A stretch of 64,000 nt of DNA, from NCBI RefSeq assembly GCF_003702705.1, contig NZ_QZMN01000006.1, forward strand, positions 124,001 through 188,000, written 5' to 3'. The stretch comes from Ornithinimicrobium cerasi. GTDB lineage: Bacteria; Actinomycetota; Actinomycetes; Actinomycetales; Dermatophilaceae. The notes under the pieces were generated by a model. It was not told where the DNA came from, ran no database searches, and saw only the letters and a list, made by a program, of their open reading frames with translations. The translations under genes were made by a program, and so were the position numbers. Of this stretch, positions 1 through 64,000 are shown piece after piece (the first letter of the stretch is position 1; each line of letters begins with the position of its first letter).

Positions 1-776
1 GACAGGGTGGACATGTTGTTCGTGCCCTCCTGCTTGTAGCAGGGCCACTGGTTGTGCAGGTCGACGAAGTAGTCGACGGTGCCGAACTCCTCCTCCAGGT
101 CACGGTAGACGTCCCGGGACGTCTGCGCCTCCGGCGTGATGTACCAGCCGGTGTCGGCGCTGTTGCCCGGGAAGTCCTCCGGCTGGGGGACGTAGTCGAG
201 GTCGGGGTTGAAGTCGCGGTTGAGGTCGAAGCCCGGCACGGAGGCGCGGTAGTTCCACGCCGGCTGCACGCCGGCCAGCTGCGGGAAGTCAGCGACGACG
301 TCGGCCCAGCTCATCGCGTTCTGGCGGGTGTCGTTCTCCCCGCCGTCGACGTTGAGGCGGGGTATGGCGACGACCGTCACGTTCTCCCGCAGGTCCTGGG
401 CGGCCTTCGAGCTGCCACCCATCTCCTTGAGGATGTTGAGCATGGCCTCGGTGCCGTGGTTCTCGTTGCCGTGGATCTGGGTCTGGACGTAGATGACGGT
501 GTCGCCCTCGCCCACACGTGCGCTGTAGATGTCGCGGCCCTGGTTGCTCTGACCGACGACCTCGACGTCGACCAGACCGCCGCTGGTGCGCTCGATCTGC
601 TGCAGCTGGCTGGTGAGCTGGGCGTGGGTGACGAACGAGCTGCGGTTGCCGGCGGTCTCGATGCCGCAGTGGCTGTTCTCCGGGATGGCCTGCGCGGCGC
701 CGGGCACCAGCGCGACGGCCGCCATGGTCACCAGCGCGGCTCCGGTCAGCGAGGCCGTCAGGGTCTTTCGGGACAT
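1..776 (-). CDS. secreted zinc carboxypeptidase, M14 family (3' end outside window)
   Basis: Reading from an ATG at 776 on the minus strand gives a Sec signal peptide (MSRKTLTASLTGAALVTMAA, cut near AQA-IP) followed by an M14 metallocarboxypeptidase domain. The first two zinc ligands lie in the HGNE (HxxE) motif and the third His is in DLHNQ; a NRDFNP segment, typical of the family's substrate-binding loop, lies between. The enzyme should be exported and remove C-terminal residues from peptides, or cleave peptidoglycan stem peptides as some M14 members do. A strong GGAGGAG ribosome site precedes the ATG. The coding region runs off the left edge with 258 codons visible, so the catalytic Glu region and any C-terminal domains are not seen. 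It is divergent from the LVIVD protein. Family call is secure; substrate is unknown. Confidence 0.9.
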   Translation of the reverse strand, partial: MSRKTLTASLTGAALVTMAAVALVPGAAQAIPENSHCGIETAGNRSSFVTHAQLTSQLQQIERTSGGLVDVEVVGQSNQGRDIYSARVGEGDTVIYVQTQIHGNENHGTEAMLNILKEMGGSSKAAQDLRENVTVVAIPRLNVDGGENDTRQNAMSWADVVADFPQLAGVQPAWNYRASVPGFDLNRDFNPDLDYVPQPEDFPGNSADTGWYITPEAQTSRDVYRDLEEEFGTVDYFVDLHNQWPCYKQEGTNNMSTL

Positions 777-1043
777 GTGCTCTCCTCCGAGGGGTGGGGG
801 TCGGTCCCGCCCACCCTGGCCCAACGCAGTTCGTTAGCGCAAGCAACTTTACTGAACCTTGACCAGATCCGAACCTGGTGCTGACCCGGCCATCTGTTGC
901 GTACGCCTCAACTACCCCGGTACCGTTTGAGGGGCCGCGAACCAATGGCAGAGGGCCCCTGCAACGACGCAGGTGCGCGGCACCGACGATCCCATCACCC
1001 CGCTCGGGCCCTGGGCGGAGGATCGCCCGCGAAAGGTCCGACG

Positions 1044-2954
1044 ATGCACCTCAGATCCCCCTCCCGCCGTCGCAGAGCAGGAGTCCTGGCCGCGGTTGCA
1101 GCCCTCGTGCTCGGCGCCTCCATGGCTCCTACCCTCGCCACTGCCGTGGACGAGCTCCCCAGCACCGACGACCCCCGTTACGGCCTGGACAGCGGGCTGT
1201 TCGACGCCGAGGTCGCGTCGTCCGGCATCGACCAGGTCGGGCACGTCAGCATCTACGACACCCCGTTCGCCCCGCCGAACGCCCCCATGCCCGGCTTCAC
1301 CGGCATCTCGTGGGCCAACTCCGACATCTCCTTCACCGGCGACCACGTCATCCAGGGCAACTACCGAGGGTTCCAGATCTTCGACGTCTCCGACCCCGCC
1401 GAACCGACCCTTCGTACCACCATGCTCTGTCCCGGCGGACAGGGCGACACCAACGTCTACGGCAACCTGCTCTTCCAGTCGGTCGAGGACAACACCGCGC
1501 GCGTCGACTGCGGGTCCGAGGGGGCGGGACTGCCGAACGTCCCCAACCCCGACCGGTTCCGCGGCGTGCGGATCTGGGACATCTCGGACCTTGACAACCC
1601 GGTGCAGAAAGCCACGATCCAGACGTGCCGTGGCTCGCACACCAACCGCCTCGTCGAGGACCCCAACGACCCGGACCACGTCTACATCTACAACAGCGGC
1701 ACCGGCGCCCAGCGCCACATCGGCGAGAAGGTCAACACGCCTGACGGCTTCGTCGACGGCCGCTGCCAGCGGACGAGCATCGCCGACCCCGACCCCTCGC
1801 AGTGGATGATCGAGGTCATCAAGGTCCCGGTGGACAACCCGGCTGCTGCTTCCGTCGTCAAGGAGGCTCGCCTCTTCGCCGACCCGGACACCGGTGCCGT
1901 CGACGGCCTGCAGAACGGCCCCACGCAGCCCCAGCACCCGTGCGCGACGACGCCCAACCCGTTCGGCTCCGGCAACTCCTGCGCACCGGCCTCCGCCAAT
2001 TACGCACCTAGCCCGGTCACGAACACCTGTCACGACATCACGGCATACCCGGAGATCGGTCTGGCCGCCGGCGCCTGCCAGGGCAACGGCATCCTCATCG
2101 ACATCTCCGACCCCGCCGACCCCGTGCGGATCGACGCGGTCGCCGACCCGAACTTCGCCTACTGGCACTCGGCGAACTTCAACAACGACGGCACGACCGT
2201 GATGTTCACCGACGAGTGGGGCGGCGGCACCGGTGCTCGGTGCGCCCCGGCCCACCGCACCTCGTGGGGGGCGAACGCGCTCTTCAGCATCGACCGCAGC
2301 GGCCCGACGCCCAAGATGGTCTTCGAGAGCTACTACAAGCTCCCGGCGGCCCAGACGAACGCGGAGAACTGCGTCGCCCACCAGGCGAACATCCTCCCCG
2401 TCCCGGGTCGTGACGTCGTGATCCAGGCGTGGTACCAGGGCGGCATGTCGCTCTTCGACATGACCGACCCGGGCAACCCGTTCGAGATCGGCTACTGGGA
2501 CCGTGGGTCGATCACCACGCCGCTCCTCGCGCTCGGTGGCTTCTGGTCCAGCTACTGGTACAACGGCAACGTCTTCGGCTCCGAGATCGCCCGCGGTCTC
2601 GACGTCATGGAGGTCACCCCCACTGACCAGCTGACGGTCAACGAGCTCGCCGCCGCCAAGACGGTTCAGCTCGAGGAGCACAACGCGATGGCGATGCGCT
2701 CCTACACCTGGCCGCCCAGCTTCCCGCTGGTCCGGGCGTATGCCGACCAGCTCGAGCGGGTCGACGGTGGCGTGGCTGCCAACAAGCTGGCCAACGTCAG
2801 GAAGGCGGTCGACAAGGCGGAGGCGGTCGCGGAGACCAACCCGAAGAACGCCCTCGCCCAGCTGAGGGCGGCGAGCAACCAGCTCGACACCAAGAACCCC
2901 GCCCACGCCGACCTCTACGAGGCGATCCAGGCCCTCATGGAGGACCTGGGCTGA
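1044..2954 (+). CDS. secreted LVIVD-repeat (beta-propeller-like) protein
   Basis: The protein of 636 residues begins with an Arg-rich n-region and hydrophobic signal peptide (MHLRSPSRRRRAG...), which is why ATG 1044 is preferred over the upstream in-frame start at 897; GAAAGG lies just upstream. The body has at least four LVIVD-type strands, seen as QIFDVSDPAEP, WDISDLDNPV, LIDISDPADPV and LFDMTDPGNPF, the signature of a secreted propeller-like fold. The last 60 residues are charged and helical (ANKLANVRKAVDKAE...), resembling a FIMAH-type C-terminal module. Family members are extracellular proteins of unclear function. It stands alone, with a hairpin directly downstream. Residues 75-110 (STRFGSG-free region) show no catalytic motif that I recognise. 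Confidence 0.85.
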   Translation: MHLRSPSRRRRAGVLAAVAALVLGASMAPTLATAVDELPSTDDPRYGLDSGLFDAEVASSGIDQVGHVSIYDTPFAPPNAPMPGFTGISWANSDISFTGDHVIQGNYRGFQIFDVSDPAEPTLRTTMLCPGGQGDTNVYGNLLFQSVEDNTARVDCGSEGAGLPNVPNPDRFRGVRIWDISDLDNPVQKATIQTCRGSHTNRLVEDPNDPDHVYIYNSGTGAQRHIGEKVNTPDGFVDGRCQRTSIADPDPSQWMIEVIKVPVDNPAAASVVKEARLFADPDTGAVDGLQNGPTQPQHPCATTPNPFGSGNSCAPASANYAPSPVTNTCHDITAYPEIGLAAGACQGNGILIDISDPADPVRIDAVADPNFAYWHSANFNNDGTTVMFTDEWGGGTGARCAPAHRTSWGANALFSIDRSGPTPKMVFESYYKLPAAQTNAENCVAHQANILPVPGRDVVIQAWYQGGMSLFDMTDPGNPFEIGYWDRGSITTPLLALGGFWSSYWYNGNVFGSEIARGLDVMEVTPTDQLTVNELAAAKTVQLEEHNAMAMRSYTWPPSFPLVRAYADQLERVDGGVAANKLANVRKAVDKAEAVAETNPKNALAQLRAASNQLDTKNPAHADLYEAIQALMEDLG

Positions 2955-2977
2955 GTATGGCGTGAGCCTCACCCGAG

Positions 2978-3010
2978 CGGGGCGCCCGGTCCGAGCGACC
3001 GGGCGCCCCG
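2978..3010. terminator. bidirectional hairpin between convergent genes
   Basis: A perfect 14-bp inverted repeat (2978-2991 and 2997-3010, arm CGGGGCGCCCGGTC) with a 5-nt loop lies between the LVIVD gene and the convergent DUF305 gene. There is no clear T run, as is usual for actinobacterial terminators. Confidence 0.75.
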
Positions 3011-3034
3011 TCCGTGTGTGCGGGGTGGCTCCGG

Positions 3035-3736
3035 TCAGCCGTCGGTGGCCGGGGGCGTCGCGCCCAGGTCGGCCAGCATCCCGACCATGCGGTCCATCTC
3101 GATCCGCTGGTCGTTGTCGATCTCCTTGGCCAGCTCGAAGATGAACGGGTCCTGGGCGCCGCCGGCGTCGCTGAGCTCGTCCACCATGGCGATGGCGCCC
3201 TCGTGGTGGCGGTACATGGACTGCAGGAAGAGGAGGTCGAAGTCGGCGCCGCTCGTCCCGGCCAGCTCGGCCATCTGCTCACCGGTGAGCATGCCGCTCA
3301 TCTGCTCCGGGTGCTCGTGGGCCTGGATGCCACCGAGCTCGAAGACCGGCTCGCCCCGCCCGCGCAGCCAATCCTGCATGACCCCGATCTCCTCGGCCTG
3401 GGACAGCTCGATCCGCTCGGCGAAGAGTGTGATGTCCTCCCGCGTCGCCCGGTCGGGGACCAGCTCGGTCATCTCCAGTGCCTGCGCGTGGTGCAGGAGC
3501 ATGCCGCGGACGAACGCGAGGTCGGCCCCGGTGACGACGTCCGGCATCTCGGGAATTTCCGTGACAACGGTGTTGTCCTCCCCTGGGGCTGCGCCCTGGA
3601 CGATGCGGGAGGTGGACGCCGCCTGACCGGTAGGAAGTGCCTTACCGGAAGTGCCGGAGCAACCCATGAGCAACACAGCGCTCAGCGCCATTCCTAGAAC
3701 CGTCGGGTGCGTAGCCGTCACGCGGGGCAGGTGCAC
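3035..3736 (-). CDS. DUF305 family lipoprotein
   Basis: The 233-residue product has the duplicated DUF305 signature: RGMLLHHAQALEMTELV in the first half and LQSMYRHHEGAIAMV in the second, each with the paired His and Met residues characteristic of this ferritin-like/metal-associated family. The N-terminus carries a lipobox (AVLLMGCSG), so the mature protein is probably membrane-anchored on the outside. Family members are often found with copper or metal homeostasis genes, but no such neighbour is present. The start is uncertain: GTG 3736 and GTG 3721 are both possible and neither has a convincing ribosome site, and the region upstream is a gene remnant that may have disturbed the original promoter. 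Confidence 0.8.
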   Translation of the reverse strand: MHLPRVTATHPTVLGMALSAVLLMGCSGTSGKALPTGQAASTSRIVQGAAPGEDNTVVTEIPEMPDVVTGADLAFVRGMLLHHAQALEMTELVPDRATREDITLFAERIELSQAEEIGVMQDWLRGRGEPVFELGGIQAHEHPEQMSGMLTGEQMAELAGTSGADFDLLFLQSMYRHHEGAIAMVDELSDAGGAQDPFIFELAKEIDNDQRIEMDRMVGMLADLGATPPATDG

Positions 3737-3737
3737 C

Positions 3738-4002
3738 TACGAAGGTTAAGGGATGAGGGCAGGGAGACGGTGCAGGCGCCCACGTTCCCGGCAGTGATGT
3801 TCAGCGTGCCTCCGACGGTGTCCTGCCCACAGTCTCCCGCGTTTCGGTTGACCACAACGAGCGTCTGTCCGGGCGACGAAGGAGCACTGTTGACCGTGAT
3901 AACGCCATTCACGTGGGTGCCGGCACCGTTAGCGACCGAGAAAGTTCCGGTGCCGCTCAGGCTCAGGTTGAACGTGATGGGGGGGTCTGGCCAACCGAAC
4001 CG
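3738..4002 (-). pseudogene. remnant of an unrecognised secreted/surface protein
   Basis: On the minus strand an open stretch starts right after a TAA at 4003-4005 and reads ...ITFNLSLSGTGTF, then ITVNSAPSSPGQTLVVVN and LNITAGNVGACTVSLPSS. The alternating hydrophobic/polar pattern and paired Cys residues look like an immunoglobulin-like or beta-sandwich extracellular domain. There is no start codon with a ribosome site at its beginning, and it runs into the proposed start of the DUF305 gene. I read it as the decayed end of a larger surface protein. I do not recognise the family. Confidence 0.45.
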
Positions 4003-4024
4003 TTAGGTGACCTGCGGCACACTG

Positions 4025-5468
4025 TCAGGGACGGGCTGCGCGGGCGGGCTTCCGCCGGATCGACCGCCGTGTGCCGCTGGACTGCTTACGGGACCCGCGC
4101 GTCTCCCCAGACGTGACGGGGGTCTCACGGCCGTAGTACTGGTAGTTGTAGGACCCGCCGCGCTCGGCCGGCGTCTTGGTGAGCACGAAACCACTGACCT
4201 CTGCATCCGCCGTCTCGAGGGTGCGCAGAGCCTCCTGCAAATGCCGCCGCCGCGTCGAGGCCGCTGACACGACCATGAGCAGCCCACCGGTCAGGCGGCT
4301 CATGACGAGCGCATCCGTCACCGGAAGGATCGGCGGGGAGTCCACGAGCACGAAGTCGAAGTCGCGCAGGAACTGCTTAAACAGCCGCTCCATCGCCCGC
4401 GACCCCAAGAGTTCGCTGGGGTTGGGAGGGATCTCCCCACCGGCGAGCACGTACATCTCCGTGTCGCGCCACCGCTGGATCACGTCCTCGGCCCGCGCGT
4501 CGCTAGCGAGCACGCTCGTCAGCCCGACCGCCCCTTCCAGACCCAGCTCGGACGCCACGCTCGGGTGGCGCAGGTCCGCGTCGAGGACCAGCACGCGCCT
4601 GCCCGACTCGGCCATCGCCATACCGAGGTTGACGACCGTGGTCGTCTTGCCCTCCGCGGAGAGCGAAGAGGTCACGACGAAGGAGTGCCCCGCGTCAGAG
4701 GCGACGTCGACGAAGACCAGGTTGGTGCGCAGCTTGCGGATCGCCTCGGCCTGCGGCCCGAAAGGGTCGGTCTCGACGTAGTGCGAGGCGGCGGCCGGAC
4801 CCGTCGGGAGCACCGGGATCGCGCTGAGCACCGGCCGGTCGGACACAGACTCGATGTCGGCGGTCGACCGCAGGCGGGTGTCGAGCGCCTGCATCCCGAG
4901 CGCGTAGGCCAGCCCGAGCATCAGCCCTGCGAGGGTGGCGATCGCCAGGTTGCGGGTGGGGTTGGGGCTAACGGGCTGCGACGACCGCGTGGGCTGGTCG
5001 ACCACCTGCGCCGCCACGCTGGCACCGCTCTGCGCCAGGGTCGGTGCATAGCTGCGGGCGGTGGTCGCCACCTGCCGCGGCAGCGCCTCGGCGACAGCCG
5101 CGGCGTGGTCCGGCGAGTCGCTGCGCACGACGAAGTCGAAGAGTGGCCGTGTCGTCGCCCCCTGGCAGGGCCTCGACGGCGAGCGGCAACGAGGGGTCCA
5201 GACCGAGGGTCTCGCGGACCGGGTCGAGCATGAGCGGTGAGCGCGCGATGCGCGCCAGCGTGGCCTTCTCGCCGGCGGGCATCTGGTAGAGGTTGCCGGT
5301 GCTCTGGCCGTCCTCGTCGGTGGCCGCGAAGTAGACGGTCGTTCGGGACTCGAACACCTGGGGGGTGCGCATCGTCGCGAGGGCGGAGGCCGCGACGACG
5401 AGCAGCAGGATGGCCAGCACGCCGCGCCAGCGGCGGGCGATGGCCATGAAAAGGTCGCGCACGGTCAC
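4025..5468 (-). pseudogene. Wzz/BY-kinase (polysaccharide copolymerase-tyrosine kinase), broken by one frameshift
   Basis: Two reading frames together encode a full-length (about 480 residue) Wzz-domain plus CpsD/Wzc-type bacterial tyrosine kinase. The first frame, from GTG 5468, gives the N-terminal Wzz part with one membrane helix (GVLAILLLVVAASALATM); the second, ending at 4025, gives the second helix, Walker A (SLSAEGKTTT), A' (VLVLDADLRHPS), Walker B (FVLVDSPPILPVTDA) and a C-terminal Tyr cluster (YNYQYY). The frames meet at a run of five C on the plus strand (5158-5162). With four bases the reading becomes ...ALPGATTRPLFDFVV..., which aligns with the intact paralogue at 25778. Such proteins set chain length and regulate export of surface polysaccharide by cycling Tyr phosphorylation. 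It could be a true pseudogene, a phase-variable tract or a sequencing error. Confidence 0.85.
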
Positions 5469-5568
5469 GCTGGAGGACCCCCGGGGTGGGCAGATGGGAC
5501 GTTCGATCGTAACGCCCCCCGGGATGTTGGGCCGCCCGGCGAGCACGTGGGAGCGGCAGGATGGCGGG

Positions 5569-6498
5569 GTGAGCGCGCCCTTCGACCACGTCCTCCTCAC
5601 CCGCTTCAGCGCGGTCCTGCATCCGGACGCGCCGCCCCCGGACGAGGACTGGCTCTACTACCGCCTCGGCTTCTTCGTCGACGCCTGCCTGCCCTCGGTG
5701 CTCTCCCAACGAAGCGCACAGCCTTTCGAGTGGCTGGTCCTCCTCGACGACCGGTGCTCGCACGACTTCCGCGCCGACGTCGAGGAGCTGGCCGCCGGCG
5801 CGTTCACCCCGCTCTGGGGCCACGCGCCCTTCCGGCGGAACTCGTTCGCCGAGCCGGTCGCGCGGAGGTGCGTGGCGCCATACCTGATCAGCACCCGCAT
5901 CGACAGTGACGACGCCATGGCCGTGGATTTCATGGGCGCGGTCCAGGCGCAGTACGCGGAGCAGGAGCGGATGTTCGTCAACTTCCCGCGAGGTGTCCAG
6001 ATCGACCGCAGCGGAGCGGTCTACCGCGCGGACGTTCTCTCCAGCCCTTTCCTGTCGCTCATCGAGCGGCGGCGGGAAGGTGAGGCCCCGCTCACCGTCT
6101 ATGCGGCGAAGCACGCCCGGGCGCGCGGGGTCGCGCCGCTGCGGGAGGTCCGTGCCCCGGCGATGTGGGCGCAGGTGCTGCACGGCACCAACCTGTCCAA
6201 CATCACCAACGGGGTGCGGGTGCACCCGCGCGTGGTCGGGGAGCGCTTCCGGATCGACCTCGGGTATGACGCGGGCGTCACCGGAGTCCGTCTGCGCCGC
6301 GCCCGGGTTAAGCACCTCGGTCGCCTCGCGAGGCTCTGGGCGGCGCACCCGGGCGAGCTCACCAAGGCCGCGGAGGCGGCCGCCTGGACGCTGCGCGGCA
6401 CGCACGAACGGCCGCAGCAGGCGGGTGCACCGACGCTCACGGACAGGGTGCAGGAGTGGGAGCGCGGGATGCTTACGCGGTTCCGCCGACGTCCATAG
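5569..6498 (+). CDS. putative rhamnosyltransferase-like glycosyltransferase
   Basis: The product (309 residues from GTG 5569, AGGA upstream) matches the pattern of the 'putative rhamnosyl transferase' family: an N-terminal HVLLTRFSAVL, then LPSVLSQRSAQPFEWLVLLDD, and a DxD-like TRIDSDDAM metal/nucleotide-sugar motif around residues 110-120. No membrane helix is seen, so it should act at the cytoplasmic face in assembling glycan repeats. The larger open frame upstream of 5569 lies over the Wzz/BY-kinase start on the opposite strand and is not coding. It is divergent from that gene by about 100 bp. The sugar specificity is not readable from sequence. Confidence 0.75.
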   Translation: MSAPFDHVLLTRFSAVLHPDAPPPDEDWLYYRLGFFVDACLPSVLSQRSAQPFEWLVLLDDRCSHDFRADVEELAAGAFTPLWGHAPFRRNSFAEPVARRCVAPYLISTRIDSDDAMAVDFMGAVQAQYAEQERMFVNFPRGVQIDRSGAVYRADVLSSPFLSLIERRREGEAPLTVYAAKHARARGVAPLREVRAPAMWAQVLHGTNLSNITNGVRVHPRVVGERFRIDLGYDAGVTGVRLRRARVKHLGRLARLWAAHPGELTKAAEAAAWTLRGTHERPQQAGAPTLTDRVQEWERGMLTRFRRRP

Positions 6499-6762
6499 GA
6501 GGCGGCGACGCCCCGTGTAGGCCGCGACGGCGAACCATCGACCGGTCGAGCACCTGCAGAGCTACCTGCTGGCCTTCCGTGGTGCCGTGCTATCGCGCGC
6601 CCGCCGCTGCGGGAATTCCTGGGGAGCGTGAGGCCGGTGGGGTCGAAGCGAGACGTCGTGTTCACCTACGAGGTTGGGCTCACCCGGGCGGTGGACGCGG
6701 CCGGTCTCCGACGCGACGCGGGGTGGACGCCCCGGCGGGTCGGGCAGGGCCCGCCGGGGGGC

Positions 6763-7881
6763 TCAGCCGCCCCGCTGGAGCTCGGTCACGATCTCCCGGA
6801 TCCGACGGCGGAAAGCCGCCTCACCGAACCGTGCGACGTGCTGGGAGAGCACGTCCGAGGGCCAGTCACGGTGCGTGGCCTCGTCGACCGCGCCGCTGAT
6901 GAGCGAAGGCGTGCTCTGCTCGAAGAACACGCCGTTCACCCCCTCCACGACGGTGTCGAGATAGCCACCGGCGCGCAGCGCGACGACCGGGAGCCCCCAC
7001 GCGTTGGCCTCGAGCGGTGTGAGCCCGAAGTCCTCGCGGCTGGGCGCGACGAGCCCGCTGGCATGCGCGTAGGCCCATCGCAGCTGGGCGTCCGTGAGGT
7101 CGGAGACGAGCCGCACGTTGGGCGGCAGCGCCCGCTGCAGCGACTCCTTCTCCGGACCTGCGCCCACCACGACCAGGTGTTCGGGACGCCCGCGGAACGC
7201 CTCGATCGCCTCGCGCACGTTCTTGTAGGGCAGCAGCCGCGACACGACGAGCCAGTAGGGGCGACCCGCCAGGTCACCCAGCTCCGCATGGGCCACCTGC
7301 TCGCCTTCGGTCTGCAGCCCTGGCGGCGGCGGCAGCACCTCCGCCTCGATCCCGTATGCCGCTCTCACGCGGTCGCGGACCACGCTTGAGTTCGCGAGGT
7401 AGCGGCTGGCGCGGGCCGCGGCACGCCGGTCCCATCGGGTCAGCAGCGGCGCCAGCCCCCTCACACCCGCCTCGACAACACGGTTGGGGTTCATCCCGAG
7501 GTACTCCTGCCGCTGGTAGAGCCAACGGGCCGGGTTGTGGCAGTAGACCAACATCTGTCCGTCGGTGCGGAAGCCATGCGCCCACCCGCTGCTCGAGGCG
7601 ATCACGACGTCCGCGCCGACGGTAGTCCTGCTGACCACCGGGGCGAGGAGCGGAAGGGCGCGCCGGTGGTCCGCGCGCAGGAGGCCGATCCGGTTGAGCG
7701 GTCCCGTCACCACGGTGCGGTCGCGGAACTCGGGATAGGTGCCATTCGGGTCGTAGAGGGTCGTGTAGATGGGTGCGTCCGGGAATTCCCGACCAAGCGC
7801 CAGCACGACCCGCTCAGCACCGCCCCGCTGTGTCAGGTAGTCGTGCGCGATCGCAACCGGCAGGCGCCGCCCTTGTCCCAT
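6763..7881 (-). CDS. GT4-family glycosyltransferase (WbaZ/mannosyltransferase-like)
   Basis: This 372-residue GT-B fold enzyme begins PVAIAHDYLTQRGGAERVV, a typical donor-side N-terminus with the conserved GGAE turn. It contains VYCHNPARWLY and a C-terminal GT4 E-x7-E region (SREDFGLTPLEANAWGLPVV) that binds the nucleotide sugar. It lacks membrane helices. TTG 7890, GTG 7884 and ATG 7881 are all in frame; ATG 7881 is chosen with GGGAG 9 nt upstream. The closest recognisable family is the mannosyltransferases of O-antigen clusters, but specificity is inferred. The 264 bp between this gene and 6498 hold nothing I recognise. Confidence 0.85.
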   Translation of the reverse strand: MGQGRRLPVAIAHDYLTQRGGAERVVLALGREFPDAPIYTTLYDPNGTYPEFRDRTVVTGPLNRIGLLRADHRRALPLLAPVVSRTTVGADVVIASSSGWAHGFRTDGQMLVYCHNPARWLYQRQEYLGMNPNRVVEAGVRGLAPLLTRWDRRAAARASRYLANSSVVRDRVRAAYGIEAEVLPPPPGLQTEGEQVAHAELGDLAGRPYWLVVSRLLPYKNVREAIEAFRGRPEHLVVVGAGPEKESLQRALPPNVRLVSDLTDAQLRWAYAHASGLVAPSREDFGLTPLEANAWGLPVVALRAGGYLDTVVEGVNGVFFEQSTPSLISGAVDEATHRDWPSDVLSQHVARFGEAAFRRRIREIVTELQRGG

Positions 7882-8197
7882 CACCGCCAACTCCCTGCTC
7901 GACGCCCCTGCTCAAACCGTAACCCACAGAGAACGGGCTTTTGTCCTCGGGGCATGAGCGAGGCGGCCCGTCCGGCGGCCGTGCGCTCCTTATCGGACCA
8001 TCGACGTGCTCGTAGGAGCTCCATGGAGTCGTGGGGTCAGGGAGAGGTGTGGCTCTTGCATCTGAGGTAGAGGGTCAGCCGCGAGATGTTCGGTGTGTAC
8101 CGCCTGCGACGGCCAGGTACTCCCCCGAAAGGATCTAAGTAGTGACCCTTGCCCCGTCTGCCGTGTCCGAATTCCGCGTCGGCGACGGTCGGCGGCG

Positions 8198-8693
8198 CTG
8201 CTGGTCGCCTTCAGCGTGCTGCTCGGGCGACTGCTCGAGGACACCGGGGGCGCCCAGGTGCTGGCAGACAGGCTGATCAGCCGCGCCGGTGAGAAACGGG
8301 CGCCGCTGGCGCTCGGCTTCTCCGCCCTCAACTTCGGCTTCCCGATCTTTCTTCGACGCAGGCCTGGTCGTCTTCCTGGCGATCATCCTCACGGCGGCGC
8401 CACGCTTCGGCGGGTCCATGCTCACGTACGGCCGTCCGGACGAAGGCACCGGCCTGCGGGATCGTGCTCCTGCTGCTGCTCCCCTTCCTCCTCATCGGGC
8501 TCAACACCGTGGTCGGCACCCTCAAGACCGACGGCCGGATCAGCGACGACGCCGTGTGGGCCATCGGCCTGCAACTGATCGGGCAGACCCCCGACGCGCT
8601 GCTCATCACCGTCATCGCCGCGGTGTTCGTGCTCTCCCCCGGCCGCTTCGGCATCCCCGCCGCGACCAATACTCATGGACGAGGTGATCCTCT
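8198..8693 (+). pseudogene. gntP: gluconate permease (GntP family), decayed
   Basis: Three pieces of a GntP-family gluconate:H+ symporter are left in order but in different frames. Piece one (8198-8350) reads LLGRLLEDTGGAQVLADRL and ALNFGFPIF. An extra T near 8349 shifts into piece two (8350-8430), FFDAGLVVFLAIILTAAPRF. After a missing central section, piece three (8455-8690) gives LPFLLIGLNTVVGTL and LQLIGQTPDALLITVIAAVF. The N-terminal 60 or so residues and about 100 central residues are absent. The gluconokinase remnant follows at once, so this was once a gluconate-use operon. The 200 bp before it (about 7890-8090) show no gene I can support. Confidence 0.8.
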
Positions 8694-8694
8694 A

Positions 8695-8925
8695 GTGGGC
8701 GCGCCGCAGCACGTCGTCGTCATGGGCGTCTCCGGCACCGGCAAGACCATCATCGGCAAGGAGCTGGCGGGCGCGGTCTTCGTCGAGGGCGACCAGTTCC
8801 ACCCCCAGGCAAACATCGAGAAGATGTCTTCCGGCATCCCCCTCGACGACGACGACCGACGCCCGTGGCTGCAAGCGCTCGCGGCGCGGATCCGCGAGCT
8901 GGACGAGCAGGGACGGGCCTCGGTG
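8695..8925 (+). pseudogene. gntK: gluconokinase, truncated after about 76 residues
   Basis: From GTG 8695 the sequence reads HVVVMGVSGTGKTIIGKELA, the P-loop of gluconokinase, followed by the family's EGDQFHPQANIEKMSSGIPL substrate segment and DDDRRPWL. Full-length gluconokinases are about 160-175 residues, but here homology stops near RASVTG at about 8920, where the sequence switches to a truncated heliorhodopsin read from the other strand. The lid and C-terminal half are missing, so no activity is expected. The frame runs on fused to the permease tail upstream and to a few unrelated codons downstream, with a stop at 8953. Confidence 0.85.
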
Positions 8926-9092
8926 ACCGGCGTGCCGGGCGGGCCGGACAGGTAGGTCGCGGTGACCGGCAAGGTGAAGTCGGTCGCCAGGACGACGACG
9001 GCCACCGCCTGGGCGGCGTGCACCGCTGCGGCGATCCAGTTGAGGGTGCGCAGTCTCGTGTATCGCGACTCGTCGGTCTGGGTGTTGCTCAC
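8921..9092 (-). pseudogene. N-terminal fragment of a heliorhodopsin
   Basis: From GTG 9092 (GGAG upstream) the minus strand reads ESRYTRLRTLNWIAAAVHAA then AVVVLATDFTLPVTATYL, and stops matching after SGPPGTPVTEA. This aligns closely with residues 17-67 of the intact heliorhodopsin at 59780 (ESRYAGLRRYN..., VLATDFTLPMTASYL). Only helix A and the following extracellular loop remain; the retinal lysine and six helices are gone. The break coincides with the break in gluconokinase, so one rearrangement (deletion or inversion) probably truncated both genes. Confidence 0.8.
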
Positions 9093-9121
9093 GGGCTCTC
9101 CATCTCGTTCGACCCGGCGGG

Positions 9122-9136
9122 ATTGGCTCAGCCAAT
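9122..9136. promoter_or_regulatory. short perfect palindrome upstream of heliorhodopsin fragment
   Basis: ATTGGCT-C-AGCCAAT is a 7-bp inverted repeat with a 1-nt centre, 30 bp upstream of the GTG of the heliorhodopsin remnant. The size and symmetry suit an operator for a dimeric regulator, but it could be chance. The remaining sequence from 9137 to 9468 has no gene I can support. Confidence 0.25.
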
Positions 9137-9468
9137 GCCTTGATCCATCGATGACCTGGCGGTTGTAAGCGTGCCGCAACCATGGAGATGCTCTACTCCG
9201 ATGGGAGAGGATCGCGACGGTTCCAGACTGCCACCCTGCCACTTGGTCACGGTCGCGAACTTCTCGTCGACCGTCTCCCCCGGGTTGGTGATCCACTGGG
9301 TATCACGGCTCTCCAGCACGTCCACACTCACAGACGAAGAGCGGCGATAGGAGCCACGAGGCCGTCCCGCACGGCATAGTGATGCGGGCATGAGATCCGG
9401 TGACAGCCGCTCGTGGCAGGCTCCCCCCTCCCAATGAGCACCGCGAAGGCAAAGTATGATCCCTCGCC

Positions 9469-10305
9469 ATGCGGCCCGGACGAGTGAGCATCATCATTCC
9501 GACCTACAACGACGACCCCGATCACTTGGCTGCGGCGGTCGAGTCGGCGCTTGCGCAAACGTACGGTGACGTCGAAATCGTCGTGGTCGACGACGGTTCA
9601 ACTCAACCTGTGTCGATCGATGGGGTACGAGTGATCCGGCAGGATAACGAAGGAACGTCATCTGCTGTCACGACGGGCATCGCCGCGACCGACGGCGAAT
9701 TCGTTCTCATTTTGGGTGGCGACGATCGAATGGATGCTCACCTCGTGGCCGAGAGCGTAACGCTGCTCCAAGATGACCGAGAAGCCGTGGCCGCGATCCC
9801 TCATCTAGAGCAGTTTGGAGACTTCCGGACGAAGATCGGAGAGATGCCGTTCGAAGCCCGGCTCGCAGACCTCATCTTCCGTAATAGAATTGTCGCCACA
9901 GCGATGTTTCGACGTTCCACCTGGGAAGCGTGTGGCGGCTACGATCGTACACTACAGGCCCTGGAAGACTGGGAACTGTGGGTTCGCTTCTTAGCACAAA
10001 CTAATGGGTTGATGCGGCGGGTGCCGACAGCCAAGTTCTATTATAGGATCAGGTCGGTGTCGCGGAACACCTACGGCATGACACCCGAGGCCCATGACGC
10101 AGCGCGCGCCCGCATGGTCGCGAATAATCCGGACCACCTTGACCGACTATTCTTGGCAATGGTCGATGCGGCCCACCGTCTGCAGGGGCAACTGTGGGCA
10201 CGAGAGGCAGAAGTGACCAAGTGGCGACGCCGCGTGGGGCCGGCACGTGGAGTATGGCTCGCCGCCAAGAACATCGCCCGGCGATCGGACCGAGAAAGGA
10301 AATGA
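9469..10305 (+). CDS. GT2-family glycosyltransferase
   Basis: The 278-residue protein starts with the GT-A signature VSIIIPTYNDDP and continues with VEIVVVDDGS and LILGGDDRMD, placing the nucleotide-sugar and metal-binding Asp residues in the first 100 residues. It is a cytoplasmic GT2 enzyme likely to add one sugar to a growing repeat unit. Base use is clearly less GC-rich than in its flanks (many A/T third positions), which suggests this pair of genes came from elsewhere. It overlaps the next gene by 4 nt (ATGA at 10302-10305), so the two are co-translated. Confidence 0.85.
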   Translation: MRPGRVSIIIPTYNDDPDHLAAAVESALAQTYGDVEIVVVDDGSTQPVSIDGVRVIRQDNEGTSSAVTTGIAATDGEFVLILGGDDRMDAHLVAESVTLLQDDREAVAAIPHLEQFGDFRTKIGEMPFEARLADLIFRNRIVATAMFRRSTWEACGGYDRTLQALEDWELWVRFLAQTNGLMRRVPTAKFYYRIRSVSRNTYGMTPEAHDAARARMVANNPDHLDRLFLAMVDAAHRLQGQLWAREAEVTKWRRRVGPARGVWLAAKNIARRSDRERK

Positions 10306-11123
10306 TGGCACACGCTGCAAGAAAGAGCGCAAGGGAAAGCGCAGCCGCGTTTGTCAGTCGTCACAGCGTTCGCGTGCCTAGACGGAGAATCCCATTATTT
10401 GAGGCCCCAGTCGTCGCAGTGAGCGTCTATCGATCGCGTAACGTTCCCATCGTAGCCGAAATGATTGAGCTGCTTCCTCCCGATTCGGACGTTCGCTTAC
10501 ATGCACTAGACGAGCCCTCTTCCGTCTTGGCGTCCCGCACCATGAACTCGGGAGCAGGGATGCGGATCCCGCTCTTGCGAATGCTTCTGCTCGGTCTCCC
10601 CGTACCCCAGGACGCCTGGGTCGTGCTTTTCGATGACGACGCCCAGTTCGTGAGATTTGGCCCTACCAGATTCCTTCAGTATGCGGCTGCCGGACACTTG
10701 CACGTGGCTGCGCCAGCTATTCAACCAGGCAATCCCACTTCTCATGTTCACATGATCACCCGTGCTCTCCGCAACGCGCGACGCGTTGGCATGGTGGACA
10801 GCGGTCCAGTCGTCGCATTTTCGCCGCAAGCCAGGCAATGCTTAGACCTATTTCCCGAGGACGTGGGTGGCATGGGGTGGGGCCTTGACGTCCGCTGGGC
10901 CCTTGGGGTCGCAGAGGCCGGCTTGAACATGGGGGTAGTCGATGCCACCCCTATCCGACATCACGGTCCGGTAGGTGCGGACTACCAGACTGTCGCCGAG
11001 CGGGCGGCTCTGGATGTCGAACTGGCACAGCATGGGGTCGACTTGATGGACCTGTGCCGCGATGTGGGGCCTTCCTGGCGGGTCTGGCAGCCTCAGGCAC
11101 CCTGGGTGTCAGGTAGACGCTAA
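10302..11123 (+). CDS. glycosyltransferase-like protein with DDD motif
   Basis: Translation from ATG 10302 (or the adjacent ATG 10305) gives about 273 residues. The only clear functional motif is WVVLFDDDAQFVRFG near residue 110, which resembles the DxD metal site of GT-A glycosyltransferases, followed by a GGMGWGLDVRWALG segment of the kind that positions acceptors. It is translationally coupled to the GT2 gene before it and converges on the minus-strand operon, overlapping the next gene's end by 4 nt. I infer a role in the same glycan; family assignment is weak. Confidence 0.6.
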   Translation: MMAHAARKSARESAAAFVSRHSVRVPRRRIPLFEAPVVAVSVYRSRNVPIVAEMIELLPPDSDVRLHALDEPSSVLASRTMNSGAGMRIPLLRMLLLGLPVPQDAWVVLFDDDAQFVRFGPTRFLQYAAAGHLHVAAPAIQPGNPTSHVHMITRALRNARRVGMVDSGPVVAFSPQARQCLDLFPEDVGGMGWGLDVRWALGVAEAGLNMGVVDATPIRHHGPVGADYQTVAERAALDVELAQHGVDLMDLCRDVGPSWRVWQPQAPWVSGRR

Positions 11124-12013
11124 GACCCGGCACCGTCTGGGGCCGTCGACTGCGGAGAGCGCGCTTGGTCAACTGTCGCGTTCCGAGCCCACCTCGGACC
11201 GAGCCAGGAAGGAAGGCGCCGGGTGACATGGTATTCCAACCGATGGAGCGCCTCGGTCCGAAACGCTTCGTATCGACTCTTGCCCGTCCTGTCTAGAACG
11301 CCAGCGATCTGCAGGTTCGTCCGGTACCGCACCGGCGCGTAGGTTGCCCGCAACTTGCGGTGAGCGCGCTGGTAACTCTCCATGCGGAACTCGAACGTAT
11401 ATGGGTGCGGCGCGTGTCGTGCGATGGCTGCGGGGGAAAATGTCTTCAGGTCGGCAGCAAACATTTTCTCGCGTGAAACAAGGAAGACTTGGTCACTGAA
11501 ACCCCAACTGAGAAGAAAATCGCCGACTCTGGCGACCGCGTCGCCCTCGACACCCGCGTCTTGCGGGCGTGCAGGTGGCCAGTTCAACGAGGCGTGCAGG
11601 ATTCGTGAGTCGCTCTTAAGGAGATTCAATGAGGGACTCACCCAGTCGGCTGGCTCCTCCAAGACGGTCTCAGCGTCCCACCCGAGGATGTACTCGGACG
11701 ATGCGACCAGCGGCATGACGAGGCCGTAGTCCAAAAGGTAAGGCCGCCGCCGAAAGTGCCGCTGACCGAGGCCCCAATGCTGCATCGCGGCGGGCACCCA
11801 GTCAGAGACAAACTCGAAGCCCGAGATCTCCCCTAGGTCTACCAAAGTTTCTGCTCGGTCTCGAGCCTCCCGCGGGTCATCCACGTTGTTGATGAGGGCG
11901 AGAACTTGCTCGAAGGTGCGGTCGTTCATCTGCTCGATCGCGGGGAAATAGCCCGGCGCCAAGACCTGACGGTAGGTGCGTTCATAGCAGTTGACGACAA
12001 GTGAGACAGACAT
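11120..12013 (-). CDS. glycosyltransferase-like protein
   Basis: The 297-residue product begins MSVSLVVNCYERTYRQVLAP, which looks like the first strand of a GT-A fold, with LALINNVDDPREA and SSEYILGWDAETVL further on; the WDAE may serve as the DxD-like element. No membrane helix is present. It is the last gene of a three-gene minus-strand unit (13005, 12013, 11120), with its ATG overlapping the stop of the GT2 gene upstream by 1 nt (TGATG type). Its 3' end overlaps the convergent gene by 4 nt. A glycosyltransferase role fits the context; the exact family was not recognised. Confidence 0.55.
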   Translation of the reverse strand: MSVSLVVNCYERTYRQVLAPGYFPAIEQMNDRTFEQVLALINNVDDPREARDRAETLVDLGEISGFEFVSDWVPAAMQHWGLGQRHFRRRPYLLDYGLVMPLVASSEYILGWDAETVLEEPADWVSPSLNLLKSDSRILHASLNWPPARPQDAGVEGDAVARVGDFLLSWGFSDQVFLVSREKMFAADLKTFSPAAIARHAPHPYTFEFRMESYQRAHRKLRATYAPVRYRTNLQIAGVLDRTGKSRYEAFRTEALHRLEYHVTRRLPSWLGPRWARNATVDQARSPQSTAPDGAGS

Positions 12014-13008
12014 CAGGGCCCCTCGGAAACGGTCCGGCCTCGATCGCGCAGCCGTCGCAGGGCTGCCCGGGCTACTTGCGGCACCGTTGCCCTCACACCA
12101 AACGTGGCGACGCCCAGCCCTAGGATGCTTCTCCGGTAGGAACTGTCGCGCCAGAACTGATCGGAGCCGACCGCCTGACGGTAGAGGTGAGCGTGCAGAG
12201 GACCGGCCTCCGCTGCCGACGCTTCGCGCTCGTCCACCAGCATGCCGCCCAGCTGGAGGGCCAGTGAGTTCGACAAGAACGGAAGGGCAAGCTCGGTAGA
12301 GCGAGAGGTTGCGCTCAGGTGTACCCGGTAGAATACTGAGGCATCCTCCACGCGATAGATGGGGGTCAGTCGGGAGGCATTGGCCAGGGTGATGTAGTCA
12401 TCCATGGCGCGGGCATGAGGCGCGAACCCCCCGACCGCATGGAGGAGGCTTCGTCTTGCCACAAAGCTCGTCGTGGTCGAAATGGGGCCCTTCAGCACGT
12501 CTTGCGTCGTCAGCGCGGTGTAGGTCGGATCGGGGCGCAAAGGGTGCCTGGACGACAGCTCGGTGATCTCATCCTCTTCACTGACGTAGTCATCGGCCCA
12601 CTCGCCCACGTCCGGGTGCAACTGCCGCAGAGCATCCCTTTCCGAGCGAGACGCAAACTTCAACTCCCGCGAGATCACTAGGTCGGCGGGGACTGACTTC
12701 AGGAAGTCATCCAGCTGGCGGAAGCGGTCCGGGTGCCACAGGTCGTCCTGATCCAAGAAGGCCACCCACTCGCTGGCTGCGCGAGCAAGCCCACGGTTGC
12801 GCGCCACGGCGACGCCCGCATGATCCTGGATCAGCACAGAGGTGACGACCGGGTGCTCGTGCGCGATGTCGACCGACGCGTCCGTCGAGCCGTCGTCGAC
12901 AACGATCACCTCGAGGTTCGGGATCGCGTTTGCCTGCAGCGAGTCCAAGGTGGGGCCGAGAAGCCTCGCCCCGTTGTAGGTGGGGACCACGATGGTTAAG
13001 TTCTTCAC
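12013..13008 (-). CDS. GT2-family glycosyltransferase
   Basis: The 331-residue protein has a textbook GT2 N-terminus: LTIVVPTYNGARLLGPTLDS, LEVIVVDDGSTDAS, VAVARNRGLARAAS and AFLDQDDLWHPDR, the last holding the DxD-like site near residue 95. The C-terminal third is more variable and probably recognises the acceptor. Its ATG overlaps the stop of the ABC transporter gene upstream by 4 nt, so flippase and transferase are made together. Cytoplasmic; sugar unknown. Confidence 0.9.
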   Translation of the reverse strand: MKNLTIVVPTYNGARLLGPTLDSLQANAIPNLEVIVVDDGSTDASVDIAHEHPVVTSVLIQDHAGVAVARNRGLARAASEWVAFLDQDDLWHPDRFRQLDDFLKSVPADLVISRELKFASRSERDALRQLHPDVGEWADDYVSEEDEITELSSRHPLRPDPTYTALTTQDVLKGPISTTTSFVARRSLLHAVGGFAPHARAMDDYITLANASRLTPIYRVEDASVFYRVHLSATSRSTELALPFLSNSLALQLGGMLVDEREASAAEAGPLHAHLYRQAVGSDQFWRDSSYRRSILGLGVATFGVRATVPQVARAALRRLRDRGRTVSEGP

Positions 13009-14882
13009 GACAACCTGCCGGGGATCGGTTCCGGAAGCGCGCTCTTCCCGGACAGATCACCGAGGGCGATCAGACGCGCGAAGTAGGGGTTGTTCTCTCG
13101 GAGCCAAGCGAAAGTCCCCTGGGCCTCCACGACCCCGTCCCGCATCACGACGACGTGGTCGGCGTGCCGCACGGTCGACAACCGGTGGGCGACGATGATC
13201 ACCGTGATCCTGCCCTTCAGGGCTCGTAGCGCTTCGGTGATGTGGCTCTCCGTCTCGTTGTCGAGGGAGGAGGTGCCCTCGTCCATCACGATGAGCTGCG
13301 GGTCGAGATACAGCGCGCGGGCGATTCCCAGTCGTTGCTTCTGCCCACCACTCAAACCGCCACCTCGGTCCCCCAGCTCGGTGTCGAGTCCCGCTTCGAG
13401 ACTGCTCACCAGGTCCGTCAGCATCGCACGATCGATCGCCTCCTGCAGCCGTGGCCCATCGACGTCCTCGGGGTCCTCATCGACCGTGATGTTCTCCAGG
13501 AGGGAACCTTCGAAGAGGTACACGTCCTGCGGCACGTACGCGATCCCCCTCTGCCAGGAGTCCAGAGCGTCGCGGATGTCACGACCGTCGACCCGCACCT
13601 GCCCCATCGTCGGCTGGTGCAGCCCGAGGACGACATCGACCAACGTCGTCTTGCCGGCGCCGCTGCCCCCGACTATGGCGACCTGCGTTCCAGCCCGGAA
13701 GGTGAGGGACACGTCGCGGAGTGCAGGCCGAGCTGCCCCGGGGTAACTGAAGGTCACGGCAGCAAGGGACAGCTCTGCGCGAAGGGGCAGGACGGGGCCT
13801 TCCTGCCGCTTGGTGGGCGTAGCAGGGGACAGCACCTGTGCGCCCGCAAGCTCCTCCCTCAGTATTTCGACGAACGGCTCACCCACTCGCACCGAACTCA
13901 CGCAGGCCAGCAGACCCGATATCGCCGGGAGCAGCCGTAGCGCCGCCGCGACGAAGAGGGCGAGAACGCCAAAACTGTTGAGCAGGTTGGCCTCACGCGC
14001 GACGGAGAACGCGAGGACCGTACCCAGCACGAGGATGAACAGGGTCTCCAGCAGATACCGGGGCAGCGCCGCCAGCAGCGACGCCACCTGCGACGCACGC
14101 ACCGACTCGTTCGAGACCAGCCGGTATTGATCGACGAAGCGTTGCTGGGTCCCGCGGAGGTGGAGCTCCTTCATAGCCCCCAGCGCCGTCATGGCGCTGC
14201 GCCAAGCGGCGACGGCCGTCCTGTCCATCTCTTTGCCAGCCCGTGCGGCATGGGGCCGGACCACTCTCAAGTAGACGATGGAGAACAGCACCGTCGTGGC
14301 CATCAACACCAGACTGGGTAGCGGCGCCAAGATGATCAGGGCTGCGGCAATCGCGAAGATGTTGAACGCATGGGAAAACAACTGAATCCCCGCGTTGATG
14401 ACAAGGCCAAAGACCTGGAAGGTGGCCGTGTTAAGGCGGTTCATCAGCGTCGCCTGACCTCGGCGCGAGACGTCCGTATACGAAGACGTGAGGTAATGTC
14501 GCAATAACCGTGAGGCGACCGCTGCGCGTTGTTGACCTATAAAGCCCTGGTTCCACCAATTGAAAGTAACGGCGAGGACGTCCTTCAGGATGAAGAGTGC
14601 CACGACCGCGATGATGAGGGGCAGGATCGCGTTCTCCGGAGCGACGCCTAGGTTGTCAAGCGCGGATTGCACAACTCCCGGGGGCCGTTCGCCGACGGCC
14701 ATCGTAACCATCGGGAGCACGAGTGCGATCGCGAAGGTGTCCATGAGCGCCATGAGGACGAGGCCCACGCTCACCACCCCAAGCCTGCGTCGAGCGGGGA
14801 CGGGTAGCAAGCTCAGCGCCCTCCAGACGACGCTCAGCACTCCCTGCCCCCCACTCACGGGTGTGGGGTCCGTGTCTGACAC
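13005..14882 (-). CDS. ABC exporter, fused membrane and ATPase domains (PglK-like flippase candidate)
   Basis: The 625-residue protein has an N-terminal transmembrane domain (about 1-320, with helices such as GVVSVGLVLMALMDTFAIAL) and a C-terminal ATPase domain with Walker A (GGSGAGKTTLVDVVLG), Q-loop (AYVPQDVYLFEG), signature (LSGGQKQRLGIARAL), Walker B (LIVMDEGTSSLD) and H-loop (VAHRLSTV). It is a half transporter expected to work as a homodimer. Its size, layout and position beside glycosyltransferases resemble PglK, which flips lipid-linked oligosaccharides. No Wzx-type flippase is visible in the window, so I infer this is the flippase of the island. The start is GTG 14882 with a weak ribosome site. 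Confidence 0.8.
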   Translation of the reverse strand: MSDTDPTPVSGGQGVLSVVWRALSLLPVPARRRLGVVSVGLVLMALMDTFAIALVLPMVTMAVGERPPGVVQSALDNLGVAPENAILPLIIAVVALFILKDVLAVTFNWWNQGFIGQQRAAVASRLLRHYLTSSYTDVSRRGQATLMNRLNTATFQVFGLVINAGIQLFSHAFNIFAIAAALIILAPLPSLVLMATTVLFSIVYLRVVRPHAARAGKEMDRTAVAAWRSAMTALGAMKELHLRGTQQRFVDQYRLVSNESVRASQVASLLAALPRYLLETLFILVLGTVLAFSVAREANLLNSFGVLALFVAAALRLLPAISGLLACVSSVRVGEPFVEILREELAGAQVLSPATPTKRQEGPVLPLRAELSLAAVTFSYPGAARPALRDVSLTFRAGTQVAIVGGSGAGKTTLVDVVLGLHQPTMGQVRVDGRDIRDALDSWQRGIAYVPQDVYLFEGSLLENITVDEDPEDVDGPRLQEAIDRAMLTDLVSSLEAGLDTELGDRGGGLSGGQKQRLGIARALYLDPQLIVMDEGTSSLDNETESHITEALRALKGRITVIIVAHRLSTVRHADHVVVMRDGVVEAQGTFAWLRENNPYFARLIALGDLSGKSALPEPIPGRLS

Positions 14883-14959
14883 GCTCGTAGACTACACAGC
14901 GATGCATCGGGTCTTGTCTCAACGCCCAACTGCCCAACTGGTTCTCAAGGAAGGCCTCC

Positions 14960-16060
14960 GTGACTGGTCAGTCGAGCAACGGTCAAGACGTGACGGCTCG
15001 AGCTGTCGCGTTCTACCTGCCCCAATTCTTCCCCATTCCAGAGAACGACGAGTGGTGGGGGCCAGGCTTCACCGAGTGGACCAACGTGGCCCGCGCGCGA
15101 GGGCTCTTCCCGGGTCACCGGCAGCCGCACATCCCCGGTGAGCTGGGCTTCTACGACCTGCGCGTCGCTGAGACCCGTGTGGCTCAGGCCCACGTCGCGG
15201 CAGAGCACGGTGTCGAAGCGTTCGCCTACTGGCACTACTGGTTCGGCGGCGGCGAGACGATCCTGGAGCGGCCGTTCCAGGAAGTTCTCCGCAGCGGAGC
15301 GCCTAGCTTCAAGTTCTGTCTGGCTTGGGCCAACCAATCCTGGACCGGAGCCTGGCACGGGGCGCACGGCCGGGTCCTGCGCGCGCAGCGTTACCTCGGG
15401 CGTGAGGACGAGCAGGCCCACTTCGCGAGCGTTCTGCCCGCCTTCCGGGACGAGCGCTACCTTCGCGTCGACGAGCGTCCAGTGTTCTACGTCTTCCGTC
15501 CCGAGGAGCTGCCCGACGCCGCGGGGTTCGTCGATCACTGGCAGGGCCTGGCCCGCGCTGCAGGCCTCCCCGGCCTCTACCTGGTGGCAGAGGTCAGCGA
15601 TCTAGTCGGTGCCGGGCCGCGATACGACAACCACGAGGCCGACGGTTTCGACGCGGGGGTGTACATGCGTCTGCCGGCAAGGACCGACGGTCTAGCAAGG
15701 CTTCGTATGCGAGCGACGCGGAAGGTCCTGGGAGGCGGACCCGAGATCTACAAATACGAGGAGAGTGCCTCTCTCCCCCCCTCCGGCCGATACCTGCCCT
15801 GCGTCTACCCGAACTGGGACAACACCCCACGATCTGGTCGGCGCGGTCTCGTGCTCACGGGTAGCCATCCAGACCGCTTCGAGGTGGGCCTGCGGGCTGC
15901 GGCGCGGCACCTAAGAACACGTCCGAAACAGGAACGGTTGCTGTGGATCAAGTCATGGAACGAATGGGCCGAGGGGAACCATCTGGAGCCCGACCTTGAG
16001 CACGGACGACGGTGGTTGGAAGCCGTGCGCGACGGCCTTGCGGCTGGGAGTGACACGTGA
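14960..16060 (+). CDS. WbsX-like glycosyltransferase / GH99-like protein
   Basis: From GTG 14960 (AAGGAAGG upstream) the 366-residue product reads AVAFYLPQFFPIPENDEWWG, then GFTEWTNVARA and YWHYWFGGGETILERP, which is the hallmark start of the WbsX family found in O-antigen and capsule clusters. CLAWANQSWTG and LLWIKSWNEWAEGNHLEPD are further conserved blocks, related to GH99-like catalytic domains. It has no signal peptide. The following GT4 gene starts within its stop (GTGA), so the two act together. Confidence 0.85.
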   Translation: MTGQSSNGQDVTARAVAFYLPQFFPIPENDEWWGPGFTEWTNVARARGLFPGHRQPHIPGELGFYDLRVAETRVAQAHVAAEHGVEAFAYWHYWFGGGETILERPFQEVLRSGAPSFKFCLAWANQSWTGAWHGAHGRVLRAQRYLGREDEQAHFASVLPAFRDERYLRVDERPVFYVFRPEELPDAAGFVDHWQGLARAAGLPGLYLVAEVSDLVGAGPRYDNHEADGFDAGVYMRLPARTDGLARLRMRATRKVLGGGPEIYKYEESASLPPSGRYLPCVYPNWDNTPRSGRRGLVLTGSHPDRFEVGLRAAARHLRTRPKQERLLWIKSWNEWAEGNHLEPDLEHGRRWLEAVRDGLAAGSDT

Positions 16061-17151
16061 AGATCGCGATGATTTCGTATTATCTTCCCTCCGAGAGCAA
16101 GATCGGGGTCGGGCACCAAGTGCATGCGCTGGCGAACGAGCTCGTCACCCGGGGTCATTCGGTGACGGTCTTCAGCCCGTGCCGGACGCCCGAAGGCGCG
16201 CGGTACAACGTTCAGAATGTGTCCGTCGGCAAACGCCTGCGTACGTTCAGGTTCGCGGCCAACCTTCGGAAGCAAGATCTGTCCGGCTTTGACGCACTCC
16301 ACGCACACGGCGACGACTACTGGCTCTGGCGCAGGCGCGTCCCGGTTCACGTCCGCACCGTGCACGGCTCCTGCTTCGAGGAGGCCAAGCACATCCGCGG
16401 TGTCGTGGAACGCACACGCATGGTCCTTCTAGGATGCAGTGAGGCCCTCGCAGCAGCCGTCGCCGATCATACCGTGGCCGTGTCACCGCCCACGCTGCGC
16501 TGGCTGCCTGGCGTCAACCGTGTCATACCTAATGGCGTTTCGTCCGAGGTATTCAAACCCGGAGTATCGCGTAGCGCCCATCCCACCATTCTGTTCGTGG
16601 GGACCTGGGGAGGGCGCAAGCGAGGTGGTGCTCTTGCCACCGCGTTCGCCAACGACGTACGGCCACATCTCCCTACGGCGGAACTGCGTATGGTGTGCCA
16701 GGACGCCCCGGAGCAACTACCCGCCGGCGTCGTGACGCTTGGCCGGCTGGATGAGCGGGAGCTTGTGGCCGAGTACCAAGCAGCCTGGGTCTTCTGTCTG
16801 CCGAGTGACTACGAGGGTTTCGGCATCCCCTACGCAGAGGCCATGGCCTGCGGCACCCCTGTAGTGACCACCCCCAACCCGGGTGCCCTGTTCGTCGTCG
16901 AAGATGGGCGATCCGGTCAGGTGGTCCCGTTAGAGTCGCTCGGAGCAACGCTACTGGCGCTACTGAAGGACCCCCAACGACGCGACGTTCTGGCGAGGCG
17001 AGGACTGCAAAGAGTACAAAAGTTCACGCTACAGGATGTCGCGGAGCACTACGAAGACCTCTATCAGACGCCGCCGGACCGTGGTCTGCGGGCCCGTTCA
17101 CGGGCCTTGGGCTCCTGGGTCGCCTCCCATAGTTCCAGGCAAGGTCGGTGA
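16057..17151 (+). CDS. GT4-family glycosyltransferase
   Basis: The 364-residue GT-B enzyme starts MKIAMISYYLPSESKIGVGH and carries a well-formed GT4 C-terminal lobe: ILFVGTWGGRKRGGALATAF, then SDYEGFGIPYAEAMACGTPV with the paired Glu residues of the E-x7-E motif. The GTG start overlaps the stop of the WbsX-like gene by 4 nt. It converges on the 17180 gene with only 28 bp between, and no hairpin is apparent there. Confidence 0.88.
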   Translation: MKIAMISYYLPSESKIGVGHQVHALANELVTRGHSVTVFSPCRTPEGARYNVQNVSVGKRLRTFRFAANLRKQDLSGFDALHAHGDDYWLWRRRVPVHVRTVHGSCFEEAKHIRGVVERTRMVLLGCSEALAAAVADHTVAVSPPTLRWLPGVNRVIPNGVSSEVFKPGVSRSAHPTILFVGTWGGRKRGGALATAFANDVRPHLPTAELRMVCQDAPEQLPAGVVTLGRLDERELVAEYQAAWVFCLPSDYEGFGIPYAEAMACGTPVVTTPNPGALFVVEDGRSGQVVPLESLGATLLALLKDPQRRDVLARRGLQRVQKFTLQDVAEHYEDLYQTPPDRGLRARSRALGSWVASHSSRQGR

Positions 17152-17179
17152 CAGAAGCTCAACATTTTGCGGCCTGGAT

Positions 17180-18175
17180 CTAGGCTAACACGGTCGGATC
17201 AAACGACATGGCGAGCAGTGGGCGCGTCCTGATGTGGGGGCCATTAGCCTCCCAACCGATCTTCCGAACAGGGTCACCGGACTGCATCCTCGTCCATGCA
17301 GCCATTGCATCAGCTTCCGTGAACTGGGCACCAGCTCGCCAATGCCACCCCTGGTCGGATGGGGTATCAGCGTCGGACAAGGCCTGAGCGCCTCGCTGAA
17401 ACTTACCAAGTATCTGTTCGACGCCTCGGTACGGCACGTGAATGTTCACGAGACCCTCGCCGATTTCGCCCGGCCTTGAAACACCGTGGTTTCCTGGTCC
17501 CACGAAAGCCAATGGATGGGCCCTGTAGGCAACCTTTCCGGGACTCTTCCCAAGATCCAGCAGCAGTTCTCTGTCGCGTAGGTCGCCGTCCAGCGTTAGT
17601 GGAACTGCCTGGACGGTTCGACTTAGGATGATGTCCGCACGCTGCTCGGGGAGCCACTCCGAAAGGGCACCCCTGGGTGCGAACCAGAACTCGTCGCCGT
17701 CGAACGGGATGATCCACTCGGCGCCGGCGCGCCACGCCAACCGGCTCAGATACGTGACTTTCTCTTTCTGATAATGTCCCTTTGACGAGTCCAACACAAT
17801 GTGTAATCGGGGCTCAACCGCAGCCATTGAGAGCAAGTGCTGCCGCGTGCCATCATCCGACGAGTGGTCCGCGATGAAGATGCCCGCCAGACCCTGGTGC
17901 AAGAGATGGGCGACTACGGCGGGCACGACATCTGCTTCGTTGCGCACGACGCTTACTCCCCATACTTGTCCTGGTCGTCGCATGCGGGGCACATGGGGCC
18001 TCGTTAGGTGGCTGCGCACTTCACGATCAACCTTCCAACTCCAGGGACCCACCCTGTATTCGTGCATCACCGACTTCATGTGCCTCAATTCCGAAGCCAG
18101 ACCTGGGGGGAGGGCACTTAAGGCCCGAGTGCGCGCGCTCTCGCGGGACGTCAGCTTGCGCTTTTGCAGTTTCAT
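17180..18175 (-). CDS. GT2-type glycosyltransferase (Glyco_tranf_2_4-like)
   Basis: This 331-residue protein holds the pattern of the second glycosyltransferase-2 subfamily with an interrupted N-terminus: VSVVRNEADVVPAVVAHLL, then FIADHSSDDGTRQHL, and the metal site WIIPFDGDEFW. About 70 residues of basic, non-conserved sequence come first. It is the last gene of the seven-gene minus-strand operon that begins at 25732, and its ATG overlaps the stop of the GT4 gene upstream by 4 nt. GC content is lower than the window average. Acceptor and donor are unknown. Confidence 0.82.
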   Translation of the reverse strand: MKLQKRKLTSRESARTRALSALPPGLASELRHMKSVMHEYRVGPWSWKVDREVRSHLTRPHVPRMRRPGQVWGVSVVRNEADVVPAVVAHLLHQGLAGIFIADHSSDDGTRQHLLSMAAVEPRLHIVLDSSKGHYQKEKVTYLSRLAWRAGAEWIIPFDGDEFWFAPRGALSEWLPEQRADIILSRTVQAVPLTLDGDLRDRELLLDLGKSPGKVAYRAHPLAFVGPGNHGVSRPGEIGEGLVNIHVPYRGVEQILGKFQRGAQALSDADTPSDQGWHWRAGAQFTEADAMAAWTRMQSGDPVRKIGWEANGPHIRTRPLLAMSFDPTVLA

Positions 18176-19170
18176 TCTGCACCCTCCAGCCGCCGTGAAA
18201 GATCGAGTATTTTCTGGGCCGTATGGTCCCAGCCGAACCGCGATCGGACCGCAGCGGGGTCGACCGGCACGACATCGTCGGAAACGACACGCCGGAGGCT
18301 GTCTCTGATGGACTCCACGTCCTTGGGGTCAAAATAAACGGCCCGTTCGGCGGCGATCCACCGGAATACAGGAATGTCGGATACGACCAACGGAGCTCCC
18401 AGGGCTGCTGCCTCGATGAGTGGCAGACCAAAGCCTTCATCCAGGCTGGGTACGACAACGGCGCGCGCGCCGCGGTAGAGAGACCACAGCTCGTCATCAG
18501 TCACGTATCCAAGCGATAGAATCCCGTCAGATTCGTCGATGAGGTGCTGGGACGCAGCAAACACGGTGCTGTTGGTACCGCCAACAACCACCAGAGAACA
18601 CTGGCGTCGTGCGTCCGAGGGGAGAGAAGAATACGCCTGGATCAGTCGGTCCAGGTTCTTGCGGGGGTCTGTCGACGCGACGGCCAACAGATAGGGGCGG
18701 CCGAGGGGCCACGGCCGCACCGTTTCGAGCGCCGGGGCAGTCACACCATTGGGAGCAATGACGGAAGGAGTTTCGTCACCAAAAAGGGCGATGTGGCGGC
18801 TGCGTGTGGCCTCGCTGACGAAGACCAGTCCTGACGCCCCGCGAATCTGAGCCTTCAGTACGGGGGCGTGGGTGACGACGTACTTCGGGGAGTACCATTC
18901 CGGATTGCTGAGCACGAAATGATCGTGCACGACCACCACGTGACACCGGTGCAACGCTGGGCCCCGGGAGGTGAGGGTGATGAGGACCTCGTCCCTGCCC
19001 CACAGCGACAAACCCTGCACCTGCGTCCAGGCCAGCCACCGGTTGGTGGAGATGCGCACCGGACGGGCAACCACCCCCGGATGTGTGAGTAGTCGACGGG
19101 TTACCTCGGAGGCGTATCGCTGCTGACCCGTTGTGCGCTGACCCTGCCAAGCCGCGTTAACGACGATCAT
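18172..19170 (-). CDS. GT4-family glycosyltransferase
   Basis: A 332-residue GT-B protein. Recognisable parts are the N-terminal GQQRYASEVTRRLL, the hinge YLLAVASTDPRKNLDRLIQA (the common PRKNL motif of mannosyl/rhamnosyl GT4 enzymes) and the donor site VVVPSLDEGFGLPLIEAAAL with both Glu residues. The ATG overlaps the stop of the upstream gene by 4 nt. Like 17180 it is somewhat AT-richer than the rest of the island. Predicted cytoplasmic, acting on the undecaprenyl-linked intermediate. Confidence 0.88.
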   Translation of the reverse strand: MIVVNAAWQGQRTTGQQRYASEVTRRLLTHPGVVARPVRISTNRWLAWTQVQGLSLWGRDEVLITLTSRGPALHRCHVVVVHDHFVLSNPEWYSPKYVVTHAPVLKAQIRGASGLVFVSEATRSRHIALFGDETPSVIAPNGVTAPALETVRPWPLGRPYLLAVASTDPRKNLDRLIQAYSSLPSDARRQCSLVVVGGTNSTVFAASQHLIDESDGILSLGYVTDDELWSLYRGARAVVVPSLDEGFGLPLIEAAALGAPLVVSDIPVFRWIAAERAVYFDPKDVESIRDSLRRVVSDDVVPVDPAAVRSRFGWDHTAQKILDLSRRLEGAE

Positions 19171-20288
19171 CGATCCTCCAGATGCGAGATGATCTTGGCG
19201 AAGTCAGCGACTCGCTCCGTCCAGTCGGGTGCTCCCGTCCGGGTGGACGTGACGGGAGGATCTGTCAACAGGGACGCCACCATTGGTGGAAAGCCAGCAC
19301 CGCTTCTGACGTGCACCAGAGGAGAGTCAGAGTCTCGGAAGCCGGGAACTGCTGTGGCCACGACGGGCCGACCAGACGCTTGATACTCGTACGCCTTGAT
19401 GGGGTCCAAGCTTTCGGTGAAGTCGCTCTGGACGTGTGGGACTACAAGAACAGCGGCGTGCTGAAGGTAGGCGGGGACCGATGACGCGGGACGCCGCCCG
19501 AGCAACTGCACCCCGCCCTCCGCGAGGGCATTCACCTCTGCGTTTTCCAGGGCAATAGGACCGAGAAGGAGCAGTTCACCGACGCCCCTGACCGCCTTTG
19601 CCGTCTCGATGCAGAGGCCGATGTCAAGACGATCACGGTGGAGGGTGCCGACATAGAGCGCGTAGGGCCCCTTAGGCAGGTCGTTGGGTCGCGCGTGGAT
19701 CTGTGCGTAGGCGCACGTGTCCACGGCGTTGGGGATCAGAACGGTGGACTTGCTCCCGGCGGTCTTGCTCTGCAACGCCCGCGAGCAGACCACGACGACA
19801 TCCACGTGCTCGAGCAGCCGGCGTTCCTGCGCTGCCGTGCGATCCGCCTCTCTTCGTGGCCGCTCCGCTGCCAACCAGTCGTCGGTGATGTCATAGAGGG
19901 TGCGCCAGCGTGTCAGGTCGACCACCTCAGCCCCTTGCGGATCGTTGACCCAGAGGAGCGGGAGGTCGAAGCCCAGTTTCTGAGCGACCTGCACGACTCG
20001 GCGCGCTCTTCTGGTGTCACCCCCCGGGTCTATTCGACGTGGCAGCCATTTGGTCCCCTGGTAGGCCCATAGGCGCCCTTTGACTCCCTCCAGGTCGTGC
20101 ACCTGCCTCAACCCGGTCCCTCGAGTGCGTGGCAACTTCTGCTTCCACGCGTGCAGGGGGTCCTCCGGTGGCTCGACGAAGAGCACCCTGAGATCCGCCC
20201 TCGTCTTCAGGAGGCCGGCGATCACGTGCTGATTGCGACGCCACACCTCATCCCACGCCTCCAGCGAGATCACCACGAGATCTGTCAC
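19167..20288 (-). CDS. GT4-like glycosyltransferase
   Basis: GTG 20288 is chosen because it overlaps the upstream stop by 4 nt (GTGA) as at every other junction in this operon; the longer frame to 20393 lies in the upstream gene. The 373-residue product starts TDLVVISLEAWDEVWRRNQ and contains YDITDDWLAAERP, PNAVDTC, YALYVGTLHRDRLDIGLCIE and VPHVQSDFTESLDPIKAYEY, the arrangement seen in GT4 or GT1-like proteins that resemble UDP-galactopyranose/teichuronic-type transferases. The SLDPIKAYEYQASGRPVV block corresponds to the donor-binding site. Function inferred from family and context. Confidence 0.8.
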   Translation of the reverse strand: MTDLVVISLEAWDEVWRRNQHVIAGLLKTRADLRVLFVEPPEDPLHAWKQKLPRTRGTGLRQVHDLEGVKGRLWAYQGTKWLPRRIDPGGDTRRARRVVQVAQKLGFDLPLLWVNDPQGAEVVDLTRWRTLYDITDDWLAAERPRREADRTAAQERRLLEHVDVVVVCSRALQSKTAGSKSTVLIPNAVDTCAYAQIHARPNDLPKGPYALYVGTLHRDRLDIGLCIETAKAVRGVGELLLLGPIALENAEVNALAEGGVQLLGRRPASSVPAYLQHAAVLVVPHVQSDFTESLDPIKAYEYQASGRPVVATAVPGFRDSDSPLVHVRSGAGFPPMVASLLTDPPVTSTRTGAPDWTERVADFAKIISHLEDR

Positions 20289-21289
20289 CCGAGCAGCTCC
20301 TCGTAGACCGAGCGCGTCTCCGTCGCCTGGCGGTGCGGGGTGAAGCGATCCCGTTGTGCGGCCTGCAGACGCTCGCCGTAGACCTGTCGCCAAGGCGCAT
20401 CTATGGCGAGCCTGCGTAGCAACTTGGCGGCGTCTTGCGCGGAACCGGGTGGGAACAACGCCGCGCCGTCGACCGGTCCGACCGACTCGAGATGCCCACC
20501 TGCTGCACTAGCCACCACCGGCAACCCGCAAGCCATCGCCTCGACGACGCTAAGCCCGAAAGGCTCGGCGGGCGCCGTCGCCAGGAGGATGGAAGCCTGA
20601 TCCATGAGTGCGGACACGTCGTCGGAGAACCCCAGGAGGTCGACGTTCCCCTCAATCCCCAGTTCTGCTGTCCGTTCTCGCAAGAGCGCAACGTGGCTAC
20701 CGGTGCCGGCGATCACCAGGTGCCACCCCCCGTCCACGAGCCCCGACAGGGCGAATGCCTCCACGGCGAGTGCGGTCTGCTTCTCGGGCTCCAGCCGCTG
20801 GCACACCAGCACGATCCGCTCCCGGGCAGGGGCAAGCGGCCTCTCGGGGACTCCTGCGTAGATCACTGTGCTTTCACCGTCGATAGCACTCGCGACGTAC
20901 CTGCTCACGGCTATCTGACGGGCAGTGCGCCGACGAATGATCGGGGAGGCCAGCCTGCCAGCCCATGACCTGCCCCGGCGCGCCGCGAAGTGTCGTGTGA
21001 CGACGCAGGGGCGCCGAACGAGCGCCAGCGTCGCCGCGGTCTCAGCGGCAGTCATGTGAGTGTGGACGACGTCACCCCCCCCTAAACGCCTGAGCGCGGC
21101 ACCGACCTCCGCCGTCGTCCTGGCTGGCAGGTGGAGCACCTCCGGGCCGAGCTCGCTCTCCATCTTGTGAGGGGCTCCTCCGATCACCCGGACCTCATCT
21201 CCCAGCGCCGCCTGGGCTCGAGCGAGCACGACGATGTGCCTCTCAACACCCGCGAACGCGTCTGAGCGGACGGCATGAACGACCTTCAC
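20285..21289 (-). CDS. GT4-family glycosyltransferase
   Basis: The start is GTG 21289, within the stop of the upstream gene (GTGA); sequence further upstream belongs to that gene. The 334-residue enzyme reads KVVHAVRSDAFAGVERHIVV at the N-terminus and has IVLVCQRLEPEKQTALAVEA at the hinge and APAEPFGLSVVEAMACGLPV at the donor site. VVHTHMTAAETAATLA corresponds to the conserved GT4 'HxH' region. It is one of four consecutive GT4-type genes in the operon, so several different glycosidic bonds are likely made in one repeat. Confidence 0.88.
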   Translation of the reverse strand: MKVVHAVRSDAFAGVERHIVVLARAQAALGDEVRVIGGAPHKMESELGPEVLHLPARTTAEVGAALRRLGGGDVVHTHMTAAETAATLALVRRPCVVTRHFAARRGRSWAGRLASPIIRRRTARQIAVSRYVASAIDGESTVIYAGVPERPLAPARERIVLVCQRLEPEKQTALAVEAFALSGLVDGGWHLVIAGTGSHVALLRERTAELGIEGNVDLLGFSDDVSALMDQASILLATAPAEPFGLSVVEAMACGLPVVASAAGGHLESVGPVDGAALFPPGSAQDAAKLLRRLAIDAPWRQVYGERLQAAQRDRFTPHRQATETRSVYEELLG

Positions 21290-22410
21290 ACCGTCGACCC
21301 CGTCTGCAGGCTGGCCATTCGGGTGAGGTAGGCCTTCGCGACCTCCGCCCAGGTCAAGCTCTGCACTGCCTCCCGCGCCGCGCGCCGGCATCCTGGTGCA
21401 GGAAGCAACTCCACATCCTGTATGCGCCTCGCGATGTCGTGCGGTGAGCCCGTGGTCAGATAGCCGTTGTGCCCGGGATCGATCACGTCGGGGGCACAAC
21501 CCACTGGTGTGGAGATCACAGGCAATCCGGAGGCGAGCGCCTCGGTCACGACCAGTCCGTAGCTCTCGTAGGCGCTGGGCTGCACCAGAACGTCTGAGGC
21601 CCAGTAGTAGGCTGCGGGGCTGGTCGCCCCGACCAGGTGGCAGCGGTCGCCCAGTCGCGCGACGCGCTCGTCGTTCCGCAACTGAGCAAGGGCCTTCTGG
21701 TCTCCACCCACCACAACGAGGTGATGGTGCGGAGGAAGGAGCAGGAGTGCCTCGACAAGACTGAGCAGTCCTTTCCTACCGAACTCATGACCGACGAAGA
21801 GCACTGCGTTGTCGTCCTCCTGAAGCCTCAACGTGGCTCGCACCTCGCTTCGCTCAATCTCCGACGGTGGGCGGTAGACGTCAAGGTCGACTCCGTTGGG
21901 GATCACCCAGGTGGTCGATCCAACACTCCCGAAGGTCGTGCGCAGCAAGTCGTCCTCCACCGACGAGAGATTGACCACCGCGCTGTGTACTCGAGAGCGG
22001 TAGCGGAGACAGTCACGAGTGGTGGTGAAAAGGTGAAGGGGATTTCGCAGCAACCTGTACCACGCATGTCCCCGCGCCTGCATCGCCGCGACCAAGTTGC
22101 CGTGGTTCACGTAAACATCCCCAGCCAGGACATCGTTGTGACAGACAATGATGGTCCCGGGGGGTGAGCTGGCTAGGTGTCGCCGCGCCAGCACGGTGCC
22201 TACTGTCGAGAACCACAGCACCCTGGCAGCGAGCGCTCCCTTTTCCGCGATGCCGGTCAGGCCGGTAGGGATCCACCCGCCCCGAGCCTCGACCAGGGTG
22301 AATCGGGTGACGTCGTGCCCAGCGGCCTTCCACTCCCGTTCCAGATGGAAAGCGACCGCGCCCACACCGGTTCCGGGCCCGACGTGGGGAGCGATTTGCA
22401 CGATCCTCAT
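21286..22410 (-). CDS. GT4-family glycosyltransferase
   Basis: The 374-residue protein begins MRIVQIAPHVGPGTGVGAVA, with the glycine-rich first loop of GT4 enzymes, and has VLFVGHEFGRKGLLSLVEAL and PSAYESYGLVVTEALASGLP as the hinge and donor motifs. YVNHGNLVAAMQARG is an acceptor-side element shared by some mannosyl and fucosyl transferases. Its ATG overlaps the stop of the polymerase/ligase gene upstream by 4 nt. Confidence 0.88.
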   Translation of the reverse strand: MRIVQIAPHVGPGTGVGAVAFHLEREWKAAGHDVTRFTLVEARGGWIPTGLTGIAEKGALAARVLWFSTVGTVLARRHLASSPPGTIIVCHNDVLAGDVYVNHGNLVAAMQARGHAWYRLLRNPLHLFTTTRDCLRYRSRVHSAVVNLSSVEDDLLRTTFGSVGSTTWVIPNGVDLDVYRPPSEIERSEVRATLRLQEDDNAVLFVGHEFGRKGLLSLVEALLLLPPHHHLVVVGGDQKALAQLRNDERVARLGDRCHLVGATSPAAYYWASDVLVQPSAYESYGLVVTEALASGLPVISTPVGCAPDVIDPGHNGYLTTGSPHDIARRIQDVELLPAPGCRRAAREAVQSLTWAEVAKAYLTRMASLQTGSTV

Positions 22411-23732
22411 CGGACACCAGCAAGTCGGCGCTCGTTCGGGCGCTGGCTGGAGGACTGCGCCGCACCAACCGAGAAAGCGGCCGCACCGAGACTGACCCCG
22501 GCGACCAGGAAAGGAACCGAGACGCTGATACTCACCCAGAACAGGTCGAACTGCCCTTGGATCAGTCGGCTGAGCAAGAGCGCAAACGCCGCCGTCCCAA
22601 AGACCGGGTCTGTTCTCCAGAGCACGACAAGCATGCCGACGATCATCACGCCGAACCCCGCCAACCCGACAACGCCTGCGGTGGTCAGCACTTCCAGCGC
22701 CACGTGGGGAGGTTCGTACTGGATCGGCGCGCCCTCAGACCTCCAGAACCGCAAACCCCAGCCTAGCCACGGCCGCTCGAGGAAGACCGCATATGACTCG
22801 GCGTACCAGTCCAGTCGCTGGAACCAGGAGTTGTGCACGTTTCCCTCGGCCATCTGGTCTCTGGCGATGGTGGCGACCAATGCGATGACCGGCAGAATCC
22901 CGAGCAGCGCCAGCACGGACCGTCGGCGTTCGCCCTGCCCGCGGAAGGAGATGATGAGCAGGGCCACCGCCAGTGCCACCAATGCCTGGCGCGACTGGGA
23001 CACCAGGATCGCGGCGACAAAGACCCAGAAAGCCACTAGGGCTGGCCTCCGTGTCCACCCCATCCACGATGGGTGCGCATAGGCCAGAGCGGCCGCGAAC
23101 CCCAGAAGGGTGCCGATGAAGTTTTTGTGCATCGGCCAGGGCCAGCGCGGATACACCTCGCTGAGGTCACCACGCGCATACTGCTCTAGCCCTTGCGCGA
23201 TCGTGGGAAGCGCGAGAGCAAGGCAGGCCACGAGGAAGAATGTCAGGCCCAGACGCGCATGTCCGGTGGCACCAACGGCCCAACCGACCACGAGAGCACC
23301 TGTGACGAGGAGCCAGGCATGGATCCACTCCACGGTATTGAGGGAGAACGGGTTGGCGATGACGGTGAACATGGTCGCGGCCTGAAAGATCGCGTTGAGC
23401 CAGAGCATTCGCCGGAGAGGCTCGCTGAAGGGGCGGGGGGCGAACAGTACTGCTGGCCAAAAAGCGAGGCCGAGCATCCAGTCGGAGATCGTCATTTCAA
23501 CGGCCCCAGCACCGAATCGCTCGACCACCACAATGGCCGGCATGGCGAGCAGCGGAAGAAGCATGGGCTGGGCTACGGCAACGGTCAGGACGAGGAGGAC
23601 GACGACGCCGCCGACGACCAGCAGGGGTTGCTGTGGTATCGCGTACCCCACCACCAGGGCCAGTGCGAGCGCACCCAACATCATGAGAGCCATGGCGGGG
23701 AGCCGAAGCCGTTCACGCACCTGCTCATTCAT
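22407..23732 (-). CDS. O-antigen polymerase/ligase (Wzy/WaaL-like) membrane protein
   Basis: The 441-residue protein has at least ten hydrophobic helices, starting LPAMALMMLGALALALVVG, and the Wzy_C-type central block SQSRQALVALAVALL followed by a large periplasmic-type loop with Trp/Tyr residues (WFQRLDWYAES, RPWLGWGLRFW). HVALEVLTTAGVVGLAGFG supplies the conserved His/Glu element after the loop. Such proteins polymerise lipid-linked repeats or transfer the chain to an acceptor outside the membrane. The gene sits inside the glycosyltransferase operon with 4-nt overlaps on both sides. Polymerase is more likely than ligase in a Gram-positive, but this is inference. Confidence 0.82.
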   Translation of the reverse strand: MNEQVRERLRLPAMALMMLGALALALVVGYAIPQQPLLVVGGVVVLLVLTVAVAQPMLLPLLAMPAIVVVERFGAGAVEMTISDWMLGLAFWPAVLFAPRPFSEPLRRMLWLNAIFQAATMFTVIANPFSLNTVEWIHAWLLVTGALVVGWAVGATGHARLGLTFFLVACLALALPTIAQGLEQYARGDLSEVYPRWPWPMHKNFIGTLLGFAAALAYAHPSWMGWTRRPALVAFWVFVAAILVSQSRQALVALAVALLIISFRGQGERRRSVLALLGILPVIALVATIARDQMAEGNVHNSWFQRLDWYAESYAVFLERPWLGWGLRFWRSEGAPIQYEPPHVALEVLTTAGVVGLAGFGVMIVGMLVVLWRTDPVFGTAAFALLLSRLIQGQFDLFWVSISVSVPFLVAGVSLGAAAFSVGAAQSSSQRPNERRLAGVR

Positions 23733-25732
23733 GTGGCCACTCGCTCTCGGGTGGGCCGTTTGACCCCCACGCCCTCGACTCCCTTGGGGCCCCGCAGCAG
23801 TAGCATAGCCCGCACCCTTGCGCGGCGGCCACGCTCACCCGGCAGCACGACCGCCCGGGCAGCGGCGCCTATCAGTTGACCCGCACGCGCGTACTGCCAG
23901 CCCGAAGCGCCGAAGTGTTTGCGCAGGTAGCGCTCCTGACCGGCATAGAAGTGGGTCTCCCGCTGCAGCGGGTCGTTCGAAGTTCCTGCGCCGACGTGGA
24001 GGGCGGTCACCTCCGCCACGAGTCGGTGGTGCCAGCCCATGAGCGATGCCCGCTTCGCCCAGTCGGTCTCCTCGGCGTACAGGAAGAAGTCGTCGTCAAA
24101 GGGGCCCACCTGGTCCACTGCCCCCGCCCGAAGCAGCAGCACCGACCCGATGACGTAGTCCTGGTGCCGGTCGTTGAGTCGGCCCAGGCCCACGGCTTCG
24201 ATCCAGGACCGGGTCGGCGTCGGGAAAGGCCACACGACCCGTGTCGAGCGCCCATCGAGGTCGACCTGCGCGGGCGCGACGCTGGCGAGGTCGGGGTCCG
24301 TGCGGAGGACTCGATGCAGCTGGCGCACGCCGTCGGCATCGACAACCGCATCGGGATTGAGCAGCAGCACGTCGGTGCCGGGTGTCTGGCGATCAGCCAA
24401 GGCGTGGTTGACACCTGCGGCGAAGCCGCCGTTCCACCCTGGGTCCAGATAGCGGACGCCCAGATCTGCGCACAAGTCGCGGATCTCCTGCAGGGAGGAG
24501 TTGTCCACCACCGTGACGGCCAGCTCGCGGACCGGCTCCAGTGCTGTGCGCAGCAGGTCGGCCGAGCCGTAGGCGACGACCACAACCTCCGGGTCCGACG
24601 TGTCCGCGACGTCGCTGCGGCTCGAGTGCGTCATCCGGCGGTAGACCTCGTCGTAGCGTCGGGCCACCTGCCCCCAGGAGCACTCCTGAGCGTGCTCCAG
24701 ACCCGCCTTCCGCAGCCGCTCCCAGAGGCCAGGCTCGCGGCATACGCGCAGCAGTGCCGCACCGAGCGCGCCCGGGTCGCCCTCCGGCACCAGCAGCCCC
24801 GCCTTCCCGACGACGTCGGGCAGCGCGCCGCTCTGGCTCACGACCACCGGCACCCCCGCGGCCATCGCCTCGACGACGACCCGGCCGAACTGCTCGACCC
24901 ATCCCGGTGTTGTCAGCGAGGGCACCGCCAGCACGTCCATCGTCTGCAGCAACCCCGGTAACTCATCCTGGGTCGCGGTGCCGGCGAAGCGCACGCGCTC
25001 CCTGAGCCCGGGCTCGGCGGCGCGCTGCCGCAGCTCGTCCCCCTGGGGTCCGGCACCGACCACGGTGAGTGCCAGCTCGGGGTGGGCGGCCACGGCGTCG
25101 AGCAGCACGTCCACCCCCTTGTGCGGAGCGAGCCGACCGACATACCCCACCTGCACAGGCGATTCCTTGACCGGTGGCTGACGGTCTGCCGGGTAGAACC
25201 GCTCGACGTCGACCCCCAGCGGGATGACGTCGGGCACTCCTGGGAAGCCCTTGCGTCGGCAGATCTCGCCCGCCTCGGTGTTGCAGACGATGACGGCGCT
25301 CGCGTGCCGCAACGCCCAGCGCTCCCACCAGCGGAAGGGCAGGGGGTAACGCTTCTCGAGGTTCTGCGCGGAGTAGAGGGCGTACGGGGCGCGGTTGCGT
25401 CGCAGCCGGCGGATCACCAGCGCCTGGAGCGTCGAGACGGCGAACGGCTCCTCGTGAAGGTCGATCAAGTCCCACCGCTCACCCATCGCGCGCCACAGCG
25501 GTCGCGGGTCGTAGGCGAACAACGCCGGATGCGTCCCTACGGTCGAGACCGGGACCACGGAGCCCACGGGCTCCATGGCGTGCGGGGTCAGGGTGAGGAC
25601 CGTCCCGCCCTCGTTCCAGCGACGCGCGGACAGTAGGCGCACGTCGTGGCCCAGCCCCCGCAGCCCACGCTCCCGCGCCCTCCATGCCGTCATCACCCCG
25701 CTGTGGAACAAGCGGAGTACGCGCATGCGCAT
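23729..25732 (-). CDS. bifunctional glycosyltransferase: GT4 domain fused to GT2 domain
   Basis: The 667-residue product has two complete catalytic modules. Residues 1-370 form a GT4 enzyme (VQVGYVGRLAPHKGVDVLLD, then QFGRVVVEAMAAGVPVVVSQ). Residues 380-640 form a GT2 module of the rhamnosyltransferase type (EVVVVAYGSADLL, VTVVDNSS, GWNGGFAAGVNHAL, DVLLLNPDAVVDADG, FFLYAEETDWAKRA). The linker is short and polar. The fusion suggests that two successive sugars are added without release. It is the first gene of the seven-gene operon, and its start (ATG 25732 or 25726) lies 45 bp from the divergent kinase gene. Confidence 0.88.
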   Translation of the reverse strand: MRMRVLRLFHSGVMTAWRARERGLRGLGHDVRLLSARRWNEGGTVLTLTPHAMEPVGSVVPVSTVGTHPALFAYDPRPLWRAMGERWDLIDLHEEPFAVSTLQALVIRRLRRNRAPYALYSAQNLEKRYPLPFRWWERWALRHASAVIVCNTEAGEICRRKGFPGVPDVIPLGVDVERFYPADRQPPVKESPVQVGYVGRLAPHKGVDVLLDAVAAHPELALTVVGAGPQGDELRQRAAEPGLRERVRFAGTATQDELPGLLQTMDVLAVPSLTTPGWVEQFGRVVVEAMAAGVPVVVSQSGALPDVVGKAGLLVPEGDPGALGAALLRVCREPGLWERLRKAGLEHAQECSWGQVARRYDEVYRRMTHSSRSDVADTSDPEVVVVAYGSADLLRTALEPVRELAVTVVDNSSLQEIRDLCADLGVRYLDPGWNGGFAAGVNHALADRQTPGTDVLLLNPDAVVDADGVRQLHRVLRTDPDLASVAPAQVDLDGRSTRVVWPFPTPTRSWIEAVGLGRLNDRHQDYVIGSVLLLRAGAVDQVGPFDDDFFLYAEETDWAKRASLMGWHHRLVAEVTALHVGAGTSNDPLQRETHFYAGQERYLRKHFGASGWQYARAGQLIGAAARAVVLPGERGRRARVRAMLLLRGPKGVEGVGVKRPTRERVAT

Positions 25733-25777
25733 AGACTACGTGTCATCCGTCTTATTTCCTCACGGGAGGAGGGCCCC
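25733..25777. promoter_or_regulatory. 45-bp divergent intergenic region
   Basis: Only 45 bp separate the seven-gene glycan operon (minus) from the intact Wzz/BY-kinase gene (plus). It contains a GGGAGGAGGG ribosome site (25764-25773) for the kinase and a short AT-rich stretch (CTTATTTCCT). Any promoters for the two units must lie in each other's coding sequence or overlap here. No consensus box is convincing. Confidence 0.3.
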
Positions 25778-27295
25778 GTGACGGTCCGTGACTTCCTGAA
25801 CTCGCTCCGCCACCGCTGGCGGATCGTGCTGGCCACCATGCTAGTCGTCGTCGCGGCGACGGCCTGGGTAACGCTTCAGACCCAGCCGATCTACCAGTCC
25901 AGCTCGCGGGTCTACCTGCTGGCGAACAACCAGACTGACGCCTCCAACGTGTACAACATGCCCGCGGCCGAGCTAGAGACCATCATCCAGGTCGCCACCT
26001 CCCCCATCGTGCTGGAGCCCGTGCGAGAGCAGCTGGGGCTATCGCCGGCCGAACCCCTCACGGTCAGTGCCAGCCGCGCTGGTGAAACGCCACTCCTCGA
26101 CGTCACCGTGCGTGCCCGGAGCGCCCAGGTAGCGGCCGACGCGGCGACCTCCGTCCCCCAGAACCTCGCGGCTGTTGCCCGCAGCTTCTCCCCCATGCTT
26201 CAGAGCAGCGGCAGCTCCGTCACCGCCGAGGTCGTGATCCCGGCCGCGGTGCCATCGGCACCGGTCGAGCCGGATGTCACCCGCAACCTCAGCCTGGGGG
26301 CGCTGGCCGGTCTCATGCTCGGTATGGCGTTCGCTATTGCTCGGCAGGCACTGGACCAACGTGTCCGCAGCACCGCGGACCTGGAATCGATTAGCGACCG
26401 GCCGGTGCTCAGCACCATCCCGCTACGCAAAGGCGACGACGACCACGGCATCTACCTAGAGATCGACCCGTTCGGTCCGCAGGCTGAGGCCGTCCGCCAA
26501 TTGCGCACGAACATGATGTTCGTAGACGTCACGACTGGCAAGCACTCGTTCGTCATCAGCTCCACCCTGCCCGGTGAGGGCAAGACGACGACGGCGGTCA
26601 ACCTCGCGCTGGCCATGTCGGACGCCGGCACCAAGGTGCTCCTCATCGACGCCGACCTGCGTCACCCGTCCGTCGCGACCAACCTCGGCCTGGAGGGGGC
26701 AGTCGGGCTGACGACCGTGCTGCTCGGCGAGGCCGAAGTCGAGGACGTCACCCAGCGCTGGGGTGGCACGAACCTGCACGTGCTCACCTCCGGAGACGTC
26801 CCACCCAACCCGAGCGAGTTGTTGGGCTCAGCGAAGATGCATGCGCTGTTCGACGCTCTTGTCAAGACGTACGACTTCATCCTCGTCGATGCCCCGCCAG
26901 TCCTGCCGGTCACCGACGCCATGGTTATCGAGAAGCTCACCGGCGGGCTGCTCATGGTTGTCGCCAGCGGGGAGACCCGAAAGCGGCACGTCCACGAGGC
27001 GCTACGCGTCCTCTCGACCACGGAGAGCCACGTTGCTGGGTTCGTCCTGACGAAGACGCCGCCAAAGCCCGCCGCCTATTACAGCTATTACACCGGTGAG
27101 GACGCCAGCACCAAGCCGGACGGTCCCCGTCGCAGGCGGCGGCGCCCCTCCGCACGGGATCGGCGGATGGCCAAGTCGCACCCACACGCCGAGGCGGCGG
27201 CCAACGCACGCATGGAACGCATCGCCACCGAGGACGACCGGGGATCCGGGGAACTGCGCAGCCGCCCGAGGGTGGACCGGCGCACCACTCGTTGA
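25778..27295 (+). CDS. Wzz-domain BY-kinase, polysaccharide copolymerase and tyrosine kinase
   Basis: GTG 25778 follows a strong GGGAGGAGGG site. The 505-residue protein has a membrane helix at 16-33, an extracytoplasmic Wzz part, a second helix at 171-188 and a cytoplasmic kinase with Walker A (262-271, STLPGEGKTTT), A' (287-293, LLIDADL), Walker B (367-373, FILVDAP) and a Tyr cluster at 434-438 (YYSYY) that should be the autophosphorylation site. The last 60 residues are strongly basic. Proteins of this kind set polysaccharide chain length and couple it to export. It is the intact paralogue of the broken gene at 4025, and a matching phosphatase is not visible. Confidence 0.92.
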   Translation: MTVRDFLNSLRHRWRIVLATMLVVVAATAWVTLQTQPIYQSSSRVYLLANNQTDASNVYNMPAAELETIIQVATSPIVLEPVREQLGLSPAEPLTVSASRAGETPLLDVTVRARSAQVAADAATSVPQNLAAVARSFSPMLQSSGSSVTAEVVIPAAVPSAPVEPDVTRNLSLGALAGLMLGMAFAIARQALDQRVRSTADLESISDRPVLSTIPLRKGDDDHGIYLEIDPFGPQAEAVRQLRTNMMFVDVTTGKHSFVISSTLPGEGKTTTAVNLALAMSDAGTKVLLIDADLRHPSVATNLGLEGAVGLTTVLLGEAEVEDVTQRWGGTNLHVLTSGDVPPNPSELLGSAKMHALFDALVKTYDFILVDAPPVLPVTDAMVIEKLTGGLLMVVASGETRKRHVHEALRVLSTTESHVAGFVLTKTPPKPAAYYSYYTGEDASTKPDGPRRRRRRPSARDRRMAKSHPHAEAAANARMERIATEDDRGSGELRSRPRVDRRTTR

Positions 27296-27300
27296 CCGGG

Positions 27301-27334
27301 TCCTTCAATTGCGTGGCTCAACGCGGTTGAAGGA
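27301..27334. terminator. hairpin between BY-kinase and convergent PqqD-like gene
   Basis: TCCTTCAA (27301-27308) pairs with TTGAAGGA (27327-27334), with an inner GCGT/ACGC stem. The stop codon of the PqqD-like gene is in the loop. It probably ends transcription from both sides. Confidence 0.5.
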
Positions 27335-27602
27335 GGCCGAGACGAACGAGGTCATCGAGGAGGTCGTCGACGACGTCTGCGTCGATGTCCTCCCGCGCAA
27401 CCCCGAGACCGGCAGCCGCCGCCTCGCGGACAGCTGTGACGTCGAGCCCTTCCAGCGCCGCCCGCGCCACCACAGCAGACGCACCCACGAGCACTGTGAT
27501 CTCACCGCTTCGCAGCGGCGCGGCGTACAGGCAACCGCCTCGGACGTTCCCGTCGGGGCGGTCGACGACACCCCAGCCATCGCCGCGTGACCACGCGGTC
27601 AT
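27318..27602 (-). CDS. PqqD-like small protein
   Basis: ATG 27602 overlaps the stop of the nucleotidyltransferase gene by 4 nt and gives 94 residues; longer frames upstream are shadows of that gene. The sequence TAWSRGDGWGVVDRPDGNVR followed by a C-terminal helical region rich in Asp (REDIDADVVDDLLDDLVRLG) fits the PqqD/peptide-chaperone fold, a winged-helix-like domain that binds peptides in several RiPP pathways. No precursor peptide or radical SAM gene is present. In other glycan clusters a PqqD-like protein and a nucleotidyltransferase occur together in HPr-rel-A type systems, which is the closest context I know; the HprK-like kinase is missing here. Confidence 0.65.
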   Translation of the reverse strand: MTAWSRGDGWGVVDRPDGNVRGGCLYAAPLRSGEITVLVGASAVVARAALEGLDVTAVREAAAAGLGVAREDIDADVVDDLLDDLVRLGLLQPR

Positions 27603-28465
27603 CCCAGACCCCGTCCGTTGCGGTAAGTGCGCCACACCTCTGTTGCAGCCCGCCGCCCACGGTCCACGAACTCCACCGCGACCTCCAGGGGTGAGGGGCG
27701 GTGGCCGCGCGTGTTGGCAAGGTGCTCCGTGTTCACGAGGGGTGCCCGGAGCACAGTCACAATCTTGTCCAGCGTTGCGGGTTCGGCCTTCACCCTGGCA
27801 CGCCACTCAGCCAACCGTCCGCTTGGGGCGCGCGTGGTCCGCCAGAGGTCGTGTTCGCGGTGCGCTCGCACCTCATCCAGAGCGCCACGCGCGGCCGCCC
27901 ACCCAACCTGCGCCTGGACGGTCGGGATGAGCTTCTCGATTTGTACGGCCAGCTGGTGGTCGATGCTCAAGCCCACCCTCTCCGGTTGCTTCAACCCCGG
28001 ACTGTTGCGGGCCTCGTTGATGGCAAAAATCAGCGCCTGCGCAACCCCGTCCGGCACCGGACACTGCACCCCGGCCAACTCGGTGATCTGGCGACGGGAC
28101 CAGAGCGCGTCAAAAGTACCCTCATCCCGTCCCATCCCCATGAAGAAGCGATGGACGTCGGCGTAACCGAGGTGGTCGTGCCAGTACGTCTCCGCATGGC
28201 CCGAGGCGGAACCGGTGCGGAAGGACGACCGCCGGGTCCAACCTTGTCTTCGTAGATGCCGGGTAAAGTCCCGCACCTGAGAAGGTCGGACGAGAATGTC
28301 CGCATCGCTCCCCCCCTCGGCACGCGAGCGCCATTTGGGCTCGAAGGCGATGCCCTTGACGTGCAGCAGGTCGATGCCGTAGGTGTCGGCGAGGTGCTGC
28401 AGCGCCGCGTGCGCGAACTCGATGCGCACAGCGATGTCGACGGGTGCCTCATCCTCGCTGGTCAT
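27599..28465 (-). CDS. nucleotidyltransferase-family protein (NTP_transf_5-like)
   Basis: The 288-residue product from ATG 28465 carries LLHVKGIAFEPKWRSRAEGG followed by SDADILVRPSQV, which is the KG...D-x-D pattern of the nucleotidyltransferase_5 family, with the two Asp residues probably binding metal. TYWHDHLGYADVHRFF lies further on and matches the conserved histidine-rich segment of this family. Members are found in capsule and exopolysaccharide loci, but the substrate is not established. It is translationally coupled to the PqqD-like gene. The in-frame codons upstream of 28465 overlap the intergenic region before the acyltransferase and are not used in this call. Confidence 0.7.
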   Translation of the reverse strand: MTSEDEAPVDIAVRIEFAHAALQHLADTYGIDLLHVKGIAFEPKWRSRAEGGSDADILVRPSQVRDFTRHLRRQGWTRRSSFRTGSASGHAETYWHDHLGYADVHRFFMGMGRDEGTFDALWSRRQITELAGVQCPVPDGVAQALIFAINEARNSPGLKQPERVGLSIDHQLAVQIEKLIPTVQAQVGWAAARGALDEVRAHREHDLWRTTRAPSGRLAEWRARVKAEPATLDKIVTVLRAPLVNTEHLANTRGHRPSPLEVAVEFVDRGRRAATEVWRTYRNGRGLG

Positions 28466-28595
28466 GTGCTCATCGTGCCAGCCCACGTGTAGCCGACTTT
28501 GGTCACCACGGGGGGACACCAGGCAAACCTGACGCGGCTACGCTGCACCTGGGGCGTTCCGCACAGCGCGTGTCCGCGCAATCTTGGAGGTTCAC

Positions 28596-29741
28596 GTGGC
28601 AGCCACGCCGTCGTCGATCGATCTCGACCGGAGCCAACGGTTTGAGTTCGTTGACGCCCTGCGCGGTCTGGCCGCCCTGATGGTTCTGTCCTTCCACCTG
28701 ATGTTCAACTCGGCACAGACCGAGCTGCTGCAGTCCAGCGCACCGAAAGCCTTCGTCGAGCTGAGCCGCTACGGGGCGAACGGGGTGCCGATCTTCTTCG
28801 TGATTAGCGGGTTCGTGATCTGCTACTCGGTGCGGCGCCTGCCGCTCACCTTCGCCGGGGCAGGCAACTTCGCACTACGGCGGCAGGTTCGTCTGGATCC
28901 CCCCTACTACGTCGTCATCGTCGGCGTCCTGATCATCGCCGCAGCAGAGTCCCAGGTTGCAGGACTAGAGGCGCGGTCCTTCACGATCGGGCAGGTTCTC
29001 CTCAACATGGTGTATCTGCAGGACATCGTGGGCGTCCCCGCCATGGTAGCGGTCGCCTGGACTCTCTGCATCGAAGTGCAGTTCTACCTCGTCCTGATCG
29101 TCGTCATGCTTGCCACGAGAAGGTGGCGGACGAGCCCATCGACGCAGGGCGGCGCAGTCCGTCTCGTCGTCATGATCTTGGCCGCCCTGTCGTTATTGAT
29201 GCCATGGCTCGGGTGGTCGACCGGCCCCTGGTTCATGGGCCACTGGTGGATGTTCGCGCTGGGGATGAGCGTGGCGTGGGTGCTGCTCCGAGAGATTTCG
29301 ATGACGACGGGGTGGGCCCTCCTGGCGGTGACTTTCGTGAACTGTCTTGCATTCAACCTCAACTCACCCGACAGCCTGGGTGGCTACTGGGCGGCGTGGC
29401 TGACGGCTGTCGTGCTCCTGCTCACCGTGCGGACGGGCGCGATCACGTCCAAGATGCCGAGACCACTCCTCCTGCTGGGCGCCTGGACGTATTCGCTGTA
29501 TCTCGTCCACCTCCTCGTGATCGACGTGCTGATGGGCGCGATGTTCAAGATCACCGGCCAGAGCATCGCCGGCGCGTGGCTCGCCTATGGCGCTGGCATT
29601 GTCGGCTCGCTCGTTGCGGCGTGGGTGCTCTATACGCTCGTCGAGCGGCGATCTGTGGTCTGGGCGCAGAAACTCAAGCCGAGCTACGTGAGGGAGCATG
29701 GCGCGCGACCGCCAGCTCCCGTAACAGAGCAGGCACCCTGA
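28596..29741 (+). CDS. acyltransferase family 3 membrane protein (OafA-like)
   Basis: GTG 28596 has TTGGAGG 5 nt upstream. The 381-residue protein shows the acyltransferase-3 layout: FVDALRGLAALMVLSFHL with the catalytic His, GVPIFFVISGFVICYSVRRL, then about ten membrane helices ending TYSLYLVHLLVIDVLMG and a short cytoplasmic tail. These enzymes move an acetyl or other acyl group to sugars on the outer face. As the last gene of the glycan island it likely decorates the polysaccharide. It ends in a hairpin shared with the convergent symporter. Confidence 0.88.
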   Translation: MAATPSSIDLDRSQRFEFVDALRGLAALMVLSFHLMFNSAQTELLQSSAPKAFVELSRYGANGVPIFFVISGFVICYSVRRLPLTFAGAGNFALRRQVRLDPPYYVVIVGVLIIAAAESQVAGLEARSFTIGQVLLNMVYLQDIVGVPAMVAVAWTLCIEVQFYLVLIVVMLATRRWRTSPSTQGGAVRLVVMILAALSLLMPWLGWSTGPWFMGHWWMFALGMSVAWVLLREISMTTGWALLAVTFVNCLAFNLNSPDSLGGYWAAWLTAVVLLLTVRTGAITSKMPRPLLLLGAWTYSLYLVHLLVIDVLMGAMFKITGQSIAGAWLAYGAGIVGSLVAAWVLYTLVERRSVVWAQKLKPSYVREHGARPPAPVTEQAP

Positions 29742-29772
29742 GCGGAGCCGGGCCGTCTCTCGGCTCCGCTCA
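29739..29772. terminator. bidirectional terminator that includes both stop codons
   Basis: A perfect 12-bp inverted repeat (TGAGCGGAGCCG at 29739-29750, its complement at 29761-29772, 10-nt loop) starts with the TGA of the acyltransferase and ends with the TGA of the convergent symporter on the other strand. One structure serves both genes. Confidence 0.8.
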
Positions 29773-31013
29773 GGCGCGCGGCGCCACGTCCTCCTCCGGC
29801 ACGTTCACCAGCTGCCCGTCCGCCGACTCCACGAAGTGGTCGTGGTGCAGCTCGTCGCCGCTGAGCTTGTCCACCACCATCGCGATCGCGCCGTCGCCGG
29901 TCACGTTCGTCGCGGTGCCGAAGCTGTCGATGGCGATGTAGGTCGCGATCATCAGACCCACCTGCGGCTCGGTGAACCCGAGCATCGACGTCAGCAGCCC
30001 CGCAGCCGTCATGATCGCGCCGCCGGGCACCCCGGGCGCGGCGACCATGGTGATGCCGAGCATGAGGATGAAGCCGATGAACACCGGCACGTTGACCGCC
30101 GTCCCGGACAGGAACATCACCGCGAGCGAGAACGCCACGATCTTCGTCGTCGACCCGGCGAGGTGGATCGTCGCGCACAGGGGGATCACGAACGAGGCGA
30201 CCGGCCGCCGCACGCCCATCTCCATCGCCTGCCGCAGCGTCACCGGGATCGTCGCCGCCGAGGACGAGGTGCCGAGCGCGGTGGCGTAGGCCGGCAGCAT
30301 GGTCCGCAGCGAGCGCAGCGGGTTCTTGCCGGCGATGGCGCCGGCGACGGCATACTGCAGCAGCAGGAGGACCACGGTGAGGGCGAAGACCAGGACGATC
30401 ACGCCGGCAAAGGTGGTGACCACCTCCCACACCTGCCCCGCGGCGGTCATGTTCATGAAGATGCCGAGGATGTAGAGCGGCAGCAGCGGGATGATGATCC
30501 CGGAGCGATGACCTTCTCGATGATTGAGCGCAGCTCGACGAAGCCGCGGTGCATCGTGTCGGTCGGCAGCAGCGTCAGCCCGATCCCCACGACGAACGAG
30601 ACCAGCAGCGCCGTCATCACGCCGAACACCGGCGGCATCTCGACCACGAAGTAGGGCGCGAGCAGCGCCTCCTCGGGGTTGGTCACCTCGTCGAAGGAGC
30701 CCGGCTGCAGCATCCGCGGGAAGATCGCCATCGACACCGCGAAGGACATCAGCCCAGCGAGGACCGTCGAGCCGTAGGCGATCCCGGCGGTGATGCCCAG
30801 CCACTTGCCGGCGCCCTTGCCCAGCTCGGAGATCGCCGGGGTGATGAGGCCCACGATGATCAGCGGGATGATGAAGCTCAGGAAGTTGCCGAAGAGCCCG
30901 TTGAACGTCACGAAGATCCGGACGAACCACTCGGGCACGACGAGCCCCAGCAGGACGCCGAGGACGATGGCGACACCGATCTGCGGCAGCAGACCGACCT
31001 TGCGCAGCGACAT
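29770..31013 (-). pseudogene. dicarboxylate/amino acid:cation symporter (DAACS family), one frameshift
   Basis: The N-terminal half (from ATG 31013, LPQIGVAIVLGVLLGLVVPE and onward) and the C-terminal half are in different frames that meet near 30500-30510, after SIIEKVIA and before IIPLLPLYILGIFM. Adding one base there restores about 414 residues, the usual size for this family. The serine-rich substrate motif TSSSAATIPVTL and the ATNVTGDGAIAM block near the end are intact. The protein would be an inner-membrane Na+ or H+ coupled uptake carrier for C4-dicarboxylates or glutamate. Because all motifs are preserved, either the frameshift is very recent or it is an assembly error. Confidence 0.85.
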
Positions 31014-31143
31014 GGGGGAACTCCTTGCGAGCAGGCCCGGCAGACGCCGGTGCGTCCACGGTAGGACCGCCCGACCCCTACCCGGAAGTCCGCTCCGCCG
31101 GGGCTGACGCGCGGACCCGGCCGCGCGCCTCTACGGTGGTCCC

Positions 31144-32397
31144 ATGCCCACCACCTCCCGCGACGTCGTGATCGTCGGGGCCGGTCTCGCCGGCCTCACC
31201 GCTGCCCTCACCCTGCAGGACGCAGGCGTGCCGGTGCGCGTCCTCGAGGCCTCGGACGCGGTCGGCGGTCGGGTGCGCACCGACCTCGTCGACGGCTTCC
31301 TCCTGGACCGGGGCTTCCAGGTGCTGCAGACGGCATACCCGATGGTCAAGGAGCTCGTCGACGTCGACGCCCTCGACGTCCAGCCGTTCACCGCCGGGCT
31401 GGCGATCCGCAGCGACCGCACCACCGAGCACCTCGTGGTCGCCGACCCGCGCCGCGAGCCGCAGCTGCTGCCGGCCACCCTGCGCTCGGGCAAGCTGCAC
31501 CCCTCCAGCGTCTCGGCGCTGACCCGCTGGCTGGCGCCCGCGCTGCGCCCCGAGACGGTGCTCAACAGCGCCGAGGACCTGACCCGCCGCGAGGCGATGG
31601 ACCAGGCCGGGCTCGTCGGGCCGCTGCGCCGCATCGTCGACGCCTTTCTCGAGGGGGTCCTCCTCGAGGACGACGGCTCCACCTCCAACGCGTTCACGCT
31701 GCTCCTGATGCGCTCCTTCGCGGTCGGTCGCCTCGGCGTCCCCGCCGGGGGTATGCAGCAGCTCCCCGAGCAGCTCGCCGCACGGCTCACGCAGCCGGTC
31801 GAGCTGGACACCCCCGTCGAGGAGGTCGCGCCGGGGCGGGTGCGCACGGAGGGCGGGGAGAGCGTCGAGGCGGGGCTGGTCATCGTGGCGACCGACCCGC
31901 AGTCCGCCGAGGCGCTGACCGGCCGGCCCTCGCCCGCGGGCAAGGGCGTGACGACGCACTGGTTCGCCGTGGACGAGGCGCCGGCGGATCACCGGATGAT
32001 CGTCGTCGACCAGCGCCACGTCCACGGCCCGGTCGTCAACACGGCCGTGATGAGCAACGCCGCCCCGGGCTACGCCCCCACCGGCCGCCATCTCGTCCAG
32101 GCCAGCACCCTGCTGCGCCGCGGGGAGCAGCCGGTCTCCGACGACGTGGTCCGCACGCACGTCGGCGAGCTGTGGGGCGTCGACGCCTCCGGGTGGGAGC
32201 TCGTGCGCCGCGACGACGTCACCTACGCCCTGCCCGAGCAGCCCGCCCCCCTGGTGGACCGGGAGGCGCTGCTGGTGGACGAGGGCCTCATCGTGGCCGG
32301 CGACCACACGGACACCGGCTCGATCCAGGGCGCGATGGTCTCCGGGCGGCGGGCGGCCGAGGGCTGGATCGCGCGCCTCAACGGTCTGGCGTCCTGA
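31144..32397 (+). CDS. NAD(P)/FAD-dependent oxidoreductase (amine-oxidase/phytoene-desaturase type)
   Basis: The 417-residue protein opens with the Rossmann motif VVIVGAGLAGLTAALTLQDA, then the Glu and GGR of the FAD-binding VLEASDAVGGRVRTD. The C-terminal GLIVAGDHTDTGSIQGAMVS is the typical second FAD contact. The middle segment LRRIVDAFLEGVLLED matches bacterial proteins annotated as FAD-dependent oxidoreductases near carotenoid or squalene desaturases. No signal peptide. No pathway partner is adjacent, so the substrate remains unknown. Confidence 0.85.
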   Translation: MPTTSRDVVIVGAGLAGLTAALTLQDAGVPVRVLEASDAVGGRVRTDLVDGFLLDRGFQVLQTAYPMVKELVDVDALDVQPFTAGLAIRSDRTTEHLVVADPRREPQLLPATLRSGKLHPSSVSALTRWLAPALRPETVLNSAEDLTRREAMDQAGLVGPLRRIVDAFLEGVLLEDDGSTSNAFTLLLMRSFAVGRLGVPAGGMQQLPEQLAARLTQPVELDTPVEEVAPGRVRTEGGESVEAGLVIVATDPQSAEALTGRPSPAGKGVTTHWFAVDEAPADHRMIVVDQRHVHGPVVNTAVMSNAAPGYAPTGRHLVQASTLLRRGEQPVSDDVVRTHVGELWGVDASGWELVRRDDVTYALPEQPAPLVDREALLVDEGLIVAGDHTDTGSIQGAMVSGRRAAEGWIARLNGLAS

Positions 32398-32494
32398 CCG
32401 GCTCCCCGTTCATGGGCGCCCTGACACGCATCGCCGGCGAGTGTCCGGACGCGTCGTGCCGGGGCAGGACCGCATCCACCCCTACGATGCCGGC

Positions 32495-34699
32495 ATGCGA
32501 GGACGCAGAGGGTTCGCAGCAGCGCTGATTCTGGTGCTTCTGGTGGGGGTCGGCTGCACCGATGAGAGCTCCACCGAGGGGTCAGGCACGAGCGACCCGG
32601 CACCCACGACGGAGTCTGGCTCCACGACCCGTGCCAGCGTCGATGAGGACGGCTTCAGCGTCGCCCTGGACGGTGTGCTGGTCGAGGGTCCGGCGGGGGT
32701 GGCGGACCCCGGCACCGCAGTGGTGGTGAGTCTCCTCGAGCGTGAGTCCCCTGACCCTGACGCAGACATGGCAGCCGTCGTCGACGTGGTCATCGGTGAC
32801 CACCTGCAACCGCAAGAGCCCGTCTCGATCACCTTCGACCTCGCCGAGCCGCCGGGGGAGACCGTCGAGCATGTCGTCTTGCGCTCGGACTCCGGGAGGG
32901 ACAACTACGTCACGATCGACCATGACATCGCTGGAGACAAGGTTGTCGTCACCACAGAGCACCTGTCGGTCTTCTCGCTCGTGCAGTTTGACCCCCGGCA
33001 GTGGCTCGGCGAGCTGACCAAGCAGATCGAGCTGGCGCTGGGGCTTCAGTACCCCCAGCCGGACTGTGCCGAAAAGGACTTCGGCCACGCGACCGACCTG
33101 GGTGACGTCTACTTCATGACCGAGGGCCCGGGTTTGGGGACCGTCTACCTCTGCGCGGACCGGTTGCCCGACGACGAGCTGTCGATGCAGTTCTACTCCA
33201 ACGGCCCGGTGGCCTGGGAGATCACCGCCGACCCCGCCCCTCCGAGCACGATGCCCATCGTTCAGCTGCGGCTGGGGGACCTGATGGCGACCGCCGGCTA
33301 CCGGTTGGTCAACGACTACCCCGATAACCGGGCGCTCCTCTCCCCCGGGGCACAGATCGGGATGCGTTCCACGGAGGACGCTCTCCCCGTCAGCTACACC
33401 GGGGAGGTCGACCTGCTGTGGGGAGGGGTCGCGCTCGGGGTGGAGGCCGCGCTCGGTGTCGCATCCATCGGGCAGGCCGGCAAGTGGCAGAAGCTGCGCG
33501 ACGCCGCGGACCTGCAGGACGCGGTCTCCTGCCTATCCGGCACCGTGTCGGCAGGGCTCGACCCCGAGCTCGGGCCCATGATCTCCACCGCGACCACCTG
33601 CGTCCAGCGGATGATGGGCGAGATGGTGGGCTCCGCGGACGCGCTCCTGCTGCTCCGTCTGGGCATCGTCTCCCGCCTCCTCATGGTCGCGCCTCAGGGG
33701 GTGCTCTCCGCTCTGATCGCGAAGGACAACAGCACCTTCTCCGTCGACCTGCTCTCGATCCGGGCCCGGGCCGCCGAGGGCTACCTCGTCCCGGAGTACT
33801 GCGAGCAGCCGGAGCGTCGAGCAGCCGTCGGACAGACCGAGGTCGACGGGAGGTACACCGTGCTGGAGGGCCCCCTCGCCTGGGACGGGCCGGGGGCCCA
33901 GATCGTCGCCATGACCTGTTCCTCGGGCGGCGTCACATGGCCCGGTGTGCTGCTCGTCTACGACCGACGCGGGGAGCGGGTCGGTGAGTTCTTCCTCTCC
34001 GAGATCGAACCCACCTCCTTCCGCGGAAGCTTCGACGTATCCACGACCACGGTCGACGGGGACGTCGTCGTGGTCCCCTACGGCTTCGAGACCGGAGGAT
34101 CGAGGCCCTACACCCCCGGGACGATGCGGCTGACCTGGGACCACGAGGCGGGTCGTCCGACCCTCTCGGGAGGGACGGCCACCGCGAGCGTGGTAGAGGC
34201 TCCCGCCGGCGGCCGAGGCCTGGGCGTCGACGGCGACTGGGCTCCTGACGACGCGGAGCCGTGGCTCGTCTCCCGGCTCGGTTCCCCGGACCAGGTGACC
34301 GAGCTCACCGACTGCTTCCGGGCCGGCATCACCGGTCGCCGGCTGACGTGGGGCGGCCTGGACGTCACCATCCTGACCGAACCCGTCCCCGAGGAGACCT
34401 ACCTCTACGGCTTCGCCTACCCCGTGGGCGCGGTCAGCGGCTGGACCTACGACCTGGAGCGAGACGGCGGCACCAGCTCCCGGCACCGGGTGGTGGCCGA
34501 GGGCGTGCGTCTGCCGATCGACGTCGACACGCTGCGTGCAGAGTTCAGCACGGGTTGGGACTACGCCGACACGGTCACGGCTGAGGACGGCACGATGTCG
34601 TTCCAGGCCTTCAGCGGCGACGTCACCGGAATCCTCTACCGGCTCGACGGTGACGGCAGGGCGACCGGCGCCGTGGCCGGCCTCAGCTGCGACCAGTAG
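32495..34699 (+). CDS. large lipoprotein of unknown function
   Basis: From ATG 32495 the product has 734 residues with a short basic n-region, a hydrophobic segment (FAAALILVLLVGV) and a Cys that suits a lipobox (GVGC). A low-complexity Ser/Thr/Gly linker follows. The mature protein begins with a beta-rich domain resembling an uncharacterised N-terminal module (SVALDGVLVEGPAGVADPGT) and has no catalytic motif I recognise; there are paired Cys residues (YPQPDCAEKDFGH and later). It is upstream of, and convergent with, another unknown envelope protein. Two unknown genes here flank the WXG operon and may belong with it, but nothing in the sequence proves this. Confidence 0.6.
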   Translation: MRGRRGFAAALILVLLVGVGCTDESSTEGSGTSDPAPTTESGSTTRASVDEDGFSVALDGVLVEGPAGVADPGTAVVVSLLERESPDPDADMAAVVDVVIGDHLQPQEPVSITFDLAEPPGETVEHVVLRSDSGRDNYVTIDHDIAGDKVVVTTEHLSVFSLVQFDPRQWLGELTKQIELALGLQYPQPDCAEKDFGHATDLGDVYFMTEGPGLGTVYLCADRLPDDELSMQFYSNGPVAWEITADPAPPSTMPIVQLRLGDLMATAGYRLVNDYPDNRALLSPGAQIGMRSTEDALPVSYTGEVDLLWGGVALGVEAALGVASIGQAGKWQKLRDAADLQDAVSCLSGTVSAGLDPELGPMISTATTCVQRMMGEMVGSADALLLLRLGIVSRLLMVAPQGVLSALIAKDNSTFSVDLLSIRARAAEGYLVPEYCEQPERRAAVGQTEVDGRYTVLEGPLAWDGPGAQIVAMTCSSGGVTWPGVLLVYDRRGERVGEFFLSEIEPTSFRGSFDVSTTTVDGDVVVVPYGFETGGSRPYTPGTMRLTWDHEAGRPTLSGGTATASVVEAPAGGRGLGVDGDWAPDDAEPWLVSRLGSPDQVTELTDCFRAGITGRRLTWGGLDVTILTEPVPEETYLYGFAYPVGAVSGWTYDLERDGGTSSRHRVVAEGVRLPIDVDTLRAEFSTGWDYADTVTAEDGTMSFQAFSGDVTGILYRLDGDGRATGAVAGLSCDQ

Positions 34700-34722
34700 G
34701 GCGAGCGAGGCTCCACGCCCGT

Positions 34723-35856
34723 CTACACCGCCGAGCGATCGGCTCCTCCCGCCGTCTGCCCTGACCCTGCGGGCGCGGTGGTGAGGAGCAGGAACGGGGC
34801 GATAACCGTCAGGACGGCGACGATGACGCCCCACACGACCGCGCCGCCCCAGCCGATCGTGGACCCATGGAGCAGGATGAGGGGCGTGAGCAGAGCGAGG
34901 ACCGCTATCCCGTAGACCCGCAGGACGTGCCCCACCAGGAACCGCCAGCCGGCAGAGGTGGCGGAGACGATCGCCTCCCCGACCGTGACGAGGACACCCG
35001 CGAGCAGCACCGTGACGGTGACGCCTCCGAGGTGCAGCGACGGCACGAGGTCGGACCAGCTCACCGCACCGGTCGAGACCGCGGCCAGGGCGGTGGTGAC
35101 AGCGGCGAAGACGGGGTACTTCCGGTCCGTCACCTCCTCCTTCAGGAGGCCGATCCTGTCCTGTGCTGACGCCCCGATCAGGAGTGGGAGAAGCCCTGCG
35201 ACCGCCACGAGCAGAGCGGAGAGCGCCAGCAGCACGTAGGCCCCGATGCTGAAAAACTGCGTGACGGAGTAGGCGACCAGAACGTCGTTGGTCGCCGCGG
35301 CCTCCTCCGCCGGAGGGTCGGCGTCAGGCTCGGGCACGGAGGCCATCAGGTGCCCGTTCGCCGCAGCGCCTAGCGGCACCTGCATCGTCAGCTCCACGGG
35401 GCACGCCGGGAGGCGACGGCCCTCGGCCACGGGCACGTCGATGAGGGACACCTCGACCGTCTTGACGCCGCGGAGTGCGCCGCGATCGACAGCATCCTCC
35501 GCCTCACTCTGGGCGGCGGCCCCGACGATCGAGGCCGGGACCCCGACGAGGATGGGTTCCTCGTCGCACGGGCGGTCGAGGACCGCCACGGCGTGCGCCT
35601 GGGTTCGTTCCAGCGCGACGCCCGTCCGGTCCTCATCACCGGTCTTCACCCCGAGGAGCAGCTCCCACACCCCCGGCAGCACGTGGAACGCCACCTCGTC
35701 CTGCAGGAAGGGGTGCGTCGCTGCGGGCTCCTCGACGGCCTCGGCGGACGAGGCCGATACCGGCTCCTCGGGTTCGCCGCCGCTCACCGCCCCCGCACCG
35801 AGCCCACCCAGGATCAGCGCGACCACCACGACTGCCAGACGCTGCGGTGTCGTCAT
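34723..35856 (-). CDS. membrane protein of unknown function
   Basis: ATG 35856, with GGAGG upstream, gives 377 residues; the longer frame to 36414 covers the opposite-strand gene start and is rejected. There is a signal-like N-terminal helix (LAVVVVALILGGLGAGAVSG), an extracellular region of about 170 residues, and five or so membrane helices in the second half (FSIGAYVLLALSALLVAVAG, LAVLALLTPLILLHG and others). No family recognised. Its promoter region is shared with the divergent WXG-type operon at 36001. Confidence 0.55.
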   Translation of the reverse strand: MTTPQRLAVVVVALILGGLGAGAVSGGEPEEPVSASSAEAVEEPAATHPFLQDEVAFHVLPGVWELLLGVKTGDEDRTGVALERTQAHAVAVLDRPCDEEPILVGVPASIVGAAAQSEAEDAVDRGALRGVKTVEVSLIDVPVAEGRRLPACPVELTMQVPLGAAANGHLMASVPEPDADPPAEEAAATNDVLVAYSVTQFFSIGAYVLLALSALLVAVAGLLPLLIGASAQDRIGLLKEEVTDRKYPVFAAVTTALAAVSTGAVSWSDLVPSLHLGGVTVTVLLAGVLVTVGEAIVSATSAGWRFLVGHVLRVYGIAVLALLTPLILLHGSTIGWGGAVVWGVIVAVLTVIAPFLLLTTAPAGSGQTAGGADRSAV

Positions 35857-35958
35857 ACCGGCCCCCCTCCAATCGCGACGGTGCTGCCAGGATCCTCCTC
35901 CCCGGCCGGCTCGGCAACCCCCCCCATGGCTGGTGTGCCCACGTGGTCCGCTTCCGGT

Positions 35959-35964
35959 TAGGGT
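35959..35964 (+). promoter_or_regulatory. possible -10 element upstream of the WXG-type operon
   Basis: TAGGGT lies about 37 bp before ATG 36001 within CCGGTTAGGGTGG, a common actinobacterial -10 variant. No good -35 box is seen. Weak, based on pattern only. Confidence 0.25.
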
Positions 35965-36000
35965 GGACCGCCGAACGGCATTCCGGGGAGGGAAACGACC

Positions 36001-37038
36001 ATGACTGTGCGCATCGATCCTGACGGCGTCCTCGCCATGTCGGGGGCGACGTTGGCGGTGGGCTCGACGATCGGCACGATCGGCAGCGACATCACCACCC
36101 AGATCGAGAAGGTCGACCAGTGGGTGGCGGGCGCCCCGGCGGCCCGGCGCCGGGCGGGCACGATGGCCGAGACGCTGGCCGTCCTGGCCGGCGCGGCCCG
36201 CGAGCACGCCATCCGCTACGTCGACCACGAGCGCCCCATCGAGGAGCTCCGCTCCCTGGGCTACTGGCTGCCCGACTTCGGCAGCCTCGCCTACCGCGGC
36301 GACGAGACCGTCCTGCAGAACATGGAGCGCATCGCCCGGAGCGACGAGTTCGGCGCGATCCCGCTCGGCATGTCGCAGATGCTCCTCGAGCGCTACCGCA
36401 ACTTCCGCGTCCACGTCCCCCGCGTCGACGTCGCCGCCGGCCGCTCCGTCCTCACCGAGCTAGACAGCCTGCTCGCCACCGTGGACGACGTGCACAACGG
36501 GATGCCGATCGTGCGCCGCGCCAGCGGGCTCTACGTCCCCGCCCTCAGCGACGCCGACCCCCGGATGCCGCGCATCCACTCGATGATCGACGAGGCGACC
36601 TACCGGCCGGGCCACAACTTCACCACCGACCCGACGCTGGGACGCCCGCCGACCTGGGCACGGACCGGTGGCCGCGCGCTCGGCGTGGCCGGCGTCGGCC
36701 TGACGCTGTGGGACGTCGGCGCCACCCAGTGGGAGCACGACCAGCGCTACCACCCGGAGTACAGCACCGGCGAGCGCGTCGCCTCCACCACCTACTCGGT
36801 GGCGACCGAGGGCGGCGGCGCTGTCGCGGGTGGCCTCGTGGGCGCCCACTACGGCGCGATCGCCGGGAGCTTCATCCCGATCCCGGTCGTCGGCACGGTC
36901 GGAGGTGCCCTCGTCGGCGGCGCGATCGGCGCCTTCGTCGGCTCCAAGGCCGGCAAGGCCGTCGGGGAGGGCCTGCAGCAGGCCGGCAGCGCCATCGCCG
37001 ACGGGGCCAAGGACGTCTGGAACGGGCTCTTCGGCTGA
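36001..37038 (+). CDS. WXG-like/glycine-zipper protein, candidate T7SS-associated
   Basis: The 345-residue protein starts the seven-gene operon; GGGGAGGGA lies upstream. The first 100 residues are helical with a W-x-G-like QWVAGAP, as in WXG100-type proteins. The last 90 residues are a glycine-zipper (GGGAVAGGLVGAHYGAIAGS, GGALVGGAIGAFVGSKAGKA) that could insert into or cross a membrane. This N-terminal helical hairpin plus C-terminal payload is the layout of type VII secretion substrates. I do not recognise a named family; pore-forming or membrane-anchoring are both possible. Its stop overlaps the next start (TGATG). Confidence 0.5.
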   Translation: MTVRIDPDGVLAMSGATLAVGSTIGTIGSDITTQIEKVDQWVAGAPAARRRAGTMAETLAVLAGAAREHAIRYVDHERPIEELRSLGYWLPDFGSLAYRGDETVLQNMERIARSDEFGAIPLGMSQMLLERYRNFRVHVPRVDVAAGRSVLTELDSLLATVDDVHNGMPIVRRASGLYVPALSDADPRMPRIHSMIDEATYRPGHNFTTDPTLGRPPTWARTGGRALGVAGVGLTLWDVGATQWEHDQRYHPEYSTGERVASTTYSVATEGGGAVAGGLVGAHYGAIAGSFIPIPVVGTVGGALVGGAIGAFVGSKAGKAVGEGLQQAGSAIADGAKDVWNGLFG

Positions 37039-37382
37039 TGGACGCTCCCGCCTACCTCTTCTCCTGGCCCCTCCTCCTCGTCAGCCTGGCCCTGGTCGCG
37101 CTCGGACTGGTCACCTGGACCGGCGCCAACCGCGCCCTCGTCCTGCGCGCCTGGCCGTCCCCGACGATGCACCTCGCCCCGCTCTACCTCGGCGTCGCCG
37201 GCCTGCTCGCCACGCTCAGCCCCCTCGCCCCCGCCTGGCTGGCCACCCTCATGCTCCTGCTCGCGCTCGCTGCCTTCGCCGTCGGCGTCGTCGCCGTCGT
37301 GTGGCTCCCCGCACTGCTCAAGCCGCGCTGGCTGCGCGACGCCCCCGCCTGGAAGGACCGGTATGACGTCCGCTCCCGTTGA
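37038..37382 (+). CDS. small integral membrane protein
   Basis: ATG 37038 shares a base with the upstream stop. The 114-residue product is almost wholly hydrophobic with three or four helices (FSWPLLLVSLALVALGLVTW, MHLAPLYLGVAGLLATLSPL, LMLLLALAAFAVGVVAVVWL) and a short basic tail. It overlaps the following gene by 20 nt. Position inside a WXG-type operon suggests an immunity or anchoring partner to the glycine-zipper protein, which is inference only. Confidence 0.55.
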   Translation: MDAPAYLFSWPLLLVSLALVALGLVTWTGANRALVLRAWPSPTMHLAPLYLGVAGLLATLSPLAPAWLATLMLLLALAAFAVGVVAVVWLPALLKPRWLRDAPAWKDRYDVRSR

Positions 37383-38691
37383 CCTGACCGTCCACCTCGA
37401 TCCTCCGCCCGGGTGGGTGCAGGTGCCCCAGGAGCCGGACGCCGACGGCACCACCCTGCTCGTCCTCGCGCCCGGGGAGTGGTCGCAGGACTGGGGCGTG
37501 CGGCCCAACCTGGTCGTCGGACTCGGTGCACCGACCTCCGCGAGCATCCGGGCCGTGGCCACCCGCACCGCCGCCACCCTCCTCGCGGTCGACGACGGCC
37601 ACCGGATCGTCGCGTGGGACCTGTGGGAGGACGACGGCGGGCGCCGCATCGTCTCCACCTACCCCGCGGGCACGGCCCTCGTCTGCGCGACGAGCTGGGT
37701 CCGCCTCGAGGGCGGGCGGCCGCTGTCGGTGACCGCGACCGTCGACGCCGACCGCTACCTGCGCGTGATGCCGCTGCTCACCGAGGCGGTCCGCAGCCTG
37801 CGGGTCCAGGGCGTCGTGGGTGGCGATCGCGTCGGCGGGACCGGGGACCTCGGACGCACCGCACCTGAGGCCGACGCGCCTGACGGGCAGCAGGACGAGA
37901 CCGCCGAGCCCCGGACCGACGACTACTGGGCAGCCCACGGGGAGACCCTGGAGGACCTGGGCCGGCTGCAGCTGGCCCAGCCCTGGGAGCCGGACGGCCT
38001 GACCCTCTCGCGCGCGGCCTACGCCGCCCTGGCCGAGGCCGGGCGCGGGCTGCTCGGCGGGACCAGGGTGAGGAAGGCCGACGCCGCCGCCCTCGACGAG
38101 CTCCGCCGTGCCGGGCTGGTCGACGACGCCGGCCGCCTCACCGAGGAGGGCACGACCACGCACACCGCGCTGACCCAGGCCGACCGCCGCGTCCGCGTCG
38201 AGTCGGTCGCCGGCGGCGTCCCGGGGACCTTCGAGGCGGCCCGCCACGGCGACACCGCGCTCGTCTGGGCGACCGACCCCCCGGCCCGGCACGCGGGCCG
38301 GGACACCCTGGGCCGCGACGTCCTCGCCTCCGCCACCTGCGGGACGCTGCAGTGGATCCCGCTCATGCAGCTGCCAGCCCAGCTGGCGGCCTGGCTGCAG
38401 GTCGGCCCGGCCTGGCCGGTGGCGACCGCCCCCGCGCGGGTGCCGCACGACCTCGTGGCTGCCCGCGCCGACGACCCGGCCACGGCGCCCCCGCCCGACG
38501 CCGACGACCACCTGCGCTCCGTGTGGGCGGAGCCGTGGTTCACCTGGACGCTGACCACCGACACCGGGCACGCCCTCGCCGGCGTCCACGCCGGCCGCCA
38601 CGGCCACCTGCGGCTGGGCGAGGACGACCTGCTCCAGGCCTACCCCTCGGAGCCGCTCTTCGGTGCCCTCGTGGGGGTGAGCCTGCTGTGA
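37363..38691 (+). CDS. unknown 442-residue operon protein
   Basis: The protein has two parts. Residues 1-150 are beta-rich (GWVQVPQEPDADGTTLLVLA, PNLVVGLG) and resemble LpqN-type substrate-binding domains found in actinobacterial envelope proteins, though no lipobox is present. Residues 190-442 look like an EspG-type chaperone fold only in general character (repeated strands, LSRAAYAALAEAGRGLLGG); I would not call it. Overlaps on both sides (20 nt and 4 nt) show it is co-translated with the operon. A secretion-chaperone role is a guess that fits context. Confidence 0.4.
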   Translation: MTSAPVDLTVHLDPPPGWVQVPQEPDADGTTLLVLAPGEWSQDWGVRPNLVVGLGAPTSASIRAVATRTAATLLAVDDGHRIVAWDLWEDDGGRRIVSTYPAGTALVCATSWVRLEGGRPLSVTATVDADRYLRVMPLLTEAVRSLRVQGVVGGDRVGGTGDLGRTAPEADAPDGQQDETAEPRTDDYWAAHGETLEDLGRLQLAQPWEPDGLTLSRAAYAALAEAGRGLLGGTRVRKADAAALDELRRAGLVDDAGRLTEEGTTTHTALTQADRRVRVESVAGGVPGTFEAARHGDTALVWATDPPARHAGRDTLGRDVLASATCGTLQWIPLMQLPAQLAAWLQVGPAWPVATAPARVPHDLVAARADDPATAPPPDADDHLRSVWAEPWFTWTLTTDTGHALAGVHAGRHGHLRLGEDDLLQAYPSEPLFGALVGVSLL

Positions 38692-39002
38692 CCACGCCCG
38701 AGGAGAAGCGAGCCCGCGCCCGACTGCTGCGCGAGGTCGCGACCACCATCAGCACCAAGGCCTGGCAGCTCGACGACGACCTCGACACCCTGCTGCGCCG
38801 CTACCCCCACCGCACCGACGGCGTCTGGTGGGGCCCGGCCGCGACCGAGTTCTACGACGCTGCCAAGGACGTGCGGACCGACGTGCGGGCCCTGCGCGCA
38901 GACGTGCTCGGCTACGCCGGCGACTGCCGCGCCCGGGCCTCCACCCTCGAGGACCTCGCCGACGCGCAGGAGGCCGAGCTGCGCGAGCGCGAGGCAGGCT
39001 GA
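38688..39002 (+). CDS. WXG100-like small helical protein
   Basis: GTG 38688 overlaps the upstream stop by 4 nt and gives 104 residues of two long helices with a Trp-Trp-Gly turn (GVWWGPAATEFYDAAKDV) in the middle, which is the WXG100 pattern. Helix lengths and polar/hydrophobic spacing match ESAT-6-like proteins. Such proteins are substrates or partners of type VII secretion. It is a classical size for the family. Confidence 0.65.
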   Translation: MTTPEEKRARARLLREVATTISTKAWQLDDDLDTLLRRYPHRTDGVWWGPAATEFYDAAKDVRTDVRALRADVLGYAGDCRARASTLEDLADAQEAELREREAG

Positions 39003-39009
39003 GGCGGGT

Positions 39010-39273
39010 ATGCCGCACGTTGACATCGCCGCGACGCGCGCCGCCGCCCGGGGGCTGGCGGGGACGGCCGCCGCGCTGCCGGGGGAGGCGGCGGGGGCCG
39101 GGGTGTCCGGGGCAGCGGCCGAGCTCGACGGCTCGGTCACCCAGCACGTGCTGCACGACCTCGACGGCCTGGTCTCGCTGCGGCTGCTCGACCTCGGCGC
39201 CGAGCTGGAGGCGATGGCGGCCGGTATGACCGAGCTCGCCGACAACACGGCCCGCGCGACCGGGGAGCGCTGA
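39010..39273 (+). CDS. small helical protein, WXG100/PE-like
   Basis: This 87-residue Ala/Gly/Leu-rich protein (HVDIAATRAAARGLAGTAAA, then LHDLDGLVSLRLLDLGAELE) forms two helices without Trp. In operons like this one such a protein is usually the partner of a larger WXG-domain protein. Seven bases separate it from the upstream stop, and its stop overlaps the hydrolase start (TGATG). Confidence 0.5.
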   Translation: MPHVDIAATRAAARGLAGTAAALPGEAAGAGVSGAAAELDGSVTQHVLHDLDGLVSLRLLDLGAELEAMAAGMTELADNTARATGER

Positions 39274-41387
39274 TGTCGGCGCCCGTCGTCACCGCCTGGA
39301 TGCGCCAGGACGGCAGCGACGTGCGCCGGCTGGGCGAGGAGCTGGCGTCGTTGGCCACCACCCTGGACCGCAGCGAGCGGGAGCTGGCCACGACGCTGGG
39401 CGCGGCCGCCACCGCCCTCGGCTGGGAGGGCACGATGACCGGGCGCGCGGACGCTGCGAGCGTGCCGACCGGCTCGCTCACCGGCCGGTTCGCCGACGCC
39501 TGCCGGGCGGCGGGCGCGGCCCTGCAGACCCTGGCCGCCACGATGAGCTGGCGCGGCCCGGTGGTGGTGCAGCTGCTGGCGGAGCAGGAGGCGCTGCTCG
39601 CCGACCCGCCGCGGATGACGGTCCGCGACGACCTGGGCGGGGAGGTCCGGGTCGTCGACCACGCCGCTCGCACCAGGCTCCTCGACGACCTCCACTCCCG
39701 GCTGCGGGAGCACATCGACGCCCTCGCCCAGAAGGACCGCGCCTGCCGCGACGCGCTCGCCCACGTGGTCGAGGACCTGGGGCGCCTGGTGCCCCCCGGC
39801 ACCAGCCCCGGCTTCCTGCGCTCGCTTGCCCCGTCCGGGGCCTACGGCCTCTTCCAGGACACCGGCGTCGTCGACACCGACGCGGAGGAGGCCCTGGCCC
39901 GGCGGATCCGGCCCGGCACCCCGGCGCAGGAAGTGCGTCGGCTCATCGCCGAGGTCCCCGTGGGGCGGCTGGACGAGTTCCTCGCCCGGCACCCGCACGT
40001 CGCCGCCGTGCTGGCGGAGGACTGGGACCACGCGACCGGGGAGGACCCGCTACTCGACGCCCTGCTCGAGGCGGTGGGGCCGCCCGGTGAGCACGGGCCG
40101 CAGGTCTCCTCGGTCGGGGCCGTCCGCCGCGCCTGGCTGCAGCTGACGGCCGAGGAACGGGCCAGGCTGCGGCTCCTCTACCCGACCCTCGTGGGCAGCA
40201 CCGACGGCATCGCGATCGAGGACCGGGTGCTGGCCAACCGGGCGCTCGTCCGGCACGCTCTGCTGCGGGAGCTGGCGGTCGAGCACCGGCTGAACAGCGG
40301 CCCCACGACGGCCGAGCTGACCCGTCAGGAGGGCGCGCGCTACGAGGACGCGACCGGGAGCGCCCTCGGCGCCTTCGGCCACTGGCTCGCCCGCCAGTTC
40401 CTCGCCAGCGACGCCGGCCTCTTCGTGCACGACGCGCCGGGCGTCGACCCGGACCGCGAGCTGGCGGAGTCACGGGCCCGCATCGACCTCTACCGCTCGC
40501 TCCTCCTCGACGCTCCGCCCGCCCCCCGCCTCGGCGACACCTCCGGCATCCCCGCGCACCTGCGCCTCCTCCTCGTCTTCGACCCCCGAGGCGACGGGAG
40601 GTATGCCGAGTGGCACGGGCGCGTGGACGCGCCCAACGTGGGGATCCTCGTCCCCGGGACCTACAGCGAGATGGCCAGCATCCAGGACTACTCGACCGAG
40701 GCCGCACGGATCGCCCGTGACCACGCCGCGACGACCGCCACGGTGTCCTGGCTGGGCACCGATCTGCCCAGCTCGATCGTCAGCGACGCGTCTCGGCGCT
40801 CGTTCTCGGAGTCCGGCGGCACGCACCTCCTGCGCTTCGTCGAGGGCCTCGGCCTCGCGCCGGAGCGGGACGTCTCACTCGTCGGGCACTCCGCCGGCGG
40901 CGCCGTGGTGGGGTATGCCGACGTGCTCGGCGTGGACGTCGACCGGGTGCTGCACGTCGCCTCCGCCGGGACCGGTCTCGGGTTGAGCGCCGGCCTGGAC
41001 TACCGGTCCACGACGTGGGACGGGGACGCCCGGGAGGTGGTGCGCTACACCCAGACCGCCCCGGGCGACCCGATCGCGGTGTCGCAGGACTCGGGTTGGC
41101 TCACCGACGGCACCCCCCTGGGGCACGGGTGGGGGCACGAGGACACGTTCGCCGACTGGGTGGTGCTGGACACCGGCCGGACGGAGGACGGCCAGCAGAT
41201 CGCCGGGGGCACGCAGGCCCACACCCAGGTCTTCAGCCCGGGCTCGACCGCCTGGGACAACGTCGTCGGCGTGATCACCGGTGGCCAGGTGACGCCGTAC
41301 GACCCGGAGTGGCACTGGTGGCACGGCCGGCGCAGCCCGTACCACGACTCCGCCTATCCTGGGACGCCCACCGTGGAGGTGCCATGA
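39273..41387 (+). CDS. WXG-like N-terminal domain fused to DUF1023-type alpha/beta hydrolase
   Basis: The 704-residue protein starts with about 120 residues of WXG100-like helices (ELASLATTLDRSERELATTL, LGWEGTMTGR as the W-x-G turn). The last 250 residues are an alpha/beta hydrolase: NVGILVPGTYSEMASIQDY supplies the oxyanion region, VSLVGHSAGGAVVGYADVLG the nucleophile Ser, and AHTQVFSPGSTAWDN the catalytic His. DUF1023 hydrolases of this shape are common in Actinobacteria beside ESX-type genes. A secreted lipase- or esterase-like effector or cell-envelope enzyme is plausible. It overlaps the next gene by 4 nt. Confidence 0.72.
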   Translation: MSAPVVTAWMRQDGSDVRRLGEELASLATTLDRSERELATTLGAAATALGWEGTMTGRADAASVPTGSLTGRFADACRAAGAALQTLAATMSWRGPVVVQLLAEQEALLADPPRMTVRDDLGGEVRVVDHAARTRLLDDLHSRLREHIDALAQKDRACRDALAHVVEDLGRLVPPGTSPGFLRSLAPSGAYGLFQDTGVVDTDAEEALARRIRPGTPAQEVRRLIAEVPVGRLDEFLARHPHVAAVLAEDWDHATGEDPLLDALLEAVGPPGEHGPQVSSVGAVRRAWLQLTAEERARLRLLYPTLVGSTDGIAIEDRVLANRALVRHALLRELAVEHRLNSGPTTAELTRQEGARYEDATGSALGAFGHWLARQFLASDAGLFVHDAPGVDPDRELAESRARIDLYRSLLLDAPPAPRLGDTSGIPAHLRLLLVFDPRGDGRYAEWHGRVDAPNVGILVPGTYSEMASIQDYSTEAARIARDHAATTATVSWLGTDLPSSIVSDASRRSFSESGGTHLLRFVEGLGLAPERDVSLVGHSAGGAVVGYADVLGVDVDRVLHVASAGTGLGLSAGLDYRSTTWDGDAREVVRYTQTAPGDPIAVSQDSGWLTDGTPLGHGWGHEDTFADWVVLDTGRTEDGQQIAGGTQAHTQVFSPGSTAWDNVVGVITGGQVTPYDPEWHWWHGRRSPYHDSAYPGTPTVEVP

Positions 41388-41935
41388 CCATCGCCCCGTT
41401 CCGTGCGGTCGTGCTCGCGTGCACCCTCGTCCTCGCAGGGTGCAGCCAGCAGACCACGACGCCGGCAGACCCCGCCGCCACCACGTCGTCCACCGACCCC
41501 GCCGCCACCACCACCCAGGAGGGCGCACCCGCCATGCCGACCTACACCTCCCAGGACGAGGCGTTGTCCGACGCGCGGACACGCGCGGTCGAGCTGCGCG
41601 ACGAGCTGGCCGCTGCGCTCACCCCCACCGACCCGGTGGAGGCGGAGCGCAGCGCCACCGACGGTCGGGCCTCCTGCACCCTGGGCGGCCCCGGCCCACG
41701 CCGGTGGGACGCGGGGGCGGGGTTCCACGCCGAGGAGCCGCAGGAGCAGGTCGCCCGGGAGGTGACCAGGCTGGAGGCCGACGGGTGGCAGCGGGTCGGC
41801 GCCGCCGCGGAGACCTCGGTGACGCTGGGCCGCGACGGCTGGTCGGTCACCCTGGGCTGGGTCGAGGACGCACCCGGTGTCACCGTCTCCGTCGGGTCAC
41901 CCTGCTACGACGAGGACGGCACCCCGGCCGGCTGA
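41384..41935 (+). CDS. small lipoprotein, last gene of WXG-type operon
   Basis: ATG 41384 overlaps the hydrolase stop (ATGA). The 183-residue product has a clear lipobox (LACTLVLAGCSQQ), a Thr-rich linker and a compact domain containing two Cys (SCTLGGPGPRRWDAG, GSPCYDEDG). Placement behind a secreted hydrolase suggests an immunity or anchor protein; that is inference from operon order. Confidence 0.6.
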   Translation: MTIAPFRAVVLACTLVLAGCSQQTTTPADPAATTSSTDPAATTTQEGAPAMPTYTSQDEALSDARTRAVELRDELAAALTPTDPVEAERSATDGRASCTLGGPGPRRWDAGAGFHAEEPQEQVAREVTRLEADGWQRVGAAAETSVTLGRDGWSVTLGWVEDAPGVTVSVGSPCYDEDGTPAG

Positions 41936-42008
41936 CCCGGCCCGACCCTGTCCACAGGCGCGGTGCCCGCTCCGGCGCCGCCGGGTCGGTCTGTGGCTGA
42001 CTGGCTAC

Positions 42009-42344
42009 GTGCAGATCGTCCACGAGGAGCTGGTCGGCCCCAGCGCGGCCTCCGTCCTGAGAGCCGCACGGCGCCAGGCCCGGATGACCCAGCGTCGGGC
42101 AGCCCAGGTGTGCGGGGTCCCGCAGAGCGTCATCTCGGCCTACGAACGGGGACGGCGCGACCCCTCCATCGGGACGCTCCGACGTCTCCTCGATCCGCTC
42201 GGCTTCGACGTGAACCTCACCCTGGTCCGGCGCGTCGGTGCCACCAACCAGCTCTGCCGGAGGCGGAGTTCATCCCGGCCCTCTCGGCGCTCGTCGGGGT
42301 GGACCCGGGCTATTACTTCCATCTCGACATCGCCTACCCGCTGA
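42009..42344 (+). CDS. XRE-family HTH regulator (C-terminus probably frameshifted)
   Basis: GTG 42009 leads into an XRE helix-turn-helix: ARRQARMTQRRAAQVCGVPQ and SVISAYERGRRDPSIGTLRR with the recognition helix between. After about residue 80 the frame becomes low-quality (RRRSSSRPSRRSSGWTR). At the same place another frame, ending at 42394, reads EAEFIPALSALVGVDPGYYF and HLDIAYPLRTGGMLLPRPPS with normal high-GC third positions. One inserted base near 42245-42260 would join them into a protein of about 128 residues. The downstream part resembles a toxin-antitoxin type C-terminus but I cannot name it. Target unknown. Confidence 0.6.
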   Translation: MQIVHEELVGPSAASVLRAARRQARMTQRRAAQVCGVPQSVISAYERGRRDPSIGTLRRLLDPLGFDVNLTLVRRVGATNQLCRRRSSSRPSRRSSGWTRAITSISTSPTR

Positions 42345-42416
42345 GGACCGGCGGCATGCTGCTGCCCCGACCTCCGTCCCTCGAGCTGACCTGATGACCG
42401 TTCCCTGCGCCCCGAC

Positions 42417-42519
42417 CTTCTCCCCCTCAGCACCTCGTCCCCCTCAGCGCCTCGTCCCCCAGACCGTGTCCCCCTCAGCACCTCGTCCCGCACCTCGTCC
42501 TCCGCACCTCGTCCACCTC
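42417..42519. repeat. degenerate CCCCTCAGCACCTCGT repeats
   Basis: Three clear copies of CCCCTCAG[C/CG]ACCTCGT begin near 42423, 42440 and 42471, with shorter CACCTCGTC units after. Spacing is irregular and there are no constant-length spacers, so it is not a CRISPR array. No protein is supported across it. Confidence 0.6.
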
Positions 42520-42563
42520 GGGCGCGAGGTCCCGACCGGTGAGGGGTGGGGGGTGGGCCGAAT

Positions 42564-42605
42564 ATCGCGGATCGTCGATCAGACCCGTGATCGACGATCC
42601 GCGAT
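42564..42605. terminator. perfect 18-bp inverted repeat
   Basis: ATCGCGGATCGTCGATCA (42564-42581) and its exact complement (42588-42605) flank a 6-nt loop GACCCG. It lies between convergent XRE and ligase genes, so a bidirectional terminator is the simple reading. Nearby CCGA/TCGG extend the stem after two mismatches. Confidence 0.6.
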
Positions 42606-42734
42606 CTTCGGTCTGACCCCTGCCTTCCTCGCCGCCGGCTGTCTCACAATTTCCTGAGATAGGACTAGATATGGCGATCGTGCCGCCCACGCGTCGTGGA
42701 GGCCCGCCACGTGCAGGTGCGTCCGGTGCGTCCA

Positions 42735-42766
42735 GGGCGTCAGGGCGTCAGGGCGTCGGGGCGTCA
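42735..42766. repeat. four tandem GGGCGTCA octamers
   Basis: Units at 42735, 42743, 42751 (last base G) and 42759; the last unit ends in TCA, which is the stop codon of the ligase on the minus strand. Confidence 0.7.
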
Positions 42767-44296
42767 GGTGCGGAGCATGGTCAGCGTGTCCGCCTCGTCG
42801 GGCCCCTTGTCGTCGCGGTAACGCAGCACCCGTGCGAAGCGGAGCGCGATGCCGCCGGGGTAGCGCCGCGAGGTCTGCACCCCGTCATAGGCGATCTCGA
42901 CCACCTGCTCCGGTCGCACGGTCACCACGATGCCGTCGCGCCCGGTCTCCATCGCCAGGAAGCGCTCGGTCTGCCACTGCAGGATCGCGTCGGTCATGCC
43001 CTTGAAGGTCTTGCCGACCATGACCAGCTCGCCCGTCTCCGGGTCCCGGGCGGCCAGGTGGATGTTGGAGAGCCAGCCGCTGCGCCGGCCGCTGCCCCAC
43101 TCGACCCCGGTGACGACGAGGTCGGCGGTGCGGCGCGGCTTGACCTTGACCCAGCCGGCTCCGCGCCGCCCGGCGGCGTAGGGAGCCGTCGGGTCCTTGA
43201 CGATCACGCCCTCGTGACCGGCGTCGAGCACCTTCCGCGAGAACGCCTCCGCCTCGGCCGGGTCCGCGGTGACCACCCGCTCGACGGTCAGGGCCGGGGC
43301 GAGGGCGTCGAGGGCCGCCCAGCGCGTGGTGGCCGGTTCGTCGACGAGGTCGGTCCCGTCCAGGTGGAGCAGGTCGAAGAGGTAGGTCGTCACGGGCGTC
43401 GTGCGCGCGAGCTCCGCCGGGTCGAGGCTCGAGGCGGTGCGCGCGCCGGTGACCTGGAACGCCTCGGGCCGGCCGTCGGGCCGCAGCGCGATGACCTCCC
43501 CGTCGAGCACCGCCCTCGTGGCCGGGAGGGCCAGCAGGGCATCGACCACCTCCGGCAGCCGGTCGGTGATCTCCTCCAGGCTGCGGGTGAACAGCCGCAC
43601 CGGGGGCGTGACGTCACGGTCCAGGTGCGCCTGCAGCCGGATGCCGTCGAGCTTGGCGTCCACGGCCACCTCCCGCGTCCCGTCGACCGCCGAGCCCACG
43701 TCGGGCGCCGACCCCGCGAGCATCGGGCGCAGCGGACGCCCCACCTCGAGCCGCACCGCCTCCAGCGCCCCCTCCCCCTCCAGCAGCGCCGCCGACGCGA
43801 CCGGTCCCGGGAAGCCCGCGAGCATGACCGCGCGCCGCACCAGGGGCTCGGGCACCTCGGCCGCCTGCGCCACGGCCGGCAGCAGCACCCCGTCCGAGGC
43901 CCCCTGCCGCAGCTCGCCCGTGATCAGCCCCACCAGCCAGCGCTGCTCCTCGGCGGTGGCGCGTCCGAACAGGTCCCGTACCGCCCCCGCCCGCACGGCG
44001 GCCGACCCGGCCCCGGCGACCGAGCGCAGCCGGGTCAGCGCGTCGTCGACCTCGAGCACCCCCAGGCTCGGCTGCTCCGCCGGGTCAGGCAGCGCCCGCA
44101 GCCCGCGCCACCCGACCCCGACCGTGCGCTGCGGCAGCGTCCCGGCGAGGTAGTCGGCGACCACCTCGACGAGACGGGCGGGATCGGCATACCCCGCCGC
44201 CTCGCGCAGGGTGGCGGCGAGGAGGGCGACCTTGACGGTGCGCGCCCGGGTCGCGGCGACGGCGGCGGAGGTCTCGATCACCCGGGCGAGCTGCAT
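42764..44296 (-). CDS. ligB: ATP-dependent DNA ligase (LigB-like)
   Basis: The 510-residue enzyme has the N-terminal helical DNA-binding domain and the nucleotidyltransferase motif I VDAKLDGIRLQAHLD, with K215 as the AMP-accepting lysine. Motif III is LFDLLHLDG, motif IV HEGVIVKDPTAPYA and motif V GWVKVKPRRTADLVV, followed by an OB-fold. The full set is present in normal order and length. In mycobacteria the equivalent protein is LigB, a non-essential ATP-dependent ligase for backup repair. Genes of this class often stand alone, as here. No Ku or LigD homologue is in the window. Confidence 0.93.
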   Translation of the reverse strand: MQLARVIETSAAVAATRARTVKVALLAATLREAAGYADPARLVEVVADYLAGTLPQRTVGVGWRGLRALPDPAEQPSLGVLEVDDALTRLRSVAGAGSAAVRAGAVRDLFGRATAEEQRWLVGLITGELRQGASDGVLLPAVAQAAEVPEPLVRRAVMLAGFPGPVASAALLEGEGALEAVRLEVGRPLRPMLAGSAPDVGSAVDGTREVAVDAKLDGIRLQAHLDRDVTPPVRLFTRSLEEITDRLPEVVDALLALPATRAVLDGEVIALRPDGRPEAFQVTGARTASSLDPAELARTTPVTTYLFDLLHLDGTDLVDEPATTRWAALDALAPALTVERVVTADPAEAEAFSRKVLDAGHEGVIVKDPTAPYAAGRRGAGWVKVKPRRTADLVVTGVEWGSGRRSGWLSNIHLAARDPETGELVMVGKTFKGMTDAILQWQTERFLAMETGRDGIVVTVRPEQVVEIAYDGVQTSRRYPGGIALRFARVLRYRDDKGPDEADTLTMLRT

Positions 44297-44318
44297 AGCG
44301 GTCAGTGTGCCGCAGCGC

Positions 44319-46151
44319 TCACCGTCCGTCAGGCAGGAGCGCCTCCCGGCTCAGCATCGGTGCGAGGTCGGGGATACCGGCCTCGTCGAGCACCGGACCC
44401 AGCACCGTGCCGTCCTCGGTGACGACGACGTCCGAGGGGCTGGCCGCGGTCCCCGCCGGGGTGACCCGCCCGCGCCGGTAGACGAGATCGCCGTCGTTCA
44501 TCCCCGGGACGAGCTCGGAGACCGTCACGAACGTGTAGCCCTGCGCCTTGAGGTCGGCGATGATGCCGGGCGCCGCGAGGACGGTGTTGTTGTGGATGTC
44601 GTGCATGAGCACGATCGAGCCGTTGGTCGTCGCCCCGACCACCCGGGCGCGGGTCGTGGCGGGGCTCGGCGGCCCGTCCCAGTCACGCGGGTCGACGTCC
44701 CAGAGGATGAGCGGGAAGCCCAGCCGGCGGGTGTTGGCGTCGTAGGCGCCGTAGGGCGGGCGGAGCAGCTGCGTGTCCGGGATCCCGTGCTGGTTGAGCT
44801 CGTTGTCGGTGCGCACCGTCTGCGTCTGCTGGGCCGAGAGCGTCAGCGTGCGCAGGTCGGGATGGTTCCACGTGTGGTTGGCCACCTCGTGGCCCTCGAC
44901 GTAGGTGCGCCGCGCGTGCGCCGGGTAGACGTCGACCTGCGCGCCGACGAGGAAGAAGGTCGCCGGCACCCGCTGCTGGGCCAGGGTGTTGAGCAGGGTC
45001 GGTGTGGGGGTGGACGGCCCGTCGTCGTAGGTCAGCGCCACGCACTTCGTCACCGCGCAGTTGACCGCCTGGCGGGCCGCCAGGGACGCACCGCGCACCG
45101 TCGAGTCGCACAGCGCCACGGTGCCGCCGAGCGCGACGAGCTGCCCCGGGTAGCGCTGCCGCAGGAACCCCGCGGTCGCGGTGCGGACCCGGTCGCACGG
45201 GCCGCTCGTCAGCACCACAGGACCGTCGGTGAGCATCCCGGACGCCACCGCGTCGACGAAGTTGAGCCCGTCCCCGCGGGCCAGGTAGACCCGGGTCGAC
45301 CGGCTCGGGTAGGCGTGGCGGGCGATCGCCGCCGCCGTCGCGTAGCGGTCGGCGCCGGCCAGCCGCGACGTCGTCCGGCCCGCGGCGGCCTGCGCCAGCA
45401 CCGCATCGGGCACCGCCACCGAGCCGCCCAGCGCGATGACCCGGGTGGCCCCGGTCGCGGCGACGGCGTCGATCGTCACCTGCGGGACCGACGACCCGTT
45501 GGAGGAAGTGAGGAGGATCGGACCGTCCCGCAGCATGCCGCCGACCACGGCGTCGGGCGTGATCGCCCCGCTGGTCAGGTATGCCGTCCCGGCGCCGCCG
45601 GGGAAGGCCCGGGCCGCGATGAGGGCGGCCGTGTCCTGGCGGGTGGCGCCACCGATGCGCTGCGTCGGCCGACCGGCCGCGGCGTCGGCGAGGACCGCGT
45701 CGCACACGGCCAGCGTGCCGCCGAGGGCCACCACGGCGTCCGGGTCGAGCCGCTCGATCTCGGTGCGCACCACCGTGGGCAGCGCCCCGCACGACGGGCG
45801 GGTCAGCAGCACCGGACCGTCGGTCAGCGTCCCGGCCGCGAGCGCGTCGGCGAAGGTGTCGCCGCGGGTCAGGTAGACGACCCGGGCGGCGGCCGGGTCG
45901 GCGTAGCGGTGCCGCGAGATGGCGACGGCGGACCCGTAGCGGTCGGAGCCGGCCAGCCGGGACCACGGCGGTCCGGAGATCGTGGCCTGCACGAGCGTCG
46001 CGGAGGCCACCCGGTCCGCCGTGACCGGCGTCGCCGACGACGCAGCGCTCACCGAGGCGGCCACGGTCGCCGTCGGCGGCGGCACGGCCGCGGTGGACAG
46101 CGCCGCGGCGACCGCGGCGACGACGACGACAAAGCCCCTGCGCAGCCCCAT
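44319..46151 (-). CDS. secreted polysaccharide deacetylase with three CWB2 repeats
   Basis: The 610-residue product has a signal peptide (RRGFVVVVAAVAAALSTAAV), then three cell-wall-binding type 2 repeats (SRLAGSDRYGSAVAISRHRY, QRIGGATRQDTAALIAARAF, SRLAGADRYATAAAIARHAY) and a NodB homology domain. The NodB motifs are complete: TYDDGPS, HTWNHPD (metal His pair), RPPYG, LILWDVDPRDW and IVLMHDIHNN. Such enzymes remove acetyl groups from peptidoglycan or teichoic/capsular polysaccharide. The CWB2 domains would hold it at the cell wall. It sits 22 bp from the ligase gene on the same strand. Confidence 0.93.
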   Translation of the reverse strand: MGLRRGFVVVVAAVAAALSTAAVPPPTATVAASVSAASSATPVTADRVASATLVQATISGPPWSRLAGSDRYGSAVAISRHRYADPAAARVVYLTRGDTFADALAAGTLTDGPVLLTRPSCGALPTVVRTEIERLDPDAVVALGGTLAVCDAVLADAAAGRPTQRIGGATRQDTAALIAARAFPGGAGTAYLTSGAITPDAVVGGMLRDGPILLTSSNGSSVPQVTIDAVAATGATRVIALGGSVAVPDAVLAQAAAGRTTSRLAGADRYATAAAIARHAYPSRSTRVYLARGDGLNFVDAVASGMLTDGPVVLTSGPCDRVRTATAGFLRQRYPGQLVALGGTVALCDSTVRGASLAARQAVNCAVTKCVALTYDDGPSTPTPTLLNTLAQQRVPATFFLVGAQVDVYPAHARRTYVEGHEVANHTWNHPDLRTLTLSAQQTQTVRTDNELNQHGIPDTQLLRPPYGAYDANTRRLGFPLILWDVDPRDWDGPPSPATTRARVVGATTNGSIVLMHDIHNNTVLAAPGIIADLKAQGYTFVTVSELVPGMNDGDLVYRRGRVTPAGTAASPSDVVVTEDGTVLGPVLDEAGIPDLAPMLSREALLPDGR

Positions 46152-46258
46152 GAGGCTGACGTTCCCCCGCCCCGCTCAGGGTGTCAAGAGGAGCGCGGCG
46201 CGCCGCGTCGGAGGCGACCGGTCGGCCGGGCGGTCCGTCCCGGCGACGAGCGCCCGGG

Positions 46259-47050
46259 TCAGCGCAGCGGCACCGAGGCGAGGAACTCCTCGACGCGGGT
46301 CGCCAGCCTGATGGGCGTCTCGAACATCGGGTAGTGACCCGCGTTGGCGAGGACCTCCAGCTCGCTGTCCGGGAAGAGCGCGCACCAGGTGGCGCGCACG
46401 CCCTCCTCGGTGACGGCCGGGTCGTGCTCACCGACCACGGCCAGGGCCGGGACGGCGCCGACCGGCACCTCGGCCGAGTGGTCGGTGTCGGCCCAGGCGA
46501 AGAAGTACGCCTCGAACGCCTCCTGGTCGCTGCGCGCACGACTGTGCCGGACGACCTCGTCGATCCAGCGCGCCGACAGCCGCTTGCCGGTCGTGATGTC
46601 GATGATCGCCTCACGGGAGGCGTCGTCGGCCGCCGCCGACTCGAAGAGCTGGCGGCCCTCGTCGTCGAACGGTGACCCGGCCGCCGGGGTGGGGGCGATG
46701 CCGACCAGCGCCTCGACCCGGTCGGGGGCCAGCGCCAGGACGCGCTGGACCGCCGAGCCGCCCATCGAGTGGCCGATCAGCGAGAAGCGCTCGACGCCGA
46801 GGTCGTCCGCCAGCTCGAGCACGTCCGCGGCGATCTGGTCGATGGTGTAGGGCCCGCCCGAGCCGCGGCGCTCGCCATACCCGCGGTAGTCGAGGAACGC
46901 GTAGCGGAACCGCTCGGGGTCGAGCGCGTCCACGAACCCCTGCCCCCAGCCGGAGGACGACCCGAACCAGCCGTGCAGGCAGATGACGGTCCGGGGCCCG
47001 TGTCCGAGCTCGTGGGCGGTGTCGACCGAGGTGTCATCGTTGACGATCAT
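46259..47050 (-). CDS. alpha/beta hydrolase
   Basis: The 263-residue protein from ATG 47050 shows a complete hydrolase triad: Ser in IGHSMGGSAVQR, Asp in VVGEHDPAVTEE and His in NAGHYPMFETP, with the oxyanion HGWFGSSSGWGQGF near the N-terminus. No signal peptide. The longer upstream frame is shadow sequence over the divergent kinase promoter. It could be an esterase, haloperoxidase or meta-cleavage-type hydrolase; the sequence does not decide which. Confidence 0.88.
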   Translation of the reverse strand: MIVNDDTSVDTAHELGHGPRTVICLHGWFGSSSGWGQGFVDALDPERFRYAFLDYRGYGERRGSGGPYTIDQIAADVLELADDLGVERFSLIGHSMGGSAVQRVLALAPDRVEALVGIAPTPAAGSPFDDEGRQLFESAAADDASREAIIDITTGKRLSARWIDEVVRHSRARSDQEAFEAYFFAWADTDHSAEVPVGAVPALAVVGEHDPAVTEEGVRATWCALFPDSELEVLANAGHYPMFETPIRLATRVEEFLASVPLR

Positions 47051-47163
47051 GGGTCCCACGCTAGGGGGTCGACGGACGGCGTCCCACGCGGGGGTTATCC
47101 CCACCGCGGGTCGGGTGACCGCACCCTGTGCCGGGTGCCTCGGCATCACTACCGTGGGGTGAC

Positions 47164-48546
47164 ATGACCACCTTTGCCGCGCTCATGGACGGTCCTCGCG
47201 ACCTCGGTCCCGGCTCGGGCCCCCCGCCCCTGCCGGGACCGTCCACGTCCACGCTGCCGCCCACCACCGCACCGCACCGGCGGCGCAGCCTGGTCTCGGC
47301 ATGGACCGCGAACTGGTGGGCCGTCGCGCTGCGCGGGCTCGACCTCTTCGTCTCGATCGCCGGCCTGGTGCTGATGGGCCTGGCGATCGGCGGCTTCTTC
47401 TCGCTCACGGCTGCGGGGACCGGCGTCCTGATCCTCACCCCGGCGCTGTGGGGGGCGTGGGCGCTCGGCCGGGGGCAGCGACACCTGCTCCTGGCCTTCA
47501 CCGGCGTCGACATCGGGACGCCGGTGCCGAGCGCCGCCCCCCAGTGGCGCCGGGTCCTGGGCCTCGACCAGCCCCGCCTGCGGGCCATCGGCTGGGCCGC
47601 GCTCCAGGGCCTGTGGGGGGTGCTCGCGAGCGCGGTCGTGCTCTTCCTGCTCACCCTCTCGCTGCTCCTGCTCGCCGCGCCCCTCCTCGGGCGCTGGGCC
47701 GAGGACGGCCTGCAGATCCTGTGGTTCGCCCGCCCCAGCGGCACCCTGGGCCACCTCCTCGTCTCCCTCATCGGGCTCGTGCTGCTCCTCGCCCTCCCCT
47801 TCCTGGCCCGGGGCGCCGCCAACGTCGACATCGCGCTGGCCCGCTGGCTCGTCGGCTCCGACCCGCAGGCCGAGCTGCGCGTGATGAGCGAGCGGGTCGA
47901 GACGCTGACCACCACCCGCACCGAGGCGGTCGACTCGGTGGAGGCCGAGCGCCGGCGCATCGAGCGCGACCTGCACGACGGCCCGCAGCAGCGGCTCGTC
48001 TCGATCGCGATGACCCTCGGCCTGGCGCGCACCCAGCTCGACAGCGACCCCGAGGGCGCCCGCGCGCTGCTCGACGAGGCGCACTCGGCGAGCAAGGAGG
48101 CGATCGTGGAGATGCGGCAGGTCGCCCGGGGCATCGTGCCGCCGATCCTGGCCGACCGCGGGCTGGACGCCGCCGTCTCCGCCCTCGCCGCCCGCAGCCC
48201 CGTGCCGGTCGAGGTGACCAGCCGGCTGCAGCAGCGGCTCGAGCCCACGGTCGAGGCGATCGCCTACTTCTGCATCTCCGAGGCGCTGACCAACGTCGCC
48301 AAGCACGCCGGCGCGAGCAGGGTCACCGTCGACCTCGGGCTGGCCCGCACCCTCGCCGGCGACCAGCTGGCGGTCCGCGTCGTCGACGACGGCCGGGGCG
48401 GGGCCGTCGTCGGCGCCGGCACCGGCCTCACCGGGCTGCGCCAGCGGGTCGCCTCCGTCGACGGCGACGTCCACGTGCACTCCCCGGTCGGCGGCGGGAC
48501 CACCGTCGCGATCACCCTTCCCCTGCGGACCCGGAGCACCTCATGA
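47164..48546 (+). CDS. sensor histidine kinase, NarL-type (HisKA_3)
   Basis: The 460-residue membrane kinase has about five N-terminal helices (GLDLFVSIAGLVLMGLAIGG, LASAVVLFLLTLSLLLLAA and others) and a HisKA_3 dimerisation box ERRRIERDLHDGPQQRLVSI with the phospho-His. A GHKL ATPase follows (EALTNVAKHAGASRVTVDLG, VVDDGRGGAVVGAGTGLTGL). The sensory part is membrane-embedded, so the signal is likely in the envelope. It is co-transcribed with its response regulator (ATGA overlap) and a third envelope gene. Confidence 0.9.
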   Translation: MTTFAALMDGPRDLGPGSGPPPLPGPSTSTLPPTTAPHRRRSLVSAWTANWWAVALRGLDLFVSIAGLVLMGLAIGGFFSLTAAGTGVLILTPALWGAWALGRGQRHLLLAFTGVDIGTPVPSAAPQWRRVLGLDQPRLRAIGWAALQGLWGVLASAVVLFLLTLSLLLLAAPLLGRWAEDGLQILWFARPSGTLGHLLVSLIGLVLLLALPFLARGAANVDIALARWLVGSDPQAELRVMSERVETLTTTRTEAVDSVEAERRRIERDLHDGPQQRLVSIAMTLGLARTQLDSDPEGARALLDEAHSASKEAIVEMRQVARGIVPPILADRGLDAAVSALAARSPVPVEVTSRLQQRLEPTVEAIAYFCISEALTNVAKHAGASRVTVDLGLARTLAGDQLAVRVVDDGRGGAVVGAGTGLTGLRQRVASVDGDVHVHSPVGGGTTVAITLPLRTRSTS

Positions 48547-49253
48547 GCGCCAGCACGCGGCATACCCCAGGAGCACGGGAGGGGGAGGCGCCGTTGCGGG
48601 TGATCCTCGCCGAGGACTCGGTCCTGCTGCGCGAGGGCCTGGTGCGGCTGCTGCAGGCGGCCGACCTCGAGGTCGTCGACGCCTGCCCCGACGCGGAGAC
48701 GTTCCTGGCCAGCGTGCGCGAGCACCGGCCCGACCTCGTCGTGGTCGACGTGCGGATGCCCCCGACCTTCACCTCCGAGGGGATCCAGGCGGCGCTCGTC
48801 GTGCGCTCGGAGCTGCCCGACGTCGCGGTGCTGGTGCTCAGCCAGTACGTCGAGGAGCGCTACGCCACCGAGCTGCTGGCCGGGCGGGCGCGCGGGGTGG
48901 GCTACCTGCTCAAGGACCGGGTGGCCGACACCGGCGAGTTCATCGACGCGCTGCGCACGGTGGCCGGCGGCGGGACCGCGCTCGACCCCGAGGTCGTCTC
49001 GCAGCTGATGTCGCGGGCGCGCAACGCCGACCCGCTCGCCCGGCTCACCCCGCGCGAGCACGACGTGCTGCGGCTGATGGCGCAGGGGCGCAGCAACAGC
49101 GCGATCAGCCGCGAGCTGTACATCGGCGAGGGGGCCGTGGAGAAGAACGTCTCCTCGATCTTCCTCAAGCTGGACCTGGCGCCGACGGGTGACGACCACC
49201 GGCGGGTGCTCGCCGTGCTGCAGTGGATGGAGCACGGGGGTGAGCTGCGATGA
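48543..49253 (+). CDS. LuxR/NarL-family response regulator
   Basis: The 236-residue regulator has a receiver domain with D69 in VVVDVRMPP as the phosphorylation site and a C-terminal LuxR HTH (ARLTPREHDVLRLMAQGRSN). The linker and helix-turn-helix spacing are typical. It is coupled to the kinase by a 4-nt overlap and to the DUF4097-like gene after it by another. Targets are not visible from sequence. Confidence 0.92.
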   Translation: MSASTRHTPGAREGEAPLRVILAEDSVLLREGLVRLLQAADLEVVDACPDAETFLASVREHRPDLVVVDVRMPPTFTSEGIQAALVVRSELPDVAVLVLSQYVEERYATELLAGRARGVGYLLKDRVADTGEFIDALRTVAGGGTALDPEVVSQLMSRARNADPLARLTPREHDVLRLMAQGRSNSAISRELYIGEGAVEKNVSSIFLKLDLAPTGDDHRRVLAVLQWMEHGGELR

Positions 49254-50023
49254 GCACCGTCGCGCCGCCGCAGGACACGATGCCCGGCCGCCCGGCACCG
49301 CCCGTCCCGCCCCGTCGAGGGGGGTATGGCGTGCTCCGTGCCGTCGGCGTCGGCGTCACCGGGCTGCTCGTGCTGGGCGGGGTGATGTCCACGGCGCCGG
49401 AGATGGTGCGGCGCAGCGCGGAGGTCGAGAGGGCCTGGCCGGCGGGGACGACGGAGCTGCAGATCGAGGGCCACGTCGGTCAGGTGCTGGTCCGCGAGGG
49501 GACCGGGCTGGACCCGGTCATCGTGCTGGAGAAGACCTGGTCCTTCCGCGAGCCGGAGCTGCGGATGTCGACCGTCGACGGCGTCACCCGCCTTGCCCTG
49601 GACTGCCCTGTCGGGCCGGCGGTGCGCTGCGCGGGCGACTGGTCGGTCGTGGTGCCGGCCGGGGAGGAGGTCGCGGTCACCGTGGACTCCTCGACGGGCG
49701 ACGTGGAGCTGGACGGGGTGAGCGGCGACGTCACGGTGACGAGCGCGGTCGGTGACGTCCGGCTGACGGGGTCGCCCGGCACGGCGGACCTGCGGTCCTC
49801 GGTCGGCACGGTGACGGCCCTGCTCACCGAGCCGCCGGACCTGCTGCAGGTCGAGAGCAGCGTCGGTGACATCGACGTGACGCTGCCGCCGGACTACGCC
49901 TACGCGGTGCGCACCGACGCCGACCTTCCCGAGGTGATCACCGACGTCCGTCAGGACAGCGGCTCGTCGTACGTCGTCGACGTGCGCTCCGGCATCGGCA
50001 CCATCCGCATCGACGACGAGTGA
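49250..50023 (+). CDS. DUF4097-like envelope protein coupled to two-component system
   Basis: The 257-residue protein has one N-terminal membrane helix (AVGVGVTGLLVLGGVMSTA) and an outside domain of short repeated strands (VDSSTGDVELDGVSGDVTVT, SAVGDVRLTGSPGTADLRSS), the right-handed beta pattern of DUF4097/LiaF-type proteins. In LiaFSR-like systems such a protein reports envelope stress to the kinase. The three-gene order kinase, regulator, DUF4097 with ATGA overlaps suggests the same, which is inference from family behaviour. Confidence 0.75.
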   Translation: MSTVAPPQDTMPGRPAPPVPPRRGGYGVLRAVGVGVTGLLVLGGVMSTAPEMVRRSAEVERAWPAGTTELQIEGHVGQVLVREGTGLDPVIVLEKTWSFREPELRMSTVDGVTRLALDCPVGPAVRCAGDWSVVVPAGEEVAVTVDSSTGDVELDGVSGDVTVTSAVGDVRLTGSPGTADLRSSVGTVTALLTEPPDLLQVESSVGDIDVTLPPDYAYAVRTDADLPEVITDVRQDSGSSYVVDVRSGIGTIRIDDE

Positions 50024-50069
50024 CCGACAGCGCGTGAACGACGGGGCGTGAACGACGGCGGGTGAACGG

Positions 50070-50109
50070 CCGCGCCGCCCGCACACCGGGTGGTGTGCGG
50101 GCGGCGCGG
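50070..50109. terminator. perfect 18-bp hairpin between convergent genes
   Basis: Arms 50070-50087 (CCGCGCCGCCCGCACACC) and 50092-50109 pair exactly around a 4-nt loop. It lies between the DUF4097 gene and the subtilisin stop. Short CGTGAACGACGG repeats precede it. Confidence 0.85.
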
Positions 50110-50138
50110 GTCGTGCGAGGAGGTTCCCTGCTACCCGG

Positions 50139-53100
50139 TCACGGGTAGACGATGCCCTCCATCGACTCCTGGACGGCCAGCGACAGCGCGCCGTAGCCAC
50201 CCACGATGGTGATCTCCTGGATGCGCAGCTGGGTGATCTGGTTGAGCACCGGGCCGGGGACACCCTGCGGACGGCTGAGGAGCACCGGGCTGTTGTACTT
50301 CGCCGCGACCGGGCCGGCGGCCAGGGCGTCGGGGAAGTTGACGCCGGTGGCCAGCAGCGCGTGGTCGACCGGGGCGTCGTAGAACTCCGCCGCGATCGCC
50401 GCCGAGGTGCCGTAGCGGTCGTTGCCCGCGACCCGGACGACGTCGCCGGCGTAGGGCCGGACCGCGTCCATCGTGGCCCTCGAGATCGCCAGCTCGCCAC
50501 CGACCACGACCACGAGGTCGGGGTTCAGCCGGTCGAGCTGCTGCGCGACCGCACCGGGCAGGCCACCCGGCCGGGTGAGCAGCACCGGGGCGCCCTCCAT
50601 GCCGGCGACGGCCGAGGCCGACACCGCGTCCGGGTAGTCCAGGCCGTTGGCGAGGAAGACCACGTTCAGGCCCGCGGGGTACTCGGCGGCGACGGCTGCC
50701 GAGGTCTGGTAGCGGTCAGCACCCTGGATGCGGTCCACGGTGCCGGCATACCCCTCGAGCATCGTCTCGATGGTCGAGCTCACCGCGGTGGTGCCGCCCA
50801 GGATGACGATGCGCTGGGGCTTGAGCATCTGCAGCGCCATCCGGGTGGGTGCCGGGACACCGTTGGGGTGGGTGAGCAGGATGGGGGCGCCGTCGGCACC
50901 GGCCATCGCGCCACCGGACAGCGCGTCGGGGAAGGCCGCCCCGGAGGCGATGTAGACGGTCTCCACACCCTCCGGGAAGTTCTCCACGGCCAGCTCGGAC
51001 GCCGTGGCGTACCGGTCCTGACCGATCGCGCGGTTGATCGTCGGACGGTCGACCAGACCGGAGCCCGACCAGGCCACGTCGAAGGACGGGCTGGTCCAGG
51101 TCTCGACGCCCGGGGTGCGGTCGTCGTTCCAGGCGCTGGCCTTGGTCACGTCGATCTCGAGGATGTACGAGCCGCTGGGCACCCGCACGCGGGCACCGTT
51201 CCACTGCTCGACCATGCCGTCCCAGGTGTAGACGCTGATCCCGTTGCGGCTGGCGTTGCGGGCCAGGTAGTCCTCGGCCCGGACGACCCCGAGGGACTCG
51301 CCCTTGGTGCCGTCGGCGGTGGCCGCGAAGACCTCCCAGACCATGGACCGGGCCTGCGTCTCGAAGTGGATCGCCACGCTGGGGACGTCGCCGGCGTCCA
51401 TGGTGTAGACGTTGCCCTCCCCGACGTAGGTCCACGAGCCGGCCGGGTCGACGCAGTCGTTGCCGAGGAACCGGCCACAGGTGGTCAGCTCCAGCAGCGC
51501 GGGCAGCTCGCGGGTGACGTTGCCGTCGACGTCGACCTGGTCCGCGAGGACCTCGACGTCCTGCAGGTCGTAGGAGGCGCCGCCGTAGGCGAGGGCGTAC
51601 TCCGACTCGTCCGCACCGGTGAACCACACGTAGCCGCCGAAGAACGGCTCACGCCCGTCGTCCGGGTCGGGACCCGGGGAGGTGATGGACACCGTGACGG
51701 TGGTGCTGCCGCCGGCCGGGACCTCGACCGAGGTGGGCGCCTCGACGACGGCGTCCGCGTACCAGTAGTACCAGTCGTTCGGCGTGCCGTAGGTGCCCAG
51801 CGCCGACTCGGTGGAGACGGCGTAGGTCATCGCCTCGTCGGAGGAGTTGGTCAGCGTGACCTCGTGCGTCGAGGTGGTGCCCGAGCGCTGCTGACCGAGC
51901 TGGAGCATGCCCGGCTCGATGGTCAGGTCGGCCAGGATGGACCGGTCGATCTGGATCATGCCGGCGCCCTGACGGTGCACGACCTCCATGCCGGCCGCCG
52001 GCGAGACCGACAGCGGCAGCTGGACGGCCGAGTTCTGCAGGCGGACGCGGACGTCCTGGACCGACAGGCTCGGGTCGGCCTCGAGCATGAGCGCCGCGGC
52101 GCCCGCGACGTGCGGGGCAGCCATCGAGGTACCGGACAGGGTGGCGTAGGGACGGATCTCCAGCGGGTAGGTCGAGTAGATCGACCCGCCCGGTGCGGAG
52201 ACGTCCGGCTTGACCCGGAGGTCGGCCGTCGCCCCGAAGGAGCTGAAGTCGCTCATCAGGCCACCGCTGGGGTTGGGCGCGTTGGTCAGCTCGTCCGTCC
52301 AGGTGATGGTCGTGCTGCCGTCCGCGACCGCGTCGGCTGCCAGCCGGGTGCCGTCCTGGATCAGGACCTCGACCACCGGGATGGTGATCGGCGTGGCACC
52401 GGCGACTGTCGCGCCGATGAAGCCCGCGGTGTTGTTGTAGAGGAGCACCCCGGCCGCACCGGCGGCCTGCGCGTTGACGGCCTTGTCGTGGAACGCGCAG
52501 GTGCCGCGCTGCACGAGGACCCAGTTGCCGGCCACCAGGGCCTGCTGCTCCGCGGTGTAGGGGGTGCAGCCCTGGGCCGCGGTGGTCCCGGCCAGGTCGA
52601 GCGCGACGACGGTCGCGGTGCCCGAGACCGGCGGGGCCGGCGAGCCGGCGACGGTGTTGTAGGGCACCGGGGTCCCGGCCTCGTCGAGGAAGGAGGAGGA
52701 CAGGACCGACACGTTGTCGACCGAGCCGACGCCGATGGTGTCCTCACCGGCACCGGGGGCACCGGCGGACTGGAGACCGCTGGCGCCGGAGTTGCCGATG
52801 GAGGCGACCACCACGACACCCTCGCGGGCGAGCGCGTCGGTCGCGCGGGAGGTCGGGTACTCCTTCCAGGCGGTGAAGGCCGAGCCGATGGAGAGGTTGA
52901 CGACGTCCATGCCGTCGGCCAGCGAGCGCTCCATCGCGTGCAGCATGATGTCGGACTCGGTCGAGCCCTCGCAGCCGAAGACGCGGTAGCCGCCGAACGT
53001 GACGCCCGGGGCGACCCCGGTGACCTCGCCGCTGGCACCGACGATGCCGGCCACGTGCGTGCCGTGCCCGTTGCAGTCGTCCGGGTTGGCGTCGGGCAGG

Positions 53101-53795
53101 GGCTTGGGCTGGTATGCCGGGTCGCTCGGGTCGGAGTTGTAGGAGTCGCCGACGAAGTCGTAGCCCCTGGTGACGCGGGCCGACGGGAAGGCCGTCGTGC
53201 CCGGGCTGCCGGTGCCGCCGAGGTCCGGGTGGTCCAGGTCGATGCCGGTGTCGATGATGCCGACCCGCACGCCCGCACCGGTGTAGCCGAGCTCGCTCTG
53301 GACGATGTCGGCACCGGTCATCTGGATCGCGGTGTAGAGCTCGGGGTTGGCGTCCTCGGGGCGCTCCGGCACCTCGACGAGCCCGATCGGGAAGATCGCC
53401 TCGACGGTGTCGGAGGCGGCGAGCGCGGCCAGGTCGGCCTTGTCGGCCGCGACCGACACGCCGTTCCACAGGGTGCCGAACTCACGCCGCACCTCCACGT
53501 CGACGCCCGCCTCGGCGGCGTCGGCGAGGAACGCGTTGCGCTCGGCGCGGACGGCGGTCAGCGACCCGCCGTCGGCCACGGCCGGAGCGCTCAGCTGGAC
53601 GAAGTACGCCCCCGGAGCCGTCTCCACGTCCGTCAGGACGCCGTTCTGGATCTTGCTCTCCGGGGCTGGTGAGCCCTCGATGCGACCGTCGTCCGCGGTG
53701 GCGACGACGGGGACCAGCAGGGCCCCTGTCATCGAGACCGCGGCGACGCCCGCGAGAGCGCGCCGGGACATGGTCCCCTGTCGTACAGATTTCAC
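50139..53795 (-). CDS. secreted subtilisin-like protease with PA domain and C-terminal CWB2 repeats
   Basis: GTG 53795 is chosen over the ATG at 53840 because GGGAG sits 8 nt upstream and it gives a basic n-region; ATG 53772 is an alternative. The 1218-residue product has a signal peptide, an I9-like propeptide (to about 140), the catalytic triad D182 (GIIDTGIDLDHPDL), H244 (DCNGHGTHVAGI) and Ser in LSGTSMAAPHVAGAAA near residue 600, and a PA insert before the Ser (VLVQRGTCAFHDKAVNAQAA). The last 300 residues are three CWB2 repeats (INRAIGQDRYATASELAVEN and similar) that should anchor it in the wall. Probable role in maturing other surface proteins. Shares its anchor type with the deacetylase at 44319. 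Confidence 0.93.
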   Translation of the reverse strand: MKSVRQGTMSRRALAGVAAVSMTGALLVPVVATADDGRIEGSPAPESKIQNGVLTDVETAPGAYFVQLSAPAVADGGSLTAVRAERNAFLADAAEAGVDVEVRREFGTLWNGVSVAADKADLAALAASDTVEAIFPIGLVEVPERPEDANPELYTAIQMTGADIVQSELGYTGAGVRVGIIDTGIDLDHPDLGGTGSPGTTAFPSARVTRGYDFVGDSYNSDPSDPAYQPKPLPDANPDDCNGHGTHVAGIVGASGEVTGVAPGVTFGGYRVFGCEGSTESDIMLHAMERSLADGMDVVNLSIGSAFTAWKEYPTSRATDALAREGVVVVASIGNSGASGLQSAGAPGAGEDTIGVGSVDNVSVLSSSFLDEAGTPVPYNTVAGSPAPPVSGTATVVALDLAGTTAAQGCTPYTAEQQALVAGNWVLVQRGTCAFHDKAVNAQAAGAAGVLLYNNTAGFIGATVAGATPITIPVVEVLIQDGTRLAADAVADGSTTITWTDELTNAPNPSGGLMSDFSSFGATADLRVKPDVSAPGGSIYSTYPLEIRPYATLSGTSMAAPHVAGAAALMLEADPSLSVQDVRVRLQNSAVQLPLSVSPAAGMEVVHRQGAGMIQIDRSILADLTIEPGMLQLGQQRSGTTSTHEVTLTNSSDEAMTYAVSTESALGTYGTPNDWYYWYADAVVEAPTSVEVPAGGSTTVTVSITSPGPDPDDGREPFFGGYVWFTGADESEYALAYGGASYDLQDVEVLADQVDVDGNVTRELPALLELTTCGRFLGNDCVDPAGSWTYVGEGNVYTMDAGDVPSVAIHFETQARSMVWEVFAATADGTKGESLGVVRAEDYLARNASRNGISVYTWDGMVEQWNGARVRVPSGSYILEIDVTKASAWNDDRTPGVETWTSPSFDVAWSGSGLVDRPTINRAIGQDRYATASELAVENFPEGVETVYIASGAAFPDALSGGAMAGADGAPILLTHPNGVPAPTRMALQMLKPQRIVILGGTTAVSSTIETMLEGYAGTVDRIQGADRYQTSAAVAAEYPAGLNVVFLANGLDYPDAVSASAVAGMEGAPVLLTRPGGLPGAVAQQLDRLNPDLVVVVGGELAISRATMDAVRPYAGDVVRVAGNDRYGTSAAIAAEFYDAPVDHALLATGVNFPDALAAGPVAAKYNSPVLLSRPQGVPGPVLNQITQLRIQEITIVGGYGALSLAVQESMEGIVYP

Positions 53796-53862
53796 GCGAT
53801 GATCTCCCTTGATGCCCGCAGCGTGGACCGGACGGCCCACGGCCTTCTCGACCCTAGGCGTT

Positions 53863-53874
53863 CTTCGCGCGAAG
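53863..53874. terminator. 12-bp palindrome downstream of amidase gene
   Basis: CTTCGCGCGAAG immediately follows the amidase stop on the minus strand and precedes the subtilisin start. It may reduce read-through from the amidase gene; short and loopless, so weak. Confidence 0.3.
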
Positions 53875-55329
53875 TCAGATCACAGGACGATAACGATCGA
53901 GAATTCTCGCGACACGCAGCAGGTTGACGTCGCGTCCGGGTGCCGCCACGAGCTGCACCCCCACCGGGACCTCTCCGCCCCCGGGCGCGACGGCATACCC
54001 GGCGGGCAGGGAGACCGAGGGGCACCCGGTCGCGGAGACGACCGAGCAGGAGCGCATCCACTCCACGTAGGAGCCCATCGAGCGGCCCGCGACCTCGGTG
54101 GGCCAGCGCTGCCAGACCGGGAACGGGAGCACCTGGGAGGTCGGCAGGAGGAGCAGGTCGTGGTCGGCGAACCACCCGCGGACCGCAGCGTCGAGCCGGC
54201 CCCGGGCAAGCGTGGCGGCGACGACGTCGGCACCGGTGAGGGCCAGCCCGCGGTCGACGTTCCACACGACGTCGGCCTTGACGGTGCCGTCGTCCCGGTG
54301 ACCCTGGATGGTGGGCCCGAGCGCGAGAGCCATGTCCAGGGCGCGCTGCACGTCGAAGACGCGGTCGGCCCCGGACAGGTCCGGGCAGGACTCCTCCACC
54401 TGCGCGCCCAGCGCGACGAGCCGGCCGGCGGCACGGTCGACCGCTGCGGCGATCCCGGGCTCGAGGGGCAGGTCGAGGCCGAGGTCGGTGCTCGTCCCCA
54501 CCCGCAGCCCCCGCAGGTCATCGGCGACCCGCTCGGCGAGGAGGGAGGAGAAGGCGGCCGCGTCGGCGGGGCAGGGCAGCGGCACGCGCGGGTCGGGGCC
54601 CGCCGTGGCGGCCAGCATGAGGATCACGTCGTCGACGGTGCGGGCCATCGGGCCGGCGACGGCCAGCCAGGCGCGGGGGTTCTGGTTCGGGCCGGACGGG
54701 ACCACGCCGGCGCTCGGGCGCAGGCCGACGACCCCGCAGAAGGAGGCGGGGTTGCGCAGGCTGCCGCCCATGTCGGAGCCGTCCGCCAGGCTCTGGATCC
54801 CGGCCGCCAGGGCCGCCGCCCCGCCGCCGGTCGAGCCGCCGGCGCTGAGGCGGGGGTCGTGCGGGTTGCGGGTGGCGCCGAAGACCTCGTTGACGGTGTG
54901 GCTGCCGGCGGCGAACTCGGGCACGTTGTTCTTGCCGGTGCTCACCACGCCCGCCGCGCGCAGCCGCCCCACGACGATCTCGTCGTGCGTGGGGACGTGG
55001 TCGCGCAGCAGCGGGCTGCCCATCGTGGTGCGGATGCCCCGGGTGGCGTGGGTGTCCTTGTGGGTCATCGGTATGCCGTGCAGCAGCGGGAGCGGTTCCC
55101 CCGCCCGGGAGGCGCGCACCGCCCGCTCGTCCGCCGCCGCGGCACCCTCCCGGGCCCGGTCCTCGGCGAGGGTGACGACGGCGTTGATCTCGGGGTCGAC
55201 CTCGCCGATCCGGTCGAGGTGCTGCTCGAGGGCCTCGCGGGCGGAGAGCTCCCGGGTGCGCAGGAGGCGGGCGAGCTCGACGGCCGAGGGGGTCCCCGGG
55301 GCGGCGAGAAGAGGTGAGCGGGACGGCAT
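53875..55329 (-). CDS. amidase (amidase signature family)
   Basis: ATG 55329 gives 484 residues. The Ser-cisSer-Lys triad is clear: Lys in IPMTHKDTHATR, cis-Ser in RLSAGGSTGGGAAALAAG and Ser in LADGSDMGGSLRNPASF. C-terminal VGVQLVAAPGRDVNLLRVAR is typical of the family. These enzymes hydrolyse carbon-nitrogen bonds in amides; the sequence does not distinguish a general amidase from a GatA-like one, though no GatB/GatC genes are near. No signal peptide is seen, so it is cytoplasmic. Confidence 0.9.
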   Translation of the reverse strand: MPSRSPLLAAPGTPSAVELARLLRTRELSAREALEQHLDRIGEVDPEINAVVTLAEDRAREGAAAADERAVRASRAGEPLPLLHGIPMTHKDTHATRGIRTTMGSPLLRDHVPTHDEIVVGRLRAAGVVSTGKNNVPEFAAGSHTVNEVFGATRNPHDPRLSAGGSTGGGAAALAAGIQSLADGSDMGGSLRNPASFCGVVGLRPSAGVVPSGPNQNPRAWLAVAGPMARTVDDVILMLAATAGPDPRVPLPCPADAAAFSSLLAERVADDLRGLRVGTSTDLGLDLPLEPGIAAAVDRAAGRLVALGAQVEESCPDLSGADRVFDVQRALDMALALGPTIQGHRDDGTVKADVVWNVDRGLALTGADVVAATLARGRLDAAVRGWFADHDLLLLPTSQVLPFPVWQRWPTEVAGRSMGSYVEWMRSCSVVSATGCPSVSLPAGYAVAPGGGEVPVGVQLVAAPGRDVNLLRVARILDRYRPVI

Positions 55330-55366
55330 ACCCCCACTATCGACCGGTTCACGGTTGACTGAGCGC

Positions 55367-55969
55367 ATGACTGACACGGACCGGGTGCTGGAGACGTTGG
55401 AGCGGGAGCTGGCGTTCGTGGGGGAGCGCCGGCCGGACCCCGGGGTGGAGGACCGGGCGTGCCGCCGGGCGGGCGAGGTGCTGCACGACCTGTGGCGCAG
55501 GGGTGAGCTGGTGGGGGCGACGCCGCAGGAGGCCTACCGGGTGCGCTGCGACGGGCGGACCGGGACCGAGGCCGACCGGGCCGCCGGCCGCCTCGTGATG
55601 GAGGTGGCGCTGGCCGTCGGGGAGCCGGGCGTCCTGGAGGAGCGGACGCTCGTGCTCGAGACGACCGCCAGCCGCCCGCCCACCGTCCTTCCGCGGCAGC
55701 GCGGCCTCGCGGAGGCCACGTCGCTGGCGCGGCCCCGGCTGGCCTTCGTGCGCCGCGCGAACCTCGCGCCCCTCGTCTCGCGACGGGCCGAGGAGACCGA
55801 GCGCTCGCTGGGGGAGCTCTTCGAGCAGGCGGCCGCGGCCAACGCGGTCCTCCTCCTCGAGGAGGCCCACGTGCTGCTCACCGGCCCGACGCAGCACCGG
55901 CTGCGGATGGATCGGGTGCTGGAGCGCCTCTCCGCGCGGACGCACGTGCCCTACGTGCTGACGTCCTGA
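55367..55969 (+). CDS. tail-sheath-like domain joined to partial AAA+ domain
   Basis: ATG 55367 starts a 200-residue protein with two unlike halves. Residues 36-100 (VLHDLWRRGELVGATPQEAY, then RVRCDGRTGTEADRAAGRLV) match the C-terminal domain of phage/contractile-injection tail sheaths, including the GATPQEAY-RVRCD and AGRLVMEV pattern. Residues 127-200 (FVRRANLAPLVSRRAEETER, SLGELFEQAAAANAVLLLEE) match the stretch of classical AAA+ ATPases from just after Walker A through Walker B, with LLLEEA where LFIDEA is usual, ending at the sensor-1 strand (HVPYVLTS). There is no Walker A and no arginine finger. It may be a non-catalytic scaffold, or a fusion left by deletion within a contractile injection locus. 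No other injection gene is in the window. Confidence 0.6.
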   Translation: MTDTDRVLETLERELAFVGERRPDPGVEDRACRRAGEVLHDLWRRGELVGATPQEAYRVRCDGRTGTEADRAAGRLVMEVALAVGEPGVLEERTLVLETTASRPPTVLPRQRGLAEATSLARPRLAFVRRANLAPLVSRRAEETERSLGELFEQAAAANAVLLLEEAHVLLTGPTQHRLRMDRVLERLSARTHVPYVLTS

Positions 55970-56026
55970 CGTCCTCGTCGGCGAAAACTGGACGCGCGCC
56001 CCAGGTGAGGGTGGCACGATCGGCAG

Positions 56027-57760
56027 GTGCTCACCCGACTGCTGCGCCGGCACCTCCGGCCCTACCTCGGCCTGGTCGTCGTCGTGCTGGTGCTCCAGCT
56101 GGTCGCCGCGGTCGCCAGCCTCTACCTGCCCAGCCTCAACGCCGACATCATCGACGACGGGGTGGCCAAGGGTGACACGGCGCTGATCTGGCGGCTCGGG
56201 GCGGTCATGCTCGCCGTCAGCGCGCTGCAGGCCGTGGCCCAGATCGTCGCCACCTGGGCCGCCGCGCGCACCGCGATGGGCCTGGGCCGCGACGTCCGCG
56301 CCGCCGTCTTCGACCGGGTGCTGACCTTCTCCGCCCGCGAGATGGGGCAGTTCGGGGCGCCGACGCTCATCACCCGCAGCACCAACGACGTGCAGCAGGT
56401 GCAGCAGCTGACCTTCATGGCGCTGATCATGCTCGTCGCCGCCCCCATCACCGGCGTCGGCGGCGTCATCATGGCGGTCCGCGAGGACGTCGGGCTGTGG
56501 CCGCTCATCGCGGTGGCCGTGGTCGCGCTGCTGCTCGGGATGGGGCTGGTCATCCGGCGGATGGTGCCGCTGTTCCGGGCCCAGCAGACCCAGCTCGACG
56601 CGGTCAACCGGGTCCTGCGCGAGCAGATCACCGGTGTCCGCGTCGTCCGCGCCTTCACCCGCGAGCGCGAGGAGACGCAGCGCTTCCGCGAGACCAACAC
56701 CGAGCTGACCGGCATCGGGCTCAAGGTCGGCGACCTCATGGCCCTGCTCTTCCCGATGGTCATGCTCGTGATGAACCTCTCCAGCGTGGGCGTCATCTGG
56801 TTCGGCGCGCAGCGGGTCGAGGCGGGGCAGATGGAGGTCGGGTCGCTCACCGCCTACATCAGCTACCTCATCCAGATCCTGATGGCGATCATGATGGCCA
56901 CGATGGTGGCGACGATGATCCCGCGGGCCTCCGTCTCGGCCGAGCGGATCCAGGCGGTGCTCGGCACGGAGTCCAGCGTCGGCCCGCCCGCCACCCCGAC
57001 GGACGCCGGGGTGGCGCGGGGGCGGGTGGAGCTGCGCGGCGCGGCGTTCACCTACCCGGGGGCGGAGACGCCGGTGCTGCGCGACGTCAGCTTCACGGCG
57101 GTGCCGGGCGCGACGACGGCGATCGTCGGCGGCACCGGGTCCGGCAAGACGACCCTGCTGCGCCTCCTGCCGCGGCTGGCGGACGTGACCGACGGGGCGG
57201 TGCTCGTCGACGGGACCGACGTGCGCGACCTCGCGCCGCAGGACCTGTGGTCGCGGGTCGGCATCGTGCCGCAGCGCCCCTACCTCTTCTCCGGCACCGT
57301 CGCCACCAACCTGCGCCTGGGCCGCCCCGACGCCGGCGACGACGAGCTGTGGGAGGCGCTGCGGGTCGCCCAGGCCGACGACTTCGTCCGCGGCTTCCCC
57401 GAGGGCCTGGACCACCCGGTCGCCCAGGGCGGCACCAACGTCTCCGGCGGTCAGCGGCAGCGGCTGTGCATCGCCCGCGCCCTGGTCGCCCGGCCCCGGA
57501 TCTACCTCTTCGACGACTCCTTCTCGGCGCTCGACCTCGCCACCGACGCCCGGTTGCGGTCCGCGCTGCGGCCGGTGACGCGAGAGGCGACGGTGATCGT
57601 CGTCGCCCAGCGCATCTCGACGATCGTCGACGCCGACCAGATCGTCGTTCTCGACGAGGGCCGGGTGGTCGGCACCGGCACCCACGCGGAGCTGCTGCGC
57701 AGCTGTCCGGAGTATGCCGAGATCGCCAGCTCCCAGGAGTACGTGGAGGTGACGGCGTGA
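56027..57760 (+). CDS. ABC exporter half-transporter, degenerate-site subunit
   Basis: The 577-residue product has six helices and an ATPase domain with Walker A (GGTGSGKTTLLRLLP), signature VSGGQRQRLCIARAL and Walker B IYLFDDSFSALD, where Asp replaces the catalytic Glu. That substitution marks the degenerate half-site of heterodimeric exporters such as TM287/288. GTG 56027 is the start. It is coupled by a GTGA overlap to the gene at 57757, its expected partner. Substrate is not shown; drug, lipid or peptide export are possible. Confidence 0.9.
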   Translation: MLTRLLRRHLRPYLGLVVVVLVLQLVAAVASLYLPSLNADIIDDGVAKGDTALIWRLGAVMLAVSALQAVAQIVATWAAARTAMGLGRDVRAAVFDRVLTFSAREMGQFGAPTLITRSTNDVQQVQQLTFMALIMLVAAPITGVGGVIMAVREDVGLWPLIAVAVVALLLGMGLVIRRMVPLFRAQQTQLDAVNRVLREQITGVRVVRAFTREREETQRFRETNTELTGIGLKVGDLMALLFPMVMLVMNLSSVGVIWFGAQRVEAGQMEVGSLTAYISYLIQILMAIMMATMVATMIPRASVSAERIQAVLGTESSVGPPATPTDAGVARGRVELRGAAFTYPGAETPVLRDVSFTAVPGATTAIVGGTGSGKTTLLRLLPRLADVTDGAVLVDGTDVRDLAPQDLWSRVGIVPQRPYLFSGTVATNLRLGRPDAGDDELWEALRVAQADDFVRGFPEGLDHPVAQGGTNVSGGQRQRLCIARALVARPRIYLFDDSFSALDLATDARLRSALRPVTREATVIVVAQRISTIVDADQIVVLDEGRVVGTGTHAELLRSCPEYAEIASSQEYVEVTA

Positions 57761-59742
57761 GCACCCGGGAGGAGGAGCCGAGGGCCGCCGAGCGACCGGC
57801 CGTGCCGCGCGGGCCCCGGGGCGGCGGGCCGCACGGCTTCGGTCAGCCCGTGGAGAAGCCCTCCGACTTCCGGGGGTCGGCGACGCGACTGCTGAGGCGA
57901 CTGGCGCCATACCGGATGATCGTCGCCACCTCGATGGCGCTCACGGTCGCGGCCGTGATCCTGTCCACCCTGGGCCCGCGCGTGCTCGGGCGGGCCACCG
58001 ACCACATCTTCGCGGGCTTCCTCGGTGCGCGCTTCCCGGCGGGCGCGAGCGTCGAGGAGGTCGTCGCCGGGCTGCGGGCGCAGGGCCAGGACACGTTCGC
58101 GGACATGGTGGCGGGCACCCCCTACCTCGTGCCCGGACAGGGCATCGACCTCGGCGCGGTGGGGATGACCATCCTCCAGGTGATCGGCCTGTATGCCGCC
58201 TCCGCCCTCCTCTTCTGGGTGTCCGTGCGGCTGGTGAACCGGGTGTCGATGTGGACCGTGCGCGACCTGCGCGCCGAGGCGGAGGACCAGCTGCACCGGC
58301 TGCCGCTGGCCTACTTCGACGGGCAGCCGCGCGGCGAGACGCTCTCGCGGGTGACCAACGACCTGGACAACCTGCAGCAGACGCTGCAGCAGACGTTCGG
58401 GCAGCTGCTGAACTCCCTCGTCACGGTGGTCGCGATCCTGGCGATGATGCTGTGGATCAGCCCGGTGCTCACGCTCATCGCGCTGGCCACCATCCCGGTC
58501 TCGGTGCTGGTGACGATCCTCATCGCCTCGCGCTCGCAGAAGCTGTTCAAGGCCCAGTGGGCGCACACCGGGACGCTCAACGGGCAGATCGAGGAGGCGT
58601 TCACCGGGCACGAGCTGGTGACGGTCTTCGGCCAGCGGGGGCAGGCGTCGGCGCGGATGCGGGAGATCAACGAGAAGCTCTACGACGTCACCTGGCGGGC
58701 GCAGTTCATGAGCGGCGTGATCATGCCGGCGATGTTCCTCATCGGCAACCTCGGCTACGTCCTCGTGGCGGTCGTCGGCGGGCTGCGGGTGGCGACGGGG
58801 ACGCTGTCCCTGGGCAGCGTGCAGGCGTTCATCCAGTACTCCCGGCAGTTCACCCAGCCGGTGACCCAGGTCGCCTCGATGGCGAACCTGCTGCAGTCGG
58901 GCGTCGCGTCCGCCGAGCGCGCGTTCGTGCTGCTCGACGCCGAGCAGCAGCGGCCCGACCCGGTCGACGCGGAGCCGCTGGGTGCGAGCGGGGCGGGCCG
59001 GATCGAGTTCGAGGACGTCACCTTCTCCTACGGCGCGGAGCCGCTGATCGAGGGTCTCTCGCTGGTGGCCGAGCCGGGGCAGACCGTGGCGATCGTCGGT
59101 CCGACGGGCGCCGGGAAGACGACGCTGGTCAACCTCATCCTGCGGTTCTACGAGCTGGACGGCGGGCGGATCACGCTCGACGGCCGGGACGTCACGACCA
59201 TGACGCGCGAGGACCTGCGCTCCCGGGTCGGGATGGTGCTGCAGGACACCTGGCTGTTCGAGGGGTCGATCGCGGACAACATCGCCTACGGGCGGCCGGG
59301 CGCGACGGCGGCGGACGTGCGGGCCGCGGCGGAGGCGGCCTACGTCGACCGCTTCGTGCACCACCTGCCCGACGGCTACGACTCGGTCCTCGACGACGAG
59401 GGGTCGACGGTGTCGGCCGGGGAGAAGCAGCTCATCACGATCGCGCGGGCGTTCGTGGCGCAGCCCTCGCTGCTGATCCTCGACGAGGCGACGTCGTCGG
59501 TGGACACCCGGACCGAGCTGCTGGTCCAGGAGGCGATGGCGCGGCTGCGCGCCGACCGGACCTCCTTCGTCATCGCCCACCGGCTCTCGACGATCCGGGA
59601 CGCCGACCTCATCCTGGTGATGGAGGAGGGTCGCATCGTCGAGCAGGGCACGCACGCCGAGCTGGTGGCACGCGACGGGGCCTACCGCCGGCTGCACGAC
59701 GCGCAGTTCAGCGGCGCGGCCGTGCAGGTGGACGCGGACTAG
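57757..59742 (+). CDS. ABC exporter half-transporter, catalytic-site subunit
   Basis: GTG 57757 overlaps the partner stop. The 661-residue protein has a 45-residue basic/Pro-rich N-terminal extension, six helices with a large first extracellular loop (residues 85-130), Walker A (GPTGAGKTTLVNLIL), Walker B LLILDEATSSVD with the catalytic Glu, and H-loop IAHRLSTI. Its signature is VSAGEKQLITIARAF, which departs from LSGGQ, as expected in a heterodimer where the partner supplies the good signature. Together they form one functional and one degenerate ATP site. Confidence 0.9.
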   Translation: MSTREEEPRAAERPAVPRGPRGGGPHGFGQPVEKPSDFRGSATRLLRRLAPYRMIVATSMALTVAAVILSTLGPRVLGRATDHIFAGFLGARFPAGASVEEVVAGLRAQGQDTFADMVAGTPYLVPGQGIDLGAVGMTILQVIGLYAASALLFWVSVRLVNRVSMWTVRDLRAEAEDQLHRLPLAYFDGQPRGETLSRVTNDLDNLQQTLQQTFGQLLNSLVTVVAILAMMLWISPVLTLIALATIPVSVLVTILIASRSQKLFKAQWAHTGTLNGQIEEAFTGHELVTVFGQRGQASARMREINEKLYDVTWRAQFMSGVIMPAMFLIGNLGYVLVAVVGGLRVATGTLSLGSVQAFIQYSRQFTQPVTQVASMANLLQSGVASAERAFVLLDAEQQRPDPVDAEPLGASGAGRIEFEDVTFSYGAEPLIEGLSLVAEPGQTVAIVGPTGAGKTTLVNLILRFYELDGGRITLDGRDVTTMTREDLRSRVGMVLQDTWLFEGSIADNIAYGRPGATAADVRAAAEAAYVDRFVHHLPDGYDSVLDDEGSTVSAGEKQLITIARAFVAQPSLLILDEATSSVDTRTELLVQEAMARLRADRTSFVIAHRLSTIRDADLILVMEEGRIVEQGTHAELVARDGAYRRLHDAQFSGAAVQVDAD

Positions 59743-59779
59743 GCTGAGGGGACACGCAGGGCGAGGGACGGACAGCACC

Positions 59780-60580
59780 ATGGGCAGCACCGGGACAGGG
59801 TCGACGACGTCGACCACCAGGGCCGACGAGAGCCGGTATGCCGGGCTGCGGCGCTACAACGTCGTCGCGGCGGTGGTGCACGCGGCGCAGGCGGTGGCCG
59901 TCGTCGTGCTGGCGACCGACTTCACCCTGCCGATGACCGCGAGCTACCTCGCGGGCCCGCCCGGCAGCCCGCCCGGGGAGGCGGTGACCCTCTGGGACGT
60001 CCCGATCCCGTTGGCCATCGCCACGTTCCTCGCGCTGTCCGCGCTGTTCCACGTCGTCGTCGCGTCGCCGCCGTTCTTCGACCGGTACCGACGGGGGCTG
60101 GCCCAGGGGCACAACTACTTCCGCTGGGTGGAGTACTCCCTGTCCAGCTCGCTGATGATCGTCATCATCGCCCAGCTGGTCGGCATCTCCGACGTGGTGG
60201 CCCTGCTGGGCCTGTTCGGCGTCAACGCCTCGATGATCCTCTTCGGGTGGCTGCAGGAGAAGTACCACCAGCCCGGTGACGGCGGGTGGCTGCCGTTCGT
60301 GTTCGGCTGCCTCGCGGGCGCCGTGCCGTGGGTGGGGATCGTTCTGTACACGATCGCCCCGGGCTCGACGAGCGGCGCGGAGCCGCCGGGCTTCGTCTAC
60401 GGCATCATCGTCTCGCTGTTCCTCTTCTTCAACGTCTTCGCGCTGGTGCAGTGGCTGCAGTACCGCCCGGTCGGCCGCTTCCGCGACTACCTCCTCGGCG
60501 AGCGGCTCTACATCACCCTCAGCCTGGTCGCGAAGTCGGCCCTCGCCTGGCAGATCTTCGGCGGCACCCTCGCCACCTGA
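59780..60580 (+). CDS. heliorhodopsin
   Basis: The 266-residue seven-helix protein carries the retinal Schiff-base Lys at K252 in helix 7 (ITLSLVAKSALAWQIF) and the counterion Glu at E118 in helix 3 (FRWVEYSLSSSLMIVII), the key positions that separate heliorhodopsins from type-1 rhodopsins. Helix A has AVVHAAQAVAVVVLATDF. The N-terminus is cytoplasmic in this family. Heliorhodopsins do not pump ions; roles as light sensors or regulators are proposed. It follows the ABC exporter by 37 bp on the same strand and ends in a long hairpin. A truncated copy is at 8921. Confidence 0.93.
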   Translation: MGSTGTGSTTSTTRADESRYAGLRRYNVVAAVVHAAQAVAVVVLATDFTLPMTASYLAGPPGSPPGEAVTLWDVPIPLAIATFLALSALFHVVVASPPFFDRYRRGLAQGHNYFRWVEYSLSSSLMIVIIAQLVGISDVVALLGLFGVNASMILFGWLQEKYHQPGDGGWLPFVFGCLAGAVPWVGIVLYTIAPGSTSGAEPPGFVYGIIVSLFLFFNVFALVQWLQYRPVGRFRDYLLGERLYITLSLVAKSALAWQIFGGTLAT

Positions 60581-60608
60581 GGGCCGGTCCGCGAGCCACC
60601 GGCCACAG

Positions 60609-60686
60609 GCACGGCACGAATGCACGGGTTGTGCGCCCGGACCTGCGCTCGCCACGTGCACAACCCATGCATTCGTGGCACCGTGC
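60609..60686. terminator. long hairpin between heliorhodopsin and LmeA-like gene
   Basis: Inverted repeat 60615-60634 / 60658-60677 (CACGAATGCACGGGTTGTGC and complement, one mismatch) with a 23-nt loop, extended by GCACGG/CCGTGC after a 3-nt bulge. Convergent genes flank it. Confidence 0.75.
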
Positions 60687-60714
60687 GGCGGCCAGGTGCG
60701 CAACCAGTACCGCG

Positions 60715-61485
60715 CTAGGAGGTACTCCCCTCGACCAGGATCACGTCATCACCCTCGAGGTCGGCGCGGAACCCGTCGTCCCGGACGTCGACCTCCAGCA
60801 GCACCAGACCCTCGGGCAGACCCTCGATGGCGTGCTCGATGGTGACGAACCGACGCACCACCGAGGCCGTGGCGCGCGACAGGACGCCGGGACCCCCCAG
60901 GTCGATGGACTGCGGCTCGACGACCAGGAGGCCGTCCTCGACCTCCACCGTGCCGGTCGCCGCGACGGTCAGGTCCCGCCCCAGGACCTCCACCGTCCGC
61001 ACGACCAGCGCCTGACCGTCCGCGGCCGCCCGTACCTCGGAGTCCCCGCCCAGCTCGGCCGCGATGTCGTCGAACGGCACCGTGGCCTGCACCTCCAGGC
61101 GGTCGGCCACGAGCCCGTCCGGTCCTGACCGCACCCCCTGACCGGTAGCCCGCACGTCGGTCAGCGTGGAGTCGGGCAGCACGAGGGTGCCGGCGTCCAG
61201 CCCCAGGTCGGCGATCCAGACCTCCTCCGGCGTGAGGTCGGCCGGCGGGGTCGCCGAGCCGCGCGTCGTGACCGCGCCGGGCGTCGTGACAGAACCGGGC
61301 GTCGTGACAGAACCGGGCGTGGTGACCGAGCCGGGGGGCCGCCCGGACCCCGGCTCCCCGGCGGAAGGGCCGTCCGACCCCGCCGGCACGGTCATCGTCC
61401 ACCACACCACCGCCAGGACCCCTACCTGCACCAGCGCCAGGGCCAGCGCACCGATCAACCAGTCCCGGGGCCGTGATCGCGTCAT
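60715..61485 (-). CDS. LmeA/DUF2993-like membrane-anchored protein
   Basis: ATG 61485 gives 256 residues with one N-terminal helix (LIGALALALVQVGVLAVVWW), a Thr/Pro/Gly linker made of four hexapeptide repeats (PGSVTT type), and a C-terminal lipid-binding-like domain (GLVADRLEVQATVPFDDIAA, SATASV...TIEHAIEGLPEG). The pattern suits the DUF2993/LmeA family, which in mycobacteria takes part in lipomannan elongation and binds phospholipid. Here the role in glycolipid or lipid transfer is inferred. GTG 61512 is an alternative start. Neither has a ribosome site. Confidence 0.7.
   Translation of the reverse strand: MTRSRPRDWLIGALALALVQVGVLAVVWWTMTVPAGSDGPSAGEPGSGRPPGSVTTPGSVTTPGSVTTPGAVTTRGSATPPADLTPEEVWIADLGLDAGTLVLPDSTLTDVRATGQGVRSGPDGLVADRLEVQATVPFDDIAAELGGDSEVRAAADGQALVVRTVEVLGRDLTVAATGTVEVEDGLLVVEPQSIDLGGPGVLSRATASVVRRFVTIEHAIEGLPEGLVLLEVDVRDDGFRADLEGDDVILVEGSTS
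61264..61335. repeat. four 18-bp tandem repeats in the LmeA-like linker
   Basis: Units CGTCGTGACAGAACCGGG (and close variants) at 61264, 61282, 61300 and 61318, each encoding one PGSVTT-type hexapeptide on the minus strand. Copy number may vary between strains. Confidence 0.8.
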
Positions 61486-61508
61486 CGGGCCAGTCTGCGG
61501 GATGTCCA

Positions 61509-61588
61509 CCACAACTCACAGGCGCAAACCTCCACTGGCGGCGGGATGCATCCCCCCTGAGGAACGCTTCGGTCCTGTGAGTTTGTGG
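61509..61588. repeat. inverted repeat spanning the LmeA-like promoter and ldh 3' region
   Basis: CCACAACTCACAGG (61509-61522) and CCTGTGAGTTTGTGG (61574-61588) are complementary apart from one bulged T, separated by 51 bp. It could be a regulatory loop or a remnant of an element end. Confidence 0.45.
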
Positions 61589-61668
61589 GGGGCGGGGGGT
61601 GAGGGGGGTGGCGGGGGCCGGGGGGTGGCCGGGGGGGTGGGCGGGGGGTGGCGGGGGGTGCGGGGCCT
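61586..61668 (+). other. G-tract region with G-quadruplex potential
   Basis: Plus-strand sequence has at least ten runs of three to seven G within 83 bp, just downstream of the ldh stop (as read on the minus strand). It can form intrastrand quadruplexes on the non-template side. No gene is present. Confidence 0.6.
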
Positions 61669-61673
61669 CGGCC

Positions 61674-62636
61674 TCAGACGCCGACCTGCTCCACGGTCGC
61701 CCGGATCGAGGCGGCGCTGAGCCGCAGCTGCTCCAGCTCGGCGTCCGACATCGGCACGGAGAGCCGCTCGAGCGCACCCCCCGCCCCCACCACGGTGGGC
61801 ACCGACAGGCAGACCCCCTCGACGCCGTGCTCGCCCTCGAGGAGCGTCGACACGGGCAGGACGCGCCGCTCGTCCCGGAGGACGGACTCGACGATCTGGC
61901 AGCAGGCGAGGGCCACGGCGTAGTTGGTGGCCCCCTTGCCGGCGATGATCCGGTAGGCCGCGTGCACGACCTCGTCGGCGATGTCCGCGAGCGCCTGCTC
62001 GTCGAGGGCGCCGCCGTGCATGCGCGACCAGTCGCGGATCGGCACACCGCCGACGCTGGCCGAGCTCCACAGCGGGAACTCGGTGTCGCCGTGCTCGCCG
62101 ACGATGTAGGCGTGGACGTTCTGCACCGCGACCCCGATGCGGCTGGCGATCGCGTGCCGCAGGCGGGAGGAGTCGAGCACCGTCCCGGAGCCGAAGAGCT
62201 GCTGGGGCGGCAGCCCGGTCAGCCGCAGCGCGGCCGTGGTCACGACGTCCACCGGGTTGGTGACCATGAGGTATGTCGCGTCCGGCGCCACCTCGAGGAG
62301 CCGGGGCATGATGCTGCGGGTCAGCGCCACGGTGCTCTCGGCGAGCTCCATCCGGCTCTGGCCGGGCTTCTGCTTGGCCCCGGCGGTGACGACGACGACG
62401 CGCGCGTCACGGCATACCTCGACGTCGTCGCTGCCCTCGATCGACCCCATGGGGGTGAAGGAGAGCCCGTGGCTGATGTCGAGCACCTCGGCCTCGAGCT
62501 TGGCGCTGTCGATGTCGTGCAGGACGACGCGGCGCGCGCTGCCGCGGACGAGGGCGGTGTAGGCGATGGTGGCGCCGACGGCACCGGCGCCGACGACGGC
62601 GACGTCCGGGCGGCCGGGGGCGGTTCGATCGGTCAT
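61674..62636 (-). CDS. ldh: L-lactate dehydrogenase
   Basis: The 320-residue enzyme has the NAD-binding GAGAVGATIAYTAL, the specificity loop AGAKQKPGQSRMEL (Q89, which selects lactate over malate, and R95) and the catalytic His in YIVGEHGDTEFPLW (H182). It reduces pyruvate to L-lactate with NADH. Length and motif spacing are standard. Its stop is followed by the G-rich tract, and upstream lie two ABC-2 permeases on the same strand. Confidence 0.93.
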   Translation of the reverse strand: MTDRTAPGRPDVAVVGAGAVGATIAYTALVRGSARRVVLHDIDSAKLEAEVLDISHGLSFTPMGSIEGSDDVEVCRDARVVVVTAGAKQKPGQSRMELAESTVALTRSIMPRLLEVAPDATYLMVTNPVDVVTTAALRLTGLPPQQLFGSGTVLDSSRLRHAIASRIGVAVQNVHAYIVGEHGDTEFPLWSSASVGGVPIRDWSRMHGGALDEQALADIADEVVHAAYRIIAGKGATNYAVALACCQIVESVLRDERRVLPVSTLLEGEHGVEGVCLSVPTVVGAGGALERLSVPMSDAELEQLRLSAASIRATVEQVGV

Positions 62637-62685
62637 GGGGACAGTGTGTCGGAGTCGGCCCGCCCCGTGGGACCGCCGGCCCCGC

Positions 62686-63825
62686 TCACATGGCCCTCCC
62701 CAGCGAGCGACGCAGCAGCCAGCCCCCGGCGAGGAGCACGGCGGCCGCCATCGCGGCGAGCACCCCGAGCTGCGGCAGCACGTCGAGGACGCCGCCGCCG
62801 CGCCGCTGGATCTCCGCGAGAGCCTCGTAGGCCCAGCCGTGCGGCGTCGCCATGGCGACCGTCCGCAGCCCCTCGGGGAAGAACTCCAGCGGGACCATGC
62901 AGCCGCCGAGCGCCGCGAGGATCAGCCCCCCGCCGACACCGATACCGCTGGCCAGCCCGTCCGAGTCGACGACCACGCCGATGACGAGGGCGACCCCGGC
63001 GGCGACCAGGCCGAAGAGCGCCAGCACGGTGAGGACGGCGCCCAGGTCACCCCAGCGCACGTCGAAGAGGAGGCTGCTGGCGACCATGATGTAGGCGCCC
63101 TGGAAGACCGCGATGACGAAGCGGCCCAGCGCCAGCCCGGCCACCGCCTGGGTGCTCGTGATGGGCGCCGCCATCGTCCGGCGGATCGCCCCCGACCGGC
63201 GCGCGTTGATCATCGCGCTCGCCGCGGTGAGGGTGTTGAGGAAGACGAAGAGCAGCAGCTGCCCGCCGGCCCCGATCTCGAACCGCCCCATCGCGGCGAA
63301 CTCCTCCATCACCGGGTCGGTGCCGCCGACCTCGACGCCGGCCGCGGACCAGCCGTCCGGAGCCCCGTCCAGGGCGGCCGCCGCCTGCTCGGGCGAGAGC
63401 CCCGCACCGGTCAGGACGTCCTCCTGGGCGCGGGCGACCGTCACCCGGTCCGCGGCGCTGCGGACCAGCTGCCCCAGCCCCGCGGCCGTCTGCTCGTCGG
63501 CGACCACGAGGTCGAGCTGCAGCGGCTCGGCCGAGCGGACGACGATACCGACGTCGGCGGTGCCCACGCTCACCAGCTCCTCCACGGTGGCGGCCTCGGC
63601 GTGCCGGGAGGTGTCGAGGTCGATGGTGGCCAGCTCCGCCTCGAGCGCCGCCACCGTGCCGGCGTCGCCGCTGAGGGCGACCTGGGCGGTCCCGCCCCCG
63701 CCGCCGGACTGCAGGCCGAGGACGACGACGAGGACCATGGGCAGGACCAGCACGAAGAAGAGGTTGAGCCGGTCGGCGAGGAACCGCCGCAGCTCGAGCA
63801 CGGCGAGGGCGACGACGGATCTCAC
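62686..63825 (-). CDS. ABC-2 family permease
   Basis: GTG 63825 starts a 379-residue membrane protein with one N-terminal helix (LNLFFVLVLPMVLVVVLGLQ), a large extracytoplasmic loop (about 30-185) and five further helices in the second half (GQLLLFVFLNTLTAASAMIN to AMAAAVLLAGGWLLRRSLG). This is the ABC-2 export permease plan. It overlaps the upstream gene's stop by 4 nt (GTGA); that gene is a second permease, so the pair may form a heterodimeric exporter with an ATPase outside the window. Confidence 0.85.
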   Translation of the reverse strand: MRSVVALAVLELRRFLADRLNLFFVLVLPMVLVVVLGLQSGGGGGTAQVALSGDAGTVAALEAELATIDLDTSRHAEAATVEELVSVGTADVGIVVRSAEPLQLDLVVADEQTAAGLGQLVRSAADRVTVARAQEDVLTGAGLSPEQAAAALDGAPDGWSAAGVEVGGTDPVMEEFAAMGRFEIGAGGQLLLFVFLNTLTAASAMINARRSGAIRRTMAAPITSTQAVAGLALGRFVIAVFQGAYIMVASSLLFDVRWGDLGAVLTVLALFGLVAAGVALVIGVVVDSDGLASGIGVGGGLILAALGGCMVPLEFFPEGLRTVAMATPHGWAYEALAEIQRRGGGVLDVLPQLGVLAAMAAAVLLAGGWLLRRSLGRAM

Positions 63826-64000
63826 AGCGCGTCCTTCCGGCCCGGCACCAGCCGGGCGAGCACGAGGATGACCAGCGTGAAGGCGAGCAGGGTGAGCAGG
63901 ACCGGCGCGAGGTCGGGTATGCCGCCGCCGCCCGCCGTGATCCCCAGCCCGCGCACGAGGGCCGCGACCGGGTTGACCTGCAGCAGCGTCCCGACCAGGC
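63822..64000 (-). CDS. ABC-2 family permease, C-terminus only (5' end outside window)
   Basis: On the minus strand the last 59 codons of a gene run in from the right edge and end at the TGA overlapping GTG 63825. They read LLQVNPVAALVRGL, then IPDLAPVLLTLLAFTLVILV, the conserved NP-x-R turn and last helix of ABC-2 permeases, ending LARLVPGRKDAL. This is the upstream partner of the 62686 permease. Confidence 0.8.
   Translation of the reverse strand, partial: LVGTLLQVNPVAALVRGLGITAGGGGIPDLAPVLLTLLAFTLVILVLARLVPGRKDAL

What the first reader, a model, noticed from the sequence alone, without database searches (positions are those of the whole stretch)
55367..55969. Orphan fusion of a tail-sheath C-terminal domain with a Walker-A-less AAA+ fragment
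Seen: one clean 200-residue frame with a start, no internal stop and normal codon bias, containing two blocks that match unlike proteins of contractile injection systems (sheath C-terminal domain, then the AAA+ core from after Walker A to sensor 1, with LLLEEA at Walker B). Known: in actinobacterial contractile injection loci the sheath and an AAA+ protein are neighbours. Inferred: either a deletion scar still under selection, or a small regulatory/scaffold protein of a new architecture. It is the most unusual gene in the window.
Basis: partly seen in the sequence, partly recalled or inferred. Interest (0 to 1): 0.75.

Follow-up and report, generated by a model that had tools for sequence, protein, structure and literature searches.

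The report
Shortened injection-sheath/dead-ATPase fusion protein
A small bacterial gene is a cut-down, still-conserved descendant of parts of a phage-tail-like injection machine, a piece of the outer sheath joined to half of an ATPase that can no longer bind ATP, in a genome where no such machine was found.

Summary
Window 55367-55969 (+) is a 200-aa gene. Its first ~98 residues are a tail-sheath C-terminal domain. The rest is a piece of an AAA+ domain like D2 of contractile-injection-system (CIS) ATPases, without Walker A and ending near sensor 1. Both matches exceed 2000 shuffles.

The fusion is not private to this isolate. Sixteen of 32 genomes of the genus (Ornithinimicrobium sensu lato) and Tessaracoccus sp. 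MC1679 carry it. In 13 of the 16 it is a full-length 447-489 aa orphan protein. The window gene is the syntenic ortholog that lost its first ~260 residues; genome G031 shares the loss. Window against G031 gives dN/dS 0.51 (bootstrap 0.36-0.72), the sheath half more constrained than the AAA half; comparisons with full-length relatives are looser. No CIS tube or gp25 gene was found in this genome, which also holds one full-length paralog.

Unexpectedly, a Walker-A-less piece of the same type also ends two orphan tail-tube proteins, an alpha/beta hydrolase and an unassigned protein. It may be a reused module. Best reading: a domesticated, ATP-dead, non-polymerising CIS-derived binding protein with unknown partner. 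Slow decay is the main rival.

The parts
55367..55969 (+). whole gene, 200 aa (P0001): N-truncated sheath-AAA fusion protein
   Evidence: orthologs; selection
55367..55660 (+). residues 1-98: tail-sheath C-terminal domain, predicted helices then two long strands (75-83, 90-98)
   Evidence: model (pLDDT 88.6); aligns with the segment TDHVLxSLxxG onward of full-length orthologs
55661..55744 (+). residues 99-126: linker plus helix 110-124 at the place of AAA+ alpha1; no GxxxxGK[ST]
55745..55966 (+). residues 127-200: AAA+ half-domain (beta2-alpha2-beta3-alpha3-beta4), nearest to the second AAA domain of CIS-type ATPases
55850..55867 (+). LLLEEA (residues 162-167) at the Walker B position; the CIS-type AAA+ consensus has DEAD here
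50139..53771 (-). S8-type serine protease gene (identified by reading): syntenic marker, next to the fusion gene in G001, G018, G023 and G031
53875..55329 (-). amidase gene (identified by reading) just upstream; no gene called at this place in G031, G001, G018
56027..59742 (+). two ABC exporter genes (identified by reading) downstream: syntenic marker

Best explanation
SHOWN: the gene belongs to an orphan family in which a minimal tail-sheath protein is fused to a piece of a CIS-type AAA+ domain lacking Walker A. In this species and in G031 the first ~260 residues (sheath N-terminal and subtilisin-like core) are gone, most simply by one loss in their common ancestor. The rest is intact in both, with substitutions biased against amino-acid change. 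INFERRED: the product is a small soluble two-domain protein. It cannot form a sheath (no sheath core) and cannot bind or hydrolyse ATP (no P-loop, Walker B aspartate replaced, chain ends before the Arg-finger and lid region). It acts as a passive binding or adaptor protein: the sheath C-terminal domain with its strand arm, and the inert AAA+ half-domain, are protein-interaction surfaces. It works without an injection machine and, as G031 suggests, without any intact sheath paralog. The binding partner is unknown.
For: Full-length orthologs in the same gene neighbourhood in G001, G018 and G023. DNA similarity between window and G031 begins, by eye, at about the start codon; no N-terminal remnant was found in the window or in 20 kb of G031. 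Tree: orphan family 100/100, window+G031 100/99 (these two rows fill only 27% of the columns). Window against G031: dN/dS 0.51 [0.36-0.72] over 198 codons; sheath half 0.41 [0.22-0.69], beside 0.42 and 0.44 for the same region in full-length pairs G001-G023 and G001-G018; second against third codon positions p = 0.0002. The only gaps between the two proteins are residue 2 and the last residue. Model pLDDT 88.6. Walker A pattern in 0 of 15 family members and 0 of 23 dead copies. No tube or gp25 gene found in G000 or G031; no PF04984 match in G031. The same type of half-domain on other orphan proteins.
Against: No binding partner, expression or phenotype is known. Window against the full-length relatives G001, G018 and G023 gives looser ratios: 0.73, 0.64 and 0.46 in the sheath half and 1.54, 1.00 and 0.87 in the AAA core. 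Window against G031 the AAA core is 0.61 [0.32-1.22]. The stem branch of the truncated pair is long (0.60, against tips of 0.17-0.48 in those three relatives). So the AAA half may be drifting. In the family the AAA piece is shortened in G003, G004, G021, G029 and O. murale, absent in T. lapidicaptus and an Arachnia MAG, and replaced by a cupin-like tail in three genomes, so it is dispensable. The promoter and terminator scan found nothing, as in its shuffles, and is uninformative.
Confidence: 0.48

Rival explanations
1. A decaying remnant: after losing its N-terminal part (more than half of the full-length protein) the gene is on its way out, and its open frame survives partly because GC-rich DNA has few stop codons.
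For: Truncation, long stem branch, AAA core with dN/dS not distinguishable from 1 and looser ratios against full-length relatives, a frame break in the G014 relative, repeated shortening of the AAA piece elsewhere.
Against: Window-G031 dN/dS 0.51 with upper bootstrap bound 0.72; sheath half 0.41; no internal indel beyond residue 2 at 61% protein identity; same start region in two species.
Confidence: 0.3
2. A regulator of the intact sheath-AAA paralog (G000:C32, 482 aa): the truncated protein caps or poisons its assembly.
For: G000 has one PF04984 gene, the paralog; the C-terminal arm strands are kept in the model.
Against: G031 keeps the truncated gene but has no PF04984 match. The PGVYIEE-like N-terminal segment is in 1 of 15 full-length sheath-AAA proteins but in 5 of 5 sheaths from CIS loci, so polymerisation of the fusions is itself doubtful.
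Confidence: 0.1
3. A working accessory part of a contractile injection system, for example a loading factor or scaffold.
For: Both halves resemble CIS proteins.
Against: Tube and gp25 genes occur in 8 of 32 genus genomes but only 3 of the 16 fusion carriers, and not in G000 or G031; no CIS genes were recognised beside the orphan fusion genes in the stretches read.
Confidence: 0.04
4. Chance resemblance of a GC-rich frame.
For: Pfam AAA score below its cut-off for this protein alone.
Against: Shuffle controls, family-profile match E 4.0e-42, orthologs and synteny.
Confidence: 0.01

Closest known systems
Contractile tail sheath proteins (PF04984/PF17482), e.g. 8bky (recalled as a Streptomyces CIS sheath) and Pvc2/Pvc3 (6j0n)
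   Same: The sheath half and the full-length relatives are homologous (A1 profile against 8bky E 7.1e-72; P0001 against Pvc3 E 9.8e-5).
   Different: The window protein keeps only the C-terminal domain; the full-length relatives are orphans, mostly without the N-terminal PGVYIEE-like segment, and carry a C-terminal AAA piece.
CIS AAA+ ATPase (Pvc15-like), second AAA domain (D2)
   Same: The AAA piece matches residues about 420-560 of 607-680 aa AAA+ proteins read in five CIS loci. Pvc15 D2 carries the GTGK and DEAD motifs (PMC11495950, abstract and section 3.2 read).
   Different: No Walker A; matches end near beta4, before Arg fingers, sensor 2 and lid; in the window clade the pore-loop and DEAD residues have also changed.
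Orphan tail-tube + AAA half-domain proteins found here (G048:C12 = L129, G116:C26 = L130)
   Same: Orphan CIS-type part with a Walker-A-less piece of the same type at the C-terminus (Pfam gp19 and AAA both over cut-off).
   Different: The partner is the tube (PF06841), not the sheath; G048 also has CIS-type sheath and AAA+ genes on another contig.

Membership tests
Contractile tail sheath protein | Homologous C-terminal sheath domain | tested here: met
Contractile tail sheath protein | Subtilisin-like core domain (PF04984) | tested here: not met
   absent from P0001 and from the searched flanking DNA; over cut-off in 5 of 6 full-length relatives scanned
Contractile tail sheath protein | Encoded with a tube and baseplate | tested here: not met
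   no PF06841 or PF04965 match in G000 (draft of 87 contigs, 99.99% complete); other baseplate families not searched
Contractile tail sheath protein | Polymerises into a contractile sheath | not testable with these tools
   needs purification and electron microscopy
AAA+ ATPase (CIS Pvc15-like) | Homology to the AAA+ alpha/beta core | tested here: met
AAA+ ATPase (CIS Pvc15-like) | Walker A GxxxxGK[ST] | tested here: not met
   0 of 15 family members, 0 of 23 dead copies
AAA+ ATPase (CIS Pvc15-like) | Walker B DE | tested here: not met
   LLLEEA in P0001; E, Q or R in place of the aspartate in its clade; DE kept in most other sheath fusions
AAA+ ATPase (CIS Pvc15-like) | Arg fingers, sensor 2 and lid | tested here: not met
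   matches end at or before position 131 of the 206-position CIS-type profile in 23 of 23 dead copies
Orphan sheath-AAA fusion family (described here) | Ortholog by tree and synteny | tested here: met
Orphan sheath-AAA fusion family (described here) | Full sheath core plus AAA piece | tested here: not met
   window and G031 copies lack the first ~260 residues; they are truncated members

The most novel reading that the evidence does not exclude
The ATP-dead, Walker-A-less half of the CIS-type AAA+ domain is a portable interaction module that was attached to the C-terminus of orphan CIS parts (sheath, tube) and of unrelated proteins. It would define a class of domesticated CIS-derived proteins that work without any injection machine; the window gene is a small sheath-type member.
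Probability: 0.35. Interest if true: 0.75.

Novelty: new variant of a known kind. Interest (0 to 1): 0.53.

Why it matters
It shows that parts of contractile injection machines can outlive the machine as single genes in Actinobacteria, and that a dead piece of the same type of AAA+ domain is joined to both sheath and tube. That makes a question testable: does the CIS AAA+ D2 domain normally dock on sheath and tube, so that its inert half is kept as a binding module once the machine is gone? It also warns annotators that such 'phage tail sheath' and 'AAA ATPase' genes need not mark a phage, an injection system or an ATPase.

Tried and rejected
Chance match: rejected by shuffles. Private to the isolate: rejected. 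Longer protein from the open frame upstream (553 aa): rejected, because that frame runs antisense through the amidase gene. My simple gene caller first picked a weak antisense frame here; I put this down to its looking only at the first 25 start codons of a frame, and the sense frame scores 85.5 against 10.6. A viral, phage or plasmid source of the fusion: no relative in the viral-contig scan; 0 of 6 phage and 0 of 135 plasmid records with a match hold one place covering 80% of the C-terminal query (all 6 and 10 of 135 records seen as rows). Pvc16 as the partner of the AAA piece in G436: not supported. Trees of the ~80-column AAA pieces: poorly resolved. In the 102-row tree the two tube copies fall apart, with long-branch warnings. 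In the 50-row tree they join (90/87, long-branch warning), dead copies cluster (2 label changes against 14.4 in shuffles), and one origin is not rejected (p-AU 0.2); neither one nor several origins is shown. Left out: the G031, G004, G021, G029, O. murale, G342 and G022:C7 copies, seven odd or long CIS-type rows, identical rows, and every second CIS-type row. The full-length model is of low confidence (pLDDT 66.7) and was not used. The first genome-contig scan with P0001 alone found nothing.

Full report
WHAT IS THERE. The 200-codon frame at 55367-55969 (+) is as described: ATG start, no internal stop, GC at third positions 0.97. Residues 27-88 match tail sheaths (PHROG E 4.6e-6; Pvc3 of 6j0n E 9.8e-5). 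A profile built from 7 sheaths outside this family gives 43.3 bits, while the best of 2000 shuffles gives 8.5. Five of the 7 lie in CIS loci; L124 and L040 are lone full-size sheaths. The second half is weak in Pfam (AAA E 0.068, below cut-off). A profile of 76 distinct CIS-type AAA+ domains gives 26.1 bits against a best shuffle of 6.5. Those domains were chosen by similarity and by having a Walker A; I read the CIS surroundings of only five such proteins. Foldseek places this half on the p97 D1 core (best E 3.9e-4; no sheath chain is among the 50 rows listed). The AlphaFold2 model is confident (pLDDT 88.6, pTM 0.60): a helical and two-stranded sheath C-terminal domain, then a helix at the place of AAA+ alpha1 and beta2-alpha2-beta3-alpha3-beta4.

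IT IS A FAMILY. In the genus, 22 of 32 genomes match P0001 at E <= 0.01. Reading the frames shows sheath plus AAA piece in 16 of 32. Thirteen have a full-length gene of 447-489 aa, including a second gene in this genome (G000:C32, 482 aa). One copy has a frame break (G014), one has a shortened piece (G017, O. murale, 407 aa), and G031, like the window, has a truncated gene. Three other genomes (G002, G005, G024) have an orphan sheath with a cupin-like tail; Pfam was run on one of them (Cupin_2 E 1.3e-7), and the other two were read as the same kind of C-terminal sequence. Outside it, Tessaracoccus sp. MC1679 has the fusion (471 aa), while T. lapidicaptus (360 aa) and an Arachnia MAG (385 aa) have the orphan sheath without it. 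In samples of 396 order and 394 class genomes (4 candidates scored per genome), no listed match at E <= 1e-60 covers the AAA part of the profile (about 375-462) in one open frame, except this genome's own. In Pfam, three less changed members (L021, L041, L043) show Phage_sheath_1 and AAA over cut-off, AAA starting at profile position 22-26 of 131; the window-clade member L024 falls below both cut-offs.

THE WINDOW COPY IS A TRUNCATION. Full-length orthologs sit next to the same S8 protease gene in G001, G018 and G023, and near the ABC exporters in G001 and G018; G023's contig is too short to show them. P0001 aligns from the segment TDHVLxSLxxG onward. G031 has the same 200-aa form, with DNA similarity starting, by eye, at about the start codon; no remnant of the missing part was found by tblastn in the window or in 20 kb of G031. 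The tree puts window and G031 together (100/99) inside a five-member clade (100/99), with all orphan-family rows apart from the 7 other sheaths (100/100) (the two truncated rows fill 27% of the columns).

SELECTION. Window against G031: 198 codons, dN 0.33, dS 0.64, ratio 0.51 [0.36-0.72]; differences at codon positions 55/48/84, p = 0.0002 for second against third; gaps only at residue 2 and the end. The sheath half gives 0.41 [0.22-0.69], beside 0.42 and 0.44 for full-length pairs in the same region; the AAA core gives 0.61 [0.32-1.22]. Against this, window with full-length G001, G018 and G023 gives 0.73, 0.64 and 0.46 (sheath half) and 1.54, 1.00 and 0.87 (AAA core). Seven neighbouring genes compared between window and G031 run from about 0.12 to 0.56 (ratios). 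The stem leading to the truncated pair is long (0.60). I conclude that the gene is still constrained, mainly in its sheath half, after a period of fast change.

NO INJECTION MACHINE FOUND. Tube (PF06841) and gp25 (PF04965) genes occur in the same 8 of 32 genus genomes. Only 3 of the 16 fusion carriers (G004, G018, G021) are among them; G000 and G031 are not. G031 has no PF04984 match, and G000 has only the C32 paralog. An N-terminal PGVYIEE-like segment, which as I recall supplies the strand linking sheath subunits, is present in 5 of 5 sheaths from CIS loci, 1 of 2 lone full-size sheaths, 1 of 15 full-length sheath-AAA proteins and 2 of 3 cupin forms. I infer that most fusions do not build ordinary sheaths.

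THE DEAD AAA PIECE RECURS. A search with the AAA piece (A5, which itself includes three CIS ATPases) gave 48 matches in 187 family genomes. Thirteen are the orphan sheaths. All other 35 were read: 31 have a Walker A upstream and 4 do not. Those 4 are: an alpha/beta hydrolase (G066:C304, 428 aa; Abhydrolase_1 and AAA over cut-off); two orphan tail-tube proteins in different genera (G048:C12, 253 aa; G116:C26, 230 aa; Phage_T4_gp19 E 1.7e-13 and 6.5e-16, AAA over cut-off); and a 99-aa copy that looks decayed (G022:C7). G048 and G066 also have a CIS-type AAA+ gene with Walker A elsewhere. In the order search (56 rows) all but this genome's own row were read: 53 have Walker A and two do not, a 303-aa protein with an unassigned N-terminus (G436) and a 116-aa protein (G342). 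Of the 58 class rows I read 9, mainly short frames. None of 23 dead copies holds a Walker A pattern. Their match to the CIS-type profile (Walker A at 32-39 of 206) starts after position 39 in 20 and at 30, 36 and 38 in three, and ends at or before 131 in all 23. In the reduced tree the dead copies cluster, and one origin is neither shown nor rejected (p-AU 0.2).

HOW IT MAY WORK. Without a P-loop, Arg fingers or lid the product should not be an ATPase, and without the sheath core it should not be a sheath. The simplest remaining role is passive binding. Pvc15, the CIS ATPase of Photorhabdus, helps load effectors; its D2 is reported as the active ATPase domain, and the authors consider roles outside ATPase activity (PMC11495950; abstract and section 3.2 read). 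That the same type of half-domain is attached to orphan sheath and orphan tube suggests, but does not show, that it is a contact surface for CIS parts. Decay is the main rival.

LITERATURE. Six searches listed 35 entries, of which I saw titles and abstract starts; the last two showed 10 of 190 and 10 of 247 papers. None of those entries mentions a sheath-AAA or tube-AAA fusion. PMC9230969, on sheath evolution, has no hit for 'fusion', 'ATPase' or 'C-terminal extension' (passage search). Subscription journals and preprints were not searched.

Noticed in passing
L129:1316-2077 (-) in G048; L130:1448-2140 (-) in G116: Orphan tail-tube (gp19-like) proteins with a Walker-A-less AAA piece at the C-terminus, among genes read as housekeeping.
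   Followed up: partly
L125:4456-5742 (+) in G066: Alpha/beta hydrolase with the Walker-A-less CIS-type AAA piece at its C-terminus.
   Followed up: partly
L169:1384-2292 (+) in G436; L132:1515-1865 (+) in G342: Two more Walker-A-less copies: one behind an unassigned ~200-residue N-terminus next to a MarR-type regulator, one a 116-aa protein.
   Followed up: partly
L035:6111-7571, L036:9285-10739, L037:9585-11048 (G024, G002, G005): Orphan tail-sheath proteins with a cupin-like C-terminal tail instead of the AAA piece.
   Followed up: partly
L124:9489-11066 (G022), L040:8833-10716 (G018), L126:5319-6437 (G445), L127:5283-6431 (G889), L128:8907-10064 (G058): Further lone tail-sheath genes with no CIS genes recognised beside them and no AAA piece.
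   Followed up: no
L043:5153-5707 and L169:2494-2997: DUF6328 genes lie next to fusion-protein genes in Tessaracoccus and in G436, although the fusion partners differ; possibly coincidence.
   Followed up: no
L047:7050-7925 and L043:7425-8315: A gene of unknown family (Pfam: only DUF2515 at E 0.064, tested on L047) lies directly downstream of the orphan sheath in both Tessaracoccus species.
   Followed up: no
window 36001-41935: Run of small WXG-like and ESX-like genes suggesting a type VII secretion-related cluster (read from translations only).
   Followed up: no
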